Positions 1 through 64,000 of a stretch of DNA of 64,000 bases are shown one piece after another. The translations under genes were made by a program, and so were the position numbers. Source of the DNA: Rhodanobacter fulvus Jip2 (GTDB lineage: Bacteria > Pseudomonadota > Gammaproteobacteria > Xanthomonadales > Rhodanobacteraceae); the NCBI RefSeq assembly GCF_000264315.1, contig NZ_AJXU01000001.1:1-64000 (forward strand), in the 5' to 3' direction. Below the pieces are notes generated by a model that searched no databases, had not been told where the DNA came from, and worked only from the letters and a program-made list of their open reading frames with translations. The first letter of the stretch is position 1; each line of letters begins with the position of its first letter.

Positions 1-85
1 ACCATGTGACACCTCCCAGGGGATTGTCCCCGTTCAAAGGTGTCCGTCAAACCCGGGCCATCTCAGTCTGACCCCGTTCGCTGCT

Positions 86-838
86 TCAAATTGCTATTCC
101 CCCGTCCACGCTCAGCGTTGTACCCGTGACGAATCTCGCACTCGGGGTGCACAAGTAGAGCACGGCGCCAGCCACTTCCTCGGGTAGGCCTATCCGCTGC
201 ATCGGCTGAAGCCCATTCAGGAAATCGCGGCCACTTTCTTCCGCGCGAATAGCCTCGTTCATGGGTGTTTCGATAACACCGGGACACACTACGTTGATCC
301 GTACGCCTTGCGAGGCGAACTCCACGGCTGCGGATCTGGTCAGCCCGATCACTGCAGACTTGCTCGCGTTGTATATCGCCGTGCCTGGAAAAGGCCGGAT
401 GCCCAGGAACGAGGCGGTGTTGACAATGCCACCGCCGCCACTGTTCAGGATGGCGGGGATTTCGTGCTTCATGCAGAGCGCTACGCCACGCACGTTGACG
501 GCCAATACGCGGTCGATGGTGTCGGTGGTGACCTCAGTCATGGGACCGGGTTCGGGAAAGACGCCCGCGTTGTTGAACGCGAAATCCAGGCGACCGAATG
601 CCTCGACAGTCTGCACGACCATCGACGCGACGTCTTCTTCGACGGAAACATCAGCCCGCACGAAAAGCCCCTGACCACCGGTGCGCTCAATAAGCGAGAC
701 GGCTTCGGCGCCTTCATTTTCCCGTCGGCCTACCACCACGACCTTGGCGCCTTCCCCGGCAAAGGCGAGGGCGGTCGCCCGGCCAATGCCCGAGGTGCCG
801 CCCGTGATGAGAACAACTTTGTCCTGGAATGATTTCAT
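86..838 (-). CDS. SDR family NAD(P)-dependent oxidoreductase
   Basis: This 250-residue protein has the usual length of a classical short-chain dehydrogenase/reductase. The N-terminal nucleotide-binding motif TGGTSGIG, the structural NNAG motif, the catalytic YNASK signature and the C-terminal VDGG segment are all present in order. It should be a soluble Rossmann-fold enzyme that oxidises an alcohol or reduces a carbonyl compound; the substrate cannot be read from the sequence. An RGRR-like basic patch after the second beta strand (VVGRRE) would favour NADP(H). It stands alone, and the next gene upstream is only a fragment, so context gives no clue to the pathway. Confidence 0.9.
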   Translation of the reverse strand: MKSFQDKVVLITGGTSGIGRATALAFAGEGAKVVVVGRRENEGAEAVSLIERTGGQGLFVRADVSVEEDVASMVVQTVEAFGRLDFAFNNAGVFPEPGPMTEVTTDTIDRVLAVNVRGVALCMKHEIPAILNSGGGGIVNTASFLGIRPFPGTAIYNASKSAVIGLTRSAAVEFASQGVRINVVCPGVIETPMNEAIRAEESGRDFLNGLQPMQRIGLPEEVAGAVLYLCTPSARFVTGTTLSVDGGIAI

Positions 839-963
839 GAGACCACAAGATCCTGTTGGTTGAGTCCGGGGCTACCCGGAGGCGAATGGAGTTCGGCCAG
901 AGTCTGGCCTTGTGTTGACCGATCATGCGACATGGTGGGCACGCGTCGTCACGACGCCGCAAA

Positions 964-1146
964 TCATTCGTCGCCCGCAAGATCCATGCGTGCCACGCAT
1001 CCGGCGTCGAACCGGTAAATGTGGTGCACCACCGAATCGGCCATGAGCTTGCCTGATAGGTCGCGCACGACCTGCTGCACGGTGACGTCGAGACTGCCAT
1101 CGTGGTGAGGCTCGATCGACATCGGCTCGACGACTTTCCCTGGCAT
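964..1146 (-). pseudogene. fragment of an NTF2/SnoaL-like protein
   Basis: The frame encodes about 60 residues that read like the C-terminal half of a nuclear transport factor 2-like (SnoaL-like) protein: a strand with VTVQQVVRDLSGK followed by HHIYRF and an RMDL end. Such proteins are normally 110-140 residues long. The N-terminal helices that should precede this part are not in frame. The sequence upstream on the same strand is open in another frame, but I do not recognise it. I read this as a truncated or frameshifted remnant, not an active gene. Confidence 0.45.
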
Positions 1147-1529
1147 CGTTCAATTTCGTTCCCGCGTGAGATTTTGACCTTGCAGGATTCCTCGCGCGCG
1201 AAGGGGTGTATGACGTCTACGCAAGAATCCGCCGATCGTCGCGGCATGACAACGTCACGGAGCTCGAATTCCAACCCATTACGTAGCGCCGCCTCAATCG
1301 ATGCTTCATGGGCTTTCGTCAGGCGCCGGCAAGCGCGCTGCAACGACTTGCTCACGAGCACTGGCAGCGAGAGTTGCCCTGGGTCGAAGGAAGTGACGGG
1401 CAATCCACCGGCATGCGCCGTTTGCTGGAGCTGGTGGGGCCGCCCTCGAACGAGCAAGGGTCGCCACGACACGCCTGAAGATCGCGATCCAAAAACGGGA
1501 GAGGGGCTCTGGCCCGCTTAGGACAAGCG
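1147..1529. other. gap with no recognised gene
   Basis: This stretch lies between the NTF2-like fragment and a terminator hairpin. Open frames exist on both strands, as expected at this GC content, but none has a recognisable domain, signal peptide or good ribosome binding site. It may contain decayed sequence that belonged to the NTF2-like gene. Confidence 0.4.
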
Positions 1530-1554
1530 AAAGCCCGGCGCCTGGCCGGGCTTT
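1530..1554 (-). terminator. hairpin terminator of the gene at 1586-2365
   Basis: AAAGCCCGGC and GGCCGGGCTTT form a strong stem with a short loop, about 30 bases beyond the stop codon of the exported protein. On the minus strand the stem ends in CTTT, a short T-run, so the terminator would be of modest strength. Confidence 0.6.
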
Positions 1555-1585
1555 CAGGTATCAAGCGATCATTGGGCCGCTTCTT

Positions 1586-2365
1586 TTATTGTTTGTAGGC
1601 GACCAGCGTGATCCCGCGGTTGGTGGGTTTGTAGGTGGTCACGGTGGTCATCTGTTTGCCGTCCGACGAGACCGTCATCTTCGATATCGAGTTGACCTTG
1701 CCGTGCGTGTAGTCGGTTTCCTGCAGCGTGTTGCCGACCATTTTCACCGCTATCGTGTGGTGGTCGGGGTCGCCCTTTATCTCCACCGGGTTGCCGCCGA
1801 GCTTGGCCGTGTAGGACTCACCCTCGCCGTCGGACATGCTCACCGTGTCGCCATCGACCTTGTACGTGGAGGTCAGCTTGCTCTCCGACACGCTCTGGTA
1901 ACCCGCGATTTGCCACGAACCGGCCAGTGCGTTCGAGCCGGGTGCGCCGCTGCCGACGCGCGTCAGGGTGCCATGGAATGTGGCGTGTTTTCCGCGATCC
2001 GACTCGGCCACGAAGGCGGCGGTCTTGCCGTCCGGTGACACGGTGTAGGTGCGGGTGTAGACGACCTTGCCATCCTTCTTGGCGGTCTGCTCGACGGTAT
2101 GGTCGTCCACGATCTTCACGGCCATGGTGTCCATGTCCCGCCGTCCACTGATCGGCTGATCGGTGCCATCAGACGTGACGCGGATGGGAGGCGCGCAGTT
2201 GCAGGTGTACATGCCGTCCTTGAGCGTTATCACCTCCGCCGCTCCCGAGCCATGGACCTTGCTGACATCGATCTTCCAGGTGCCGTCGAAAGCACTGGCT
2301 GCCATGAGTGGAAGCGGCAGCAGAAAGGCGGTCACGACCCACGTAATGTTCATCAACCTTTTCAT
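1586..2365 (-). CDS. exported protein with two lipocalin-like halves, unknown function
   Basis: I do not recognise a named family. The start at 2365 is chosen because GAGGG lies seven bases upstream; a second ATG 15 bases earlier is possible. A clear Sec signal peptide (MKRLMNITW, hydrophobic core, then LMAASA) should send the protein to the periplasm. The mature part has two similar beta-rich halves of about 110 residues each. Each begins with a FDGTW- or LAGSW-type sequence and contains repeated short strands with V-D-D-H-T-V and S-S-D-G-K patterns, as in lipocalin-like or DUF-type small barrel proteins. A single CNC pair lies near residue 60. The gene is monocistronic and is followed by a hairpin terminator. 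Confidence 0.7.
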   Translation of the reverse strand: MKRLMNITWVVTAFLLPLPLMAASAFDGTWKIDVSKVHGSGAAEVITLKDGMYTCNCAPPIRVTSDGTDQPISGRRDMDTMAVKIVDDHTVEQTAKKDGKVVYTRTYTVSPDGKTAAFVAESDRGKHATFHGTLTRVGSGAPGSNALAGSWQIAGYQSVSESKLTSTYKVDGDTVSMSDGEGESYTAKLGGNPVEIKGDPDHHTIAVKMVGNTLQETDYTHGKVNSISKMTVSSDGKQMTTVTTYKPTNRGITLVAYKQ

Positions 2366-2584
2366 CGCAAGCCCTCGCATTGATTGCTACCGCGGCCGGG
2401 ATCCACCCGAAGCGCTCCGGTGTGCCGGAGGTACGTCCGTTTCGAGCCCCAGGTCGAGGACGGTATTCCGAGTCCGGGGCATGCGCGCGTGCTGGGCAAC
2501 CACCGCAGGTGGGCGACTTTGCCGGTAGTGAGCGGATGATGCGGGGCGGTATGGTTGCCTCGAAGTAGGGCCAGGAGTGTCCTT

Positions 2585-3460
2585 TTATTCCGGCATCGGC
2601 ACGGACCAGACCTTGCCCGTCCCGCGCTCGGTGAACCACAGGGTATCGCCGGCCGGTTCGACGCCTGTCGGGGTCTTCAGCCCATCCTTGATGACGGTGA
2701 CGTGGGCGGTGTCGCCGGTGATCGTCAGGCTGCTGATTTCACCGCTGCCGTTTGCGGCGACGAACAGCTTGCCGTTGGCGGCGCGCATGCCATCCGGCCC
2801 GTGGACGGGGGCATCCATCCAGATGTCGACGGGTGTGCCGGGCTTGCCGTCGGCGCCCACCGGCACGCGGTAGAGCTTGTTGAAAAAGACGTTGTTTACG
2901 TACAGCGTTCCGTCGAGGAAGGCGATGCCGTCGATGCCGAGCAAGCTGCGGTGGTCGAGATAGAGCTCGGGGACCTGGGCGCCGGGCGCCAGGCGGTAGA
3001 TTTTCTGGTTGGCGGTGTCGGTGATGTAGAGCGCCTTGTCCGGTCCGACGGTGAAATCGTTGCAGGTGGAGTTGTCGCCGGGCAGGGTCCAGCTCAGCTT
3101 CGGCGCGCCGGACTTCAGATCAAAACCGCGCAGGGCGGTGGTGCGGCGCACCGGGGTGGCGCCGGCCACGGGCGTCAGCTGGCAAGTCCACAAGGTGTGG
3201 GTTGCCGCATCGGCCAGTACACCGAAAAAGAAGGTGCCGGGACCGGCGGCGCTGGCATCGATGAACGGTGCTGCCGTGGTGGCGCCCTTCTTCACCGTAT
3301 AGACGTAGGGAGTACTGGCGCTGCCGACGTACAGGGTGCCGTCTGGCCCGACGGCCATGCTTTCGGGCTGCGACTTGGCGTCGTGAATGACAATCTCCGC
3401 TGCGTTGGAAGCTGAAGCGGAGGCGAGAAGGGCGAGGGCGAGGCAAACGGCGCGGATCAT
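2585..3460 (-). CDS. exported SMP-30/gluconolactonase-like beta-propeller protein
   Basis: The 291-residue product starts with a Sec signal peptide (MIRAVCLALALLASASASNA). It continues as repeated four-stranded blades typical of SMP-30/gluconolactonase/LRE-like six-bladed propellers, with D-G-T-L-Y-V and D-K-A-L-Y-I-T-D units. The segment GIDGIAFLDGTLYVNN is typical of this superfamily. AAGGA lies eight bases before the ATG. A lactonase activity on a sugar lactone is possible, but many exported propellers of this type have no known substrate. The catalytic metal ligands (Glu, Asn, Asn, Asp) cannot be assigned with certainty by eye. Confidence 0.75.
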   Translation of the reverse strand: MIRAVCLALALLASASASNAAEIVIHDAKSQPESMAVGPDGTLYVGSASTPYVYTVKKGATTAAPFIDASAAGPGTFFFGVLADAATHTLWTCQLTPVAGATPVRRTTALRGFDLKSGAPKLSWTLPGDNSTCNDFTVGPDKALYITDTANQKIYRLAPGAQVPELYLDHRSLLGIDGIAFLDGTLYVNNVFFNKLYRVPVGADGKPGTPVDIWMDAPVHGPDGMRAANGKLFVAANGSGEISSLTITGDTAHVTVIKDGLKTPTGVEPAGDTLWFTERGTGKVWSVPMPE

Positions 3461-3567
3461 GGGCGTGTCCTTTGTCGTTGTCGTGAGAGGAGGGAAGAAT
3501 GGCGAGGGCTTTCGCGGCTTCTTTCCAAGGTATGTCCTGAAACCGGCACGGTTGCAAGTGAACCTGT

Positions 3568-3595
3568 CCCGTTCTCGACCTTACCCGTTCTCGAC
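3568..3595. repeat. short direct repeat CCCGTTCTCGAC, two copies
   Basis: CCCGTTCTCGAC occurs at 3568-3579 and again at 3584-3595, a period of 16 bases. It lies in the gap between the divergently transcribed propeller gene and methyltransferase-like gene. It could be a pair of binding sites for a regulator, or chance. No palindrome is evident in the unit. Confidence 0.3.
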
Positions 3596-3745
3596 GCCAT
3601 CTCCGCAACAGCGTGGCTCACGGTACTTTTCGGGAAAACTGAAAGGGAAGAGGTTGAGCAGGGTTCGCACGTTCTCCTCTGCCGCGGTATTGAGCTTCGA
3701 CACCTCCGGAGTACGCTGCACGTTCCACCAAGGGAGGCTCGAACC

Positions 3746-4540
3746 ATGATCCAGCCCACGCGAAAGCTCCTGCTGCTTGCCAGCGCCCTGTTGTGGCCAT
3801 GCTTCGCCAACGCCGCCGCGGTGAAGACGGATACCACCGCGTCCTTGCAACAGGCCGTCAACGGCCAGGGGCGTTCCGCCGAGAACAGAGCGCGCGACCG
3901 CTTCCGTCACCCGGTCGAGACGCTGCAATTTTTCGGCATCCAGCCGCACATGACGGTCATCGAGATCGCGCCGGGCGGTGGCTGGTACACCGAGATCCTG
4001 GCGCCGTTCCTGCGCGATCACGGTCATCTGATTGAAGCGGGTTCGCCGAAGTTTGCCGACACGATCAAGGCCCATCCCGCGATGTTTGGCAACATCGAGA
4101 ACGTCGTGCCGTTTGCGCCGCCGTTGCAGGTGAATCTCGGCCAGCCTGACTCGGCCGACATGGTGCTCACCTTCCGCAATACCCACGACTGGCTGAACCA
4201 CAGCCCCGAGACGCTGGCTGTCGTATTCAAATCGGCGTTTCAGGTGCTCAAGTCCGGCGGTGTCTTCGGTGTGGTCGAGCATCGTGCCAAACCGTTTGCC
4301 GATGCCGTGGAAAGTGCGAAAGCGCTGCACCGTATTCCCGAGGACTACCTGATCGAATTGGGTCTCAAAACGGGTTTCCGCCTTGCGGCGGTATCCCAGG
4401 TCAACGCCAACCCGAAGGATCCCGAAGACATCAACGTCCACCGCCTGCCACCGAATCTGGCAGGACCGGATAGCGAGCACGCGAAACTTGAAGCGGTCGG
4501 CGAATCGGACCGGATGACGTTGCGGTTTGTGAAGCCTTGA
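3746..4540 (+). CDS. exported class I methyltransferase-like protein (COG4798 type)
   Basis: The 264-residue protein has an N-terminal signal peptide (MIQPTRKLLLLASALLWPCFANA) preceded by a good GGGAGG site. The mature part matches the predicted methyltransferase group COG4798. It has a conserved RFRHPVETLQFFGI lead-in, then the SAM-binding motif I as VIEIAPGGGWYTEIL, later a DMVLTFRNTHDW strand and a GVFGVVEHR strand. A Rossmann methyltransferase in the periplasm is odd, because S-adenosylmethionine is cytosolic. The exported form is nevertheless common for this family in Gram-negative bacteria, and its substrate is unknown. The gene is divergent from the propeller gene. Confidence 0.75.
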   Translation: MIQPTRKLLLLASALLWPCFANAAAVKTDTTASLQQAVNGQGRSAENRARDRFRHPVETLQFFGIQPHMTVIEIAPGGGWYTEILAPFLRDHGHLIEAGSPKFADTIKAHPAMFGNIENVVPFAPPLQVNLGQPDSADMVLTFRNTHDWLNHSPETLAVVFKSAFQVLKSGGVFGVVEHRAKPFADAVESAKALHRIPEDYLIELGLKTGFRLAAVSQVNANPKDPEDINVHRLPPNLAGPDSEHAKLEAVGESDRMTLRFVKP

Positions 4541-4576
4541 AGGGACCTGATTCGCGACGAAACTCAGCCACGGATT

Positions 4577-4680
4577 CCGTTCACGCTGGGCGTAGCTTGC
4601 GATAGCAAGCGAAGTTGGGGCGGCCCCTCGCGGCCACCCTTCGACTTCGGCCCTGCGGGCCTACGCTCAGGGCGAACGGG
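4577..4680. repeat. large imperfect palindromic intergenic element, about 104 bp
   Basis: The left arm begins CCGTTCACGCTGGGCGTAG and the right arm, read on the other strand, begins CCCGTTCGCCCTGAGCGTAG. Both continue into a CGAAGT-type stretch and a GC-rich centre (GCGGCCCCTCGCGGCC). The two arms can fold on each other over most of their length. This is the architecture of a REP doublet or small mobile palindrome between the stop codons of two convergent genes. Confidence 0.65.
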
Positions 4681-4758
4681 CAGGAGCTCAACTGAACTTC
4701 GTCGCTAACAGGTGAGGGGACCACCATTTCGCCGGATTCCTTTTTGCGGAAACCGCGG

Positions 4759-5115
4759 CTACGCCGGCAGACTCACGACCGGCACAAAGCCGCCAAAGAT
4801 CATGCGTTTGCCATCGAAGGGACAATCGCTGGCAGCCTCCATGCGCGGATCCTTCATGAATTTCTCCATGCCGGCGTCGCGGGTGGCCTTGTCGGGCCAT
4901 TCCACCCAGGAGAACACCACGGATTCGTCCTCCTTCGCCTGCACGGCGCGGCGGAAATCGGTGAGCTTGCCTTCGGGCACGTCGTCAGCCCAGCACTCCA
5001 GCACGCGCGTGGCGCCGAATTCCAGGAAGATGGCGTCGAAGGTGCTGGCGTGTTTGATGAACGACTCGCGGTTGGTGTCGGGTACGGCGATCACGAAACC
5101 ATCGACATAGGACAT
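4759..5115 (-). CDS. DUF1428 family protein (YbaA-like)
   Basis: The 118-residue protein starts MSYVDGFVIAVP, the typical opening of DUF1428 proteins. It contains a conserved ALEC/VLECWADDVP segment, VVFSWVEWPDKATRD and the closing KRMIFGGFVPV. These are small dimeric alpha-beta barrels related to the YCII/Dabb fold with no proven reaction. The open frame runs further upstream, but the family start and the promoter support the ATG at 5115. A TGTCGA-N17-CGTCGA promoter-like site lies 48 bases upstream, so it is likely a target of the ECF sigma factor encoded at 7147-8439. Confidence 0.88.
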   Translation of the reverse strand: MSYVDGFVIAVPDTNRESFIKHASTFDAIFLEFGATRVLECWADDVPEGKLTDFRRAVQAKEDESVVFSWVEWPDKATRDAGMEKFMKDPRMEAASDCPFDGKRMIFGGFVPVVSLPA

Positions 5116-5163
5116 GGCTGTCTCCTCGGCGGCAACGGCCACCGGAATGGCGGCCTTGCTGTA

Positions 5164-5192
5164 TCGACGAACAGCGGCGGGCGAAATCGACA
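5164..5192 (-). promoter_or_regulatory. candidate ECF42-type promoter of the DUF1428 gene
   Basis: Read on the minus strand, the site is TGTCGA, 17 bases, CGTCGA. It ends 48 bases before the DUF1428 start codon. The same arrangement occurs at 5718-5746. ECF42 sigma factors are reported to use a TGTCGA -35 and a CG(A/T)C -10, which fits both. Confidence 0.65.
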
Positions 5193-5251
5193 CGGCGGCG
5201 GGCTTTGGCGCGCTGACCGGACTACCGTTTCTCCCGGTTGCCGTCGGCCGC

Positions 5252-5629
5252 CTACTTTGCGCCGACGTGCTTCCGCACGGCCTGCATGTCGCGCACCGGG
5301 CGCACTTCAATGCTGCCGAAACACGCCCACGGGAATTCCCGGGCGATGGCCATCGCCGCATCCATCGAGTCCGCTTCAATCAAGTTGAACCCGGCCAGGA
5401 ATTCGCGCGTCTCGGCGAACGGGCCGTCGGTGACGCGGCTGATGCCGTCGCGTACGCGCAGGGTTCTGGCGCTGTCGGGATTTTCCAGTTGCTGCGAACC
5501 GTGCAGGCAGCCCTCTTGCCGCAGGGCGTCGGCTTTCTCGAAGCAGCCACGCATCAGTCGGTTGTATTCGGCGTCCGGGAGCTCGGCCAGCAAGCCGGGG
5601 TCGATGTGGATCAGGGTCAGGTACTGCAT
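5252..5629 (-). CDS. YciI/DGPF-family protein
   Basis: This 125-residue protein belongs to the YCII-related (DGPF) family. It opens MQYLTLIHIDP, carries the family hallmark DGPFAETREFLAGF around residues 68-81, and ends with an IEVRPV strand. The fold is a ferredoxin-like dimer; family members have no settled enzymatic role and are strongly linked to ECF sigma factors. GGAG lies seven bases before the ATG. It is divergent from a second DGPF gene at 5792. It is separated from the DUF1428 gene by 136 bases that contain that gene's own promoter, so the two may be transcribed separately. Confidence 0.9.
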   Translation of the reverse strand: MQYLTLIHIDPGLLAELPDAEYNRLMRGCFEKADALRQEGCLHGSQQLENPDSARTLRVRDGISRVTDGPFAETREFLAGFNLIEADSMDAAMAIAREFPWACFGSIEVRPVRDMQAVRKHVGAK

Positions 5630-5717
5630 CGCGGGCTCCGCAGCGCATCGGGATGCCGATCATGCCCGCTACGGGTGATCCGCTCAAACAGGGCCAGGAA
5701 AAATAGTTTTCAGGGCA

Positions 5718-5746
5718 TGTCGATCCGGGGCGCGTCCGTTCGTCGT
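5718..5746 (+). promoter_or_regulatory. candidate ECF42-type promoter of the YciI-VOC-VOC-sigma operon
   Basis: The site is TGTCGA (5718-5723), 17 bases, CGTCGT (5741-5746), ending 45 bases before the ATG at 5792. It matches the minus-strand site at 5164-5192 in both hexamers, in the spacer length and in the distance to the start codon. Because the sigma gene is the last gene downstream, the site would form a positive feedback loop. Confidence 0.68.
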
Positions 5747-5791
5747 CCTCCTTGCAAGCGGCCAGATCGCGCCGCGAAACGGGAGACTGGA

Positions 5792-6211
5792 ATGAAAGTC
5801 ATGGTGATGGTGAAAGCCACCGACGAGTCCGAGGCGGGCGCGATGCCGAGCCGGGAGTTGCTCGAAGCGATGGGCAAGTTCAACGAGGAGCTGGTCAACG
5901 CCGGCGTGATGCTGGCAGGCGAGGGCTTGCATCCGAGTTCGCGTGGTGCACGCGTCGCGTTTGATGGCCCGCAGCGACGGGTGATCGACGGTCCGTTCAC
6001 CGAGACCCGTGAGTTGGTCGCCGGGTTCTGGCTGTGGCAGGTGCGCTCGCTGGAGGAGGCCATCGAATGGGTCAAGCGTTGCCCGAATCCCATGCCCGGC
6101 CCCTCCGAGATCGAGATCCGCCCGATTTTCGACGCCGCCGACTTCGGCGAGGAATTCACCCCCGAGCTGCGCGAGCAGGAAGACCGCTTGCGCCAGCGCC
6201 TTGGCAACTGA
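5792..6211 (+). CDS. YciI/DGPF-family protein
   Basis: The 139-residue product opens MKVMVMVKATDESEAG, has the hallmark VIDGPFTETRELVAGFW, and ends with a helical tail (FTPELREQEDRLRQR). GGGAG lies in front of the ATG. It is the first gene of an operon that continues with two VOC proteins and an ECF sigma factor. The extended C-terminal helix is common among the DGPF proteins that accompany sigma factors. Function is unproven; the genomic coupling suggests that it acts with the sigma factor or is its main target. Confidence 0.9.
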   Translation: MKVMVMVKATDESEAGAMPSRELLEAMGKFNEELVNAGVMLAGEGLHPSSRGARVAFDGPQRRVIDGPFTETRELVAGFWLWQVRSLEEAIEWVKRCPNPMPGPSEIEIRPIFDAADFGEEFTPELREQEDRLRQRLGN

Positions 6212-6236
6212 AACAACAGCCAGCAGGAGCGACACC

Positions 6237-6644
6237 ATGAAACTGATCCCGTACCTGATGTTTCGCGAAGGAAAATGCCGCGAGGCGTTCGCGTTCTATG
6301 CGCAGGTCCTGCGCGGCAACGTTGTCTCCAGCGCGACCTATGGCGAGATGGGGCCGGACATTCCCGAGCCGATGCGGCCGCTGATCGCCAACGTCCACCT
6401 CGTGGTGGGCGGCGCTTCGATCATGGGCGCCGACGCCATGGAAAACCCCGATGGCCAGGCCACGACCTCGGTCAACATCGAGGTGGACAACATCGAGGAG
6501 GCCGAGCGCGTGTTCGCCATGATGTCGGACGGTGGGCTGGTTCGGATGCCGATGGCCGAGACGGCGTGGTCACCCCGGTTCGGCATGTGCGACGACCGTT
6601 ATGGCCAGCCGTGGATGGTCAATTGCGTGACGCCTGCGCCGTAA
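6237..6644 (+). CDS. VOC family protein, PhnB-like
   Basis: The 135-residue protein is of the PhnB/3-demethylubiquinone methyltransferase-like glyoxalase group. It opens MKLIPYLMF, with an EAFAFYAQVLRG helix, a VHLVVGGASIMGAD strand and the closing WSPRFGMCDDRYGQPWMVN. These proteins form vicinal-oxygen-chelate dimers; the metal ligands and substrate are not certain here. AGGAG precedes the ATG, and it follows the DGPF gene by 25 bases in the same operon. Confidence 0.9.
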   Translation: MKLIPYLMFREGKCREAFAFYAQVLRGNVVSSATYGEMGPDIPEPMRPLIANVHLVVGGASIMGADAMENPDGQATTSVNIEVDNIEEAERVFAMMSDGGLVRMPMAETAWSPRFGMCDDRYGQPWMVNCVTPAP

Positions 6645-6677
6645 GCCACGCACCTTCAACCCACACCAAGGACCACC

Positions 6678-7085
6678 ATGCCCCGCAATCTCTACGTCAA
6701 CCTGCCGGTGAAGGATCTGGCCCGCTCCGTCGATTTCTTCGAGGCGCTCGAGTTCTCTTTCAATCCGAAATTCACCGACGAAAATGCGGCGTGCCTGATC
6801 ATCAACGAACGCACCGGCGTGATGCTGCTGGCCGAAAACTTCTTCGCCGGCTTCACCAACAAACCCATTGCCGATGCGCGTGCCAGCACCGAGACCTTGC
6901 TGGCGCTGTCGCTCGACAGTCGTGCCGACGTCGAGGCGTTCATGGCCAAGGCGCTTGCGGCGGGTGCCACCCCGACGATCGAGTCAAAGGATTACGGGTT
7001 CATGTATCAGCATGGGTTCGCCGACCCGGACGGTCACCAGTGGGAAGTGTTCTGGATGGACGAGGCGCAGATGCCGAACGGATGA
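6678..7085 (+). CDS. VOC family glyoxalase/extradiol dioxygenase-like protein
   Basis: The 135-residue protein has the typical VOC beginning NLYVNLPVKDLARSVDFFEALEF and the conserved ending GFADPDGHQWEVFWMD, in which His and Glu are candidate metal ligands. AAGGA lies before the ATG. It is the third gene of the DGPF operon and is followed by the sigma gene after about 60 bases. Members linked to ECF42 genes are usually described only as glyoxalase-like, so no substrate can be named. Confidence 0.88.
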   Translation: MPRNLYVNLPVKDLARSVDFFEALEFSFNPKFTDENAACLIINERTGVMLLAENFFAGFTNKPIADARASTETLLALSLDSRADVEAFMAKALAAGATPTIESKDYGFMYQHGFADPDGHQWEVFWMDEAQMPNG

Positions 7086-7146
7086 GTCAGCGCGACGGGG
7101 ATCGGCACGCTTGCGGCAAGCCGCCGGGAATGATGTGATCGATGCG

Positions 7147-8439
7147 ATGACGGCCCACACCCACCCCGACGCAATTCATCGCGCGCTCGATACGCTGTGG
7201 CGAATGGAATCGCCACGGCTGCTGGCGCGCATCGCGCGCATGACCGGCAACATCGACACCGCGGAGGAGCTGGCGCAAGACGTGTTGCTGGGTGCGCTGG
7301 AACGCTGGCCGCGCGATGGCCTGCCGGACAACCCCGCGGCGTGGCTGATGACCGCCGCCAAACATCGCGCCATCGATCATCTGCGCCAGCGCGCCTTGCA
7401 CGCGCGCAAGCAGGATGAATTCGGCAAGGAACTGGAGCTGCACGGAGCCGACATGCAGGGCGACGAAGCCCCGGACAAGGCAGACGATGACATCGGCGAT
7501 GACTTGTTGCGCCTGCTCTTCGTCGCCTGTCACCCGGTGCTGCCGATGGAGTCCCGGGTGGCATTGACGCTGCGCCTGCTCGGCGGACTGAGCACACCGG
7601 AAATTGCACGTGCCTTCCTGCAGGCCGAACCGACCGTAGCCCAGCGCATCGTGCGCGCCAAGCGCACGCTGTCCAAGGCGGCGGTGGCGTTCGAGGTGCC
7701 GCGCAAGGCCGAGCTTCCCGAGCGTCTCGACGCCGTGCTCGAAGTGCTCTACCTGGTCTTCAACGAAGGCTACGCTGCCACCGCTGGTGAAGATTGGATG
7801 CGCCCAGCCTTGTGCGAGGAAGCGTTGCGGCTGGGGCGGGTGTTGGTGGGGCTGCTGCCGAATCAAGCCGAAGTGTTCGGCCTGCTGGCGTTGATGGAAT
7901 TGCAGGCGTCGCGGATACCGGCGCGCACCGAGGTCGACGGCACGCCGATCCTGCTGCCCGAACAGAACCGCGCGCGGTGGGATCGCCTGCAGATCCAGCG
8001 TGGCTTGGCTGCGTTGGAGCATGCGCAACGCCTCGGTGGAGCAAGCGGTGCCTATGCGTTGCAGGCCGCCATCGCGGCTTGCCACGCGCGCGCCGTGCAG
8101 ATGCAGAATACCGATTGGTCACGCATTGCCGCGTTGTACGGACAACTCCTGCAGGTGATGCCTTCGCCCGTGGTTGAACTCAACCGTGCGGTGGCGGTGA
8201 GTCGCGCGCAGGGCGCCGCCGCCGGACTCGTCATCGTCGATGCGCTGGAGGACGCAAGGCAGCTTCGCGATTACGCGCCGTTGCCGGCGGTGCGCGGCGA
8301 TTTGCTGCAGCAACTGGGTCGCGTGGACGAGGCGCGCGAGGCATTTGCGTTGGCGGCGTCGCTCACCGGCAACGCACGCGAGCGTGCCGTCTTGCTGGCG
8401 CGCGCCCGGGCTTGCGAGGCATCCGCGGATTCACCGTGA
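7147..8439 (+). CDS. ECF42-type RNA polymerase sigma factor with C-terminal TPR-like extension
   Basis: The 430-residue protein starts with sigma region 2 (residues about 15-85: NIDTAEELAQDVLLGALERWP, then NPAAWLMTAAKHRAIDHLRQR). Region 4 (about 115-170) contains a helix-turn-helix with LSTPEIARAFL and AQRIVRAKRTL. A long all-helical extension of about 250 residues follows (DUF6596 and TPR-like, with LYLVFNEGYAA and ELNRAVAVSRAQG). This is the layout of ECF42 sigma factors, which lack an anti-sigma factor and are encoded beside DGPF/YciI genes, exactly as seen here. A GTG four codons upstream is an alternative start. It probably drives the two TGTCGA-N17-CGTCG promoters of this locus. Confidence 0.9.
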   Translation: MTAHTHPDAIHRALDTLWRMESPRLLARIARMTGNIDTAEELAQDVLLGALERWPRDGLPDNPAAWLMTAAKHRAIDHLRQRALHARKQDEFGKELELHGADMQGDEAPDKADDDIGDDLLRLLFVACHPVLPMESRVALTLRLLGGLSTPEIARAFLQAEPTVAQRIVRAKRTLSKAAVAFEVPRKAELPERLDAVLEVLYLVFNEGYAATAGEDWMRPALCEEALRLGRVLVGLLPNQAEVFGLLALMELQASRIPARTEVDGTPILLPEQNRARWDRLQIQRGLAALEHAQRLGGASGAYALQAAIAACHARAVQMQNTDWSRIAALYGQLLQVMPSPVVELNRAVAVSRAQGAAAGLVIVDALEDARQLRDYAPLPAVRGDLLQQLGRVDEAREAFALAASLTGNARERAVLLARARACEASADSP

Positions 8440-8652
8440 TGGACGCCGTCGGGTGACGGGTCACGATGGTCGTGGGCGGCTTCGGGCTTTCTCCCCTGCT
8501 GACGAGGGGCAAGGTGCAGGCCGGCAGTGAGCGGCGGCCAAGACCATCCATCTGCGCAAGTGAACGATTTCTTCACACGGCCTGACGTCTCACGTTGCAC
8601 GCTCTTGGCTTGGCCCCGCTTTCGAGGCCAACAAGCACGAGGAGTGGTCGCT

Positions 8653-10062
<1,410 letters not shown>

Positions 10063-10361
10063 CGCATCCGGCTGGGAGTGGGCCTGTCGTGGTTTGATAA
10101 GCACCAGGATGCCGGGCGATCTTGGAGGGGATCAAGCCGCCGTGATTGCCTCAGTCCCGTTTGCGGCCGGATTGACACCGCCATCTACGCGAACAGACTG
10201 CTGTTCAGCATCGGCAGCGCCACGCACAGGGGTAAACGACGCGGAACAGGGCGGTGCGCCAGTGCCCGGTTCCGGGGTCATCTCGGGAGACGGTTCGCAG
10301 GCATCGTTGGCGGCGGCTCAGTTGGCGCATCGCCCGCTGCACGAACGGCAATGGCGGGCGT
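10063..10361. other. gap without a recognised gene
   Basis: About 300 bases lie between the convergent gnd and phosphatase-like genes. No domain-bearing frame, clear terminator or repeat is visible to me. Confidence 0.4.
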
Positions 10362-10904
10362 TCAATGAGTGTTTTCGGTGGGTTCACTGGACCATGCGTG
10401 CAAGCGTTCGCGTACGGCTGGCTCCAGGCTCTTCATGCCCCATCGCCGACCCTCGGCCAGCGCGGCTTCCGTGGACAGGCCATCCACCAGGGCGGCACGC
10501 AACGCGATCATGGCGCCCACCCGATTGCTGCTGGCGCAATGCACCAGTGTCGGTTGCTCGCCCGCGTCCCGCAGCAACCGGTCGAACTGCCTGACGCGGG
10601 TGCGCGTCAGGTCGCCGGCGCCATGGATCGGCAAGTCGTGATAGCCGATGCCGGCGGCCCGCACCGCGGCAGCCTCGTCGAAATCGGGCGTCTCGCTGTC
10701 GGCACTGAGATCGATGACCTGTTCGATGCCGGCGCGTTTCAGTGCCGCCACATCAACCGCCTGCAACCTGCCGGAAGCGACCCGATGCGGCGTCGGGAAC
10801 GACACATTCGGCAAGCCCGCCAGTGCGGCCTCGGCCGGCGTGGCAGCGTGCCCGGCGAGCGGGATGATGGCCAGCATCAATGACAACAGCAGAAATCGAA
10901 ACAT
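10362..10904 (-). CDS. exported dual-specificity/tyrosine phosphatase-like protein
   Basis: The mature protein carries a cysteine-phosphatase loop, LVHCASSNRVGA, which fits the C-X5-R signature of the DSP/DUF442-type family (catalytic Cys, then Arg six residues later). A conserved upstream Asp-rich segment (VIDLSADSETPDFDE) is typical of DUF442/beta-lactamase-hydrolase-like domains. MFRFLLLSLMLAIIPLAGHA forms a Sec signal peptide, so the enzyme should be periplasmic. An ATG 24 bases further upstream is possible but makes a poorer signal peptide. The substrate is unknown. The gene stands alone. Confidence 0.75.
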   Translation of the reverse strand: MFRFLLLSLMLAIIPLAGHAATPAEAALAGLPNVSFPTPHRVASGRLQAVDVAALKRAGIEQVIDLSADSETPDFDEAAAVRAAGIGYHDLPIHGAGDLTRTRVRQFDRLLRDAGEQPTLVHCASSNRVGAMIALRAALVDGLSTEAALAEGRRWGMKSLEPAVRERLHAWSSEPTENTH

Positions 10905-11054
10905 GTCGGGCGTCTCGCGGTAGATCATCCACAGGATAGCCGAGTCGTCCCGGGCGTCGAAAAGGGAGGGACGTTGAATCCGACGTTTTTAGTTTCCGTC
11001 GCCTTTGCTCCCCGTCCCCCCAATTCGCATCCGCTGGTTTTCTAGAAGGATCCT

Positions 11055-11310
11055 GTCGCCACTACCGCGTGGGCCCGCCGGCCAGCCTGTTCTTCGTGAT
11101 AATCGCGGCCATCGGCGCGTATTCCCCCGCCCCGTTTCTTGGATTGCCGCTGCGGGGCGGCCTGGTGTTTCTTGGGTGGGCTCCTGGCGAGCGTCATCGC
11201 ATTCGTCTACAGCTTGATCGTGCTGCGACTGCAGGCGCAGCTGCCTGGCGCCACCTTCGACTATGCAGTGCTCGACTCGGTGCTGATCGGTGCGCTGGTC
11301 GGCCCTGCGT
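11055..11310 (+). pseudogene. frameshifted remnant of a FUSC-family transporter
   Basis: One frame encodes a membrane segment GPPASLFFVIIAAIGAYSPAPF ending at GLVFLG. A second frame, shifted near 11170, continues GGLLASVIAFVYSLIVLR and FDYAVLDSVLIGALVG. Joined, these read like the middle of an aromatic-acid or fusaric-acid exporter of the FUSC family (segments of the type FFLIAAAIGAYSP, IAFVYSL, IGA.VG). Both ends are missing, so it is a decayed fragment. Its 3' end overlaps the C-terminal codons of the opposite gene at 11261-11716. Confidence 0.55.
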
Positions 11311-11716
11311 CCTCTGCTGCCGATCGACGGAGGCGTGGCTGGCCCGAGATCGGGTCGATGTCTGCCAGGGGCTCGGGAGTGGGCGCCGGGCGGCCGGAGA
11401 CGTGTCGCGTCGCCGGATCGACTTCAAGCCGCAATCCTCGTTCGTTCTCGATCAGCAGCTTGCCGCCTTCGGCGCGCAGCGAGCGGAACCACACGTCCTG
11501 CACATCGCCTTCCAGTCCGGGGTTACGCGGGTTGTCGTAGACCTTGATGCGCCAGATTTCGCGATGGGACGCGTCGTAAGCCGCGAGGAAGCCACCGACC
11601 TGACCATCCGCTTCGACGTCGCCGGGAACCTGGGCATAGCGCACGCCCGCGATGAAGACGGAGGGGACGCGCGGTGGCGGTGCGCGCTTGGCAGCGGGTT
11701 TGGGCGTGTGCGTCAT
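11261..11716 (-). CDS. conserved hypothetical protein
   Basis: The 151-residue protein has a conserved-looking core at residues 15-105: a FIAGVRYAQVPGD start, GQVGGFLAAYDA, then WRIKVYDNP and GDVQDVWFRSL, all beta-rich. I do not recognise a named family; there is no signal peptide or membrane segment. The last 35-40 residues are low-complexity and run antisense through the FUSC remnant. The original C-terminus may therefore have been replaced when the neighbouring sequence was rearranged. Confidence 0.6.
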   Translation of the reverse strand: MTHTPKPAAKRAPPPRVPSVFIAGVRYAQVPGDVEADGQVGGFLAAYDASHREIWRIKVYDNPRNPGLEGDVQDVWFRSLRAEGGKLLIENERGLRLEVDPATRHVSGRPAPTPEPLADIDPISGQPRLRRSAAEDAGPTSAPISTESSTA

Positions 11717-11800
11717 GGCGTTTTGCTTGCCGGGAAGAAACTGGTGGGGAAGTTACATGGGATGCGGCTGGCTGTCCGATTGCGGAAGACAGGTGTCTCG

Positions 11801-11950
11801 ATGAAGCGCCGCGCCGACGTGAAGGATGCCGAGAACCGTTGCAAGGAAGCCAGGACCAAATGCACGGTCACGGCCATCCATGATGTGCGGCAGCCTGGAG
11901 ACTGGACGCTTGACTCGCTCGCGACGCTGAAAGCGGCGGCCGCGAAATAG
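11801..11950 (+). other. possible 49-residue partial reading frame
   Basis: A short frame opens MKRRADVKDAENRCKEA and closes with a DWTLDSLATLKAAAAK-type helix. The pattern looks protein-like (two cysteines, amphipathic ends), but there is no domain I can name and no strong ribosome binding site. It could be a small gene, the 3' end of a lost gene, or chance. Confidence 0.2.
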
Positions 11951-11976
11951 GCGGAGTTCGGTTTCGGCTGCCTTCT

Positions 11977-12714
11977 TCATCGCTCCGCGCTGCTGTCGAG
12001 GAAGACCAATGCGCTTTCGAAATCGGTAGCGTCGGGATACTGGTGGGCAAAGCGGGGCAGGTCGAGCAACAGCGTCTGCGATACACCGGCCTTGCGATAG
12101 CGTTCGTGGACATGCGTCATTTCCCGGCGATTGAAGTCCTTTTCGCCGGTCAGGAACACGTAGCGATTCGCGGCGATGGCGGCGAGCCGAGCCGGCTCGG
12201 CCTTGCCGAAGTCATCGGCTCCCACGATGTACAGCGCCCCGTCGAACAGCTGCGGGAACTTCGTGATGGCCATGCTGGCGATGCGTCCTCCGCCGGACAT
12301 GCCGCCGATGTAGCGACGCGCATCGGCTGGTACGTAGTCGCGCCGTGCCAGCGTCAGCCCCATCAACGCGACCAGCACGCGTTGATTGCTGGGCACCGGG
12401 TTGCCGAAATCGCGGGCGGCGATCCACACCATGGCGTGTCGATCCAGCACTGTGTCCCAACCCGGTGGTGGATCGGCTGTTGCGTTGGGGCTGACGAATA
12501 CCAGCACGCTGCGGGGCGGGGTGGATGGCAAGCGCACGGTCCACGTCACCTGCCGATCGGCAGGCAACACCGAGCGCAGCGCCCGGACCTGCTGCGCCGG
12601 AAAGATCTCGGCCAGCGTGGCCGAGCGCTCGATGAGCGCGGGCTCGGCCGCGCTGGCGTACGCCGCCGCACACAGCCATAGCAACAGGCTTGCCGATGCA
12701 TGTCGCAGGTTCAT
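11977..12714 (-). CDS. exported alpha/beta-hydrolase-like protein
   Basis: The 245-residue product has a Sec signal peptide (MNLRHASASLLLWLCAAAYASA). The alpha/beta-hydrolase-like core has a nucleophile elbow IGGMSGGGRIASM (G-x-S-G-G) near residue 140 and a late FAHQYPD histidine that could complete a triad. The order of strands and the MSGGG motif resemble exported PHB-depolymerase or PET-hydrolase-like esterases, but the protein is short and the acidic residue cannot be assigned. It is probably periplasmic. Function as an esterase is inference. Confidence 0.6.
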   Translation of the reverse strand: MNLRHASASLLLWLCAAAYASAAEPALIERSATLAEIFPAQQVRALRSVLPADRQVTWTVRLPSTPPRSVLVFVSPNATADPPPGWDTVLDRHAMVWIAARDFGNPVPSNQRVLVALMGLTLARRDYVPADARRYIGGMSGGGRIASMAITKFPQLFDGALYIVGADDFGKAEPARLAAIAANRYVFLTGEKDFNRREMTHVHERYRKAGVSQTLLLDLPRFAHQYPDATDFESALVFLDSSAER

Positions 12715-12897
12715 GCCGCGAGATTAGCAGCGTGTCGCCGGATGCCTTGCGCAGCAAGGGCGCGGTGCCGCCCGCTACGCACGCGCCAGGCCGGCGCATC
12801 GATCTGTTGATGCGGATAGCTGGCCTCGAGCCCATTGGCCCGGTCTCCACATTCAGGGGCTGGACGGATGATGGTGCTTCGGTGAGCATGAACGACG

Positions 12898-14547
12898 ATG
12901 CCTGCTCGTACCACGCCGCCTTCAGAACTGCTGCAGCTGCTGCCCGAAGCAGTGGTGCAAACCGATGCGTTGTGGACGATCACTTACGTGAATCCCGCCT
13001 GGCACAAGCTCACGGGCTATCCGGTGGAGGAGGCGCTGGGCCGGTCGTTGCTCGACTTCGTGCACCCTGACGATACCGGCACCTTGAGGTCGGGCATGCC
13101 GGTGTTCCGGTTGCGCGTGGCCAATGCGGACTATCGCTGGATGCGCCTGAAGCTCCAGCCGAAGACGGATGACGCTGAGCGGGTGATCAGTCGCCAGGGC
13201 GTGCTGATCGAGATTGTGGAGATCACCGAGCAGGTGCTGGTAGAGGTCCGCCAGCGCTTCCTGCGGCTGCTGGAAACCATCGATGGCGTGGTCTGGGAAG
13301 CCGAGCGCGGCGTGGGCAATACATTCCTGAGCCCGCAGGTCGAGCGCCTTTTCGGTTACTCGGTGGAGGAGTGGCGTGCCGACCCGGGGTTCTGGCGAGC
13401 GCATGTGCATCCCGATGACTTGCAGGAAGCGCTGGTCATCGACGACGCCGCGTACAACGCAACGCACAGTTATGCGTACGAGATGAGCTACCGGTTGATC
13501 GCCAAATCCGGCAAGGTGGTGTGGGTGCGCGATCTGTGCCGGGTGGATGTCGACAAGGAGCGTCCGAATCGCATGATCGGTCTGATGATCGACGTGACCC
13601 GGCAGAAAGATACCGAGCTGGAGCTGGTGCAATCCGACAACCGCTATGCGCTGGCCACGCGTGGATCCAATGACGGCATCTGGGATTGGGACCTGCAGAC
13701 GGACGTCCTGCATGTGTCCCAGCGCTTCCATGAGATTGTCGGGCTCAGTGGCGCCGGCCATCTGCATGATGACGGCTGGCATTTCCTGCAACAGCTCATT
13801 GACCCCGATGACCACGAGCGCGTGCAGACGGCGTACCGAAGGCATCTGTCTGGCGACCGCCCGAACTTTTCGGTGGATTTTCGCGCGCGTCATGGATCGG
13901 GGCGATTGGCCTGGCTCAACTGGCGCGGGGTTGCCCGGTTCGAACGTGGCGTTGCGGTGCGGATGGCCGGGTCACTGAGCGATCTGGCCGAACGCGGCAG
14001 CTCGTACGACGCCTTGACCAATTTGCCGGGCCGGCCGTTGTTCCGTGATCGCCTCGAGCACGCGGTTGCCTTGCATCAGGACAATGCCACCCGGGCAACC
14101 GACGCTCCGGCGTGCACCGACAGCACGTTCGCCGTGCTTCTGCTGGACCTCAACCAGTTCAAGACCATCAACGACACGCTCGGGCATCACGTGGGCGACC
14201 AGCTGTTGCAGCGGGTCGCCCGTCGGCTTGAGTCCTGCGTGCGGACGGTTGACCTTGTCGCCCGCATGAGCGGCGACGAGTTCAACGTGCTGCTTGAATC
14301 TGTCGACCACGCCGGGGCGATCGAGCTGGCTCGGCAGATGGCTGTTGCCCTCGCTGCCCCCTATCAGCTTGGCACGCACACCGTGACGTGCGGCGCCAGC
14401 ATCGGAGTCGTCAGCAGCCAGGCCGGCTTCACCACAACCGACGACTACCTGCGCGCCGCCGACGCCGCCATGTACCAGGCCAAGAGCCATTCATTGGGCG
14501 TGTGCGTTTTTTCGGAAGAGGTAATGCAGGGAAAAGGGGCGTCGTAA
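12898..14547 (+). CDS. PAS-PAS-PAS-GGDEF diguanylate cyclase
   Basis: The 549-residue cytosolic protein has three PAS/PAC sensor units (about 8-120, 125-240 and 245-360) followed by a GGDEF domain (about 375-545). There is no membrane segment. The active-site motif is SGDEF, starting at residue 458, a tolerated variant of GGDEF. An RTVD motif lies exactly five residues before it, which matches the RxxD inhibitory site for product feedback. It should make cyclic di-GMP in response to a signal sensed by the PAS domains. No EAL domain and no partner regulator are adjacent. Confidence 0.9.
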   Translation: MPARTTPPSELLQLLPEAVVQTDALWTITYVNPAWHKLTGYPVEEALGRSLLDFVHPDDTGTLRSGMPVFRLRVANADYRWMRLKLQPKTDDAERVISRQGVLIEIVEITEQVLVEVRQRFLRLLETIDGVVWEAERGVGNTFLSPQVERLFGYSVEEWRADPGFWRAHVHPDDLQEALVIDDAAYNATHSYAYEMSYRLIAKSGKVVWVRDLCRVDVDKERPNRMIGLMIDVTRQKDTELELVQSDNRYALATRGSNDGIWDWDLQTDVLHVSQRFHEIVGLSGAGHLHDDGWHFLQQLIDPDDHERVQTAYRRHLSGDRPNFSVDFRARHGSGRLAWLNWRGVARFERGVAVRMAGSLSDLAERGSSYDALTNLPGRPLFRDRLEHAVALHQDNATRATDAPACTDSTFAVLLLDLNQFKTINDTLGHHVGDQLLQRVARRLESCVRTVDLVARMSGDEFNVLLESVDHAGAIELARQMAVALAAPYQLGTHTVTCGASIGVVSSQAGFTTTDDYLRAADAAMYQAKSHSLGVCVFSEEVMQGKGAS

Positions 14548-14694
14548 ACGCTTCCGTCAGGATGACTGTAAACGCAGCCATCACCGCGCCGCGTTCTCCG
14601 ATGCGTGAAGGGGCCTGCCGTCGGTGACCCGTGGCATTTGATTGCCGCCATGTGTCGCCATAACCTCTTTCCGTCTTCATGAAGGATGGCAGCC

Positions 14695-15699
14695 ATGCGC
14701 GCGCTTCGTCTTCTTGCCTTGCTTCTGGCCGCTGGCCTCGTGTGCTCCGCCGCGGATGCGAGTGACGTTGGCGCGACGGCGCAGCCTGGAAGGCACGATG
14801 TCTTCAACCAGGTGCAGCGCAACGCCTGGTATCTGCCGACGACGGATCATGTCGCGAAGTTGTTCGTGACCGAGATCGGGCAGGGTGCGCCGGTGGTGTT
14901 TCTGCATGGCGGGCCGGGGCGCGATTTCCACTACATCATCGATGCCTTGCGGCCGCAGCTGGAACGGCATGCTTTCGTCCTGTACGACCAGCGCGGCAGC
15001 GTGCTGTCGCCGGTGCCGGCGGGGACAGAGGGCGAGCTGACCATGCGGCAGATGGTGGATGACCTGGAGACTTTGCGGGTCGCGCTGGGCCGCGATCGAC
15101 TGGTGCTGTTCGGCCACTCGTTCGGAAGCCTGCTGGCCATGGCCTATTACCGCGCCTACCCCACGCACGTGGAGCGCATGGTGCTGGCCGGCAGCATGCC
15201 GCCCGTGATGGACCAGGCCATGTCGGATGCGTACAACAAGGCGCTGGAGCAGCGGGAGACCGCCATGATGGCGCGCGAAGACGCCATCGCGCGGGCGCTC
15301 GCCGAAGCCGGCCTGCCATCAGACAAGCATCGCGACACGCCGCGGCAGGCGAGGATGCGGTTACGCATCCGCTACAACGCGCCACTGGACCTCGTGCACG
15401 TGGAGCGCTGGCACCAGCTCACCAGCGGCGGCATCTACTACAACCACGCGGCAGGCGCGGCGATCGCCGCGAGCATGCCCACGTGGGACGTGCGTCCCGC
15501 GATCGATGCGCATCCCGTGCCGATCACGGTGATCCAGGGCGACAGCGACTATCTCGATCCCGCGGCCCACCTGTGGTCCGCCCTGGCCAAGGCGGGAAAG
15601 GTCCGCGTGCACGTCATCCACGATGCCGGCCACTGCGCCTGGATCGACCAGCCGCAGGCCTTCGCCGAGGCTTTGCGCGACGGCCTGGACGGTCGCTGA
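14695..15699 (+). CDS. exported alpha/beta-hydrolase, proline iminopeptidase-like (peptidase family S33)
   Basis: The product has a signal peptide (MRALRLLALLLAAGLVCSAADA). The S33-type core has the oxyanion HGGPGRDFHY, the strand YDQRGSVLS, the nucleophile elbow FGHSFGSLLA and a late GHCAWIDQP histidine. This combination (HGGPG plus DQRG plus GxSxGS) is typical of proline iminopeptidases and related hydrolases. The exported location suggests cleavage of peptides or esters in the periplasm. AAGG lies nine bases before the chosen ATG; an ATG nine bases earlier is too close to that site. Confidence 0.85.
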   Translation: MRALRLLALLLAAGLVCSAADASDVGATAQPGRHDVFNQVQRNAWYLPTTDHVAKLFVTEIGQGAPVVFLHGGPGRDFHYIIDALRPQLERHAFVLYDQRGSVLSPVPAGTEGELTMRQMVDDLETLRVALGRDRLVLFGHSFGSLLAMAYYRAYPTHVERMVLAGSMPPVMDQAMSDAYNKALEQRETAMMAREDAIARALAEAGLPSDKHRDTPRQARMRLRIRYNAPLDLVHVERWHQLTSGGIYYNHAAGAAIAASMPTWDVRPAIDAHPVPITVIQGDSDYLDPAAHLWSALAKAGKVRVHVIHDAGHCAWIDQPQAFAEALRDGLDGR

Positions 15700-15800
15700 A
15701 AAGAAAAAGAACGCGGCTCGCTGCGTGATGTAGAGCGGGATGACGGGGATCTCCAGGCGAGCTTGGCGCATGGTGCATTCGGCCCCGGTGCTCCGCGTTC

Positions 15801-17384
<1,584 letters not shown>

Positions 17385-17728
17385 GAGCGTTGCGCCTCCG
17401 GTGGGATATCGACGGCCAAGCATGCCTGAAGAGATCGCGGAGAAACAAAACGGAGTCAACAAAACGGAGCACGGTGGAGTGGCGCTTGCTTGAGCGGACA
17501 ACGCCGGCTTCCGCCATTCCTGCGACTCTCGATGGCCGTGGGGCTGGTCATGCAGGAATCCAGTGACTTCAGCTTGTCAGGAGCGCCTGGCCCGATCGGG
17601 CTGCGTGCGGATTTTTGCAGAGAACGAGCGACTGCACCGAGCCATGGCGGCGCAGTCGGCGATGGGATGGCGATCAGCGATGGACGACCACGCTTCCCGA
17701 TTCCCTCCGCCCCTTTGCGTGTCGTGCC
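17385..17728. other. gap holding a REP sequence
   Basis: About 340 bases lie between the Gfo/Idh/MocA gene and the phnA-like gene. The only structure I see is the inverted repeat at 17516-17565; no gene is supported. Confidence 0.5.
17516..17565. repeat. REP-like sequence ending in GGAATCCAGTG
   Basis: ATTCCTGC at 17516-17523 pairs with GCAGGAAT at 17552-17559 across a 28-base loop. The right end continues as CCAGTGACTTC. The 11-base end GGAATCCAGTG is shared with the hairpin at 48136-48160, so the two are members of one REP family of the xanthomonad type. Confidence 0.55.
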
Positions 17729-18070
17729 TCACGCCTTCTTCAGAAAACAGACCTTCAGCACCAGACCCTTGATCTTGTCCGAGTGGCCTTCGATGTTCTC
17801 GGTATCGCCATCGACCAGGCGGATGTTCCTGATCAGCGAGCCCTGCTTCAGCGGGATCGACGAGCCCTTCACCTTCAGGTCCTTGATCACCACCACGGTG
17901 TCGCCGTTGTTGAGCACGTTGCCGTTCACGTCCCGAACCACCGCGTCGGCATCCAGGGTCGTATCCGACTGGATCGGCCATTCGTGGCCGCAATCGGCAC
18001 ACACGTAGTTGTCGCCGTCGGGGTAGGTGTTTTCCATTGCACACAACGGGCAGGCAGGTATATCGGACAT
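17729..18070 (-). CDS. PhnA-like zinc ribbon protein (YjdM family)
   Basis: The 113-residue protein has an N-terminal zinc ribbon (CPLC, then CADCGHEW 16 residues later) and a C-terminal KOW/SH3-like beta domain with VVVIKDLKVKG and FLKKA end, as in YjdM, formerly called PhnA. Despite the old name, YjdM is not established as a phosphonoacetate hydrolase, and its molecular role is unclear. The ATG at 18070 begins MSDIPACPLC, the usual family start; the frame further upstream lacks homology. Confidence 0.92.
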   Translation of the reverse strand: MSDIPACPLCAMENTYPDGDNYVCADCGHEWPIQSDTTLDADAVVRDVNGNVLNNGDTVVVIKDLKVKGSSIPLKQGSLIRNIRLVDGDTENIEGHSDKIKGLVLKVCFLKKA

Positions 18071-18272
18071 CGAATCGGTCCATCCGGGGGCAATCAATGG
18101 GCCACGGAGTATAGATGGTCGCCCCGATGCCCTTGCGGAGCGGGCGATCCATAACCCGTTTCTTTGGCTTTCCCTCGCCACGCAGGCGAATCATGGCACC
18201 GGATCAAACATCGCCACGGCCGACCTGTGATCGACAACCGCGCGGCCAGGCATCGCCGGTTGATCGATCGGC

Positions 18273-19598
18273 CTATGCGCGCCCGTTGCGCGCCTCGGCC
18301 CGCTTCAGGCTGTCGTCGACGATTTGCGCGGTGACGATGTCGCTGCCCACGTTGACCGCGGTGCGCGCCATGTCCAGGATGCGATCCACGCCGATGATGA
18401 TGCCGATGCCTTCCGGCGGTATGCCGAAGGTGACCAGCAGCCCGGCGATCATCGGCAACGAGCCGCCGGGAATGCCGGATACGGCCACGGCGCTGAGCAC
18501 GGCCAGCAGCAGCATGATGACCTGGGTCGCGAGACTCAGCTCGACGCCGAACACCTGGGCAACGAACAACACCACGCAGCCCTCGAACAGCGCCGTGCCG
18601 CTCATGTTCATGGTGGCGCCCAGTGGCAGCACGAAGCCCGAGGTGGTGGGGCGCAGCTTGAGCTCTTCCTGCGCGATGGCCAGCGAGGTCGGCAACGTGG
18701 CATTGCTGGAGCTGGTGGTGAAGGCGGTGACCAGCACCGGACGGATCTGCTTGAAGAACGTCCACGGCGATTTTCGCGCCAGCAGCGCGATCCACAGCGA
18801 CATGGTGCCGAACAGGTGCAGGGTCATGGCCAGCAGGCAGCCGACCACGAACACGGACAGCGCCAGCACCACGTCCAGCCCCACTTTCACGATCACGCTG
18901 TAAATCATCGCCGGCACGGCATACGGCGCCAGGCGCAGGGCAAAGTCGACGATTTTCGTCATCAACTCGGTGATCAGATCCAGGCCGTCCTGCAGGCGTT
19001 GGCGCTTGTCGGGCGAAAGCTGCGTGCCGGCGGCGCCGACCAGGATGGCGAACAGGATCAGCGGCAGCACGTCGCCAATGACGCCACGATTGTTGCCGAC
19101 GACCGCGCCGAACAGGTTGCGCGGCATGAACATCTCCACCAGCAGCCCGAGGCTGAGGCTGGGCTGTTCGGCATGCGTGCGCACGCTTTGCAGGGCAGAG
19201 CCGCCGTATTCGGCCATCAGTTTTTGCGTGGTGATCGGATCGATATGCTGGCCCGGCTGCAACAGGTTCATCAGCACCAGGCCGATGGCCACGCCGACCA
19301 CCATGTTGGCCACGAACAAGGCAAAGGTGCGTCCGGCCAGCGGGCCGAGTCGGTTCAGCTGCCCCAGTTGCACGATGCCCGAAGCCAGCGACGAAAACAC
19401 CAGCGGGATGACCACGAAAAACAGCATGCGCAGGAAAACCTGCCCGAGCGGGTCGAACACGGCTGAGGACACGCGTTGCATGAAAGCCAGCGTCGGCGCA
19501 TGCCACTGGCCGACGCCCAGCGTTGCCAGCGCGGCCACGATGCCGATGACCAGTCCCCAGAGGATGCGTGTCGCGAGCGACATCTTGTGCTTTGTCAT
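18273..19598 (-). CDS. dicarboxylate/amino acid:cation symporter (DAACS family)
   Basis: The 441-residue inner-membrane protein has the eight-helix pattern of the GltP/DctA family. The serine-rich re-entrant loop is present as SSSNATLPTSL, and the second loop region has SGIPGGSLPMIAG. It should import C4-dicarboxylates or acidic/neutral amino acids with Na+ or H+. The helix 7 motif, usually NMDGT, here reads NMSGT: the Asp is replaced by Ser, which may change ion coupling. The gene is alone. A terminator hairpin lies upstream of its start and belongs to the next operon. Confidence 0.92.
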   Translation of the reverse strand: MTKHKMSLATRILWGLVIGIVAALATLGVGQWHAPTLAFMQRVSSAVFDPLGQVFLRMLFFVVIPLVFSSLASGIVQLGQLNRLGPLAGRTFALFVANMVVGVAIGLVLMNLLQPGQHIDPITTQKLMAEYGGSALQSVRTHAEQPSLSLGLLVEMFMPRNLFGAVVGNNRGVIGDVLPLILFAILVGAAGTQLSPDKRQRLQDGLDLITELMTKIVDFALRLAPYAVPAMIYSVIVKVGLDVVLALSVFVVGCLLAMTLHLFGTMSLWIALLARKSPWTFFKQIRPVLVTAFTTSSSNATLPTSLAIAQEELKLRPTTSGFVLPLGATMNMSGTALFEGCVVLFVAQVFGVELSLATQVIMLLLAVLSAVAVSGIPGGSLPMIAGLLVTFGIPPEGIGIIIGVDRILDMARTAVNVGSDIVTAQIVDDSLKRAEARNGRA

Positions 19599-19648
19599 GC
19601 GGCAAAGGTACGTGATGGACCGCCCGGCGTCACCCGAAAGCAGAAAGA

Positions 19649-19680
19649 AAAAGGGGCCCGGTTGAACCGAACCCCTTTTC
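19649..19680 (-). terminator. intrinsic terminator of the VOC-DUF899 operon
   Basis: On the minus strand the sequence reads AAAAGGGGTTCGGTT, a short loop, then ACCGGGCCCCTTTTTCTTT. This is a strong stem followed by a T-run, located about 40 bases after the DUF899 stop codon. Confidence 0.8.
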
Positions 19681-19720
19681 GATGCGAATGGCCGGCGGCT
19701 TGCGCTTGGTGACGATGCGG

Positions 19721-20425
19721 TCAGTCTTCGTATTCGTCGTGCAGTCGCACCCAGCTCATGGTGCCGTCGCCCTCGTTGCGGCCCTTGGGCGCAAGGTCCA
19801 GCCAGTTGAGCGCGCCAGCCAGCAGTTCCACGCCGCGGTGATAAGTGGAGTAGGTGTGGAAGATGTTGCCGTCGTCATCCTTGGCGAAGATGCTGACGCC
19901 GAACATGTCCGGGCTGCTGCTGATGCTCGTAAGACCGTAGTTGTAGCTGGCGCGGCCCGCGGCGCGATCGGCTTCGGTGAACGAGACGCCGAAGTCGTAG
20001 TTGAAGTCGCTTTCCCCGGAGGACACCCAGGGGAAGGTCCAACCCATGCGTTGCCGTACTTCTTCGATGCGTTCGATGGAGGCGCGCGACACCGCCGCGA
20101 AGGCGAGGTCGGCATGTTCGAAGTGCCGACGCGCGGCATCGACGTGATCCATCAGAAAGGAGCATCCCGGGCAGACATGGTGCGAGCCGGGAGTGAGCAT
20201 GAAGTGGTAGATCGCAAGCTGGCTTTGCCGCCCGAACAGGTCGTCGAGGTCGAGCGCACCCTCGGGACCCTGGAACGTGTAACGCTTGTCGATCCGCACC
20301 CAGGGCAGCCGGCGCCGCTCGGCATGCAAGGCCTCGAGTTGGTGGGTCATGGCGCGTTCTTTTTCGAACAGCGCCTTGCGGGCTTCCAGCCACGCGGCGC
20401 GTGTGGCAATGGTGGGCGCGTTCAT
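19721..20425 (-). CDS. DUF899 family thioredoxin-fold protein
   Basis: The 234-residue protein opens with a helical ARKALFEKERAMT segment. It has RRRLPWVRIDKRYTF, the LDDLFGRQSQLAIYHFM strand and a single-cysteine-pair-like site HVCPGCSFLMDH (C-P-G-C) around residue 85. The later WVSSGESDFNYDFGVSF and SYNYG motifs are typical of DUF899. The C-P-G-C site suggests a redox role like thioredoxin or peroxiredoxin relatives, but no activity is proven. Its ATG overlaps the stop of the upstream VOC gene by four bases (ATGA), which suggests translational coupling. Confidence 0.88.
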   Translation of the reverse strand: MNAPTIATRAAWLEARKALFEKERAMTHQLEALHAERRRLPWVRIDKRYTFQGPEGALDLDDLFGRQSQLAIYHFMLTPGSHHVCPGCSFLMDHVDAARRHFEHADLAFAAVSRASIERIEEVRQRMGWTFPWVSSGESDFNYDFGVSFTEADRAAGRASYNYGLTSISSSPDMFGVSIFAKDDDGNIFHTYSTYHRGVELLAGALNWLDLAPKGRNEGDGTMSWVRLHDEYED

Positions 20426-20856
20426 GCGTTGTTTGCCGCCACGGGGCGGTTGCAGTTGACCATCCACTTCGCGCCAAACCGGTCGATGAGCATGCCGAAG
20501 CGCAAGGCCCACGACGTTTCGGCGATCGGCACCGTCACCTGGCCGCCATCGCTGAGCGCCTTGAAAACGCGCTCGGCTTCGCCGGGGTCGTCGACGCCCA
20601 GCGACACCGCGTTGCCATGGATGCCGGGATACGGCTCGGGCGTGGGGCCGCACCAGTCGGAACCCATCAACACGGCGTCTCCGACTTCCAGTCGTATGTG
20701 GGCGACAAGATCGCGGGCTTCCGCCGGCAGCGCCTCGGTGCCGGGCATTTCGCCCATGGTCACCTTCATCGTGACCTTGCCGTCGAGGGCGTGGGCGTAG
20801 AAATCGAACGCCTTGGCGGCGTTGTCCTTGAAGAAAAGGTAGCTGACCAGGTTCAT
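20422..20856 (-). CDS. VOC family protein, PhnB-like
   Basis: The 144-residue protein opens MNLVSYLFFKDNAAKAFDFY, has VAHIRLEVGDAVLMGSDW and closes with ALRFGMLIDRFGAKWMVN. It is a relative of the VOC protein at 6237. AGAGGAAAT is its ribosome binding site. It is translationally coupled to DUF899 and follows a truncated glutathione transferase. The content of this cluster is typical of ECF42/DGPF target operons, but I see no TGTCGA-type promoter nearby. Its original promoter may have been lost with the 5' part of the transferase gene. Confidence 0.88.
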   Translation of the reverse strand: MNLVSYLFFKDNAAKAFDFYAHALDGKVTMKVTMGEMPGTEALPAEARDLVAHIRLEVGDAVLMGSDWCGPTPEPYPGIHGNAVSLGVDDPGEAERVFKALSDGGQVTVPIAETSWALRFGMLIDRFGAKWMVNCNRPVAANNA

Positions 20857-20919
20857 GGCATTTCCTCTTGCGGGGCAGGGACATGACGACCGCCGGCGAC
20901 GGCAGTCGATCGCAGCGGC

Positions 20920-21335
20920 TCAGGCGGCGACGGCGATTTCGGGAAACGGTTCGCGCCATGCGTCGATTTCGCACAGCGTGTCGTGCCAGCGTTGGACGGC
21001 AGGGAATTCGGCGAGCGGAATATGCACGGCTTCAGCGTAGGGCAGGGTGATCGCCAGCGAGAAATCCGCCACCGTGAGCGTTTTTCCGACCACCCAGCGG
21101 CGGTCTTGCAGATGGCTTTCGAGGATGGCCGCAAGCCGGCGGAATCCATCCTGCGCGCGCGCCACCGCCGCGGTATCGGGTTCGCCGATGTTGAAACGCG
21201 GCTTGATGATGTATTCGAAGTAGAGCTGGCTCGCCACCGGATTGAATTCCTGGCCGGCCCAGCTCAGCCAGCGCAAAACATCGATCTGGCGATCGTCCCG
21301 CGGCCACAGGTCCGAGTCCGAATGCGCCGTCAGGT
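20920..21335 (-). pseudogene. glutathione S-transferase, C-terminal half only
   Basis: The frame encodes the all-helical C-terminal domain of a glutathione transferase: LWPRDDRQIDVLRWLSWAGQ, then FRRLAAILESHL, RRWVVGKTLTVADFSLA and PAVQRWHDTLCEI. The N-terminal thioredoxin-like domain that binds glutathione is absent. Homology fades near 21335, just before a GGGTCAGGCCAGACC sequence and the stop codon of the effector gene. An internal ATG at 21276 could still start a 118-residue protein, but it would not be a functional transferase. This looks like truncation by insertion or deletion at the edge of the effector module. Confidence 0.75.
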
Positions 21336-21367
21336 GGAGCGTAACAGGGTCAGGCCAGACCTATTTG

Positions 21368-22672
21368 TTAACGCTGCATAGATGATTGCGCCACCGGCCC
21401 ATCCGCCGTCTGCACCGACGGCGTGGGCGCCTGCACATGTTGCGTTCCCGCTGCCTGCAGCTGGGGCCAGCCAGTACTGCTCTGCGGCAGCGGCGTGTTG
21501 ATGCCGCTCACGACGTCCACATCGGCAAACCGACGCAGCGGCGAGCGAATATCGCCTTGCACGGCAAAGGCGCGGGAGGCGTCATCGCTCAGGACTACCT
21601 GGTCGATCCGCTCGAGCCCTTCGCGTCGTGCTGCCAGCGCCAACACGCCAGCGAGGTTGTAGCTGCGCAAATCCGTCGTGCGGCCCTGCGCCTGGTCGAG
21701 CGCGCCAACGCCCGCAAGCGCTTGTTGGTACATCGAGTGACCGGGGTGCTGGTAGTTATCGAGAGTGAGCGCGGTGAGGGCGGATTGCTGCAGGCTAATC
21801 TGCTGGATCGTCCCATGCAGAATTGCACGACTCGTGTTGGTACCAACTACGCCGTCATCGGGCAGTCCATGATCGCGCTGGAACGCTTTGACGGCGTTGA
21901 GCGTCGCTGGACCGAAATTGCCATCGGAACCTAACGGGTTACCATGATCGTCCGCGTAACCCAACTGGCGGAGATGGCTCTGCAGGTTTCTTACCTCAGC
22001 GCCGTGGTCTCCCTTGCGCGTAATTCCACCGACGCCCAGAGTAGCGAGTTGGTCTGCGCTTAGCGTTCCGTTCTTGACGCTATCGATGAGCTCCTGAGTG
22101 ATCGTATTTTTCCAGCTTTTCGACTGCGTCACTCGCGCATCGGCGCCGTTCGGCCCACCGTTGATGATGACGCCCGCATGTTTGGCATCCTCGCGGTACT
22201 TCTCGGGGACTTTGTCCTTCCAGTATGCAATGGCGAGTCTTGCCGCCATCTCCGGCTCGGCAGCCTGCTCTGGATTGTTCTCGAGATCGACGCCAAACTT
22301 GTTGCCGAAGTCGGTGTAGTTGTCCCGGCCGGTGTACTGAAAGTAGCCGCGACCGTGAAACTTGTAACCATCTCCGGGCATGTTGTTGCCCAAGTCGGCG
22401 CGACCCTGGTAAAGCACTTTTGCCACTTCTTTCGGGTCTTGGCTGTCGACTGCTGCCTGGATCTCTTCACGTGTGTATCGCACGGCGGCGCTCCGCACCG
22501 CTCCGATGACATTGTCGACTGAGGAATACCCCAAACGTTCGTGCATCGTGCGGAAACCATCGGTTTCGACCGAAGCGTTTCCCATGATGTTGGCAAGCTC
22601 CGCAGGCGATTCAATACCCGCTTCGACGCAGCGTTTGAACAGAAGGGCGGAACTGCGATTGAAATGCGGCAT
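21368..22672 (-). CDS. GH19 peptidoglycan hydrolase with C-terminal XVIPCD-like domain (candidate T4SS effector)
   Basis: The 434-residue protein has three parts. Residues 1-215 are a GH19 lysozyme/chitinase-like domain with candidate catalytic Glu36 (SVETDGF) and Glu45 (MHERLGYS), and the signature GRGYFQYTGRDNY at 108-119. Residues about 218-285 are a PG_binding_1 domain (DHGAEVRNLQSHLRQLGY, DGNFGPATLNAVKAFQ). Residues about 300-434 resemble the XVIPCD found in Xanthomonadales type IV secretion effectors: NYQHPGHSMYQQAL, LRSYNLAGVLALAARREGL, IDQVVLSD, and a Gln/Ser-rich tail. There is no Sec signal, as expected for a T4SS substrate. AAGGAG precedes the ATG. It is likely a killing toxin acting on the wall of rival bacteria. 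The candidate immunity gene ends 30 bases upstream. Confidence 0.85.
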   Translation of the reverse strand: MPHFNRSSALLFKRCVEAGIESPAELANIMGNASVETDGFRTMHERLGYSSVDNVIGAVRSAAVRYTREEIQAAVDSQDPKEVAKVLYQGRADLGNNMPGDGYKFHGRGYFQYTGRDNYTDFGNKFGVDLENNPEQAAEPEMAARLAIAYWKDKVPEKYREDAKHAGVIINGGPNGADARVTQSKSWKNTITQELIDSVKNGTLSADQLATLGVGGITRKGDHGAEVRNLQSHLRQLGYADDHGNPLGSDGNFGPATLNAVKAFQRDHGLPDDGVVGTNTSRAILHGTIQQISLQQSALTALTLDNYQHPGHSMYQQALAGVGALDQAQGRTTDLRSYNLAGVLALAARREGLERIDQVVLSDDASRAFAVQGDIRSPLRRFADVDVVSGINTPLPQSSTGWPQLQAAGTQHVQAPTPSVQTADGPVAQSSMQR

Positions 22673-22702
22673 GGCGAACTCCTTTCACTCGATTGCCTTC
22701 CC

Positions 22703-23341
22703 CTACTTTTGCAGCACCTCAGCGATGGCTTCCGGATCGACCGAGGACATCGGCGTCCACGCGAAGTCCATCGGGTAGATCGCACTGACATGGCGGACGC
22801 CTGTGCCGCTGTCGGGGTTCGACGCGGTGGCGCGTTGCAAATACCAGGTGCTCTTTTTCTTCGACCACGCAAAATAGAACGTGGTGTCGCCCTTATCTTT
22901 CTGGTTGACGTACACGATGCTGGCCGGCGCCACGGTCAGGTTGTCGTTCAATGACATCGCAGGGGCGTTGCGCGCGACATCGTTGTATGTGCAATCCACG
23001 GCTTTTTTGCTGTGATCGACTTCGACCAACTCGTGGTTTTCCCGGCGCAAGGCGATCAATTCGCAGGGATTATCGTCGAAGTCGTAGTCGCTCTTTTCGC
23101 TGACTTGGTGCCGGACAATGATCACGGCGCCTGAAACCCCATCGCCATATGAGTTGGCTGGCTTGTAGGCAAGCAGCGTGTCCGCAGCGGCGACAAACGC
23201 ACGCACATCCCGTGGCAAATCACCAGTGACGTCCGGCGGGACGTGGTTCTTGATGTCCTGGCTCGTGCTGTCGACGGCAGCCGCGGTGACCGCTTGGGCC
23301 ATAAGCAGGGCAAAAGGGAGGATGAACGTCCTGAATCTCAT
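22703..23341 (-). CDS. exported protein, candidate immunity partner of the GH19 effector
   Basis: The 212-residue product starts at an ATG preceded by AGGAG and has a Sec signal peptide (MRFRTFILPFALLMAQAVTAAA). The mature part has no family I can name. It contains an acidic SDYDFDDNPCELIAL segment, two cysteines (CEL and CTYNDVA) that could form a disulfide, and a beta-rich C-terminal half ending SSVDPEAIAEVLQK. Location is the main clue: it is directly upstream of, and in one operon with, a peptidoglycan hydrolase that would be toxic in the producer's periplasm. The order immunity then effector is common for X-Tfi/X-Tfe pairs. I see no lipobox. Confidence 0.65.
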   Translation of the reverse strand: MRFRTFILPFALLMAQAVTAAAVDSTSQDIKNHVPPDVTGDLPRDVRAFVAAADTLLAYKPANSYGDGVSGAVIIVRHQVSEKSDYDFDDNPCELIALRRENHELVEVDHSKKAVDCTYNDVARNAPAMSLNDNLTVAPASIVYVNQKDKGDTTFYFAWSKKKSTWYLQRATASNPDSGTGVRHVSAIYPMDFAWTPMSSVDPEAIAEVLQK

Positions 23342-23519
23342 CGTGCAGCTCCTGTCCATGCGGTGCTCACTCGCAAGCGCAAGATATTATCACCGGTCCT
23401 TTTCCGCACGTGAGCGCTTTCGGGAGTCGGCGTAGGCAAAGGTGAGAGGGCGTTCCATCGGGCGCTGTCGAATGCATCCGGACTCTTGTGAAACGCAGGT
23501 AGTGGCCTAATCGAGCGCT

Positions 23520-23950
23520 GACACACTTGATGGTGGGATCTGCTCCGCCACTCGTGACCGATACCGCGATGGCCCAAACCGCGCCTTATCGGCGACCCGG
23601 AACGGCGCGGAGCTAATCAAGATGCTCATACGCCCCCTGGGGACGGTGTTGTCCGGCACCTTCGTGCCGTAACGCCACAGCTCCTTGCCGTTGCGTGCGT
23701 CGAGCGCGAGGAGAATGTTGTGCGGCGTGCACAGATAGATGCGATCGCCAATCTTCAGCGCGTGGTCTGTGCGCGTAGCGCTGCTTCGGGCGGTCGCCGG
23801 CCTGGTAGGTCCATGCCTTTTCAGCTGGCGACGTTGTCCTGATGATCTGCGTCAGCGGCGAAAACCAGGTGGCCGCATTGTCGCGTCCATACGCAGCCCA
23901 TCGTCGGGCGAGGGCGCACCCGAGCGACCCCTCGCCCTCGTCCGTCATCG
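23520..23950 (-). pseudogene. frameshifted fragment of a PQQ-dependent dehydrogenase
   Basis: In one frame the sequence reads RWAAYGRDNAATWFSPLTQI and AWTYQAGDRP, the usual first blade of PQQ-dependent glucose/alcohol dehydrogenases. In a second frame, after about 23780, it continues LKIGDRIYLCTPHNILLALD and ARNGKELWRYGTKVP, the next conserved blade. Homology stops soon after, and only about 100 of the 500-800 residues expected are present. It is a decayed gene on the upstream side of the effector/immunity pair. Confidence 0.7.
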
Positions 23951-24064
23951 CTGACGCAGTGTTGCCTGTCGGGGATGGGCTGGTGGCCAGGCTGGCAGAA
24001 GGTCATCGCGTTTCCGCATTGAACAAACGACGCATCGGAGCTCTCTTGGTTTGCAAGGCCCCGC

Positions 24065-25336
24065 CTACCAGGTGTCTTCCAGCATGCGTGGCTTGCTGGC
24101 CAGGTAGCCGCCGAACAACAGCACCAGCACGCACAGGCCGAGGAAGGCGAAGGGCCAGCTCCAGCCTTGGCCGTATTCGTGCAACAGGCCGAACAGGATG
24201 GGCCCCAGGCACGACAGCGAATACCCGACACCCTGCGTGAAACCGGACAACGCGGCCGAACCGCCCGGCGTGCGCGTACGAAGGTTGATCAGGGTCAGCG
24301 CCAGTGGGAACGTGCCCGGACCCATGCCCAGCAGCGCCACCCAGAGCACCGGCCATTTCATCGGCGCGAACAGCAGGCCGGCGAAGGCCAGCGCATAGAA
24401 CACGCAGCAACCCAGCACGATCAGGAACGGGTTGCGCACCCTCACGGCGAGTGCCGGCATGGTCAACGAGGGGATCAGCCCCAGCGTCGAAAACAGCGCC
24501 ACCATCGCGCCGCCCAGGGCGGCGCTACCGCCGGCCTCGACCAGCAGCTTCGGCAACCAGGTGAACATCGAATAGGTGATCAGCGAGGTCATGCCGAACA
24601 TCAGGGCCATGCCCCAGGCGACCGGTGAGCGCCAGATGCGACCGACGACAGCCGGCTCGGCCAGCTCCGGCGCTTCGTCATCTGGCGTCACCGCACGGTC
24701 GTGGATCTGCGCCAGCGGTGATGCGTGACGGCGCTCGCTGACCAGCAGTGACACCCACGGCAGCGTCGCCACGATCGCAAGCAAGGCCCACGAACCCAGC
24801 GATACCTGCCAGTTGGCCGCCGCCGCAAGCGGCACCGCCACCAGCGCGGGCAGGATGGTGCCCAGTTGCAGCACGGTGATGTACAACGTGCTGACCGTGC
24901 CCACACGGTCGGAGAAATAGCGTTTCACCAACGGCGGCAGCACGATGTTGCCGATGCCCATGCCTGCCAGCGCGACGGCAGAGCCTATCAAGAGACCACC
25001 GGTGCCGCCCGCGGCCGAGCGCAGCAGCAACCCGGCCGTAGCCATCACCATGGACAACAGCGCAGTGCGCTCCAGGCCGATGCGGTGCGCGATACGCGGC
25101 GTCAAGACACCAAACAGCGCGAACGCCGCGGTCGGCATCATTCCGAGCACGCCGGTCATCGTCGTGCCGAAGCCGAAGATGCGGCCCAGTTGGTCGAGCA
25201 ACGGCGTCAACGAGGTAACCGCCGTGCGCAGGTTGAACGCTGACAGCACAATGCCGACCAGCACCAGGCCGCGGCCGGCCCAGAGCGGTCTGGAAAGAGA
25301 GGTGGAGGTGTCTCGGGGCGTCGATGGGCTATTCAT
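24065..25336 (-). CDS. MFS transporter, CynX/NimT family
   Basis: The 423-residue inner-membrane protein has twelve predicted helices. It starts with the family-specific VLSAFNLRTAVTSLTPLLDQL and has the helix 4 region GSAVALAGMGIGNIVLPPLVKRYFSDR. A cytosolic loop near residues 205-230 (SPLAQIHDRAVTPDDEAPEL) separates the two halves. CynX/NimT relatives export or import small anions and nitroimidazole-type compounds; the substrate here is unknown. The gene stands alone, with a PQQ dehydrogenase remnant behind it. Confidence 0.9.
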   Translation of the reverse strand: MNSPSTPRDTSTSLSRPLWAGRGLVLVGIVLSAFNLRTAVTSLTPLLDQLGRIFGFGTTMTGVLGMMPTAAFALFGVLTPRIAHRIGLERTALLSMVMATAGLLLRSAAGGTGGLLIGSAVALAGMGIGNIVLPPLVKRYFSDRVGTVSTLYITVLQLGTILPALVAVPLAAAANWQVSLGSWALLAIVATLPWVSLLVSERRHASPLAQIHDRAVTPDDEAPELAEPAVVGRIWRSPVAWGMALMFGMTSLITYSMFTWLPKLLVEAGGSAALGGAMVALFSTLGLIPSLTMPALAVRVRNPFLIVLGCCVFYALAFAGLLFAPMKWPVLWVALLGMGPGTFPLALTLINLRTRTPGGSAALSGFTQGVGYSLSCLGPILFGLLHEYGQGWSWPFAFLGLCVLVLLFGGYLASKPRMLEDTW

Positions 25337-25442
25337 GTGCGCGCATTATCGTCGATGCGGGGAACGTCGATGGTGTTGAAGCGTTGCATCTCGGGAACGC
25401 AGGAAGTTGAACTGAAACCAGGCTCTGAATGAGCGTGGCGTC

Positions 25443-25745
25443 ATGTCCAAGCCGCTGATGAACCTGCGCAACGTGCCCGACGATGAGGCCGACGAGGTGC
25501 GCGCGATGCTCGACGCGCAGCGGATCGCGTTCTACGAAACCAGACTCAGCATCTGGGGGATCTCGGCTGGGGGAATCTGGGTCACTGAAGACGAGGCCTT
25601 CGCCGACGCCAGGCGCGCCGGCACCGCAGAGACGGTCATCACGTTGCTTCGTGCCGATCTGGCGCGCGTCGTGCCGAGCGTGCGGGGCACACTCTTCGCG
25701 TTGGGCCTGGTGACGCTTCCGTTCTTGCTGTTGCGCGGGCTGTGA
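25443..25745 (+). CDS. DUF6164 family protein, internally deleted copy
   Basis: This 100-residue protein is nearly identical to the 121-residue protein at 28613-28978 over both ends. Residues 1-57 (MSKPLMNLRNVPDDEADEV and onward) and the C-terminal membrane helix (TLFALGLVTLPFLLL) are kept. Twenty-two residues of the central helix are missing. The deletion is in frame and lies between two almost identical 12-base sequences in the intact copy. The domain normally sits in the cytosol with one C-terminal membrane helix. The shortened copy may be non-functional. Confidence 0.75.
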   Translation: MSKPLMNLRNVPDDEADEVRAMLDAQRIAFYETRLSIWGISAGGIWVTEDEAFADARRAGTAETVITLLRADLARVVPSVRGTLFALGLVTLPFLLLRGL

Positions 25746-25801
25746 GGCCGTAACGGGAGGCGTCAGTCAACGATGGACTGACGGAGGCGGCGGCGCTGCG
25801 G

Positions 25802-26701
25802 TTATTTCACCACCCCAATCACCGGCAACCGTTCGATCGGTTCCAGCGTGATGTGGCGGAAGAACGTTTCCGCGCCTTCGGACTGCAGCTGGATATGGCC
25901 GTGCGTCAGCGGCTGGCACACGCCCGCCGCGTCCGGCTCGCAGATGTTGCGCACCTCCATCACGGGTACGCCGTTGACCACATGCACGGCGTGGTTGCCC
26001 ACGACATACAGGTCGAGCACGTTCCATTCACCGTCGGGGGCGTCGGCGTTGTGGTTGTTCTCCACGTTCCATGTGGCGGTGTTGCCGATGGCCTTGGCGT
26101 CCACGCCGCCGACCATGAAACGCAGCTTCGGATCGATGATGGATGCATCGTGGGCGGCCGTCGCCGTCACGCTCAAGCCGTTGCCGACCGGCACCACCAT
26201 GCCGACGCTGCCGGACATGATCTCGAACTCGACCGACGTCGCCCACGTGCCCCACACCGCGCCCGGCTTGCCGTGCGTGTGATACAGCAGCCCGTTGTTC
26301 GGCAGCATCGCCTGCCGCGGCGCGTAGCGCGCCTTGCCCCATTTGTATTCGAGCCGCAGGTGGTAATTGGCGTAATCGCCGCGATGGACCAGGCTGCCCC
26401 AGGTCGGCCCGTTGACGTGGATCGCCGGTTCGCCGTCCTCGTTCACCACGGTGAAGATGGTTCCCTTGCCGCCCACGCCGAGGGATGCATCGTGCTTGGC
26501 CAGATACGTCTGGCCTGGATCGGCGTAGCCCAGCCACGCGTCCCACTGGTCCAGATCCTTGCCGTTGAACAACGCGACGGCCGGCCCGGTTGCCGCCGGG
26601 ATGTTCTTCAGCACCAGGCTCTGGGGGGTGAACGAGGGCAGGTCAGCGGACATCGCGGGTGAAACGACGAACGCCAGCGCAATGGCGGCAAAAATTCTCA
26701 T
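25802..26701 (-). CDS. exported DUF1080 (3-keto-disaccharide hydrolase-like) protein
   Basis: The 299-residue protein has a Sec signal peptide (MRIFAAIALAFVVSPAMSA). Its DUF1080 concanavalin-like domain contains LFNGKDLDQWDAWLG near the start, YHLRLEYKWGKAR, NNGLLYHTHG and the closing GHIQLQSEGAETFFRHITLEPI. DUF1080 proteins include 3-keto-glucoside hydrolases that work with Gfo/Idh/MocA oxidoreductases, one of which is encoded at 15801. AAGG lies before the ATG at 26701; the frame could also start two codons earlier at TTG. It probably acts in the periplasm on glycans or glycosides. Confidence 0.88.
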   Translation of the reverse strand: MRIFAAIALAFVVSPAMSADLPSFTPQSLVLKNIPAATGPAVALFNGKDLDQWDAWLGYADPGQTYLAKHDASLGVGGKGTIFTVVNEDGEPAIHVNGPTWGSLVHRGDYANYHLRLEYKWGKARYAPRQAMLPNNGLLYHTHGKPGAVWGTWATSVEFEIMSGSVGMVVPVGNGLSVTATAAHDASIIDPKLRFMVGGVDAKAIGNTATWNVENNHNADAPDGEWNVLDLYVVGNHAVHVVNGVPVMEVRNICEPDAAGVCQPLTHGHIQLQSEGAETFFRHITLEPIERLPVIGVVK

Positions 26702-26758
26702 GCTCAAGCCTTTTCAAGTCGTGGATAGCGTGCCGTACAGGTGCCGGTATGTCGCTGA

Positions 26759-27184
26759 TTATTTATTGATGACTGGTGCCGCAATGCGCACTTCGCGGCA
26801 TACGCCGAAGTTCGCTTCGTTGTGGTCGCTGGTGGTCAGCGCCAGTTTCACGACGTAGGTTTCGCGATCGAGCAGCGGCAGGCTGACCGGGCCCGCATGC
26901 GTTATCGGACCGATCAATGTGCCGTTCAAATAGAGATGGATGTGCCCCGTACCCGGCACCGCGGCGCCGCCGTATTGTTTCGGGGCGAACTGGATGTTTG
27001 TTTGCGGGGTCAGGAGCCACGCGTTCGCGTTGCGAGTCAGCCTGGCGTCGAGCCAGTAGCCGCCGGCTTCCGCCCGGCCGTCCTGTGCGCAAGCCGCCGA
27101 TCCGTGAGGTTCGTTTGCCGCAACGCCGGGTGCCAGGCCCAGGCTCATCAGAATGGCCGCGGCCGTAAACGTCTTGAATGCCAT
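26759..27184 (-). CDS. small exported protein of unknown function
   Basis: The 141-residue product begins with a signal peptide (MAFKTFTAAAILMSLGLAPGVAA). The mature domain is beta-rich with GTGHIHLYLNGTLIGP, SLPLLDRETYVVKLALTT and the closing NFGVCREVRIAAP. Two cysteines (SAACAQ and GVCREV) may form a disulfide. The His-rich strand pattern recalls small DUF4399-like or copper-binding barrels, but I cannot assign it. It lies 57 bases upstream of the DUF1080 gene on the same strand and may share its transcript. Confidence 0.6.
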   Translation of the reverse strand: MAFKTFTAAAILMSLGLAPGVAANEPHGSAACAQDGRAEAGGYWLDARLTRNANAWLLTPQTNIQFAPKQYGGAAVPGTGHIHLYLNGTLIGPITHAGPVSLPLLDRETYVVKLALTTSDHNEANFGVCREVRIAAPVINK

Positions 27185-27305
27185 TTTTCCCCCCTCATTC
27201 CAAGGCGAAAGGAAAGAATATACGAGGTGGGTGGTGGTGTCGCCCATGATGGCTGCATGGCGAGCCGGTGGATCGTTTTGAGTGCGACGTTCGGTTGAGC
27301 GCCAC

Positions 27306-27322
27306 GAGTTCCGGTGGAACTC
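27306..27322. promoter_or_regulatory. perfect inverted repeat GAGTTCC-GGT-GGAACTC
   Basis: The 17-base inverted repeat lies in the 182-base gap between the divergent exported-protein and SDR genes. It sits 13 bases before a CATAAT (27336-27341) that could be the -10 box of the SDR gene. A repressor site is plausible; no regulator gene is adjacent. Confidence 0.45.
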
Positions 27323-27366
27323 CACGACCGTGACGCATAATCGCGGCACAAAACTGGGGGGCAAAC

Positions 27367-28197
27367 ATGCGCACTGTCGAAAGCAGGATCGTTCTGATTA
27401 CCGGGGCCGCCATGGGCATGGGCCGCCTGTACGCCGAGCGCGCGGTGGCCGAGCGCGCGGCCGCGGTGGTGTTGTGGGATATGGACGCGGCGGCATTGGA
27501 GGCGACCCGCGCGGAACTCTCCGCACGTGGTGCTCGAGTGCTGGCCCAGGTGATCGATGTGTCGTCGGCGCAGGCAGTCGCCGAGGCGGCGCTGCGGGTG
27601 CAGGCCGAGGTCGGCACGCCGGATGTCGTGATCAACAACGCGGGCGTGGTGCGTGGCAAACCGTTTTGGGAGCACGATCCGCTCACCGACACCGAGTTCG
27701 TCATCCGCGTCAACGTGCTGGGGCCGATGCATGTCACCCGTGCCTTTCTGCCGGCGATGATCGCCGCCGGCAACGAGGCGCGAATATTGAACGTGGCCTC
27801 GGCCTCCGGGTTGCTCTCCGTACCGCGGATGACCGTGTACACCGGCTCGAAATGGGCACTGATCGGCTGGAGCGATTCGCTGCGGCTGGAGCTGAAACGC
27901 GCGGGCCACGGCCACGTGCGAGTCACCACGCTGATCCCCGGCTACATCAAGACCGGCATGTTCGCCGGTGCCCGCGCCCCGTTGATGACGCCGCTGCTGG
28001 AACCGGCGCATGTGGTGGACAGGGCCTGGGCTGCGATGAAGGCCGGCAGGCCGCGGCTGATGATGCCGTGGACGGTGGCGCTGAGCGGTGCCCTGCGCGG
28101 GTTGCTGCCGTTGCCGCTATGGGACTGGCTGGCGGGCCGCGTATTCAAGGTGTACTCGTCGATGGACGCATTCACCGGGCGCAAGCCGGGCAGTTGA
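27367..28197 (+). CDS. SDR family oxidoreductase
   Basis: The 276-residue protein has the SDR motifs TGAAMGMG (cofactor binding), NNAGVV, and the catalytic YTGSK. The C-terminal part has a hydrophobic stretch (VALSGALRGLLPLPLWDWLAG), as in the SDR proteins that act on lipids or retinol-like substrates near membranes. GGGGGG precedes the ATG. An acidic residue after strand 2 (LWDMD) favours NAD(H). The substrate is unknown. Confidence 0.9.
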   Translation: MRTVESRIVLITGAAMGMGRLYAERAVAERAAAVVLWDMDAAALEATRAELSARGARVLAQVIDVSSAQAVAEAALRVQAEVGTPDVVINNAGVVRGKPFWEHDPLTDTEFVIRVNVLGPMHVTRAFLPAMIAAGNEARILNVASASGLLSVPRMTVYTGSKWALIGWSDSLRLELKRAGHGHVRVTTLIPGYIKTGMFAGARAPLMTPLLEPAHVVDRAWAAMKAGRPRLMMPWTVALSGALRGLLPLPLWDWLAGRVFKVYSSMDAFTGRKPGS

Positions 28198-28303
28198 GCG
28201 GCAGCGGGATGAGGGGTTTGCATCGACGGTCGGGAAAGTCGGCCCCGGCCTTTGCCGTATCGGCGTATCAACCCGTCATACTTGCCTCAACCCAGGAGCA
28301 AGT

Positions 28304-28528
28304 ATGGAAACGATCCACATCGTGCAGCCCTTCGATCGGGTGAACAATGGCTTGAAACCGAGCCCGGTCCTGCAGTTCAAAACCGCGGACGAGGCTGCGC
28401 GCAGGGCAGGGCTGCTGGCCGGCAAGCATGCCGGTGTCGTCGCCTACAGCATGGACGTGGACGAAGAGAGCGGCGACTACGGCACGCCGCGGGTACTGTT
28501 CGAGTCGGGGGAGGTGCCGGAACTTTGA
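28304..28528 (+). CDS. small conserved hypothetical protein
   Basis: The 74-residue protein opens METIHIVQPFDRVNNGLKP and has an amphipathic helix TADEAARRAGLLAGKHAGVVAYSMDVDE. It has a good AGGAG site before the ATG. No signal peptide, cysteine or membrane segment is present. I recognise no domain, but the helix followed by a VAYSM strand resembles small single-domain proteins common in this family of bacteria. Confidence 0.6.
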   Translation: METIHIVQPFDRVNNGLKPSPVLQFKTADEAARRAGLLAGKHAGVVAYSMDVDEESGDYGTPRVLFESGEVPEL

Positions 28529-28612
28529 CCGGCTGAAATAAAACCGCCTTGACCGCTTGATTCCGCGCCGACGCAACGCAGCCGGCAGCTCCCGGACGGC
28601 TATCATGGCGCC

Positions 28613-28978
28613 ATGTCCAAGCTGCTCATGAACCTGCGCAACGTGCCCGATGACGAGGCCGACGACGTGCGCGCGATGCTCGACGCGCAACGGATCGCGT
28701 TCTACGAAACCCGACCCAGCATCTGGGGCATCTCGGCGGGAGGCATCTGGGTCACTGAAGACGCGGCCTTCGCGGACGCCAGGCGTGCGATGGACGACTA
28801 CCAGCAGCAGCGCGCGGCTCGTGCCCGTGCCGAATACGCCGCCGCCAAGCGTGCGGGCACCGCAGAGACGTTCATCACCTTGCTGCGCGCGGATCCGGTG
28901 CGCGTGGTGCTGAGCGTGCTGGGCATACTCTTCGCGCTGGGCCTGGTGACGCTGCCGTTCTTCCTGCTGCGCGGGTAG
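28613..28978 (+). CDS. DUF6164 family protein, intact copy
   Basis: The 121-residue protein has an N-terminal alpha-beta part (LLMNLRNVPDDEADDVRAML, then FYETRPSIWGISAGGIWV), similar to DUF2007-type signal-transduction domains. A charged helix (DDYQQQRAARARAEYAAAKR) follows, and then a C-terminal membrane helix. It is the full-length relative of the gene at 25443-25745. Function is unknown. Confidence 0.8.
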   Translation: MSKLLMNLRNVPDDEADDVRAMLDAQRIAFYETRPSIWGISAGGIWVTEDAAFADARRAMDDYQQQRAARARAEYAAAKRAGTAETFITLLRADPVRVVLSVLGILFALGLVTLPFFLLRG

Positions 28979-29108
28979 GCCCAGGCCGTTCAACGCGGCG
29001 ACGTAACCCTGCACCACGGTTACCGCTTCGCGCGGGAAGCAACGGACGATTCCCTTCGCCGCCCGAGTGAAGTGTGGCCGCAACAATCGCGCACCACATC
29101 GACACGAT

Positions 29109-29135
29109 GCAACGCGCCGTCACCAGGCGCGTTGC
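29109..29135. terminator. perfect hairpin downstream of the TonB receptor gene
   Basis: GCAACGCGCC and GGCGCGTTGC form a ten-base perfect stem with a seven-base loop, 30 bases after the receptor's stop codon. There is no T-run on either strand, so it may work as a factor-dependent terminator or an RNA-stabilising hairpin. Confidence 0.5.
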
Positions 29136-29164
29136 ACCACGGCCGAAGCCTCCGCTTCGGCGGA

Positions 29165-31975
29165 TCACATCGTGTATTTCAGACCCAGCGTGTAGAACCG
29201 GCCGACCATGCCGGTCTGCGCCCACGTCGGGTTGTAGTTGTTGCCGGCGTAGTTGCTGGGATCGAACGGCGCGTCGCGGTTGAAGGCATTCAGGATCGAG
29301 GCAGTCAGCGCGAAGTGGTCGGTGAAGTCGTAGCTGCCGGTCAGGTCGAACGTGGTGAACGAAGCGACATGGCAGCTGGGCGGGAACGGGTCGCCGTTGT
29401 CGTCCACCGAGATGCAGCCCTCGCCGTTGTCCGGCGCGGTCATCGAGATGGCACTGGTGTAGTAGAACGTGCCGGTGACGGTCGCCTTGCCGAAGTTGAA
29501 GCTGTTCGACCAGGACGCGCGATCACGCGGCGTGCCCGCACCCGAGGACAGCGCGTAGGGCCCATGCGTGCCGACGAAGCGTTGCTCGGTACCGTCCTGC
29601 AGGGTCAGGTTCCATTCGAAGATGCGGGTGGCGTTGAACTCGCTGCGCAGCTTCGCGCTATCGCCCAGATCGAAATTGCCGATCAGGTCGAAGTCGATGC
29701 CTTTGGTCTCCAGCGAGTTCTGGTTGACGTACGGCGCCATCACCACCACCGGCTTCGGCAGCAGGGTGGGATTCTGCGGATCGGGCACGTCGGGGATGAC
29801 GGCCGAATTCGCCGGCAGCGGCTGGCCGGCGAAGTACGCATCGAGCACGGCCTGCGTATCCTGCTGGCCGATCACGCCGGTCTTCTTGATGTCGTAATAG
29901 TCCAGCGACGCGCTCAGCTGATCGATCGGCTGGTAGACCAGGCCGAAGGTCCAGCTCTTCGAGCGCTCGGGCTTGATGTCCGGGTTGCCGATGGTGTCGT
30001 AGGCGAGGCCATAAGGCCGCACGTAGGCGTTGTTGCCGTGCGCCGCGGCATAGTCGTCGGGCACCGTGTAGGTGGCGAAACCCTCCGATTCGCTGGAGCC
30101 GTTCTCGGCGAAGCTCGGCGCGCGGAAGCCCTTCGACCAGGTGCCGCGAACCGCCAGCGATTCGACCGGCTTCCACTTGAATCCGATCTTCGGCGAGAAG
30201 TTGTTGCCGAAGTCGGAGTAGTGGTCGAAGCGGCCGGAGGCGTCGACTTCCAGCGATTCCAGGAACGGCGCATCCAGCTCGACGTAGGCGCCCGATACGG
30301 TGCGTTTGCCGAAGGTGTGCGCCACGCCGAGGCCCTGCGCCTGCAGGCCCGGGTTGAGGTCGGGATCCTTCTGCTCCTCGTGGCGCACGTCGACGCCGGT
30401 AGCAAAGCCGAGCGAGCCTCCAGGCAGGTCCATCAGCGCACGCGAAACATGGAAGTCGATCGACTGCAGGTCGGTGGTGGATTTCTTGTGCAGCACCGGC
30501 GCCAGTTCGGCCAGCAGTTGCGGCGAGTTCTGCGACGGGTCGATGAAGTTGTAGCTGCCGTCGTTCACCACCTGCACCAGCTTGTTGTAGTTGAGGAAGC
30601 CGTAGTTGTCGACGGTGAGCTCGTTGTGGTTGAACACCAGCGCGCTGTCGTAGTTCCACTCGCCCATGGTGCCGTGGATGCCGCCAACCAGGCGCGTGTT
30701 GTTGTTGTCCTGCTTCGCGCCGCCGCGTATGCCGCCGAACGCATAGGTGATCAGCGCCGGCTGGGCGAAGGGGTTGTTCGGATTGTCCGAGCCGTCCGGC
30801 AGGGTCGCCGGCAGCACGATCGAGCGCGTGTTGACCGGCGTGCCCGAGCGGATCTGCGGCGGGCCGCCGGCGACCTCGGTCTTGTTGCTGTACACGCTGG
30901 CGCTCACATAGGCCTCGCTGGTGTCGCCCACCTTGACGGTCAGGCGACCGTAGGCGCCGAGGCGCTTCTCTTTCGGCTGCAGGTCGATGTACTGATTGGT
31001 GAAGTTCTGCTCGCAGCCGCTGCCGAGATCGTTGGTCACCGGCGTGGTCTCCGGGCCGCAGGCGCGCAGCGGTTGCCACAGCGAACCATCCACCGCGGTG
31101 CCGGTCTGCATGCCGCCCGGTCCGTTCGGGCCGGGCACGGCCGGCCGAACCATGCCGTAGATCGAACCGGCGTTGAAACCGGGCTGGCCGTTGGTGGTGT
31201 TGCTGCCGCCGATCCGGCTGAGGTCGGTGGAGTTGTAGGGATAACCGCGGTCGTGCGCCCAGATGCGGTTGTCATCCTGCGCTTCGATGCTGCCATAGGC
31301 GTTCCAGCCATCCTTCGCCAGGTCGCCGCCACCGAACAGCAGGGTGGCGCGGCGGGTGGTGCCGCCGCCGCGCTGCGAGGTGCCGATGTCGGCCGTGGCC
31401 TGCAAGCCGTGGTAGTCGTGCTTGAGGATGATGTTGACGACGCCGGCGATCGCGTCGGCGCCGTACAGCGAGGAGGCGCCGTCCTTCAGCACGTCGATGC
31501 GTTCGATCGCGTTCACCGGGATCGTGTTGAGGTCAACGAAGGTGCGCTGGCCGTCATCGGCGAGCGGGTAATTGGCCGAGCGGCGGCCGTCGATCAGCAC
31601 CAGGGTCGAGTTCACGGTGAGGCCGCGCAGCGCGACACCGGCGGAGCCGGCGGCGAATCCCGCGGTGAACGCGGTGGGAATCGAACCGCTGTTATCCGCG
31701 GAAATCGCGCGTACCACGTCGTTGACGGTTTTCAGGCCGCTGCGCTCGATCTGTGCCGCCGTGATCACGGTGACGGGCGAAGGCGTTTCCACATCGACCC
31801 GCGGCAGCGCCGAGCCGGTGACGGTGACGGCCTGCAATTGCTGGGCTTGCTCCTGATCGGGCGGCTGCTGACCGGTGGTGTCGGGACTGGCGGGGGGCGG
31901 GGTTTGTGCCACGGCGGCGGCAACAGGCGTCAACAGCAAACCGGCCAGCGCCAAAGCGAGCTTATTCGGCTTCAT
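29165..31975 (-). CDS. TonB-dependent outer-membrane receptor
   Basis: The 936-residue protein has a Sec signal peptide (MKPNKLALALAGLLLTPVAAAVAQ). A short linker holds the TonB-box-like LQAVTVTGSALP. The plug domain spans about residues 60-180 (VTVITAAQIERSGLKTVNDVVRA, LIDGRRSANYPL, IERIDVLKDGASSLYGADAIAGVVNIIL). A 22-strand barrel follows, ending FYTLGLKYTM. The GIPTAFTAGF-type plug insert and overall size fit the TonB receptors for complex sugars or other large ligands common in Xanthomonadaceae. Neighbouring exported glycan-active proteins suggest a carbohydrate ligand. No FecR or anti-sigma signalling extension is present. Confidence 0.93.
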   Translation of the reverse strand: MKPNKLALALAGLLLTPVAAAVAQTPPPASPDTTGQQPPDQEQAQQLQAVTVTGSALPRVDVETPSPVTVITAAQIERSGLKTVNDVVRAISADNSGSIPTAFTAGFAAGSAGVALRGLTVNSTLVLIDGRRSANYPLADDGQRTFVDLNTIPVNAIERIDVLKDGASSLYGADAIAGVVNIILKHDYHGLQATADIGTSQRGGGTTRRATLLFGGGDLAKDGWNAYGSIEAQDDNRIWAHDRGYPYNSTDLSRIGGSNTTNGQPGFNAGSIYGMVRPAVPGPNGPGGMQTGTAVDGSLWQPLRACGPETTPVTNDLGSGCEQNFTNQYIDLQPKEKRLGAYGRLTVKVGDTSEAYVSASVYSNKTEVAGGPPQIRSGTPVNTRSIVLPATLPDGSDNPNNPFAQPALITYAFGGIRGGAKQDNNNTRLVGGIHGTMGEWNYDSALVFNHNELTVDNYGFLNYNKLVQVVNDGSYNFIDPSQNSPQLLAELAPVLHKKSTTDLQSIDFHVSRALMDLPGGSLGFATGVDVRHEEQKDPDLNPGLQAQGLGVAHTFGKRTVSGAYVELDAPFLESLEVDASGRFDHYSDFGNNFSPKIGFKWKPVESLAVRGTWSKGFRAPSFAENGSSESEGFATYTVPDDYAAAHGNNAYVRPYGLAYDTIGNPDIKPERSKSWTFGLVYQPIDQLSASLDYYDIKKTGVIGQQDTQAVLDAYFAGQPLPANSAVIPDVPDPQNPTLLPKPVVVMAPYVNQNSLETKGIDFDLIGNFDLGDSAKLRSEFNATRIFEWNLTLQDGTEQRFVGTHGPYALSSGAGTPRDRASWSNSFNFGKATVTGTFYYTSAISMTAPDNGEGCISVDDNGDPFPPSCHVASFTTFDLTGSYDFTDHFALTASILNAFNRDAPFDPSNYAGNNYNPTWAQTGMVGRFYTLGLKYTM

Positions 31976-32315
31976 CGACTTGTCCTCATGGTGGGGTGCA
32001 ACGCGCTCGGTGGAAGCGGCAGGGTCTGCCGTCCCCAGGCAAGCGGGGGGAGTTGCGGCCGAAGTTTTTCACCATTGCGCAACGACTTCAAGCATTCATG
32101 CTTGCGCACAAGACATCCGCATGTTTCACGCAAAATGGCACGCTACATGCTTGATTTGTCGACAGATTGTGAATTTTTATTGCGCCATGGCCATCGAGTG
32201 ATATGGACGTCTATACGTCCATATTCAACGGATGGAAATTTTCCGGCGACAGGGGGCGGCGCTGGAGGGGCGTTGGCGGAACCGGGGCGTCGCACACGCT
32301 TGCCGTCCGGGCCCG
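31976..32315. other. intergenic region upstream of the TonB receptor
   Basis: This 340-base gap is AT-richer than its surroundings around 32090-32230. It contains a small palindrome AAGCAT-TC-ATGCTT (32090-32103) and the long perfect palindrome at 32201-32224. No gene is supported. Confidence 0.5.
32201..32224. promoter_or_regulatory. perfect palindrome ATATGGACGT-CTAT-ACGTCCATAT
   Basis: Two ten-base arms match exactly around a four-base centre, in an AT-rich gap between the Tat-exported protein and the TonB receptor. There is no T-run, so it looks like an operator rather than a terminator. The half-site shape is of the GntR or LacI type, but no regulator gene is nearby. Confidence 0.55.
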
Positions 32316-33872
32316 CTAGATGTTCCTGCGCACGACCAGCGCCCCGTCCTTTTCCGTCTTCTGATGGCAGGCCCAGTTCACCGGGTGACGCACGCCCTTT
32401 ACCTCGATCTGCGCATACATCCTCAATCCTTCGAGCGTGGTTCCCCTGGGCAGGTTGAACAGGGCCTGGCGCACTTTTCCCGGTAGCGGGTAGCCAGGGT
32501 CCAGGCTTCCCTCGCTCAAGGTCTGGCCGCGTTCGCTCTTGATCGAAATGCGCAGGGCGCCCGGTACGCCGGCGACGCCATCGTTTGCCAGCCCGAGTAC
32601 GAGCCCGGGAGAGCCATCCTTTTCGAATGCCCATATCCACGAGGGGCGTACGCGGTAACCGATGCGCGTGGACAATTCGTCGATGGCGTCCGGATACCGG
32701 TCGTAGTAGCTCATCAGCCGCTCCGCCTGGATCTTGTGCCAGTTCCACAACGAGAAGTAATTCGGACCGACATCGCGGGCATGCGCGATGATGTTGTCGT
32801 TGCGGGTAACCCCTTCGGACACGCCGAGGTTTTGCGCGGTGCCGTCGGACAGCGCGTTCTCGACAAACCCTGCAACCCATGGCGGCCGGTTGCTCAGGCT
32901 TTCGATCTGCATGTTTTCGATGAAGATGGTGTCGGTGCGCAGCCAGTTGTGCGACCGGATGGTCCTGTCGACCAGCTCGGCGTTGCCCACCCGGTTGTAG
33001 TCGGGCTGCGTGTTCGTGGCCAGCGGCGTCTTGTTCCAATGCGCCGACTGCATGTCGAAAATCCGGTTGAAGGTGGCCGCGCCCGTGGCGTAGTCGGGAA
33101 AGGGATTGCGGTCTTCGAACGGCCAGGTGTGGCCTTCTCCCCAGAAGCCGTACATGTAGGTGTCCATGAACTCCACCTGGGCCGAGCCGTCATAGGCGTC
33201 CGCCAGCAGGCCGTCCATTTCCTGCAAGGCCGCCATGAACGCCGGGTGGTTGTATTGCGGGGCGTAGTGCACCTTGCCGGGCAGGTTTTTGCCCACTTCG
33301 TCGGTGGTACCCAGCTCGTAGAGGGGAACCTTGTCCAGCAGAAAGTCGGGCATGGATTGCGGCTTGATGACCGGACTCATCAACTGGATGCGAAAGCCGA
33401 TCCGCTTGCCGTATTGCCTGGCCAGATCGAAGGCGATTTTCCAGTGCTCGCAGGGGTCGAGCCTTCCCGGTCGGCTCTGCATGTCACGCCAGTCGAGGCG
33501 CACATAAAGGACATCGGTGAGCGGCAGCGCGACGAGTTTTTCGAGCGACTTTTCCAGCGATTCGTTTGGCTTGTACGCCGGCCCCGCTTCGTCGCAAAGG
33601 TACGTGGCCAGGCCCATCCCGTAATTCGGCACCCTCTTTCGGGAAGGTGTCGTTGCCATGATGACGTCCGAGCCGGGAACGACCTGCTCTGGCTTGTAGG
33701 TGGGGAAGGGCCCCTGATTCAAGCGGTCGGTGATCGCGGGGCCGCTGCCGAAGTTGTATCCATCCCAATTGTGGGCGGGAACAAACTCCTGGGCTTTGGC
33801 GAGGCTGGCCGATCCCGCCGCGGCGGCCACCGATGCCAGCAGGCTTTTCTGGATGAAGTCTCTTCGATCCAT
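32316..33872 (-). CDS. Tat-exported glycoside-hydrolase-like protein
   Basis: The 518-residue protein starts with a twin-arginine signal (MDRRDFIQKSLLASVAAAAG). The body has the alternating strand and helix pattern of a TIM barrel: DVLYVRLDWRDMQ, IAFDLARQYGKRIGFRIQLMSP, QVEFMDTYMYGFWGEGHTWPF, TDTIFIENMQIESL. A C-terminal beta domain follows (LVLGLANDGVAGVPGALRISI). The acidic residues at the strand ends (EFMD and IEN) are candidate catalytic groups, as in GH42 or DUF4832-type proteins, but I cannot name the family. It lies between a TonB receptor and a polysaccharide deacetylase on the same strand, which suggests action on imported glycans. Confidence 0.65.
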   Translation of the reverse strand: MDRRDFIQKSLLASVAAAAGSASLAKAQEFVPAHNWDGYNFGSGPAITDRLNQGPFPTYKPEQVVPGSDVIMATTPSRKRVPNYGMGLATYLCDEAGPAYKPNESLEKSLEKLVALPLTDVLYVRLDWRDMQSRPGRLDPCEHWKIAFDLARQYGKRIGFRIQLMSPVIKPQSMPDFLLDKVPLYELGTTDEVGKNLPGKVHYAPQYNHPAFMAALQEMDGLLADAYDGSAQVEFMDTYMYGFWGEGHTWPFEDRNPFPDYATGAATFNRIFDMQSAHWNKTPLATNTQPDYNRVGNAELVDRTIRSHNWLRTDTIFIENMQIESLSNRPPWVAGFVENALSDGTAQNLGVSEGVTRNDNIIAHARDVGPNYFSLWNWHKIQAERLMSYYDRYPDAIDELSTRIGYRVRPSWIWAFEKDGSPGLVLGLANDGVAGVPGALRISIKSERGQTLSEGSLDPGYPLPGKVRQALFNLPRGTTLEGLRMYAQIEVKGVRHPVNWACHQKTEKDGALVVRRNI

Positions 33873-33985
33873 GTTCGTCCCCGTACCGTGTGATGGATTC
33901 GATACTAGAGCATCCCTCGCGGCTACTTGGATGGACCGGGTGCCGCGCGACGCTGTATGCGCATCATCGGAAGAGCGGGCGGCGG

Positions 33986-34906
33986 TTAGCGGCAGAGCTT
34001 GTCCAGGTCGAGGCCGGGGCTGGGCGCGGGTGGCAAGGGCAACCCGCGTGCGGCCATCGCCGCTTCGAGCGAATCGGGTGATGACGGCAGGCTGAGGTCG
34101 AGATCGTTCTTGTAGAAGGGCGCGCTTTCGGCTTGCTCCAGCGTGACGAAATTGAAGCCGCGTTCGCGGTAGAGCGCCAACAGGCGCGGCAGCATGCGGG
34201 CGTCGAACGCGCCCACGTGCATCAGCAGGACGTAGGGAATGTCGTGGCCGTAGAGCGCTTTCGACATGGAGCGGCTGTAGACGATGGCGGCGTCGGCGGC
34301 AGCGAGGTAGCTGGTTTCCAGCCTGGCGATGGCGGCGTTGTCTTTTTTCGCGACGCAGCGCGCGTACGGCTCGTTGTAGAGGTAATCGCTGAAGCTCATG
34401 GTGACGTTGGCGATCTTGTAGCCACGCCCGGCCAGGAAGCGGCGCTCGGCCGAGCGCTTCTGCGCGGTGTCGCCCTCGGCCAGGTACGGGTAGCGCAGCC
34501 AGCGCCAATCGGCGCTACCCATGTACTTCCGCAGCATCGGCTCGTTCCTGGTCACATCCTGTTCCCAGTCCGCGAGCGGATTGGTATTGAGGTTCATGTG
34601 CGACCAGGTGTGGTTGCCCAGCGGCAATCCGGCGTCGCGCCACAGCTGCAATACGGGCGTGGAGGCCGGCTCGTTCTGCGTCTGGATGCCGTTGACGAAC
34701 CCGTACGCCGGCGGCAGCTTCGCCTGCTGCATGGCGGTAATGATTTTCTGCGCGATCGCCACCCGCGTTTCGCCAGCAGGAAGCGGCCCATGGGCGGGCA
34801 GATCATCCCAGGTGATCGCCAGTTGCTGCGCGGTGGCGGGCACAGCCGCCACCGAGGACAGCGCGACGAAGAGCACAAGGGGGAGACGTGAATGCAGGAT
34901 TTTCAA
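33986..34906 (-). CDS. exported polysaccharide deacetylase (NodB homology)
   Basis: The 306-residue protein is best started at TTG 34906 (GGAGAG eight bases upstream), which gives a clean signal peptide MKILHSRLPLVLFVALSSVAAVPATA. The NodB-like domain has ITWDDLP (the T-x-DD metal/catalytic site), GNHTWSHMNL (the H-x3-H metal ligands) and a late YVLLMHVGAFDARML segment. It should remove acetyl groups from an acetylated sugar polymer or peptidoglycan. The ATG at 35005 would bury the signal peptide and is less likely. It lies 113 bases upstream of the Tat-exported glycosidase-like gene. Confidence 0.88.
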   Translation of the reverse strand: MKILHSRLPLVLFVALSSVAAVPATAQQLAITWDDLPAHGPLPAGETRVAIAQKIITAMQQAKLPPAYGFVNGIQTQNEPASTPVLQLWRDAGLPLGNHTWSHMNLNTNPLADWEQDVTRNEPMLRKYMGSADWRWLRYPYLAEGDTAQKRSAERRFLAGRGYKIANVTMSFSDYLYNEPYARCVAKKDNAAIARLETSYLAAADAAIVYSRSMSKALYGHDIPYVLLMHVGAFDARMLPRLLALYRERGFNFVTLEQAESAPFYKNDLDLSLPSSPDSLEAAMAARGLPLPPAPSPGLDLDKLCR

Positions 34907-35039
34907 AAGGCTCTCCGGAATCGATCGGGTGTGGCGTGATGGCCAAACGACGTCGGGGTTGATGCCACTTTTCCCGGGGTCGAATGCGAACCTTGTTACC
35001 GCCATTCGCGCGAGACGTTTTTCAGCGGAAGGGCGTTGA

Positions 35040-35388
35040 AGGGGAGCTCATTGTATTCAGCCGCGCCGGGCAGGGCGCGGAGTTCTTCAGCGGTGGCGCG
35101 TCGGTCGCCACGTTCACCGGCGCTGACGTGGGTGCATCGACCGGGACGGGCAACTGCATCGGCGGCCTGCAGAACGCGCTGGGCACCTGCTACGTCAACA
35201 TCAATTTCCTGACGCAGTCGTTCGACAAGGTGGTTGCCACCAGCACCTCCTACGCCTTCGAGTTCGACAACGTTGCGTTCAGCACGGCGCCCGTCGGCGT
35301 GCCGGAGCCGGAAACCCTGGCCATGTTCGGCCTGGGTCTGCTCCTGGTGGGCTCGGCCTGCCGTTTCAAGGCGCGCAAGTCGGTCTGA
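35040..35388 (+). pseudogene. 3' fragment of a PEP-CTERM protein gene
   Basis: The frame ends with a textbook PEP-CTERM signal: GVPEPETLAMFGLGLLLVGSA followed by CRFKARKSV (VPEP motif, hydrophobic helix, basic end). Before it is a short beta-rich stretch (AFEFDNVAF). No signal peptide or N-terminal domain exists upstream, because the frame runs into the promoter side of the deacetylase gene. It is therefore the tail of a gene whose 5' part was lost. A strong terminator follows the stop codon. Confidence 0.65.
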
Positions 35389-35410
35389 AGCGCTCCGGCG
35401 CGAGATGAAG

Positions 35411-35435
35411 AACGCCCCGATGACGGGGCGTTTTT
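35411..35435 (+). terminator. intrinsic terminator after the PEP-CTERM fragment
   Basis: AACGCCCC-GATGAC-GGGGCG followed by TTTTT is a classical intrinsic terminator, about 20 bases after the stop codon. Confidence 0.85.
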
Positions 35436-35576
35436 CATGGGCGACCGGTGGGCAGCCCTTTCAACCGGCGTACCGCAGTCTCGAGGCGGTTGCCGATCCG
35501 TGCGCATCGCGCCCGACACTTCTTTCTGTTCGTTCGCGTCGGAGCACCGTGCGGCGCAGGTGGATGTCGTGGCCTC

Positions 35577-36557
35577 TCAGTGCAAACCCGTACTGGACGA
35601 GACCGCGGGCGTCGATGCTTCGGCGGCGGCGCGCTTGGGCGTATCGAGCGGGCACCATGTCTTGAGACGCTTGCCCGCGCGGAACAAGTCGATGCATACG
35701 CGCATCTCCGCCTTGAAGGCCAGGTCGGGCGTATTTGCCGGACAGCCGGACGACAGTGGCTTGGTGTTCCTGTACTCGTCGATGCAGGTCGACAGAGGCG
35801 GCGCTGGCGACGAGGGCGGGCCGTCGGCCAGCGGTGCTGGCGGCAGGTTCAGGCGCGCATCGCCTTCCTTGGCTGAAGGGGGCAGGGGCGGTGGAGCGCA
35901 CAGCGGGTTGGCCACCGTGCTGCTCCTGGAGGGATCGCACACGCTTGCGGCGAGCTGCTTGAGTGCGTCGCCGATATGGCGGCCCACCGCGCCGCCTGCC
36001 GTTTCACCCGGCGGCGGGAAGTATTTTTCGAAGCGGGTGGCCTTGTACTGCATCCGGTTGCGTTCGTGCTGCATGATCTGGCGGTCGTCCGCGGGCTTTG
36101 CCGGTTTGGGCCTGGCCTCCGCCGCGGCCCAGGTGTTTGTGGTGGGCGGAAGTCGCACTGAGCCATCTTTCGCGTACAAGCCCGGATCGCGCGACGCCGC
36201 TTCATGATCCTGCACGACCATCGCGTCCCGGCGTGGTCTTTCGTGCGTGGCAGCGCGCGCGCGCGGAGTCCGTGCTTGCCGTGTCGGCACCAGCTCGGGC
36301 GGCATCGGGGGAGCGGGCGGTTGCACGGCGCGCGGCGTGTCGGAGCGATCCAGCAAACGCACGGTCAGCACCTGATCGCTATCGACCGTTGCCACCGATG
36401 CGGGCTTGGACTGCATCGCGTACCACACCGCCAGCGCGAACAGCGCGTGCAGCATCATGACCAGGGCCAGCATGAGGATCCGCGCCCGGCGGGTCAGCGG
36501 GGATGGCTGTCGCCAGCCCTTGCGTCCCAAAGCCTCGCGCGTTTCGCTGTCGAGCAA
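35577..36557 (-). CDS. hypothetical membrane-anchored, proline-rich protein
   Basis: The product of up to 326 residues has one membrane helix near residues 25-47 (ILMLALVMMLHALFALAVW) after a basic stretch, so the C-terminal part should face the periplasm. A Pro-rich linker (QPPAPPMPPELVP) follows, then a region with DDRQIMQHERNRMQYKATRFEKYFPPPGE, and two CIDEY/CIDLF units in which cysteines recur (CDPS, CAPP, CIDEY, CPAN, CIDLF, CPLD). The start codon is probably TTG at 36557; an ATG at 36473 would begin inside the helix. Single-helix plus Pro-rich layout recalls TonB-like proteins, but there is no TonB C-terminal domain. Confidence 0.6.
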   Translation of the reverse strand: MLDSETREALGRKGWRQPSPLTRRARILMLALVMMLHALFALAVWYAMQSKPASVATVDSDQVLTVRLLDRSDTPRAVQPPAPPMPPELVPTRQARTPRARAATHERPRRDAMVVQDHEAASRDPGLYAKDGSVRLPPTTNTWAAAEARPKPAKPADDRQIMQHERNRMQYKATRFEKYFPPPGETAGGAVGRHIGDALKQLAASVCDPSRSSTVANPLCAPPPLPPSAKEGDARLNLPPAPLADGPPSSPAPPLSTCIDEYRNTKPLSSGCPANTPDLAFKAEMRVCIDLFRAGKRLKTWCPLDTPKRAAAEASTPAVSSSTGLH

Positions 36558-36849
36558 TGCCAGACCGCTTGCGCGACCCTCCTGCGGATGGTGGAGTTGC
36601 CCGGAACGTTCGATGAGACTGCCTCATTCAAGCCCGCTGCCCCATGCGGGATATGCGCCTGTGGTCAGCGCGTGGTGCGGGCGATCCCGGTAGACAGGCT
36701 CTTCGACCGAGGGTTCCCGTCGATGGCGCCCGGTTACGTCGGCAGCGCAGCGACCAGGTTCCCGAATGGCCGCGATGCAACCCGGTCATCCGGCTGCGGA
36801 ACCGAAGCAGGACATGCAACCAGGATTCCTGTCATGACGATCAGGGACG
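36558..36849. other. gap without a recognised gene
   Basis: About 290 bases lie between the membrane-anchored protein and the LysR gene. I see no domain-bearing frame, repeat or terminator. Confidence 0.35.
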
Positions 36850-37749
36850 TTACGGCCGGCGCACGGGACGCGCGAATGCCGCCACCAGATAGTCGATGAA
36901 TACCCTGACCCTCACCGGTACACGGCGGCCGGCCGGATAGACGAGATGGATGGGCACGCGCGCCGGCTGCAACTTCGGCAGCAGCACCTGCACCTGGCCG
37001 GAGCGGATCTCTTCGGCCAGCAGCCAGCGCGGCGCCTGGGCGATGCCGAGGCCACACAGCACCGCCGCGCGGACATGCTCTGCATCGCCCGTCAGCAGCG
37101 AGCCGTGCGGCATGTAGGAAACGGTTTCCTTGCCCACCTTGAGCGACCACGGGTAACGCTCGCGATCCTTCGCAAAGACGACGCAGGTGTGCTGGTCCAG
37201 CTCCGCGAGTCGGGTGGGTACGCTGTTACGGGAAAGGTAATCCCGGCTCGCCGTGAGCACGGAGTCCGCCTCGGACAGTTTCCTCGCGGTGAGCGAGGAG
37301 TCCACCAGTCGCCCGTGGCGGATCGCCAGATCGACGCCTTCGCCGACCAGGTCGACGTGTCGTTCCGATACCGACATCTGGATCGTGACGTCCGGATACC
37401 GCCGGAAAAATTCCGGCAGCAGCGGCGTGATGCAGAGCCGGCCATGCGCTGGCGCGGTGTTGATCCGGATGGTGCCTCGCGGTGACCGCCGGCGATCACC
37501 GACCGAGGATTCGAGCGCGTCGAAATCGTCCATCAGTCGCTTGGCCGATTCGTAGAACGCTTGCCCCGCCTCGGTGATCACCACTTGGCGCGAGGTGCGC
37601 AGGACGAGTTGTTCGCCAAGGTACCGCTCCAACGCGCCGATCTGCTTGCTGACGGCGGGTTGCCCGATCCCTTCCTCGCGCCCCACGGCTGAAAAACTGC
37701 CGCATTCGACGAGGCGCACGAACAGCCGAATCGCATGCATTCGATCCAT
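36850..37749 (-). CDS. LysR-family transcriptional regulator
   Basis: The 299-residue protein has an N-terminal winged helix-turn-helix (MHAIRLFVRLVECGSFSAVGREEGIGQPAVSKQIGALE, residues 4-41) and a LysR substrate domain (RRSPRGTIRINTAPAHGRL onward), of the AaeR/DmlR-like group. It is divergent from an alcohol-dehydrogenase-like gene across 115 bases. That gap contains an extended inverted repeat with a T-N11-A core, so it most likely controls that gene and itself. The ligand is unknown; the typical case is a quinone or electrophile sensor. Confidence 0.93.
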   Translation of the reverse strand: MDRMHAIRLFVRLVECGSFSAVGREEGIGQPAVSKQIGALERYLGEQLVLRTSRQVVITEAGQAFYESAKRLMDDFDALESSVGDRRRSPRGTIRINTAPAHGRLCITPLLPEFFRRYPDVTIQMSVSERHVDLVGEGVDLAIRHGRLVDSSLTARKLSEADSVLTASRDYLSRNSVPTRLAELDQHTCVVFAKDRERYPWSLKVGKETVSYMPHGSLLTGDAEHVRAAVLCGLGIAQAPRWLLAEEIRSGQVQVLLPKLQPARVPIHLVYPAGRRVPVRVRVFIDYLVAAFARPVRRP

Positions 37750-37761
37750 GCAAGTCATCAC

Positions 37762-37786
37762 CATCGATTCCGAAGTGGAATGGATG
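37762..37786. promoter_or_regulatory. LysR-type operator in the divergent gap
   Basis: The sequence is CATCGATTCC-GAAGT-GGAATGGATG: nine of ten arm positions pair around a five-base centre. The core TTCCGAAGTGGAA fits the T-N11-A rule for LysR boxes. It starts 13 bases upstream of the LysR start codon and about 80 bases before the oxidoreductase start, where autoregulation and activation sites usually lie. Confidence 0.7.
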
Positions 37787-37864
37787 GTATGTCGCGCAGA
37801 CGCATTTCGGCAATGGATGAAATTGCCTAACCTGCGTGTCGCCACCGAACCCGGGAACCGACCG

Positions 37865-38872
37865 ATGAAAGCAATCTGCGTGACGCCAAGCCGTACGTTG
37901 GAGGTTCGCGACATCCCCGCGCCGAACGAACCGGCAGCTGGCCATGTACTTGTCGAGATGGATGCCTCGGCGATCAACCAGGGCGACAAGACGTTCCTGC
38001 GCATGCCCACCACGGCCGGCAATCCCCTCGCACTCGACCGCCATGAGGTATGGGGTGCGTCGGGAGCGGGCAGGGTGATCGCGGTGGGCGACGGCGTTCC
38101 CGCGGTCCATGCGGGCAAGCAGGTGGCGGTCTACCGCTCGCTCGGCCGAAGCGCGGAGAGTGTCGGGCTCTGGTGTGAACGGGCACAGGTGCCCTATTCG
38201 GCGTGCCTGATCCTGCCGGACCATGTCCGCGCGCGGGATTATTGCGGCTCGCTCGTCAACGTCATGACGGCCTACGCCTTCCTTGAAGAGATCGCCGAGG
38301 CCGGCCACAAGGGCGTGATCGTCACGGCCGGCAATTCGGCCACGGGCTACGCCATGGCTTCACTCGCACGAAGCAGAAAACTGCCGGCAATTTTTCTGGT
38401 GCGCACCGAGGCGGCACGACGCGCGCTCGTCCAGTCGGGCGTGGAGCATGTCCTGGTAACTGACGAAGGCTTCACCGACAGGCTGGCTGCGCTTTCCGCC
38501 GAACTGGCGACAACAGCCGTATTCGATGGCGTCGGCGGCGACCTGCTCGGGAAAATTGCGCCGAGCCTGCCGATGAACTCCACCATCTATGCCTATGGCT
38601 TTCTCGGCGGCGCCGTGCCGGTCGCCATCCCGTCCGTGCTTTTCATGATGAAGAACCTGACCATGCGGCGGTTCAGCAATTTCGAGAGCCGTACAGTGAA
38701 GGAGCAGGAACGACTTGCCGCGGCGCTGAAAACGCTGGAGAGCCTGATCGACGATCCCCTGCTCGCCACCCGGATCGGCGAGGAATTCCGCTTCGATCAG
38801 ATCGAACAGGCCATGGCCTGTGCGTTGCCCGATGGCGCCAGGGCCGTCCTGGTGGCGCCATCTCACGTCTAG
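37865..38872 (+). CDS. zinc-binding alcohol dehydrogenase/quinone oxidoreductase-like protein (MDR family)
   Basis: The 335-residue protein has the MDR layout: a GroES-like N-terminal domain (MKAICVTPSRTLEVRDIPAP, GHVLVEMDASAINQGD, GAGRVIAVGDGV) and a Rossmann domain (VIVTAGNSATGYAMASLA, FDGVGGDLLG). The cofactor motif AGNSATG is a variant of AxxGxxG. No Cys/His zinc ligands are seen, so it belongs to the zinc-free quinone reductase branch. It probably reduces an electrophilic ketone or quinone with NADPH. It is divergent from and probably controlled by the LysR gene. Confidence 0.88.
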   Translation: MKAICVTPSRTLEVRDIPAPNEPAAGHVLVEMDASAINQGDKTFLRMPTTAGNPLALDRHEVWGASGAGRVIAVGDGVPAVHAGKQVAVYRSLGRSAESVGLWCERAQVPYSACLILPDHVRARDYCGSLVNVMTAYAFLEEIAEAGHKGVIVTAGNSATGYAMASLARSRKLPAIFLVRTEAARRALVQSGVEHVLVTDEGFTDRLAALSAELATTAVFDGVGGDLLGKIAPSLPMNSTIYAYGFLGGAVPVAIPSVLFMMKNLTMRRFSNFESRTVKEQERLAAALKTLESLIDDPLLATRIGEEFRFDQIEQAMACALPDGARAVLVAPSHV

Positions 38873-38875
38873 CCG

Positions 38876-41308
38876 TCAGTCCGCTGCTGCGTGTTGCCGC
38901 CCGTTTGTGGAGGGCATCAGCCTTGCAGCGCCCACGGTGAGTTCCTTGCCTGGCTCGAGCGCGACGACGATGCGTTGATGCTGGTATCGAAGGTGAACCG
39001 AGGTGGCGGTGGTGCTCAGCAACCGCACCTCGGTAGGCACGCCTTTGCGCCAGGTGATACCGACCCGCAAGCCGCCGCGGGCGCGCAGGCCGTCGACCTC
39101 GCCGTCCTGCCATCGGCTCGGCAGGGCCGGAAGCACGGTGATCTCGCCGATACGACTTTGCATCAGCATCTCCGCGATCGCCGCCGTGCCGCCGAAGTTG
39201 CCGTCGATCTGGAACGGCGGACAGTCGTCGAACATGTTCGGCAGCGTGTTTTCGGCGATCAGGTCATGCAGCAGCCTGTAGGCGTGATCGCCGTCGCCGA
39301 GCCTTGCCCACAGCGCCGTTTTCCACGCCCTCGCCCAACCGGTGCCGCCATCACCGCGCAGCTCTAGCGACCGCCTCGCGGCCTTGGCCAGCGCCGGGGT
39401 CCTGTCCGGCGAAATCGCGTCGCCCGGATAGAGCGCGTAGAGGTGGGAAACGTGGCGATGATCCGGCTCGGTTTCCGGATAGTCCTCGATCCATTCCTGC
39501 AACTGGCCCTTGTGACCGATCTGCAGCGGGGGCAGGCGTGGCTGGGCCGCGTCGATGCGCGATACGAGTGCCGCATCGACGCCGAGATGGCGGGCGGCGG
39601 CGCGCACGTGATTGAAGAGATCGTTGATCAGTTCAATGTCCATCGTTGGCGCGTAGGTCAGGCCCACCGGTTTTCCGCCGAGCAGGTAGCGGTTTTCCGG
39701 TGATGTGGACGGGTTGGTCACCAGCTTCCCGGCGACCGGCGAACCTTTCGGCGCTTCCACCAGGAAATCCAGCACAAACTCCGCCGCACCCTTCATGGCG
39801 GGGTAAGCACGGTTGCGCAGGAAGGTTTCGTCGCCGCTGAAGGTGTAGTGGTCCCACATCTGGTTGGACAACCAGACACCGCCCATGGGCCACAGGCCCC
39901 ACGGCCCGTCCACGGGCGTGGTGGCGCGCCACAGGTCGCTGTTGTGATGAAGCACCCAGCCGTGCGCACCGTAGTAGCGCTGCGCCGTCTTCGCGCCGGC
40001 CACCTGCAGGTCGTCGATCAGGTCCCACAGCGGCGTCTGGGTTTCCCAGAGAGCGCCCGTTTCCGCAGGCCAGTAGTTCATCTCCAGATTGATGTTGGTG
40101 GTCCATTTGCTGCCCCAGGCCGGCAGCAGGTCCTGGTTCCAGATGCCCTGGAGATTGGCGGGCTGGCCGCCCGCGCGCGATGACGAAATCAGGAGGTAAC
40201 GCCCGTACTGGTAATACAGCGCCACCAGGGACGGATCGTCGTGGGTCTTGAAGTCGCGAATGCGCTTATCCGTCGCGACGTTCTCCCTGGAAGCGTCGTC
40301 GCCCAGGCGCAAATGCACGCGATCGAAGAGCGCGCGATAGTCAGCCAGGTGGGCGTTTTTCAGCGCCTCGTAGCTGCGCTGCACAGCCTTGTCCAGGGGC
40401 GCGCGAGCCGCCGCCTCGGCATTGCCACTAATGTCGCGATACGACTTGAAACTGGTAGCTCCGCTGAACACGAGGGTGACGGCGTCGGCGCCGCGCACTT
40501 CCAGATGGTCGCCGGCCTGGCGGATGCTGCCGCCTTTGGTCTTGATGACAAGCCGTCCTGCATAGGTCATCCCGGGCTTTGACCACGAGCCCGTCCACGA
40601 CGATGCCGGGTTGGTGCGCGGCTCGATCTGCCCGGTCAGCGCGATGGTGTCCTTGCCTACCAGCGCGACCTTGGCGCCGGGTTGGGGCGAGGTCAGCGTG
40701 ACGGTGAAATTCTGCGCGGCCGGTTGGTCGGCGCTGAGGTGCATCACCAGCACGCGGTCGGGGTAAGACATGAAGGTCTCGCGGCGAAAATGCACGCCAT
40801 CGACCGCATAGGAAACGGTGCTGATCGCATCGTCCAGCCGCAGCTCCCTTTGGTAATCGCTCACCTTGCCCTTGTTCTCGACATGCAGGTGAAGATCGCC
40901 GAACGGCTGGAACGGCATCAGCAATTTCGGATCACCCATGAAGCCTGCGCTGAGCGCCTCGGCCTGCGCCACCTTGCCCGAGAAAATGAGCTTCTGTATC
41001 GGCTTCAGTCGGCTTGCGGCGCCCTGTGCGATGTAGTCGTTCGGCGCACCGCCCCACAGCGTGCCCAGGTTGAGCTGGACGCGTTCGTCGGGCACGCCAC
41101 CGAACACCATGGCCCCCATCAGGCCATTGCCCAGTGGCAGCGCTTCATTCCACTGACTGGCCGGCTTGTCGTACACCAGGACAGCGTTGCCGGCGCGTGC
41201 CTGGGAGGCCATGAACAAGGCGGCGAATACCGTGAGCAGGGCCCACGTCATGCGGCGCGCCAGCCCTTCACTGCGGGTTGCATGGGAACGTTCGGGGGAC
41301 GGGTGCAA
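38876..41308 (-). CDS. exported GH95 alpha-L-fucosidase
   Basis: The protein of about 810 residues has the full GH95 pattern. It has WNEALPLGNGLMGAMVFGG at the start of the mature part, WGGAPNDY, the (alpha/alpha)6 barrel region with HHNSDLWRATTPVDGPWGLWPMGG, and the hallmark PPFQIDGNFGGTAAIAEML near the C-terminus. GH95 enzymes remove alpha-1,2-L-fucose (some alpha-L-galactose) from xyloglucan and other glycans. A signal peptide (ARRMTWALLTVFAALFMASQARA) sends it to the periplasm. TTG at 41308 has a GAGGG site and keeps the basic n-region; ATG 41251 and TTG 41347 are alternatives. It converges with the oxidoreductase gene with a three-base gap. Confidence 0.92.
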   Translation of the reverse strand: MHPSPERSHATRSEGLARRMTWALLTVFAALFMASQARAGNAVLVYDKPASQWNEALPLGNGLMGAMVFGGVPDERVQLNLGTLWGGAPNDYIAQGAASRLKPIQKLIFSGKVAQAEALSAGFMGDPKLLMPFQPFGDLHLHVENKGKVSDYQRELRLDDAISTVSYAVDGVHFRRETFMSYPDRVLVMHLSADQPAAQNFTVTLTSPQPGAKVALVGKDTIALTGQIEPRTNPASSWTGSWSKPGMTYAGRLVIKTKGGSIRQAGDHLEVRGADAVTLVFSGATSFKSYRDISGNAEAAARAPLDKAVQRSYEALKNAHLADYRALFDRVHLRLGDDASRENVATDKRIRDFKTHDDPSLVALYYQYGRYLLISSSRAGGQPANLQGIWNQDLLPAWGSKWTTNINLEMNYWPAETGALWETQTPLWDLIDDLQVAGAKTAQRYYGAHGWVLHHNSDLWRATTPVDGPWGLWPMGGVWLSNQMWDHYTFSGDETFLRNRAYPAMKGAAEFVLDFLVEAPKGSPVAGKLVTNPSTSPENRYLLGGKPVGLTYAPTMDIELINDLFNHVRAAARHLGVDAALVSRIDAAQPRLPPLQIGHKGQLQEWIEDYPETEPDHRHVSHLYALYPGDAISPDRTPALAKAARRSLELRGDGGTGWARAWKTALWARLGDGDHAYRLLHDLIAENTLPNMFDDCPPFQIDGNFGGTAAIAEMLMQSRIGEITVLPALPSRWQDGEVDGLRARGGLRVGITWRKGVPTEVRLLSTTATSVHLRYQHQRIVVALEPGKELTVGAARLMPSTNGRQHAAAD

Positions 41309-41479
41309 GGCGTTGCCCTCTTCAAGAGAAGATTGAGTATCGGGCAATAGCCGATCGCGTGTTGTTTCTTGCGTCGCAGGCGATGTGCTGTTTGAGGAAT
41401 TCGGGCGGAGGCAGGCCGTTCAGCGTTCCAGCCGATACGGCTCGAAGCCATCGTCGCCCGCGTCCGCACAAATGACACG

Positions 41480-41756
41480 CCCTCGTCGCTTCTCAAGAAG
41501 GCGTTTACGTGTGATTTGACCGCGGCATCCAGATCGCGACCATGGTCGCGATCACTTATCTGATGACCATTGCGGCTAAGGTCTGCAATCGTTCTTGCCC
41601 GCGAAGCCTCGTCCAATACCCAATCCTTGTTTTCACGCGTCGCCCAGGTTTGGAGCGTCGATCAATTGGGTAGCCGCCACGCCGCCGCTTTGGCCGAGAT
41701 CGTTCTGCAAGGTGCCGATGGAATAGCCGCTGGCAGCTGCAGCTCGAGGCGGCCAG
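41480..41756 (-). pseudogene. frameshifted remnant of a lysozyme-like protein
   Basis: Beginning right behind the stop codon of the CE15 gene, one minus-strand frame reads SGYSIGTLQNDLGQ and VAATQLIDA. After a one-base shift near 41650 a second frame continues LQTWATRENKDWVLDEASR, TIADLSRNG and DLDAAVKSHVNAFLRSDEGVSFV. Together these resemble the catalytic region of lysozyme-like proteins found in Xanthomonadales, some of which are T4SS effectors with XVIPCD tails. Both ends are missing. I assign this family from memory of its motif pattern, so the call is tentative. Confidence 0.4.
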
Positions 41757-43205
41757 CTACGGCCCGGCAAACTCTCTTTCCGCAAACCGCAGAAAATACG
41801 GCCAGTTCGGGCTGGGTGTGTGGCCTTCCGTGTGTTGGCGGAAGGCGAGGTTGCCGTTGTCGATCAGGGTCGATGGCGGGGGCATGGTGTCGGTGCCGAG
41901 GCCTTTTGCGCCAAGCAGGGCGTAGACCGGGCTGGCGGCGACGGCGGCCACGAAGGTGCCGCGCGTGTCCTGCCAGGCATCGCCGGGAACCTTGCCGGGC
42001 TCCGACATGAAAATGCCGCCGCTGAGGAAGACCGGCCGCGGCGCGCACAGGGCGATGAGTTCGTGGCTGTCGACCGGCAGCTCGTCCGGCGTGTGGCCGA
42101 CGGCGGCGTACTTCATCAGGTTCCCGGCGAACCAGTAGAACTCGCCGGGGCCGGTGAGGTTGGCCAGCGTTTCGCCAAAGTTGCGCCGGAAGAGGGCGCT
42201 GCCGCCCGCGCCCGCGGCGCTGATGTAGCCGATGGCGAAGCGCTGGTCGAACGCCATCGCCACCAGCGCCGCCTTGCCGAAACGCGAGTGGCCGAAGATG
42301 CCGATGCGGCGAGCGTCCACGTCCGGGTCGGTGACCAGGTAATCCAGCAGGCGGCTGTCGGCCCAGGCCCAGGCGCGCACCGCACCCCATTGATCCATGC
42401 GGCGTGGCTTGCCCCGGTTGGCCAAGCCAATGATGCCTCCGCCGATGCCGTCGCCGTTGGGCAGGCTGTCCGGCTGCGCGCTGGTGCTGTCGATCGCCAC
42501 GTAGCCCCAGCCGCGACCCAGAAGCTGCTGCAGGTTGTTTTCGCCCAGCAGGCTGTAATAGCTCACGTTGTGCGCAAGCGATGCCGGCGGGTTGGCGGGA
42601 ATCGGTTGCAGGCGGCTACCGTTCATCACCATGACGGGCACGGCACGCCCCTGCGCATCCGCCGGCGTCACCAGATTGGCGCGGATGTTCACCGTGATCG
42701 ATGGGTAGGCACTGTTGTCGACGTGGCCGGTCAGTTCCTTGATGACCACGGCGATGCCGCCGATGGAGTGCTGCAGGGTGCGGGTGACTTTCCATGTCAC
42801 CGTCGGCACGTTGTCGGGTACGAAACCGTATACCTGGCTTTGCAGCAGCTCGGCGATTTCCGGGCGCCGGTCACGCTGCCATTGCGACGCCGTGGTGACG
42901 TGCTCCCCTGCGCGCGTGGTGAGTGGGTCCGGCAATTTCGGATAAGGATTGGCGAGCGCCTCGTCGTAGTTGGCGTTGCACGGCTTGCCGATAGCGAAGG
43001 CGCCGACCGCGGGCTTCATCTGCTTGATGCCCAGTACCTTCAACTCGCGGTCGCGTTCGGCAATCGCTGCGGCGTTGGCCGGATTTTTCGCCGTACTGGA
43101 CGGGCAGGCGGCCAGCGTGGTTCCAGGCGTCTGGGCAGGGCTTGCTGCAGTGAAAGCCCACATCGCGAAAGCCAGCGCGTTGCGAACGAGCATGGTGTGG
43201 GTCAT
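41757..43205 (-). CDS. exported glucuronoyl esterase-like protein (CE15)
   Basis: The 482-residue protein has a signal peptide (MLVRNALAFAMWAFTAASPAQ). The CE15-type alpha/beta-hydrolase carries the nucleophile elbow GIFGHSRFGKAALVA with Ser307, an AAGAGGSALFRR strand, DSHELIALCAPRPV and a final RQHTEGHTPSP that can supply the catalytic His. CE15 enzymes split the ester between lignin alcohols and the 4-O-methyl-glucuronic acid of glucuronoxylan. AGGGA precedes the ATG. It is divergent from the GH9 gene across 227 bases, which suggests joint use on plant biomass. Confidence 0.88.
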   Translation of the reverse strand: MTHTMLVRNALAFAMWAFTAASPAQTPGTTLAACPSSTAKNPANAAAIAERDRELKVLGIKQMKPAVGAFAIGKPCNANYDEALANPYPKLPDPLTTRAGEHVTTASQWQRDRRPEIAELLQSQVYGFVPDNVPTVTWKVTRTLQHSIGGIAVVIKELTGHVDNSAYPSITVNIRANLVTPADAQGRAVPVMVMNGSRLQPIPANPPASLAHNVSYYSLLGENNLQQLLGRGWGYVAIDSTSAQPDSLPNGDGIGGGIIGLANRGKPRRMDQWGAVRAWAWADSRLLDYLVTDPDVDARRIGIFGHSRFGKAALVAMAFDQRFAIGYISAAGAGGSALFRRNFGETLANLTGPGEFYWFAGNLMKYAAVGHTPDELPVDSHELIALCAPRPVFLSGGIFMSEPGKVPGDAWQDTRGTFVAAVAASPVYALLGAKGLGTDTMPPPSTLIDNGNLAFRQHTEGHTPSPNWPYFLRFAEREFAGP

Positions 43206-43432
43206 GGCATTCCCTGAAAGTGACGTGGCGCCCCGCGGGATGAGTCTAGCGTGGCGGAAGCGTCGGTTCCTGATCAGGTGCGGTAGCGCGTGGATATTCG
43301 ATTCCGGCGTGGGGAAATCCTGCGGCGAAAAATGGATGTGGGCCGGTTGCTTGCCGTAACCCGGGCGCGTGGGCTAGTTTCTGGCGCTTGCTCATAGCGC
43401 GGCCGAAGCGGCCTGCGCCCAGGGGATATCCA

Positions 43433-45916
43433 ATGAAACGCACGCTTTCGATGGCCATCGGTCTGCTGGTGGCGCTGGCTGCAGCAGGCACCAGCGCGGC
43501 ACCGGCAGGGCCGCAGCTGAAGCTCAACGACAAGGGTTACTTCGAGGCGCCGGGATTGAACGTCACGGTGTTTGCCGACATCTATCCCGACGGGCACCAG
43601 ACTGGCGTGACGGTGATCCAGCACGGCACGCGCGTGGCGGCCAATGGCGACCTGCGGCTTGAGCCGTCGCCGGGGCAGTGGTCGCCGATGCCGGCGGGCG
43701 ATGGCGAACCGGCGGTCGATGCGGCGACCCAGACCGTCACCCAGACGCTGCACTATCCCGACGAGACGAAGAACCGCAAGGGCTTCAACCCGATCGACTA
43801 CCCCGACCTGCATTTCAGCTACCACGTCAGCGTGACGCCGATGGATGGCGACGCGTTCAAGGTCAGCGTCGACCTGGACAAGCCGCTGCCGGCGGCGTGG
43901 GAGGGCAAGGTCGGTTTCAATTTCGAGCTGTTCCCGACCGACCTGTTCGGCAAGAGCTGGTTGATGGATCAGGTATCGGGCATCTTTCCGCGCCAGGCGG
44001 ATGGCCCCATCAGCGACGATCACGGCCAGCTGATTTCCGCCCCGATGGCCGAAGGCAAGACCCTGGTGGTGGCACCGGAAAGCAAGCTGCAACGCCTGAA
44101 GATCGAGAGCCGCACGGGTCGGCTCGCGTTGCTCGACGGACGCGGCAACCAGAACAACGGCTGGTACATCGTGCGCGAAATCACCCGCCCGGGTGCGACG
44201 AAGAATGCGGTGTCGTGGGTCATCACACCGAACGTCGACCCGGGCTGGCGCGCCGCGCCGGTGGTGCAGGTGTCGCAGGTCGGTTATCGGCCCGCGCAGG
44301 CCAAGACCGTGGTGATCGAGCAGGACAAGCGCGACGACAAGGCCGATGCGCTGATCCTCTACAAGATGACCGACAACGGCCCGCAGCAGGTCGCCCGCTT
44401 TACGCCCAAACCGTGGGGCCATTTCCTGCGCTACAACTACCTGACCGCCGATCTCACCGCGGTGACCGACCCCGGCATGTACCAGCTCTCCTACCGCGGG
44501 CAGAAGACGCACGTATTCCGCATCGCCGACGATGTCTACGACCGCGGCGTGTGGCAGCCCACGCTCGAGTATTTCCTGCCGGTGCAGATGTGCCACATGC
44601 TGGTGAAGGAGAACTACCGCACCTGGCACGGGCTCGATCACCAGGACGATGCGCGCATGGCGCAGGTCGGCGTGCATTTCGACGGCTATGCGCAGGGGCC
44701 GGATACGCTGACCCGCTACAAGCCCGGCGACCGCGTGCCGGGCCTGACCTCGGGCGGTTGGCACGATGCCGGCGATTACGACCTGCGTGTCGAAAGCCAG
44801 ATGGGCACGGTGTGGTTGCTGGCGAAGATGGTGGAGGAGTTCGGCCTCGACTACGACGCCACCAGCATCGACGAGGCGAAGAAGGAGGTGCACATCCATC
44901 GGCCGGATGGCATCAATGACGCGGTCCAGCAGATGGAGCACGGCCTGCTCAGCGTGCTGGGCGGCTACAAGGCGCTGGGCCGCACCTACCGCGGCATCAT
45001 CGAGCCGACGCTGGAGCAGTACGTGCTGCTGGGCGATGTCTCCACCCAGACGGACGGGCTCGATTACGACCCCGCGCTCAAGCCGGGCCAGAAGACCGCG
45101 ACCGCCTCATCCATCGCCGACGACCGCTGGGTGTTCACCGAGGACAACCCCGATCGCGAACTCACCACGGCGGCGCAACTCGCTACCGCCGCACGCGTGC
45201 TGAAGGCGAACAACCCGGCGATGGCAAAACAGTCGCTCGATGCTGCGCTCGACCTCTACCGCCACGCCATCGATCGCGCCGACGACCTGGGTGCCAAGGT
45301 ATTTGCGCTGGCGGAACTGGCGAAAACCACCAGCGACGCGGCATATGTGCAGCGCCTGATCGCGATGAAGCCGGACATCGTCGCGCACATCGACAAGACC
45401 GGCGCGATGCTGGCCGAAGCGATGCCGCTGATCCACGACCAGGCCTTCATCGACGAGGTCGGTGCGGCGGTGAAAACCTATCAGGCCAAGCTGACCGCGG
45501 ATGCCACCAGGACACCGTACGGCGTGCCGTATGTGCCGTATATCTGGGGTGCCGGCTGGGACATCCAGAAGTTCGGCGTCAGCCAGTATTTCTTCCGCAA
45601 GGCGTGGCCGCAGTTCACGCCGGACACGCTGCAGATGGAGGCGCTCAATTTCGTGCTCGGCGTGCATCCGGGCGACAACCCCGAATCGTTCGCCTCGGGC
45701 GTGGGGGCGATCTCCGCGACGGTGGCCTACGGCGCCAATCGCGCCGACTGGAGCTACATCCCCGGTGGCGTGATTTCCGGCACGGCATTGATCCGGCCCG
45801 ACCTGCCCGAGCTGAAGATCTGGCCCTATTTCTGGCAGCAGCGCGAATACGTGCTGGGCGGCGGTGCCACCAACTTCATGTTCCTGGCGTTGGCGGCGCA
45901 GCACGAGGGAAAGTAG
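43433..45916 (+). CDS. exported GH9 family endoglucanase/beta-glucanase
   Basis: The 827-residue protein has a Sec signal peptide (MKRTLSMAIGLLVALAAAGTSA). An N-terminal beta domain of about 250 residues follows, then a CelD_N Ig-like domain (VVQVSQVGYRPAQAKTVVI, about 280-375). The GH9 (alpha/alpha)6 barrel has the catalytic base motif WHDAGDYD at Asp445-Asp448 and the proposed acid Glu805 in QREYVLGGG. It should cleave beta-1,4-glucan or a related plant polymer. The GDNPESFASGVGA segment replaces the GRNP motif of many GH9 enzymes. It converges with the glycosyltransferase gene three bases after its stop. Confidence 0.92.
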   Translation: MKRTLSMAIGLLVALAAAGTSAAPAGPQLKLNDKGYFEAPGLNVTVFADIYPDGHQTGVTVIQHGTRVAANGDLRLEPSPGQWSPMPAGDGEPAVDAATQTVTQTLHYPDETKNRKGFNPIDYPDLHFSYHVSVTPMDGDAFKVSVDLDKPLPAAWEGKVGFNFELFPTDLFGKSWLMDQVSGIFPRQADGPISDDHGQLISAPMAEGKTLVVAPESKLQRLKIESRTGRLALLDGRGNQNNGWYIVREITRPGATKNAVSWVITPNVDPGWRAAPVVQVSQVGYRPAQAKTVVIEQDKRDDKADALILYKMTDNGPQQVARFTPKPWGHFLRYNYLTADLTAVTDPGMYQLSYRGQKTHVFRIADDVYDRGVWQPTLEYFLPVQMCHMLVKENYRTWHGLDHQDDARMAQVGVHFDGYAQGPDTLTRYKPGDRVPGLTSGGWHDAGDYDLRVESQMGTVWLLAKMVEEFGLDYDATSIDEAKKEVHIHRPDGINDAVQQMEHGLLSVLGGYKALGRTYRGIIEPTLEQYVLLGDVSTQTDGLDYDPALKPGQKTATASSIADDRWVFTEDNPDRELTTAAQLATAARVLKANNPAMAKQSLDAALDLYRHAIDRADDLGAKVFALAELAKTTSDAAYVQRLIAMKPDIVAHIDKTGAMLAEAMPLIHDQAFIDEVGAAVKTYQAKLTADATRTPYGVPYVPYIWGAGWDIQKFGVSQYFFRKAWPQFTPDTLQMEALNFVLGVHPGDNPESFASGVGAISATVAYGANRADWSYIPGGVISGTALIRPDLPELKIWPYFWQQREYVLGGGATNFMFLALAAQHEGK

Positions 45917-45919
45917 GCA

Positions 45920-46621
45920 CTATCGGGCAAGCAAGCCGGTGTCACGCGGCGCAGGACGCGGGCGTTCCACCGGCCTTGGCAACGACCGTGTTTGCCGCGC
46001 CTGATGACCGGTGATGCTGTCGGCGTGGTCGCGGTGATAGACGTAGGTGCGATGGGTCAGCCAGGCGGTCCGCGTGCCCATGATCCGCAGTTGCGTCATC
46101 AGTGCGGCATCTTCGGCGTAACTGATATCGGGAAAGCCGCCGGCACGCAGGATCGCCTCGCGCCGGACGGTGAGCATGCCCACGCCGATGCAGCGATCGA
46201 CATGGATCATCTCGCCGGGATGCATGCAGCTCCGCACGAAGGGATTGCCGACGATGCGCATCGGCGACAGCCACAGCTCCGTATCCGGTTGCGCGGCAAT
46301 GGCCTCGCGGCGCAGGGCGAGATGATCGGGCAGCAGTTCGTCATCGCTGTCCAGGAACACGATCCAGTTGCCGCGCGCATGGCGCAGCAGCGCATTGCGA
46401 CTTGCCGCCGGCCCGCGGTTGGCGTGTCTCCAGCAGCGCACGCGGCTGTCGCGGCGCGTCCAATCGCACAGCGACGCCCATGTGCCGTCGGACGAGCCAT
46501 CGTCGGCGATCAGCAGCTCCCACGATGACTCCTGCTGCGCCAGCACCGACGCCAGCGCACGGTCGAGCCATGCGACGCGGTTCCAGGTGGGCATGACGAT
46601 GGAGAAAAACGGTGTCGACAT
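45920..46621 (-). CDS. family 2 glycosyltransferase
   Basis: The 233-residue cytosolic protein has the GT-A fold of family 2: FFSIVMPTWNRVAWLDRAL at the N-terminus, ELLIADDGSSDGTW, the DXD motif in NWIVFLDSDDELLP, and a late SYAEDAALMTQLR acidic motif. It transfers a sugar from a nucleotide sugar to an unknown acceptor. The C-terminus is short and Arg/Pro-rich (TRSLPRPVERPRPAPRD), without membrane helices. It is not in a polysaccharide cluster. Confidence 0.9.
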   Translation of the reverse strand: MSTPFFSIVMPTWNRVAWLDRALASVLAQQESSWELLIADDGSSDGTWASLCDWTRRDSRVRCWRHANRGPAASRNALLRHARGNWIVFLDSDDELLPDHLALRREAIAAQPDTELWLSPMRIVGNPFVRSCMHPGEMIHVDRCIGVGMLTVRREAILRAGGFPDISYAEDAALMTQLRIMGTRTAWLTHRTYVYHRDHADSITGHQARQTRSLPRPVERPRPAPRDTGLLAR

Positions 46622-46815
46622 CGAGCTTCACGGATGGTGCGGGAGAGGCTCGCAGGCGAGTCCGGCTGCCACGATCGTGCGCCCCGCGCGGAGGCGCAGG
46701 GCCACGCAGGGCCATGGCACGGAATCGGATGAGGCAGATGCGAAAAAGGTTCCCGGACCGTGAGGCCCGGCGAGCCGGCGCCTGAGGTGCGGCCCGCGTT
46801 GCCCACGCGCGTCAG

Positions 46816-47508
46816 TTAATCCGTGCTGCCCCAGATCTGTTGCAGGCGCTGGTCCCGGCCGCAGCCGTAGCGGTAGTACTTGTAGCGCAGCGGATTTTTC
46901 CGGTAGTAGGCCTGGTGGTATTCCTCGGCGGGGTAGAACGTCGCGGCCGGTTCGATGCGGGTAGCGATGGGGCGCTTGAAGCGTGGGTCGGCCTGTATCG
47001 CGCGCAGGCTTGCCTCGGCCTCGCTTTGTTGTTGCGGCCCGATCGGGAAAATCGCGCTGCGGTATTGGTCGCCGACGTCGCAGAACTGCCGGTTCACCGC
47101 TACCGGGTCGATGTTGTGCCAGAACACATCCAGCAGCTTCGGGTAGCTGACCTTGCGTGGGTCGTAGGTGATCCGCACCGCCTCGGCGTGACCGGTGCCG
47201 CCGGCGGACACCTGTCGGTAAGTCGGTCGGGACGTGTGGCCGCCGGTATAGCCGGCCTCCGTCGAAATGACGCCGGGAAGCTTGTCGAAGGGCGGCTGCA
47301 TGCACCAGAAGCAGCCACCGGCAAACACCGCCACGGCCGTGCCGCCCGATGTCCGTGCCGGTGATGGGGCGCCGGCCGTTTCGGACGACGGACTGGTGGC
47401 GCCGGCGCCGGAGGGCGCACAGGCGGCCAGTAAGATCAGCATCGGCAGGCTAGCCAGCGCCCGCAGCCAGGAAGGATGCCGCGGCGCGGCCAAGGCATGC
47501 ATGCTCAT
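46816..47508 (-). CDS. msrA: exported peptide methionine sulfoxide reductase MsrA
   Basis: The 230-residue protein reduces methionine-S-sulfoxide in proteins. The catalytic GGCFWCMQPPF motif follows a signal sequence with a lipobox-like LLAACAPS, so it is likely a lipoprotein in the periplasm. The family segments GVISTEAGYTGG, YRQVSAGGTGHAEAVRITYDP, DPVAVNRQFCDVGDQYRSAIF and YHQAYY are all present. Its ATG lies one base after the stop of msrB, so the two are translationally coupled. Confidence 0.95.
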   Translation of the reverse strand: MSMHALAAPRHPSWLRALASLPMLILLAACAPSGAGATSPSSETAGAPSPARTSGGTAVAVFAGGCFWCMQPPFDKLPGVISTEAGYTGGHTSRPTYRQVSAGGTGHAEAVRITYDPRKVSYPKLLDVFWHNIDPVAVNRQFCDVGDQYRSAIFPIGPQQQSEAEASLRAIQADPRFKRPIATRIEPAATFYPAEEYHQAYYRKNPLRYKYYRYGCGRDQRLQQIWGSTD

Positions 47509-47509
47509 G

Positions 47510-48034
47510 TCAGCCTCGCAGCGCGGGCAGCGGTTGGCCTTCCGGCACGAAGCGCAACGCCAGCCCGTTGTTGCACCAGCGCGTGCCCAGCGGTGGCGGG
47601 CCGTCATTGAAGATATGGCCCTGGTGACCACCGCAACGCGCGCAGTGGTATTCCGTGCGCGGAATCAGCAGCACGAAATCACGCTTGGTCGCCATACGCC
47701 CGGGCAGCGCCTGGGTAAAGCTGGGCCAGCCGGTACCGCTTTCAAACTTGTGCTCGCTGGCGAACAACGGCGACCAGCACGCCGCGCAGAGGAAGGTGCC
47801 GGCGCGGTGCTCACTGTTGAGCGGGCTGCTGCCGGAACGCTCGGTGTCTTCCTCGAACAACACCTTGAACGCGGCCGGGCTGACCTTGTCGCGCCAGAAC
47901 TCCGGTGGCACGTCCAGCGCTTTTACTGTTGCCGCGCCGGCACCGGCGGGTGGCGCGACGGTGCGTGCGCAGGCCGACAGCCAGGGCAGGGCTGCCGCGG
48001 CTCCGAGATATTTCAGGACACTGCGTCGTTTCAT
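47510..48034 (-). CDS. msrB: exported peptide methionine sulfoxide reductase MsrB
   Basis: The 174-residue protein reduces methionine-R-sulfoxide. It has two zinc-binding CxxC pairs (CAAC and CARC), FESGTGWPSF, HCARCGGHQGHIFNDGPP and the catalytic RWCNNGLALRF. An N-terminal signal with a basic start (MKRRSVLKYLGAAAALPWLSACA) and a cysteine in a lipobox-like context places it outside the cytosol, together with MsrA. GGAGGTG is a strong ribosome binding site. The pair should repair oxidised periplasmic proteins. Confidence 0.95.
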   Translation of the reverse strand: MKRRSVLKYLGAAAALPWLSACARTVAPPAGAGAATVKALDVPPEFWRDKVSPAAFKVLFEEDTERSGSSPLNSEHRAGTFLCAACWSPLFASEHKFESGTGWPSFTQALPGRMATKRDFVLLIPRTEYHCARCGGHQGHIFNDGPPPLGTRWCNNGLALRFVPEGQPLPALRG

Positions 48035-48135
48035 GGTTCACCTCCGAAAAACTACGATAGCGTGCCAAGGCACGATGGCAGCGAGCTTGCTGGTGGTTTC
48101 GCGCCAAGGGAATCCCGATAAAGTCCCTGCTCGTC

Positions 48136-48160
48136 ATTCCAGCGAAAGCTGGAATCCAGT
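48136..48160. repeat. REP hairpin ATTCCAGC-GAAA-GCTGGAAT
   Basis: A perfect eight-base stem with a GAAA tetraloop is followed by CCAGTG. It is a member of the same REP family as the element at 17516-17565 and lies in the gap between msrB and an MFS gene. Confidence 0.75.
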
Positions 48161-48254
48161 GCCTTTACGCGGTTATCCAGACACTGGGCCAGCTTGTCCG
48201 GCCTTTCGACCGTTGAAGAGCGCTTCGCTGGGACGACGGTTTGTTCGGATTTCT

Positions 48255-49640
48255 CTAACGCGCGTCGCCATCGTCGCTCATCAAGCTATTCGTTGCCCGC
48301 TGCGTCTTCGTTACATGCCATCGCGGACGCGTCTCCGGCATGGTGAGGAAGGCTGGCAGCACGATCAGCGCCACCGCCGCGATCATGGCGCCGGGCACCG
48401 CGTCCCAGCCGGTTTGCCGGACCAGGAGCTCGGCGAGGAACGGCGTCAGGCCACCGAAGATGGCTGTCGCCATGGTGACACCCAGGGCCAGGCCGCTGAG
48501 CCGGCCTTCGCCCGGAAACTGCTCGGCGGTGGCCGGCGCGCCCACGGCACTGACGCCACCGGCGAGGCAGGCCAGCGCGATCGCGCCGCCCGCTATCGCA
48601 AGGTCGCCACCGCCGCCCATCAGGCCGAACATCGCCAGCGGCAACAGCATGCTGGCGACGGCGAACGCGATCAGCACCGGCTTGCGGCCAACCCGGTCGG
48701 ACAGCGCGCCGGCCAATGGCGTGACGAGGATGACCGCCACGGCGGCGACACTCGACATCCACAGCGAGCGGCCTTCGGCGAGGATGCCGGACGAGGTCAG
48801 GAACGCCGGCACATAGGTGATGCCCACGTAATAGGTGATCGAGCCCAGCGCCGAAATGGCGAAGGTGCGCAGCAGCGCGGGCTTGTGGTGGGCGAGCGTG
48901 TGGCGCAGCGGTGAATCCGGCACGGTGTGCTGCCGCAGCTGGCGCAGGAAGTCCGGTGACTCCTGCATGGTGGATCGCGCAAACCACACGCAACCGGCCA
49001 GCGCCGCACCCACGAAAAACGGGATGCGCCAGCCCCAGGCGTCGAGATGGGCGGCGCTCATCAGCGCCACCGTCAACGCGGACAGCGCCACCGCCAGCAG
49101 CGCACCCACCTCGCTGGCGGCGGACGCCAGCGAGGTGATCAGGCCACGGCGATCCGGCCGTGCGCCTTCCAGCAGATAGGCCACCACACCCGTGTATTCG
49201 CCGCCTACCGAGAACGCCATGAGGCAACGCAGCCCGATCAGCAGTACGCCCGCCGCCGGCCCGATCGCGGCGTAGTCGGGCAAAAGCGCCGTCGCCAGCA
49301 TCGCCACCGTCATCAGCATCATCGACAGCAACAAGGTGCGCCGCCGTCCGAAGCGGTCGCCGATATGGCCGAACACCATCGCGCCGAACGGCCGCATGGC
49401 ATAGGAAATGGCGAAGCCGGCCAGCGTCGCCAGCAGCGAGTTCTCACCACCCCCGAAAAACACCCGCGACAGCACCGTGGCGAAATACAGGTACAGCGTG
49501 AAGTCGTACCACTCCACCACCGTCGAGAATGCCGCCACGACCATGGAGCTGCGCGAGACCTGGGATGTGTTGTGCTTTTCGGGCCAGGTCATGCGGATGG
49601 GTGGGTCAAGTAGAAGTCCAATGGGCAGTCTATTGCGCAT
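48255..49640 (-). CDS. MFS transporter, metabolite:H+ symporter (MHS) family
   Basis: The inner-membrane protein of about 461 residues has the MHS opening FSTVVEWYDFTLYLYFATVL, the helix 2-3 loop FGHIGDRFGRRRTLL and the repeat SDRVGRKPVLIAFA. These are the landmarks of ProP/ShiA/KgtP-type transporters. It should import a compatible solute, organic acid or similar compound with protons. The start is uncertain between ATG 49640 and ATG 49592, since neither has a good ribosome binding site. It stands alone behind the msrB gene. Confidence 0.9.
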   Translation of the reverse strand: MRNRLPIGLLLDPPIRMTWPEKHNTSQVSRSSMVVAAFSTVVEWYDFTLYLYFATVLSRVFFGGGENSLLATLAGFAISYAMRPFGAMVFGHIGDRFGRRRTLLLSMMLMTVAMLATALLPDYAAIGPAAGVLLIGLRCLMAFSVGGEYTGVVAYLLEGARPDRRGLITSLASAASEVGALLAVALSALTVALMSAAHLDAWGWRIPFFVGAALAGCVWFARSTMQESPDFLRQLRQHTVPDSPLRHTLAHHKPALLRTFAISALGSITYYVGITYVPAFLTSSGILAEGRSLWMSSVAAVAVILVTPLAGALSDRVGRKPVLIAFAVASMLLPLAMFGLMGGGGDLAIAGGAIALACLAGGVSAVGAPATAEQFPGEGRLSGLALGVTMATAIFGGLTPFLAELLVRQTGWDAVPGAMIAAVALIVLPAFLTMPETRPRWHVTKTQRATNSLMSDDGDAR

Positions 49641-49673
49641 TGGACGGCGAGGCGCGCCCGCAAGCCCATCGCT

Positions 49674-50048
49674 TCAAGTCGCTTCGGGCATCTCCTGCTG
49701 TTCGAGCATCAGCGTCGTCTCCTCGATGCGCGCGAAACGTCCGTCCGGGTCCCGCGTCGCAAACACGTAGATCTCTTGCCGGATTCGCCCGCCATCGCGC
49801 TTGAGCAAGTCGATGACATGGCGTTCGGCGTAGCGGTCGGCATCACCAAGTTCATCGAGAACGGTGATCGTGGCGTGCTCGACTACGTCCCGGAAATCGC
49901 TGATGCGGGCGAGGAAGGTGGCCCGGTCGCCCCATGTTCCGTTCGTGCGCTGGCGGAAGTCGGGACCGAAATGCCGGTCGACCGCCTCGGCGGCCGTCAG
50001 CTGCCGGTTGTTGAGAAGGTCTTCGATGGCGTCCTTGAGGGTGGTCAT
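49674..50048 (-). CDS. NTF2/SnoaL-like small protein
   Basis: The 124-residue protein has the cone-shaped NTF2-like pattern: a helical start (LKDAIEDLLNNRQLTAAEAVDRHF), RQRTNGTWGDRATFLARI, a central strand HATITVLDELGDADRYAERHVIDL and closing strands EIYVFATRDPDGRFARIEETT. Such proteins are enzymes (isomerases, cyclases) or binding proteins. It begins 12 bases after the stop of the oxidoreductase at 50061-51080 and so probably belongs to the same TetR-controlled operon. Confidence 0.8.
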   Translation of the reverse strand: MTTLKDAIEDLLNNRQLTAAEAVDRHFGPDFRQRTNGTWGDRATFLARISDFRDVVEHATITVLDELGDADRYAERHVIDLLKRDGGRIRQEIYVFATRDPDGRFARIEETTLMLEQQEMPEAT

Positions 50049-50060
50049 GATGGGGCGCCC

Positions 50061-51080
50061 TCAACGGACCGTGAGCACGATCTTTCCCTGGACGTGCCCG
50101 TGGGCGGCTCTCTCGTGCGCCTTGCTCGCGTCCGCCAGGGCGAACGTGCTGTCGACCGCCACGCGCACCGTCCCGGCATCGAGCAGCTTGCCGAGTTCCG
50201 CCAGCTGGGCGCCACTTGAGCGGACTTGCGTCGCGGACACGGTGACACCCAACTTGCCGGCCTCATCCGCACCGGCGAAGCCCAGCGGAAAGATCGGGAA
50301 CAACGCGCCACCACGCTTGAGCGTGCGCAGGAAGCGCGCCGCGCCCGGGCCACCCACCGCATCAACGACCAGATCGACGTCGCGAACCACGTCCTCGGGC
50401 ACCGTCCTGGTGTAATCGATGAACTCGTCCGCGCCAAGGTCGCGCAAAAACGCCTCGTGCCTGCCGGACGCCACCGCGATCACCCGCGCGCCCTTCCATT
50501 TGGCCAGCTGCACGGCGAAATGACCCACGCCGCCGGCGGCACCGTTGACCAGCACGGTCTGGCCCGCCAGCGGCACCGGCGTGTGCGTGTGCGGCTGAAG
50601 CGGGTTGGACGCGTCGTGGCCCAGGTCGATCATGAACTGCCACGCAGTGAGCAAGGACATCGGCGCGCCGGCGGCTTGCACGTGGTCGATGCCGGCGGGT
50701 TTGAGCGCGACTTCCGCCGCCGGCACGGCGACATACTCGGCATAGGCCTTGCTGTCCCCGGCGAGGCCTTCGGGAAAGCGGACCATCGAATACACCTCGT
50801 CACCGATGGCGAAATGGGCGACGTCACCGGCAACCGCGGCGACCACGCCCGACACATCCGTCCCCGGAATAATGGGCAAGGACATCGGCGGCCGCCATTC
50901 CGGCGGCAAGCTGGCGTACCCCTCGCGCAGGTACCAGTCGGGCGGATTGACGCCCACTGCGTGCACGCGGATGAGCACCTCCCCGGCCTTCAGCGCGGGC
51001 AGTGGCGCGTCTTCGTAACGCAATACGTCGGGGCCGCCGAATGCGTGCAGCCGGATGGCTTTCATTGTGTTTGTCGACAT
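50061..51080 (-). CDS. NADP-dependent zinc-free oxidoreductase (quinone reductase-like MDR)
   Basis: The 339-residue protein has MKAIRLHAFGGPDVLRYEDAPLP at its start, GEVLIRVHAVGVNPPDWYLREGY, PGTDVSGVVAAV, and the cofactor site VLVNGAAGGVGHFAVQLAKWKGARVIAVASGRH with FIDYT. It is a typical quinone/enone reductase of the MDR superfamily. AAGGAC precedes ATG 51080. It is divergent from a TetR regulator, with a palindromic operator in its -35/-10 spacer, so expression is likely induced by the TetR ligand, perhaps an electrophile or quinone. Confidence 0.92.
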   Translation of the reverse strand: MSTNTMKAIRLHAFGGPDVLRYEDAPLPALKAGEVLIRVHAVGVNPPDWYLREGYASLPPEWRPPMSLPIIPGTDVSGVVAAVAGDVAHFAIGDEVYSMVRFPEGLAGDSKAYAEYVAVPAAEVALKPAGIDHVQAAGAPMSLLTAWQFMIDLGHDASNPLQPHTHTPVPLAGQTVLVNGAAGGVGHFAVQLAKWKGARVIAVASGRHEAFLRDLGADEFIDYTRTVPEDVVRDVDLVVDAVGGPGAARFLRTLKRGGALFPIFPLGFAGADEAGKLGVTVSATQVRSSGAQLAELGKLLDAGTVRVAVDSTFALADASKAHERAAHGHVQGKIVLTVR

Positions 51081-51100
51081 CAACCTTGTCCTTCTATAAT
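51071..51100 (+). promoter_or_regulatory. candidate promoter of the TetR gene
   Basis: TTGTCG (51071-51076) and a perfect TATAAT (51095-51100) are separated by 18 bases on the plus strand. Transcription would start near 51107, inside the first palindrome. Confidence 0.55.
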
Positions 51101-51103
51101 TAA

Positions 51104-51118
51104 CGGAGCGGTGTTCCG
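51104..51118. promoter_or_regulatory. TetR operator 1, CGGAGCGGTGTTCCG
   Basis: The imperfect palindrome has arms CGGAGC and GTTCCG with a three-base centre. It lies just downstream of the TATAAT of the regulator gene and covers the likely start points of both divergent transcripts. Its centre is 21 bases from that of operator 2. Confidence 0.75.
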
Positions 51119-51147
51119 ATTATGTGGAGCGATGCTCCGTTTATCAA
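51119..51147 (-). promoter_or_regulatory. candidate promoter of the oxidoreductase-NTF2 operon
   Basis: On the minus strand, TTGATA (51142-51147) and CATAAT (51119-51124) are 17 bases apart. Operator 2 fills almost the whole spacer. Confidence 0.6.
51125..51139. promoter_or_regulatory. TetR operator 2, TGGAGCGATGCTCCG
   Basis: GGAGC and GCTCC pair perfectly around GAT. The site shares GGAGCG.TG.TCCG with operator 1 and lies two helical turns from it, inside the spacer of the oxidoreductase promoter. Confidence 0.78.
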
Positions 51148-51156
51148 GAGGCCACC

Positions 51157-51750
51157 ATGCGAGCCGATGCCAGGAAGAACTACGAGGACTTGCTCACCGT
51201 TGCGCGCACCGTTGTCGTCGAGCAGGGCGCCGGCGCATCGCTGCGCGACGTGGCGCGCCGGGCGGGCGTCGGGCTCGGCACGCTTTACCGCCACTTCCCC
51301 ACGCGCGAGGCCCTGCTTGAGGCCTTGCTGCGCGAAAGCTTCGATGGGCTGACGACGAAGGCGGTCGAACGCGAAACGTCAGCTTCGCCGGGCGACGCAC
51401 TGGTGACGTGGCTGCGGGACGTGGTCACGATGGCCAACGATTACCGCGACGTGGTGGCCTCGATGGTGGCCGCCATCGATGACGAGGACTCCGCGCTGCA
51501 CGCTTCGTGCGTCAGCATGAAAGCGGCCGGCGCGAAGCTGCTCGCCCATGCGCAGGCAGAGGGCGTGGCGCGAACCGACATCGATGGCGCCGACCTGTTT
51601 GCGCTGGTGGCGGCGCTGGCGTGGCTCGGCGACCAGCCCGCACTGGCGTCGCGCGCCGATCATCTGTTCGGGGTCATCGCCGGATCGTTGCTGGTGAAGG
51701 GAGCCGGCGGCGATGCCAGGGCCAAGGGCGCGCGTCGCACCAAGGGTTAG
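51157..51750 (+). CDS. TetR-family transcriptional regulator
   Basis: The 197-residue protein has the N-terminal TetR helix-turn-helix: LLTVARTVVVEQGAGASLRDVARRAGVGLGTLYRHFPTREAL (residues about 11-52). An all-helical ligand domain follows (LRDVVTMANDYRDVVASMVAAI, DLFALVAALAWL), similar to the SbtR-like group. AGAGG lies before ATG 51157; the ATG at 51124 falls within the operator region and is unlikely. It should repress the divergent oxidoreductase operon and itself through the two palindromes. Confidence 0.92.
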   Translation: MRADARKNYEDLLTVARTVVVEQGAGASLRDVARRAGVGLGTLYRHFPTREALLEALLRESFDGLTTKAVERETSASPGDALVTWLRDVVTMANDYRDVVASMVAAIDDEDSALHASCVSMKAAGAKLLAHAQAEGVARTDIDGADLFALVAALAWLGDQPALASRADHLFGVIAGSLLVKGAGGDARAKGARRTKG

Positions 51751-51767
51751 CCGCTGAGAGGCTTTCG

Positions 51768-51905
51768 CTTCCCCTGCGTAGCGGGGGAAGCTGCCCGAAG
51801 GGCTGAAGGGGGCGCTTTTCGGTCGGCGAGGAAAGTCGGCAGCAGCGCGGCTTTGCCGCGCACCCCCTTCCGCCTTCGGCATCTTCCCCCGCAGGCGGGG
51901 GAAGG
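51768..51905. repeat. palindromic REP-doublet or MITE-like element, about 138 bp
   Basis: The left arm CTTCCCCTGCGTAGCGGGGGAAG is itself a hairpin and continues GCTGCCCGAAGGGC and AAGGGGGCG. The right arm, read on the other strand, gives CTTCCCCCGCCTGCGGGGGAAG, ATGCCGAAGGC and AAGGGGGTG. The arms match over about 45 bases around an unpaired centre of roughly 45 bases. It lies between the stop codons of two convergent genes. Confidence 0.7.
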
Positions 51906-51943
51906 AACAGCATCACGGCGCCGCGTTGCGCGGCCTTCCGCTC

Positions 51944-53137
51944 TTACATCCGCGCGGCGATCAGCTTTCCAAGAACCGCGATGCCATGGCGTATGCGTTC
52001 CGGCGGCACGGTGACGAACGACAGCCGCAGTGTGTTGGTTTCCGGCGCGTTCGCGTAGAACGGTGCCCCGGGCACGAACGCCACGTTCTCCTTGATGGCG
52101 GCGTCCAGCAGTTCCATCGCGTCGATGTGCGGCGGCAGCGTGGCCCAGATGAACATGCCGCCTTCGGGCCGGGTCCAGGTGGCGCTGGCGGGAAAGTGTT
52201 CGGCCATCGCGTCCAGCATCACCTGGCACTGGTTGCCGTACAGCTCGCGGATGGTGGGGATGTGGTGATCGAGAAAACCGTCCTTGATCACCTCGTGCAC
52301 GACCATCTGGGTGAGCTGCGCCGTGTGCAGGTCGGCCGCCTGCTTCGCTCGTTCCAGGCAGCGTGCCAGCGGCAACGGAGCCACGACGTAACCCAGCCGG
52401 ATGCCGGGTGTCAGCACCTTCGAGAACGAGCCCATGTAGATCACGCCGGCCGGGTTCATCGCCACCATCTTCGGCAGCGGGTCACCTTTGTATGAGAGGG
52501 CGCCGTACGGATCATCCTCGATCAGCGGCAGGCCGAGGCCGGCGCAGGTTTCCACCAGCTCGACGCGACGCGCGGTGGACAGCGTGCGGCCGGTCGGGTT
52601 CTGGAAGTTGGGCAGCGCGTACAGCAGCCGCGCGCCCTCGGCGACGGCGGCGATCGACGAGGGCACCAGGCCGTGATCGTCCGTCAGCACGGATTTGAAT
52701 TCGGGGCGGTATACGGAGAACGCCTGCAGCGCTCCCAGGTAGCTTGGCGTTTCGACCAGCACGCGGCTGCCCTCGTCGATCAGCACCTTGCCCAGCAGGT
52801 CCAGTGCCTGCTGCGAGCCGGACACCATCAACACTTGTTCTGGCACGATCGTGGCGCCGTCCTTGGAGAGCATCTCGGCGATCCACTGGCGTAGTGGCGG
52901 ATAGCCGTCCGTCGGGCCGTACTGCAACGCGGTCTTGCCGGCCGTGGACAACACCTTGTCGAACGCCGCCTTCATCGCGTCTACCGGAAAGGTGGCCGGC
53001 GAGGGCAGGCCGCCGGCGAACGAGATGATCTGCGGCTGCTGGGTGATCTTCAGGATTTCGCGAATGAACGAGCTTTGCAGTTGCCCGGCACGCTCGGAAA
53101 AACGCCACGCGATGGGGCTGGGACTTTCGATGTTCAT
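51944..53137 (-). CDS. PLP-dependent aminotransferase, class I/II (LysN/2-aminoadipate type)
   Basis: The 397-residue protein has the fold-type I pattern without an N-terminal helix-turn-helix: ISFAGGLPSPATFPVDAM, LQYGPTDGYPPLRQWIA, VSGSQQALDLLGKVLID, the cofactor Asp/Tyr region YALPNFQNPTGRTLS and DDPYGAL, and the pyridoxal-binding lysine in MGSFSKVLTPGIRLGY. These match alpha-aminoadipate or branched/aromatic amino acid aminotransferases of the LysN/KAT group. The exact amino acid cannot be told. It is cytosolic and stands alone. Confidence 0.92.
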   Translation of the reverse strand: MNIESPSPIAWRFSERAGQLQSSFIREILKITQQPQIISFAGGLPSPATFPVDAMKAAFDKVLSTAGKTALQYGPTDGYPPLRQWIAEMLSKDGATIVPEQVLMVSGSQQALDLLGKVLIDEGSRVLVETPSYLGALQAFSVYRPEFKSVLTDDHGLVPSSIAAVAEGARLLYALPNFQNPTGRTLSTARRVELVETCAGLGLPLIEDDPYGALSYKGDPLPKMVAMNPAGVIYMGSFSKVLTPGIRLGYVVAPLPLARCLERAKQAADLHTAQLTQMVVHEVIKDGFLDHHIPTIRELYGNQCQVMLDAMAEHFPASATWTRPEGGMFIWATLPPHIDAMELLDAAIKENVAFVPGAPFYANAPETNTLRLSFVTVPPERIRHGIAVLGKLIAARM

Positions 53138-53399
53138 TCAGTGCTCTTCGGCGATGGGGTGGCGTCGGGCGATTATCCAACAAGCGCGAACGGCGCGCGT
53201 TCATTGCCTCCTGCCTTGCGGACGCGTGGCGCAACTGGCTGCCCGGAAACGGATGGCTCGCCGTGCTGGCGCAACGGCTCGCGCCTTCCCGCCGATCGCC
53301 GCGCGCGTCCCCACATTGGCCACAATCGCCGGTTACTATCCCCAGCAGTGGTCACGCCCGTCCTGCCGGACGGCGCCTTCTGGATGATGGGGAAACACC

Positions 53400-56300
53400 A
53401 TGGATTTGCTGAAATGGCTGCTGATGCTGCCCTGGCGTGTAGTGCGCTGGCTCACCCGCCTGCTTGGCGCCGGCCTGCGGCCGCTGCTGGGTGATGTCAG
53501 CTGGGGTGCGCCGGGCTGGATGCATGTGGTGCGACGGCATCCGCGCCGTTCCGGCGGCGTTGTTCTGGCCCTCGTCGGGCTGGCGCTGGCCGGCTGGTTT
53601 GGCTGGCAGTGGTATCAGCATCGGCCGCGTCCGCAGCAGATGACGTTCGAGGTGACGGCGCCGGCCATCACCGATTACACCCAGGACACGCCGGTCATCC
53701 AGCCGCTGGTGGTGGCGTTCTCCGGTTCGGCCGCACCGATCGAGCTGGTCGACAAGGTCGTCACCGACGGCATCACCAGCAGTCCCGCGGTGAAGGGCCA
53801 ATGGAAGTGGACGGACGACCGCACGCTCACGTTCACACCCGCGGCCGACTGGCCGGTGGGGCAGAAATACACGGTGCGGCTGGACGCGCGCAAGCTGCTG
53901 GCGCCGCAGGTGCACCTGGCCGAGGACCGCTTCGACTTCAGCACCGAGGCGTTCACCGCCACGCTGGGTGAGGGCGAGTTCTACCAGGATCCGCAGAACG
54001 CCAGCGCCAAGCAGGTGATCCAGAAGCTGGACTTCAACTATCCGGTGGATCCGGCGCAGCTGGAAAAGCGCATCAGTCTGTCGAACGCCGACGCGGACGG
54101 CAAGGCCACCACGCCGGTCAAGTTCAGCGTCACCTACGGCAAGGACAAACTGCATGCGTGGATCCACTCGCAGCAGCTGGCTCTGCCGCATGATCCGGGC
54201 CTGCTGCTGGTCAATGTGGATGACGGCGTCACCAGTTCGCGCGGCGGCGACGGCGCGCGCGATGCGCTGCACGCGCGGGTGCGCATCCCCGGCCTTTACA
54301 GCCTCACCGTCGATGACGTCAGGCCCACCCTGGTCGACGATGACAAGAACGAACCGCAGCAGGTGCTGGTGCTGAATTTCACCGGCGCGGTGCGCACGGA
54401 CGAGGTCGTTCCGCTGGTCCACGCGTGGGTGTTGCCGAACAGCAAGCCGGGTCGCCCCGACAACGGTGAGGGCCGCCCGTATCCGTGGGATGTGTCGCAA
54501 GTCGGCGCCGATGTGCTGCGGCAATCGCAGGTGTTGCCGCTTGCCGCCACGCCGACGGAAGAGAACTACCAGGCGCTGCAGAGCTTTGGCTTTCACGCGC
54601 AACCGGGCCAGCGCCTCTACGTGCGGATCGACAAGGGGCTGAAGTCCTTCGGCGGTTATGTGCAGGGCCAGCCGGTGGCGCGGGTAATCACCGTACCGAA
54701 ATATCCGCAGTTGCTGCGCTTCGTCGGCTCCGGCTCGCTGCTGTCGATGAGCGGCAGCAAGCGCCTCTCCGTGGTATCGCGCAACCTGCCGGGCATGCGC
54801 CTGGTGGTGGGCCGCGTGCTGCCTGACCAGTTGCAGCATCTGGTCAGCCTCAATCAGGGCGACTACAGCCATCCGGAACTGATGTATGGCTTCAGCGAGG
54901 ACCAGATCGTCGAGCGCTACGTGGTGAAGCAGGCCTTGTCGGATGACGACCCGGCGAAGGCCAGCTACACCGGCGTCGATCTGGGCAAGTACCTGGCCGA
55001 TGGCAAGCGCGGCGTCTTCCTGCTACATCTGGGTGGTTACGATCCGGCGGTCGAGAAGCGTGCCGAGCGCGATGCGGCCCGCCGCTGCACGGCGGCAAAA
55101 CAACTGCTGGCGCCAGCAGCCGGCACGTCGACGACCGCGCCGGCGTCAGCGGGCGTTCCGGCCTGCGACAGCGTCGATGAAAGCGCTGGCAGCATGGGTG
55201 ACGCGCCCACCGACAGCCGCCTGATCGTGGTCACCGATCTGGGCATGCTGGTGAAAAAAGCCGATGACGGCAGCCAGGATGTATTCGTGCAATCCATCCA
55301 CGGCGGCCAGCCGGTGGCGGGTGCCACGGTGGCGGTGGTGGCGGTGAACGGCAAGACCTTGCTGTCGCGCACGACCGGCGCGGACGGCATGGCGAGTTTC
55401 CCCAGCCTGTCGGGCTTCGATCACGACCGGCGGCCGGTGATGTATCTGGTGACTCAGGGAACGGACATGTCGTTCCTGCCGATCGGCGCCAGCGGCCGCG
55501 AGCTGGACTACTCACGCTTCGACGTGGGCGGCGCGGACAACGCGCCGAACCCGGGTCGGCTGTCCGCGCATCTGTTCTCCGACCGCGGCCTGTATCGCCC
55601 CGGCGAGATGATGCACATCGGCCTGATCGTGCGGGCCGCCAGCTGGACGCGCAGCGTCGCCGGCATTCCGCTGCAGGCGGAGATCGTCGATCCGCGCGGT
55701 AATACGGTGAAGCAGTTTCCGCTGACCCTGGACCACTCCGGTTTCGGCGAGCTGAGCTACACCACGGCGGACACCGCGGCCACCGGCGCATGGACGGTGA
55801 ACCTCTACATCATGCGCAACGGCCGCGCCGATACGCAGATCGGCAGCACCACGGTGCAGGTGAAGGAGTTCCTGCCCGATCGCATGAAGGTGCGCGCCAG
55901 CCTGTCGCAATCCGTCGCCGAAGGCTGGGTGAAGCCGGCGCAGTTGCAGGGCGTGGTGGAGGCGCAGAACCTGTTCGGCACGCCTGCGGCCAACCGGCGC
56001 GTGGCGGTGTCGATGAGCCTGCAGCCAGCGTTCCCCGCGTTCAAGAGCTGGGCCGGCTGGAACTTCTACGACATCCGCCGCGCCAAGCAGGGCTACCAGC
56101 AGGAGTTGCAGGATCAGCAGACGGACGCGCAGGGCCACGCCGCGTTCGCGCTGGATCTTTCGCGCTATGAGGACGCGACCTACCAGCTGCATCTGCTGGC
56201 CAAGGTCTACGAGGCGGACGGTGGCCGCGCCGTGGCCGCGGCGACCGAATCGATGGTCTCCAACGACGACTGGCTGGTCGGCTACAAGAGCACGGACAAC

Positions 56301-59300
56301 CTCGATTACATCGACCGCGACGCGGTGCGCCGCGTGCGTCTGGTGGCGATCGACCCGCAGGCCAAATCGATCGCGCTGCCGGGGCTGACCGCGCAGCTGG
56401 TCGAGCGCAAGTACGTGTCGGTGCTGACCAAGCAGTATTCGGGCGTCTACAAGTACGAGTCGCGGCTCAAGGAAATCCCGCTGGAGAAACATCCGCTGAC
56501 GATTGCCGCCGGCGGCATGGATTACACGCTGCCCACCGACAAGCCCGGCAACTACGCCTTGCTGATCCTGCGCGCCAGCGACGGCAAGGAGGTCAACCGG
56601 GTCGAGTATTCGGTGGCTGGCGCGGCCAACCTGTCGCGTTCGCTGGAGCGCAATGCCGAGCTGCAACTGACCCTGGACAAACGCGTCTACCAGCCGGGCG
56701 ACACCATCGAGGTGGCCATCCACGCGCCCTACGTGGGCAGCGGCCTGATCACGCTGGAGCGCGACAAGGTCTACGCGCATGCCTGGTTCCGCACCGACAC
56801 CACCAGCTCGGTGCAGCGCATCACCATTCCCGCGGGTTTCGAGGGCAATGGGTACGTCAACGTGCAATTCGTGCGCGATCCGTCGTCCGACGCCGTCTTC
56901 ATGAGCCCGCTCAGTTATGGCGTGGCGCCGTTCCGTCTGAGCCGTGAGGCGCATCAGGACAAGCTGGACGTGGCGGTGCCGGCGCTGATCAAGCCGGGTA
57001 CTACCGCGACCTTCAAATTGCATGCGGCCGAACCGGCCAAGGTGGTGCTGTTTGCGGTGAACGAGGGCATCCTGCAGGTGGCGCGTTACGAGCTGGCCGA
57101 CCCGCTGGAATACTTCTTCCGCAAGCGGATGCTGGGCGTGTCGACCGCGCAGATCCTCGACCTGATCCTGCCCGACTTCGAGAAGCTGATGTCGCTGTCG
57201 GCGGCGACCGGTGGTGACGCCGATGCGGCGATCGGGCGGCAGCTGAATCCGTTCAGCCGCAAGAAGAAGGCGCCGGTGGCGTACTGGTCCGGCATCGTCG
57301 ACGTCGATGGCGACAGGGAGTTCCACTACGACGTGCCGGACGATTTCAACGGTACGTTGCGGGTGATGGCGGTGGCGGTGTCACCCGACCGCATCGGCAC
57401 CTGGCAGGGCACGACCACCGTGCGCGGCGATTTCGTGTTGTCGCCGAACGTGCCGACCACGCTGGCGCCGGGCGACGAGGCCGAGGTCAGCGTGGGCGTG
57501 GCCAACAACCTCACCGACATCGGCAAGCAGGCGGTGCCGGTGGCGGTGACGTTGAAGACAGGCGCCGGGCTGACCGTGGTCGGTGCGGCCACGCAGAGCA
57601 TCGACCTGGCCTCGATGCGCGAAGGCGTGCTGCTGTTCCGGGTCAAGGCCACCGACACCCTGGGCTCGGCGGATCTCGCTTTCAGCGCCAGTCACGGTGC
57701 GCACTCGGCTCGCCAGACGGTCGACCTGTCGGTGCGGCCGAACGTGCCGTACCGCACCTCGATCTCCACCACACGGGTGAAGCCGGGCAGCCAGGTGGAC
57801 GATGCCGCGCTGCGTTCGCTGTACGCGCCGTATGCGCGGCGCGATGCGGTGCTGTCGTCCTCGCCGGTGGTGCTGGCGCGCGGACTCACCAGCTATTTGA
57901 TCAACTACCCCAACTACTGCACCGAGCAGATCATCAGCTCGGCAATGCCGCGCCTGATCGTGGCCAACTGGGACGCGGCGCCCGGGTTCGTGCAGGCGCT
58001 GCAACCGGCGTTCGAGGACAAGCCGATCAGCAATGCCAAGGCATTGGCGGATTTCATCAGCACGCTGGAAACGCGCCAGAACGATGCCGGTGGTTTCGGC
58101 CTGTGGTCGGCCACGCCGACCTCGCTGCCGTTCGTTTCCGCCTACGCGATGAACTTCCTGCTGGAGGCACGCGAGCGTGGCGTGGCGGTACCGCAGAACG
58201 TGCTCGACAACGGCAACGCCTACCTGCGTGACCTGGCGGCGGACGACAGCCTCACTTCGCTGGCGCAACTGCGCGACCGTGCGTACGCGATCTACCTGCT
58301 GACCGTGCAGGGCAACGTCACCACCAACCAGATCGCCACCGTGCAGCAGCGGCTGGAGGCGTTGTATGCGAAGCAGTGGCGGAGTGATCTGGCTGCCGCC
58401 TGGCTGGCCGCGTCGTACAAGCTGCTGCAGCAGGATGATGAAGCCGACAAGCTGATCGCCGGGCCGCTCAAGGTGCTCGAACGCGGCAAGCCGGACAGCG
58501 ACAGCTTCGACTTCGCCGACTACTACGGTCCCGCGGTGCGCGATGCCAGCGTGCTGTACATCGTGTCGCGACAGTTCCCGGCGCAGGCTAGGGCGTTGCC
58601 GCCGCAGGTGTTCGAGAACATCGCCTGGCCGCTGCGGCAGAACGACTACAACACGCTGTCGTCGGCGATGACGATCCTGGCGCTGGACAGTTACGCCGGC
58701 ATGGAGCCGGGCAACCTCGCCAAACTGTCCATCGAGGCGGTGGCCGCGGGCGGCGCGGCGACGTCCATCGGCAAGCCGCAGGGCCACCTGTTGCAGGCGC
58801 AGGCGTGGGATGCGGCGACGGCCAAGCTGCGGTTCGTCAATCACAGCGGCCAAAGTGCGTGGGGCGTACTGACCCAGAGCGGCTATGACCGCCAGGCGCC
58901 GGCCAAGGCGATCAAGCAGGGCCTGGAAATCGTGCGCGACTACACCGACGACAAGGGGCGGCCGCTGGACAAGATCACGGTGGGACAGGAGATCGATGTC
59001 CACGTGAAGGTTCGCGCCATCGGCGATGAGGCGCTGGACAACATCGCCGTGGTGGATCTGCTGCCCGGCGGCTTCGATCCCGTGCTGCGCACGCCGCCGC
59101 CGGCCACCACCGACACCTCGGAAGACGGCGAGTATGCCGACGACGACAGCGCGCAGGCGCAATGGACGTCGCCGCTGGGCCTGGACAGCTCCAGCTGGCA
59201 CGCCGACCACGCCGACGTGCGCGAGGATCGGGTGGTGATCTACGGCTCGGTATCGTCCGACGTGCGCGAATTCGTGTACCGCATCCGCGCCACCAATGCG

Positions 59301-59405
59301 GGCACTTTCCGCATTCCGCCGGCCTATGCCTCGGCCATGTACCGCCCCAGCGTGCAGGCCGAAGCGCCCGCCGCCGGCGTGCTGACCGTGGTGCGACCGA
59401 AGTGA
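53400..59405 (+). CDS. bacterial alpha-2-macroglobulin with thioester, membrane-anchored (YfhM-like)
   Basis: The 2001-residue protein begins with a cytosolic basic stretch and one membrane helix (residues about 53-71, GGVVLALVGLALAGWFGW), so it is anchored by a helix, unlike the lipoprotein anchor of E. coli YfhM. Macroglobulin-like beta domains fill the rest: an FDLSTEA-type first domain, DRGLYRPGEMMHIGLIVR and LDKRVYQPGDTIEVAIHAP as MG domains. The thioester motif CTEQ is intact at Cys1507, followed by the helical thioester domain and a receptor-binding-like C-terminal domain. It should trap foreign proteases or damage-causing enzymes in the periplasm. The PBP1C gene follows after 11 bases. 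Confidence 0.94.
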   Translation: MDLLKWLLMLPWRVVRWLTRLLGAGLRPLLGDVSWGAPGWMHVVRRHPRRSGGVVLALVGLALAGWFGWQWYQHRPRPQQMTFEVTAPAITDYTQDTPVIQPLVVAFSGSAAPIELVDKVVTDGITSSPAVKGQWKWTDDRTLTFTPAADWPVGQKYTVRLDARKLLAPQVHLAEDRFDFSTEAFTATLGEGEFYQDPQNASAKQVIQKLDFNYPVDPAQLEKRISLSNADADGKATTPVKFSVTYGKDKLHAWIHSQQLALPHDPGLLLVNVDDGVTSSRGGDGARDALHARVRIPGLYSLTVDDVRPTLVDDDKNEPQQVLVLNFTGAVRTDEVVPLVHAWVLPNSKPGRPDNGEGRPYPWDVSQVGADVLRQSQVLPLAATPTEENYQALQSFGFHAQPGQRLYVRIDKGLKSFGGYVQGQPVARVITVPKYPQLLRFVGSGSLLSMSGSKRLSVVSRNLPGMRLVVGRVLPDQLQHLVSLNQGDYSHPELMYGFSEDQIVERYVVKQALSDDDPAKASYTGVDLGKYLADGKRGVFLLHLGGYDPAVEKRAERDAARRCTAAKQLLAPAAGTSTTAPASAGVPACDSVDESAGSMGDAPTDSRLIVVTDLGMLVKKADDGSQDVFVQSIHGGQPVAGATVAVVAVNGKTLLSRTTGADGMASFPSLSGFDHDRRPVMYLVTQGTDMSFLPIGASGRELDYSRFDVGGADNAPNPGRLSAHLFSDRGLYRPGEMMHIGLIVRAASWTRSVAGIPLQAEIVDPRGNTVKQFPLTLDHSGFGELSYTTADTAATGAWTVNLYIMRNGRADTQIGSTTVQVKEFLPDRMKVRASLSQSVAEGWVKPAQLQGVVEAQNLFGTPAANRRVAVSMSLQPAFPAFKSWAGWNFYDIRRAKQGYQQELQDQQTDAQGHAAFALDLSRYEDATYQLHLLAKVYEADGGRAVAAATESMVSNDDWLVGYKSTDNLDYIDRDAVRRVRLVAIDPQAKSIALPGLTAQLVERKYVSVLTKQYSGVYKYESRLKEIPLEKHPLTIAAGGMDYTLPTDKPGNYALLILRASDGKEVNRVEYSVAGAANLSRSLERNAELQLTLDKRVYQPGDTIEVAIHAPYVGSGLITLERDKVYAHAWFRTDTTSSVQRITIPAGFEGNGYVNVQFVRDPSSDAVFMSPLSYGVAPFRLSREAHQDKLDVAVPALIKPGTTATFKLHAAEPAKVVLFAVNEGILQVARYELADPLEYFFRKRMLGVSTAQILDLILPDFEKLMSLSAATGGDADAAIGRQLNPFSRKKKAPVAYWSGIVDVDGDREFHYDVPDDFNGTLRVMAVAVSPDRIGTWQGTTTVRGDFVLSPNVPTTLAPGDEAEVSVGVANNLTDIGKQAVPVAVTLKTGAGLTVVGAATQSIDLASMREGVLLFRVKATDTLGSADLAFSASHGAHSARQTVDLSVRPNVPYRTSISTTRVKPGSQVDDAALRSLYAPYARRDAVLSSSPVVLARGLTSYLINYPNYCTEQIISSAMPRLIVANWDAAPGFVQALQPAFEDKPISNAKALADFISTLETRQNDAGGFGLWSATPTSLPFVSAYAMNFLLEARERGVAVPQNVLDNGNAYLRDLAADDSLTSLAQLRDRAYAIYLLTVQGNVTTNQIATVQQRLEALYAKQWRSDLAAAWLAASYKLLQQDDEADKLIAGPLKVLERGKPDSDSFDFADYYGPAVRDASVLYIVSRQFPAQARALPPQVFENIAWPLRQNDYNTLSSAMTILALDSYAGMEPGNLAKLSIEAVAAGGAATSIGKPQGHLLQAQAWDAATAKLRFVNHSGQSAWGVLTQSGYDRQAPAKAIKQGLEIVRDYTDDKGRPLDKITVGQEIDVHVKVRAIGDEALDNIAVVDLLPGGFDPVLRTPPPATTDTSEDGEYADDDSAQAQWTSPLGLDSSSWHADHADVREDRVVIYGSVSSDVREFVYRIRATNAGTFRIPPAYASAMYRPSVQAEAPAAGVLTVVRPK

Positions 59406-59416
59406 GCTGAAGGCGC

Positions 59417-61813
59417 GTGCGCACGGAGTGGGTGAGTGCCGCGCGCGCCGGAGCACGGCGCTGGTTGCGCCGCTGGCAGAACGTGCTGGCGGCGCTGGGG
59501 CTGATCGCGGCGATCCTGATCGGCTGCCGCTTGTGGCCGCATCCGTCGCTGCGCGATGCGTTGCCGCGATCGACCGCCATCCATGACGATGCCGGTCGCC
59601 TGCTGCGGCTCACCCTGGCCAGCGACGACCAGTACCGGCTGTGGACGCCGCTGACGGAGATCTCCCCGCCGCTGATCGACGCCACGCTGATGCACGAGGA
59701 CCAGTGGTACCGCTGGCATCCGGGTTTCAATCCCTGGGGCCTGCTGCGTGGAGCGTGGGTCACCTATGTGCGCCACGGACACCCGCAAGGCGGTTCCACC
59801 ATCACCATGCAGCTTGCGCGGCTGCTGTATCGGCTGGATACGCGCACGCCGCTGGGCAAGCTGCACCAGGTGGCATTGGCGCTGCGGCTGGAGCTGTTTT
59901 ATTCGAAGAAGGACATTCTGGCGGCCTATCTCAACAGCGCGCCTTACGGCGGCAATATCCAGGGCGTCGGCGCCGCGAGCCTGGTGTACTTCGAGAAATC
60001 CGCCGCCCGGTTGAGCCTGCCCGAGGCGCTGACGCTGGCGGTGATCCCGCAGGATCCCTCGCGTCGGCTCGACGCCCGCCACGGCGCGGACGTCACCGTG
60101 GTGGCACCGCGTCTTGCCGCCGCGCGCAACCGGCTGTTCCAGCGCTGGCTGCGCAAGTATCCGGAGGACGCCAGGTGGCGCGCGGTCTTCCGCATGCCGC
60201 TGGCGTTGCACACCATCGCGCAGCTGCCGTTCGAGGCGCCGCATGCGGTCGATCAGTTGATTGCCGGCGCGAACGCGCAGGGCGAGCCGCTGCCGCCGCA
60301 GGTGCGCAGCACCATCGACCTCGGCCTGCAGCAATTGCTGGAACGACAGGTGCGCGATTACGTGCAGCACATGGCCGGTGTGGGTGTGCGCAACGCCAGC
60401 GCCATGCTGGTCGATACCCGCAACATGGACATCAAGGCGCTGGTGGGTTCGGTCGATTATTTCAACGAGGGCATCCACGGCCAGGTCAACGGCACGCTGG
60501 CATCGCGTTCGCCCGGGTCCACCCTGAAACCCTTCATCTACGGACTGGGGCTGGATCAGGGCGTGCTCGGGCCGCAAACCGTGTTGCGCGATGTGCCCAG
60601 TTCGTTCGGGCCGTACACGCCGGAAAATTTCGACGGACGTTTCCTTGGGCCGGTGACGGCCACCCAGGCGCTGATCCACAGCCGCAACATCCCGGCGGTG
60701 TGGGTCGATGCGCAATTGCGCGATCCGGATCTGTACGGCTTCCTGCGCCAGGCCGGCGTGCGGAACCTGGCCAGCGAGCAGCACTACGGCCTGGCGCTGG
60801 TGCTGGGCGGCGGCGACGTGACCATGCAGGACCTGGCGCGCATGTATGCGCTGCTGGCCAATCGCGGTGTGCTGAAACCGTTGCGCCTGCGCCAGGACGT
60901 GCCGGTGGTGCCGGGCAAGCGGCTGCTGAGCGAGGCGGCCAGCTTCATCGTCACCGACATGCTGGAGCAGAACCCGCGGCCGGGCACCACCTTCGGCAGC
61001 CGGCCCGCCGCCGCACCGGTGTTCTGGAAGACCGGCACCTCATGGGCGTTCCACGACGCCTGGACCGCGGGGGGCTTCGGCCCGTACGTGCTGGTGGTGT
61101 GGGTGGGCAATTTCGACAGCACGCCGAACCCCGCTTTTGTGGGTATCGACGCCGCCGCACCGCTGTTCTTCCGCATCCACGACGCGCTGCTGGCCGGCCA
61201 TCCGCATCTGCGCCCGCCACCGCGCTCGTTGCCCCACGGCGTGAAACGCGTGCGCGTGTGCCTGGCCACCGGCATGCTGCCCAGCCGCTGGTGTCCGGCC
61301 ACGGGCTGGACCTGGTTCATCCCCGGCGTCTCCCCGATCAAGGTGGGCAACGTGTATCGGCCGGTGGTGATCGACAACGCCAGCGGCCTGCCGGCATGTC
61401 CGCCGTATGCCGGCGGGTCGACCCGCACCGAGGTGTTCCAGTACTGGCCTTCGGATCTTGCCGCCGTGTTCGCCCGCGCCGGCATTCCGATCCGCAAGCC
61501 GCCGCACAATCCCGCTTGCGCCAACGCCGGTCAGGCGCAGGGCGATCCGCCGGCGATCACCTCACCCTTGCGCGGGGCGTCCTACGCGTTGCGACTGGAT
61601 CGCCCCGATGGCAATGCCGTGGTGCTTGCCGCCACCAGCGACGCCGACGTGCGAGCGCTGTACTGGTTCGTCAACGACGCCTACATCGGCCGCGCCACGC
61701 CCGCGCATGCGTTGACCTGGCAACCGGTGCAGGCGGGCAACTATCAGCTGCGCGTGGTGGACGACCACGGCCGCAGCGACGCGCGCAGCCTGGAGGTTGG
61801 CGTGGTGCAGTAG
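59417..61813 (+). CDS. pbpC: penicillin-binding protein 1C
   Basis: The 798-residue inner-membrane protein starts at GTG. It has a membrane helix (about 21-38) and a GT51 glycosyltransferase domain with catalytic Glu94 in LMHEDQWYRWHPGF and GGSTITMQLARLL. The transpeptidase domain has Ser368 and Lys371 in SPGSTLKPF and Lys538 in WKTGTSWAF. A C-terminal BiPBP_C domain (about 700-798) follows. It should polymerise and possibly cross-link peptidoglycan. PbpC is commonly paired with alpha-2-macroglobulin, which suggests a repair role after wall damage. It converges with the MFS gene with a one-base gap. Confidence 0.95.
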   Translation: MRTEWVSAARAGARRWLRRWQNVLAALGLIAAILIGCRLWPHPSLRDALPRSTAIHDDAGRLLRLTLASDDQYRLWTPLTEISPPLIDATLMHEDQWYRWHPGFNPWGLLRGAWVTYVRHGHPQGGSTITMQLARLLYRLDTRTPLGKLHQVALALRLELFYSKKDILAAYLNSAPYGGNIQGVGAASLVYFEKSAARLSLPEALTLAVIPQDPSRRLDARHGADVTVVAPRLAAARNRLFQRWLRKYPEDARWRAVFRMPLALHTIAQLPFEAPHAVDQLIAGANAQGEPLPPQVRSTIDLGLQQLLERQVRDYVQHMAGVGVRNASAMLVDTRNMDIKALVGSVDYFNEGIHGQVNGTLASRSPGSTLKPFIYGLGLDQGVLGPQTVLRDVPSSFGPYTPENFDGRFLGPVTATQALIHSRNIPAVWVDAQLRDPDLYGFLRQAGVRNLASEQHYGLALVLGGGDVTMQDLARMYALLANRGVLKPLRLRQDVPVVPGKRLLSEAASFIVTDMLEQNPRPGTTFGSRPAAAPVFWKTGTSWAFHDAWTAGGFGPYVLVVWVGNFDSTPNPAFVGIDAAAPLFFRIHDALLAGHPHLRPPPRSLPHGVKRVRVCLATGMLPSRWCPATGWTWFIPGVSPIKVGNVYRPVVIDNASGLPACPPYAGGSTRTEVFQYWPSDLAAVFARAGIPIRKPPHNPACANAGQAQGDPPAITSPLRGASYALRLDRPDGNAVVLAATSDADVRALYWFVNDAYIGRATPAHALTWQPVQAGNYQLRVVDDHGRSDARSLEVGVVQ

Positions 61814-61814
61814 G

Positions 61815-63041
61815 TCATTGCCGCGCCACAACGGCGCGGGACGCCGCCGCCAGGCCGAACGATGCGACCACGCACCAGCCGGCCATCCACAGCATCTGCG
61901 TTGGCAGCGCCACGCCCAGATCGATGAAGGCGCCGCTGATGCCAGGCCCCAGCGCCGTGGACAGCACCATGGCCGACACGACGATCGCGCGGATGCCGCC
62001 GAGGTTGGCGGCACCGTAGACCTCCGGCCACAGCGCCCCCAGCAACGTCTGGGTGAAACCACTGCTGATGCCGAGCAGAAACATGAAAAGGTAGATGCCC
62101 CAGACTGGCGTCAGCAGGCCGACCGCCGCCGAGGCGACGGCCAGTGGGATCAGGAAGAAAGGCAGCAGCCGCAGCGCACCGAGACGGTCGACGAGTTGGC
62201 CGCATATCAGGCCGAACACCACCGTCGTCACCGCCATCACCGGGAAGGCCGCTGCGAAAACCAGCGGGTCGTAACCACGCAGCGCGATCAGGTAGCCCTG
62301 ATGAAAGAAGATCGTGGTGCCGATGAAGGGCGGTGCCAGCACGCCGCTCAACAGCAGGTAGAAGACGGGATCGCCGATCACTTCGGCGCGCGTCCAGTCG
62401 CGTGTCATTCGCGCGCCGTCCGCCGGGTATTCGGTCGAATGCGGTACGCGCTCGGTGGCGAGCAGCCTGAGCACCGAGGGATAGCCAACCAGCATCAACA
62501 CGATGGCCGAGGCGATCCATGGCAGCCGCCAGCCACCCACGTCCCGCAGCAGCACCACCGCCACTGGCAGCAAGGCCGAGCCCACCTGCACGCCCAGCAC
62601 CACCAGCGCCATCGCGCGGCCCCGGTTGGCAACGAACCAGCGGCCGGTTTCGGTATAGGCAATCTCCGTCATCATGCCCTGACCGAACAGGCGCAGCAGA
62701 TAGAGCGCAAGCGCCACCACGGCGAGATGCGGGGCCAGTGCCAGCAACACGCAGGCGACCGCCAGGCAGGGGATGGTGAAACGCGCCACCTTCCATCCCG
62801 GCATCACGTCGAGGGTGCGGCCGAGCCAGGGCAGGGTGATGGCGCTCATCAAGGTGGCGGCCATGTACAGCCCGCCGAACTGCCCACCGGAAAGGTCGAA
62901 CTGCGCGCGCAAGTCGTTGCCGGACAGCCCCACGAAAAACGTCTGGCCGAACGAGGAAAACAGGGTCAGCAGAAAGCAGCCACCGATCCAGCGGCTGTTG
63001 CTGGTCGCGAAGCGCACGTTGTCGGCGATCAGGGTGCGCAT
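61815..63041 (-). CDS. MFS transporter
   Basis: The 408-residue protein has twelve predicted helices, with FSSFGQTFFVGLSGNDLRAQFDL at helix 1, GLYMAATLMSAITLPWLGRTLD as the helix 2-3 loop, and ICGQLVDRLGALRLLPFF at the second repeat. The family is related to NNP/OFA-like or CynX-like transporters; the substrate cannot be inferred. It follows pbpC tail to tail and so is not part of its operon. It has no regulator nearby. Confidence 0.88.
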   Translation of the reverse strand: MRTLIADNVRFATSNSRWIGGCFLLTLFSSFGQTFFVGLSGNDLRAQFDLSGGQFGGLYMAATLMSAITLPWLGRTLDVMPGWKVARFTIPCLAVACVLLALAPHLAVVALALYLLRLFGQGMMTEIAYTETGRWFVANRGRAMALVVLGVQVGSALLPVAVVLLRDVGGWRLPWIASAIVLMLVGYPSVLRLLATERVPHSTEYPADGARMTRDWTRAEVIGDPVFYLLLSGVLAPPFIGTTIFFHQGYLIALRGYDPLVFAAAFPVMAVTTVVFGLICGQLVDRLGALRLLPFFLIPLAVASAAVGLLTPVWGIYLFMFLLGISSGFTQTLLGALWPEVYGAANLGGIRAIVVSAMVLSTALGPGISGAFIDLGVALPTQMLWMAGWCVVASFGLAAASRAVVARQ

Positions 63042-63153
63042 GAGTCCACAGGGCAGGGTTGGAGGAAGGCATCATCGATGGATCGGAGGAGGGTGCGCGG
63101 AACGCGCCGTTCGGTACGGACCGCCACCCACCGTGGGTTGAAGCGCCACCGCG

Positions 63154-63996
63154 CTATGAGCCACTCCCCTTGCAACGCCCCGTCGCCCAGATCCTGGTGT
63201 CTTCGAGTGCGGCCGCGAGGCTTGCCGATTCGATCCTGGGCTCATGGGCATGGCGGCGAACTTCGTCCGCAATGATGGTGAAATCCTTCTTCAGACGCTC
63301 GGAGTGAAACTGCTCGGCCACCTTGCCGGTGGCGCGGGCCAGTTCGATGCGCGATGCCGGGGTGGTGGCGATGCTGCCGGGTTCCGCCAAGGGTGTAAGT
63401 GGCAGCGTGGCGGGAATCAGCAGCACGCAGTCGTCGAAATCCTCGGGGTCGATGCTGCGCAGGTCGTGCGCCAGACGCGCATCTTCCTCGGGGGAATAAT
63501 CGGGATTGTTCAGCGCGTTCAAGGTCGAAATTTTCGCCGCGTGCTGTTTGTAGAAACCGATGTTGCGCGGGTCGACGGAAGCCGCGCCGGGCATGGTCGA
63601 GGCCCACTTGGTTCCGGCCATCCGCACCTGGGCGCCGGCGTGGGCCAGTGTCGTCATGGCAAGCAGGTAGCTCTTTCCCGTGAAGCCATGTCGCGCCAGC
63701 ATCGCGCGCGTGTCTGGATCGGCGTCCATCCGGTTCGCCATCGATGCGAGCGTGGGCACACCGGTGTCGTCGTCATCGTCGCTGTCGTCTTCGTCGGTGC
63801 CGGGGTGGGATTTCTCGAGTGCCTGGCGTTCCCTGGCGACGGCGATCATCCGGTCGAGCAGGTCATCCGACAGCAACAGGTGCCGGGCGGCAGCGGGCGA
63901 TGATGCTGGCGGCGCTGCCTGTGCGGTTTGCCCATGCCTGCCGCCGATGAGCAGCAGGGCGAGGGTGAGCAGGGTCGGCATCCAGCGGCTTGCCAT
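63154..63996 (-). CDS. exported hypothetical protein
   Basis: The 280-residue protein has a Sec signal peptide (MASRWMPTLLTLALLLIGG, then AQAAPPAS). Next comes a helix with HLLLSDDLLDRMIAVARERQALEK, and a very acidic linker TDEDDSDDDDDTGVP around residue 70 that could bind a cation. The rest is helical: MLARHGFTGKSYLLAMTTLAHAG, NIGFYKQHAAKISTLN, DFDDCVLLIP, and LKKDFTIIADEVRRHAH. I recognise no family. It is probably a soluble periplasmic protein. The ATG at 63996 is near the window edge, so upstream signals are not visible. Confidence 0.7.
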   Translation of the reverse strand: MASRWMPTLLTLALLLIGGRHGQTAQAAPPASSPAAARHLLLSDDLLDRMIAVARERQALEKSHPGTDEDDSDDDDDTGVPTLASMANRMDADPDTRAMLARHGFTGKSYLLAMTTLAHAGAQVRMAGTKWASTMPGAASVDPRNIGFYKQHAAKISTLNALNNPDYSPEEDARLAHDLRSIDPEDFDDCVLLIPATLPLTPLAEPGSIATTPASRIELARATGKVAEQFHSERLKKDFTIIADEVRRHAHEPRIESASLAAALEDTRIWATGRCKGSGS

Positions 63997-64000
63997 CGGG

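Follow-up and report, generated by a model that had tools for sequence, protein, structure and literature searches.

Does a pair of adjacent genes on the reverse strand of a 64,000-nucleotide stretch of Rhodanobacter fulvus Jip2 DNA (the whole of which we refer to as the window) encode a contact-delivered toxin and its antidote? The initial annotation, made from the sequence alone, had described a 434-residue protein joining a GH19 domain, a PG_binding_1 domain and an XVIPCD secretion signal, preceded in the same operon by a Sec-exported protein of 212 residues, and had read this as the arrangement of an X-T4SS effector (X-Tfe) and its immunity protein (X-Tfi). Coordinates, strand and lengths all proved correct: the effector gene (434 aa) occupies 21368..22672 (−) and the gene of the exported protein (212 aa) 22703..23341 (−), with a gap of 30 bp between them. 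In both genes an AGGAG ribosome-binding site lies 6–7 nt 5' of the ATG, at 22679..22683 (−) for the effector and at 23349..23353 (−) for the exported protein. We consider it highly probable that the two genes form an antibacterial X-T4SS effector/immunity pair, and set out below the evidence for this reading together with the alternatives.

The effector, the host secretion system and the exported protein

The domain architecture of the effector was borne out by profile searches. From the N-terminus, it consists of a GH19 hydrolase domain of the endolysin/TfcB type (residues 1–215; 22028..22672, −), a PG_binding_1 domain (residues 216–300; 21773..22027, −; 65.9 bits against Pfam), the XVIPCD, a VirD4-recognition/secretion domain (21461..21760, −), and a tail after it. 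The XVIPCD gave a strong match to the Pfam model X-Tfes_XVIPCD (PF20410), with 117.8 bits against a cut-off of 24.9 (E = 3.7e-34 in the Pfam search and 1.4e-34 in the genome scan). For GH19 the outcome was mixed, in that the Pfam model (PF00182) scored 24.6 bits, slightly under its cut-off of 25.5; the assignment nevertheless appears secure, since residues 1–217 alone matched PDB entry 7r6s with E = 6e-34 and the endolysin 4ok7 with E = 8e-23. When the whole effector was used as the query, these values were 1.4e-41 (7r6s, in two stretches) and 3e-22 (4ok7), and plant chitinases were weaker matches, at around 1e-5 (best 1.2e-5). Residues E36 and E45 of the effector line up with two acidic residues that we take to be catalytic in GH19 endolysins of known structure. 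The active-site residue of the Xanthomonas citri effector XAC2609 is given as E48 (PMC10933484), and 7r6s is described as TfcB, a Stenotrophomonas T4SS effector (PMC11253643). Inspection of the effector N-terminus by eye did not reveal a signal peptide, in agreement with the claim that the protein lacks a Sec signal.

The host, a soil bacterium, is represented by a 3.88-Mb assembly of 130 contigs with a completeness of 99.94%. Searching this genome for VirB/VirD4 uncovered a T4SS with X-T4SS hallmarks: contig C14 encodes, in this order, VirB8, B9, B10, B11, an SLT-type VirB1, B2, B3, B4 and B6, and VirD4 is located on a separate contig, C68 (all assigned by Pfam). The place expected for VirB5, between B4 and B6, is taken by a frame of 332 aa that has no Pfam match. 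In addition, a 187-aa lipoprotein-like frame before VirB8 carries the motif TEIPL and a sub-threshold TcpQ match (18.7 bits against a cut-off of 27), which presumably represents an N0-like domain. The X-T4SS type is defined in PMC6536674 as chromosomal, with all twelve subunits, a VirB7 with N0 and XVIPCD effectors; the marks described there include a [T/S]EIPL motif plus N0 domain in VirB7, A/Q/G/P-rich extensions of VirB8, and the motif P[S/T]Lh[E/D/Q]RRh in VirB10, and Table 1 of that paper places X-T4SSs in several Rhodanobacter, including C01. Such features are visible by eye in the host VirB8 and VirB10 frames. Across the 130-contig draft, Pfam thus accounts for B1–B4, B6, B8–B11 and D4, position for VirB5, and TEIPL together with the sub-threshold TcpQ match for a candidate VirB7.

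Three proteins in the genome match PF20410: the window effector, a protein of M15-peptidase type on the same contig as the window (near 103 kb), and a PG-binding protein at the end of the vir operon. The effector had been called an orphan, and its gene does lie away from the vir locus, but this is the usual state rather than an exception, since dispersal is described for every X-Tfe gene of X. citri except one (PMC6536674).

The exported protein begins with a signal peptide and linker (residues 1–42; 23216..23341, −), whose start resembles that of LprI-type genes in the X-Tfe loci of two relatives, and continues into a conserved inhibitor domain (residues 43–212; 22706..23215, −), in which an alignment of relatives shows a VDCxYN motif, at residues 115–120, to be kept in close relatives. 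Its gene stands on the same strand as the effector gene and directly upstream of it, which is the usual X-Tfi gene order according to PMC6536674. The same source ascribes a signal peptide with a lipobox to almost all X-Tfis with a periplasmic target; unlike most of these, the window protein has, on inspection of its translation, a Sec-type signal without the lipobox cysteine. Near relatives in Dyella and in a MAG carry lipobox-like LGC/FAC signals.

As had been stated, the protein belongs to no recognised family: it matched nothing in Pfam and NCBIfam (E up to 1) or among PDB sequences (E up to 10), and the LprI domain (PF07007) was not found in it by Pfam. XAC2610 (4QTQ) was likewise not retrieved from PDB up to E = 10, whether by phmmer or by profiles of the family and of its sister class, 4QTQ being assumed present in the copy searched. 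Direct membership of the XAC2610 family by sequence was dropped on this ground, the fold criterion for that family being a beta-propeller from which a loop enters the active site of GH19, and the suspicion that this inhibitor differs in type from XAC2610 was justified at the sequence level. Judged by these searches, the inhibitor represents a sequence class that no Pfam or NCBIfam model covers, with a distant CxxCGG sister class. Two stretches, residues 78–93 and 115–131, are rich in residues invariant among close relatives, and are candidate contact loops. Both genes are under purifying selection, with dN/dS of 0.06–0.20 where computable, dS being near or beyond saturation and 3 of the 15 inhibitor pairs yielding no value.

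Linkage and class-wise pairing of inhibitor and GH19

Matches to the exported protein were present in 21 of 233 genomes of the host's bacterial family (own genome included), the match in one of them, G064, being confined to the N-terminal segment. An inhibitor profile detected the gene in 30 of 398 genomes of the order, again including the host; in a set of 398 phylum-wide genomes it found only the host's own genome and one weak case outside the order. Same-strand GH19 sequences were located in the ~1.5-kb flanks of 25 of the 35 inhibitor-domain genes (window included), and an XVIPCD-type effector without GH19 stood beside 4 more, so that 29 of 35 have a GH19 or XVIPCD effector as a neighbour and 6 have neither. 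These 35 genes correspond to 34 places, two of them (L019 and L029) sharing one place in genome G104; L024 and L030, with N-terminal-segment matches only, and L031, a broken homologue, were left out, and L010 was counted as GH19-adjacent on account of a GH19 fragment. XVIPCD matches numbered 139 in ~93 Mb across the 21 family genomes with a match to the exported protein (summed by hand), and an XVIPCD is therefore expected in ~0.5% of random 3.5-kb loci. Linkage also runs in reverse: of the 30 best effector-like loci, counting the window's own, 27 have an inhibitor domain upstream, and one of the three exceptions (L061) is without GH19. The profile behind the counts in both directions had been refined iteratively on the loci being counted.

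The most distant homologues of the inhibitor carry VPCxxCGGxxGDP, or a variant of it, as opposed to the VDCxYN of the window's class, and precede GH19 effectors of another subclass, distinguished by a TfcB-like helix. Both classes are collinear over 162 columns (hhalign probability 97.6, E = 3e-12; E = 6e-11 with a narrower window-side profile), and by such profile alignments the window inhibitor is shown to belong to an unnamed superfamily of at least two sequence classes. VDC-class inhibitors were paired with a GNASVET-like GH19 (n = 13) and CxxCGG-class inhibitors with a MAQ-type GH19 (n = 24), with no crossing between classes (0/37 pairs). This count covers only inhibitor genes whose neighbouring GH19 is near-complete, and class assignment relied on regular expressions for 35 of the 37 pairs and on inspection by eye for L011 and L102. 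Motif variants occur in both classes, the full CxxCGG being absent in L026 and L043, and the full VDCxYN in L020, L021 and L029.

Distances between inhibitors correlated closely with distances between the neighbouring GH19 domains (r = 0.96; 36 pairs, L102 with its truncated inhibitor match left out; Mantel permutations ignoring phylogeny). A full XVIPCD is present in 26 pairs; in these, the partial correlation of inhibitor with GH19 given XVIPCD was 0.92, and that of inhibitor with XVIPCD given GH19 was 0.16. Within-class tests, covering 12 and 23 pairs (L102 was left out, and L026 was missed by the regular expression), gave an inhibitor–GH19 r of 0.94 in the VDC class and 0.73 in the CxxCGG class. 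Six VDC-class pairs with XVIPCD, too few for a comparison, showed r = 0.92 (p = 0.10) with GH19 and 0.78 (p = 0.02) with XVIPCD; in 20 CxxCGG-class pairs the two values were alike (0.69 with GH19, 0.66 with XVIPCD). The proposition that the inhibitor tracks GH19 rather than XVIPCD inside the larger class was consequently not upheld. Since within-class correlations are either alike or based on few pairs, the contrast stems from the between-class split, and preferential tracking of GH19 appears to hold only between classes. The pairing still shows each inhibitor class in company with its own catalytic subclass, even where C-termini differ; it may reflect joint descent of linked genes.

Probable origin of the export signal and possible spread of the inhibitor

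Residues 4–39 of the inhibitor are 70% and 65% identical, over 37 positions, to the starts of genes in the X-Tfe loci of two relatives, and these genes are of LprI type by Pfam. At the DNA level, window positions 23450–23226 align with the beginning of the LprI gene of the MAG relative (L069) and the sequence preceding that gene (68.9%), and positions 23210–21354 with the L069 inhibitor–effector pair (75.8%); the gap between the two aligned blocks is ~700 bp in L069 versus ~15 bp in the window. Given these two blocks and their spacing, the window inhibitor is best read as an in-frame fusion by which the inhibitor domain gained a signal peptide of LprI type. Its LprI-like N-terminus stands in the place of the lipoprotein signal of near relatives. 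Rhodanobacter sp. L36 carries a different fusion, in which the whole LprI domain is kept.

All 645-bp tiles of the window with GC below 0.58 fall at ~21750–23500, covering the GH19, PG-binding and inhibitor parts, and the XVIPCD end has a GC of 0.66. Third-position GC of GH19 is lower than that of XVIPCD in 7 of the 8 listed VDC-class loci with XVIPCD (own locus included); the dip is thus in part characteristic of the family and points only weakly to import. The window XVIPCD is 79% identical to the XVIPCD of a second effector at the MAG locus, which is consistent with exchange of XVIPCD modules. A prophage origin was considered and dropped, the exported protein having no match in phage records. 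Scans of the window returned no tRNA or Rfam matches, short imperfect matches as the only repeats, and a single promoter-like site, which lies on the opposite strand and, with 0.8 expected, decides nothing.

Three genomes (G170, G067 and G116) have an effector that is interrupted or mostly gone and an open inhibitor frame, the interruptions possibly being sequencing errors in part; the G170 inhibitor has a dN/dS of 0.13 versus G160. Two others (G106 and G117) show neither an effector domain in the 1.5 kb around the inhibitor gene nor a match to the window effector in ~10 kb. An inhibitor-like gene (39% identity) is also carried by the Rhizobium megaplasmid CP041205.1. PF20410 gave no match in this 730-kb replicon, in a search where the controls were silent too; the same model matched in the genome searches. 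Three DUF4189 genes lie within ~5 kb of the plasmid gene, and a frame that looks LprI-like by eye is at most 7 kb away; DUF4189 and LprI proteins are also found beside X-Tfes in the genomes examined. These plasmid neighbours may be native to CP041205.1, because another DUF4189 gene is located farther off on it.

We tentatively raise the possibility, which we think doubtful at present, that GH19 and its inhibitor form a travelling cassette that has been joined to more than one kind of T4SS address tag (the canonical XVIPCD as well as a divergent class resembling it that PF20410 misses), with the inhibitor also spreading alone, as in strains with a broken or lost effector and on the Rhizobium plasmid, maybe as the prey's acquired resistance to bacteria-killing T4SSs. 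Acquired immunity of prey is discussed for the T6SS; among the literature matches listed, no paper joining XVIPCD with 'orphan immunity' was found. Lone inhibitors and a plasmid copy in another bacterial class pose a testable question, namely whether prey acquire immunity to T4SS killing.

Proposed function, alternatives and comparison with known systems

The XVIPCD, the T4SS, the two-way linkage and the class pairing together support the proposed X-Tfe/X-Tfi arrangement, and the exported protein is very probably the antidote of the effector. Two outcomes that would have told against the initial annotation, a failure to match the XVIPCD model and a genome lacking a T4SS, did not arise. In the mechanism that we envisage, VirD4 would bind the XVIPCD of the effector, and the T4SS would pass the protein on contact into a neighbouring Gram-negative cell, where PG_binding_1 would hold it on the wall and the muramidase-like GH19 domain would cut the glycan strands. 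The exported protein, as the genetic evidence suggests, would act as the cognate inhibitor in the periplasm of the producer. By analogy with XAC2609/XAC2610, it would block the active site of GH19, mainly to guard the cell against the effector that it makes itself. Its export signal would derive from an adjacent LprI-type gene via the in-frame fusion suggested by the DNA alignment.

An alternative that we think improbable keeps the effector as it is but places its true inhibitor elsewhere, the exported protein then serving as a chaperone or having some unrelated function in the envelope. Some relatives do have additional LprI-type genes at the corresponding loci, which would suit such a reading; it fits poorly, however, with the two-way linkage and the class-wise pairing with GH19. 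Moreover, no other exported candidate lies directly upstream among ORFs of at least 80 residues inspected by eye, and a secretion chaperone acting in the cytosol would have no Sec signal. Very unlikely, too, is an origin as an autolysin with a housekeeping role, or as the remains of a prophage endolysin, to which an XVIPCD-like tail was added: the XVIPCD match of 118 bits, the paired exported gene with no counterpart in phage records and the T4SS with X-T4SS hallmarks in the genome all speak against it, even if the closest PDB matches of the GH19 domain are TfcB and endolysins, and 16 records place GH19 proteins on plasmids from other bacteria.

Chitinases are the most familiar GH19 enzymes, and the effector might then be pictured as an antifungal chitinase delivered by the T4SS, as its weaker plant-chitinase matches (best 1.2e-5) could hint. 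The matches of the GH19 part to TfcB (6e-34) and endolysin (8e-23) are far stronger, however, PG_binding_1 is present, and the linkage to a periplasmic inhibitor implies a danger to the wall of the producing cell itself; we see little chance that the protein has such a role. An antibacterial effector with its own immunity protein thus remains our preferred explanation.

The suggested comparison with XAC2609/XAC2610 of Xanthomonas citri was apt, in that both systems combine a GH19–XVIPCD effector with an exported inhibitor, and XAC2610 is described as blocking the XAC2609 active site in the producer's periplasm, against self-poisoning (PMC10933484). The window pair differs in lying away from the vir locus, and its inhibitor in having neither a sequence match to 4QTQ nor a lipobox. 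XAC2609 reportedly also carries a PG-binding domain. TfcB of Stenotrophomonas maltophilia (7r6s), the best PDB match of the effector, shares the combination of GH19 and XVIPCD (PMC11253643), but its GH19 helix is of the form MAQ..HES, as in CxxCGG-paired effectors, whereas the window effector has MGNASVET. LprI (PF07007) lysozyme-inhibitor-like proteins resemble the window inhibitor in the signal peptide and first residues (65–70% identity), but the latter has no LprI domain. The CxxCGG X-Tfi-like proteins of the same bacterial family likewise stand upstream of GH19–XVIPCD effectors and are collinear with the window inhibitor, yet differ from it in their central motif and in the subclass of their GH19 partner.

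X-T4SS effectors can be found through their XVIPCD, whereas this inhibitor and its relatives have had no model in Pfam or NCBIfam. Set against the known systems, the effector is a further example of an already known X-Tfe type, and the inhibitor a class without a library model, within a superfamily that is now delimited; its two inhibitor classes go with two GH19 subclasses, and specificity can therefore be tested by swapping pairs.

A divergent XVIPCD-like domain and the genes beside VirD4

The contig of the R. fulvus genome that carries VirD4 (C68; fetched as locus L063) also encodes an effector frame (L063 1510–2871) with a divergent XVIPCD-like C-terminal domain and a Gln-rich tail (1513–1878) beside VirD4, and a second copy of the domain lies on another contig of this genome (C80, 790–1125). 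Aligned with XVIPCD in hhalign, the divergent domain gave a probability of 98.3 (E = 1.8e-14); the C68 protein was not reported by a search of this genome with PF20410, the Pfam XVIPCD model. Across the bacterial family, 39 of 233 genomes carry the divergent domain, on proteins that by eye are GH19-like and lipase-like. PF20410 was also present in 36 of these 39 (Fisher p = 3e-18, from comparison of genome lists, genus not controlled), a co-occurrence counted per genome; outside the R. fulvus genome both models may mark the same places. The divergent domain may represent another class of address tag for VirD4.

The gene group adjoining VirD4 (L063 19–3804) encodes, besides this effector, an LprI-type protein, a lipoprotein-like protein of 204 aa and a 286-aa protein with lipase/hydrolase matches, all sub-threshold. 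These genes probably form additional effector/inhibitor pairs.

Candidate inhibitor genes at other loci

In Rhodanobacter sp. L36, five successive ORFs whose products look exported on inspection (L074 2252–5546) constitute a putative immunity array. LprI domains occur in three of the five, one being an LprI-inhibitor fusion, and the effector remnant downstream matches over about residues 7–66. On the Rhizobium plasmid pMK-2 (CP041205.1 81772–93536; L110 3923–15687), a homologue of the 212-residue candidate inhibitor accompanies three DUF4189 genes and, by eye, an LprI-like frame; PF20410 found no match on this plasmid. A single weak inhibitor homologue lies beyond the order, in genome G722 of the same class (L112), with neither GH19 nor XVIPCD found within 1.5 kb.

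Other XVIPCD effectors of R. fulvus

The vir operon ends (contig C14; L006 15327–17913) with genes for a DUF4189 protein, for a 269-aa lipoprotein-like protein that belongs to no family, and for an XVIPCD effector that also has PG_binding_1. The N-terminal domain of this effector had no Pfam match. A second X-Tfe, joining an M15-type peptidase to XVIPCD (L008 6587–8062; contig C1 near 102.6–104.1 kb), is followed by a 145-aa protein that looks exported on inspection and belongs to no Pfam family. Here, the inhibitor candidate lies downstream of its effector, not upstream.
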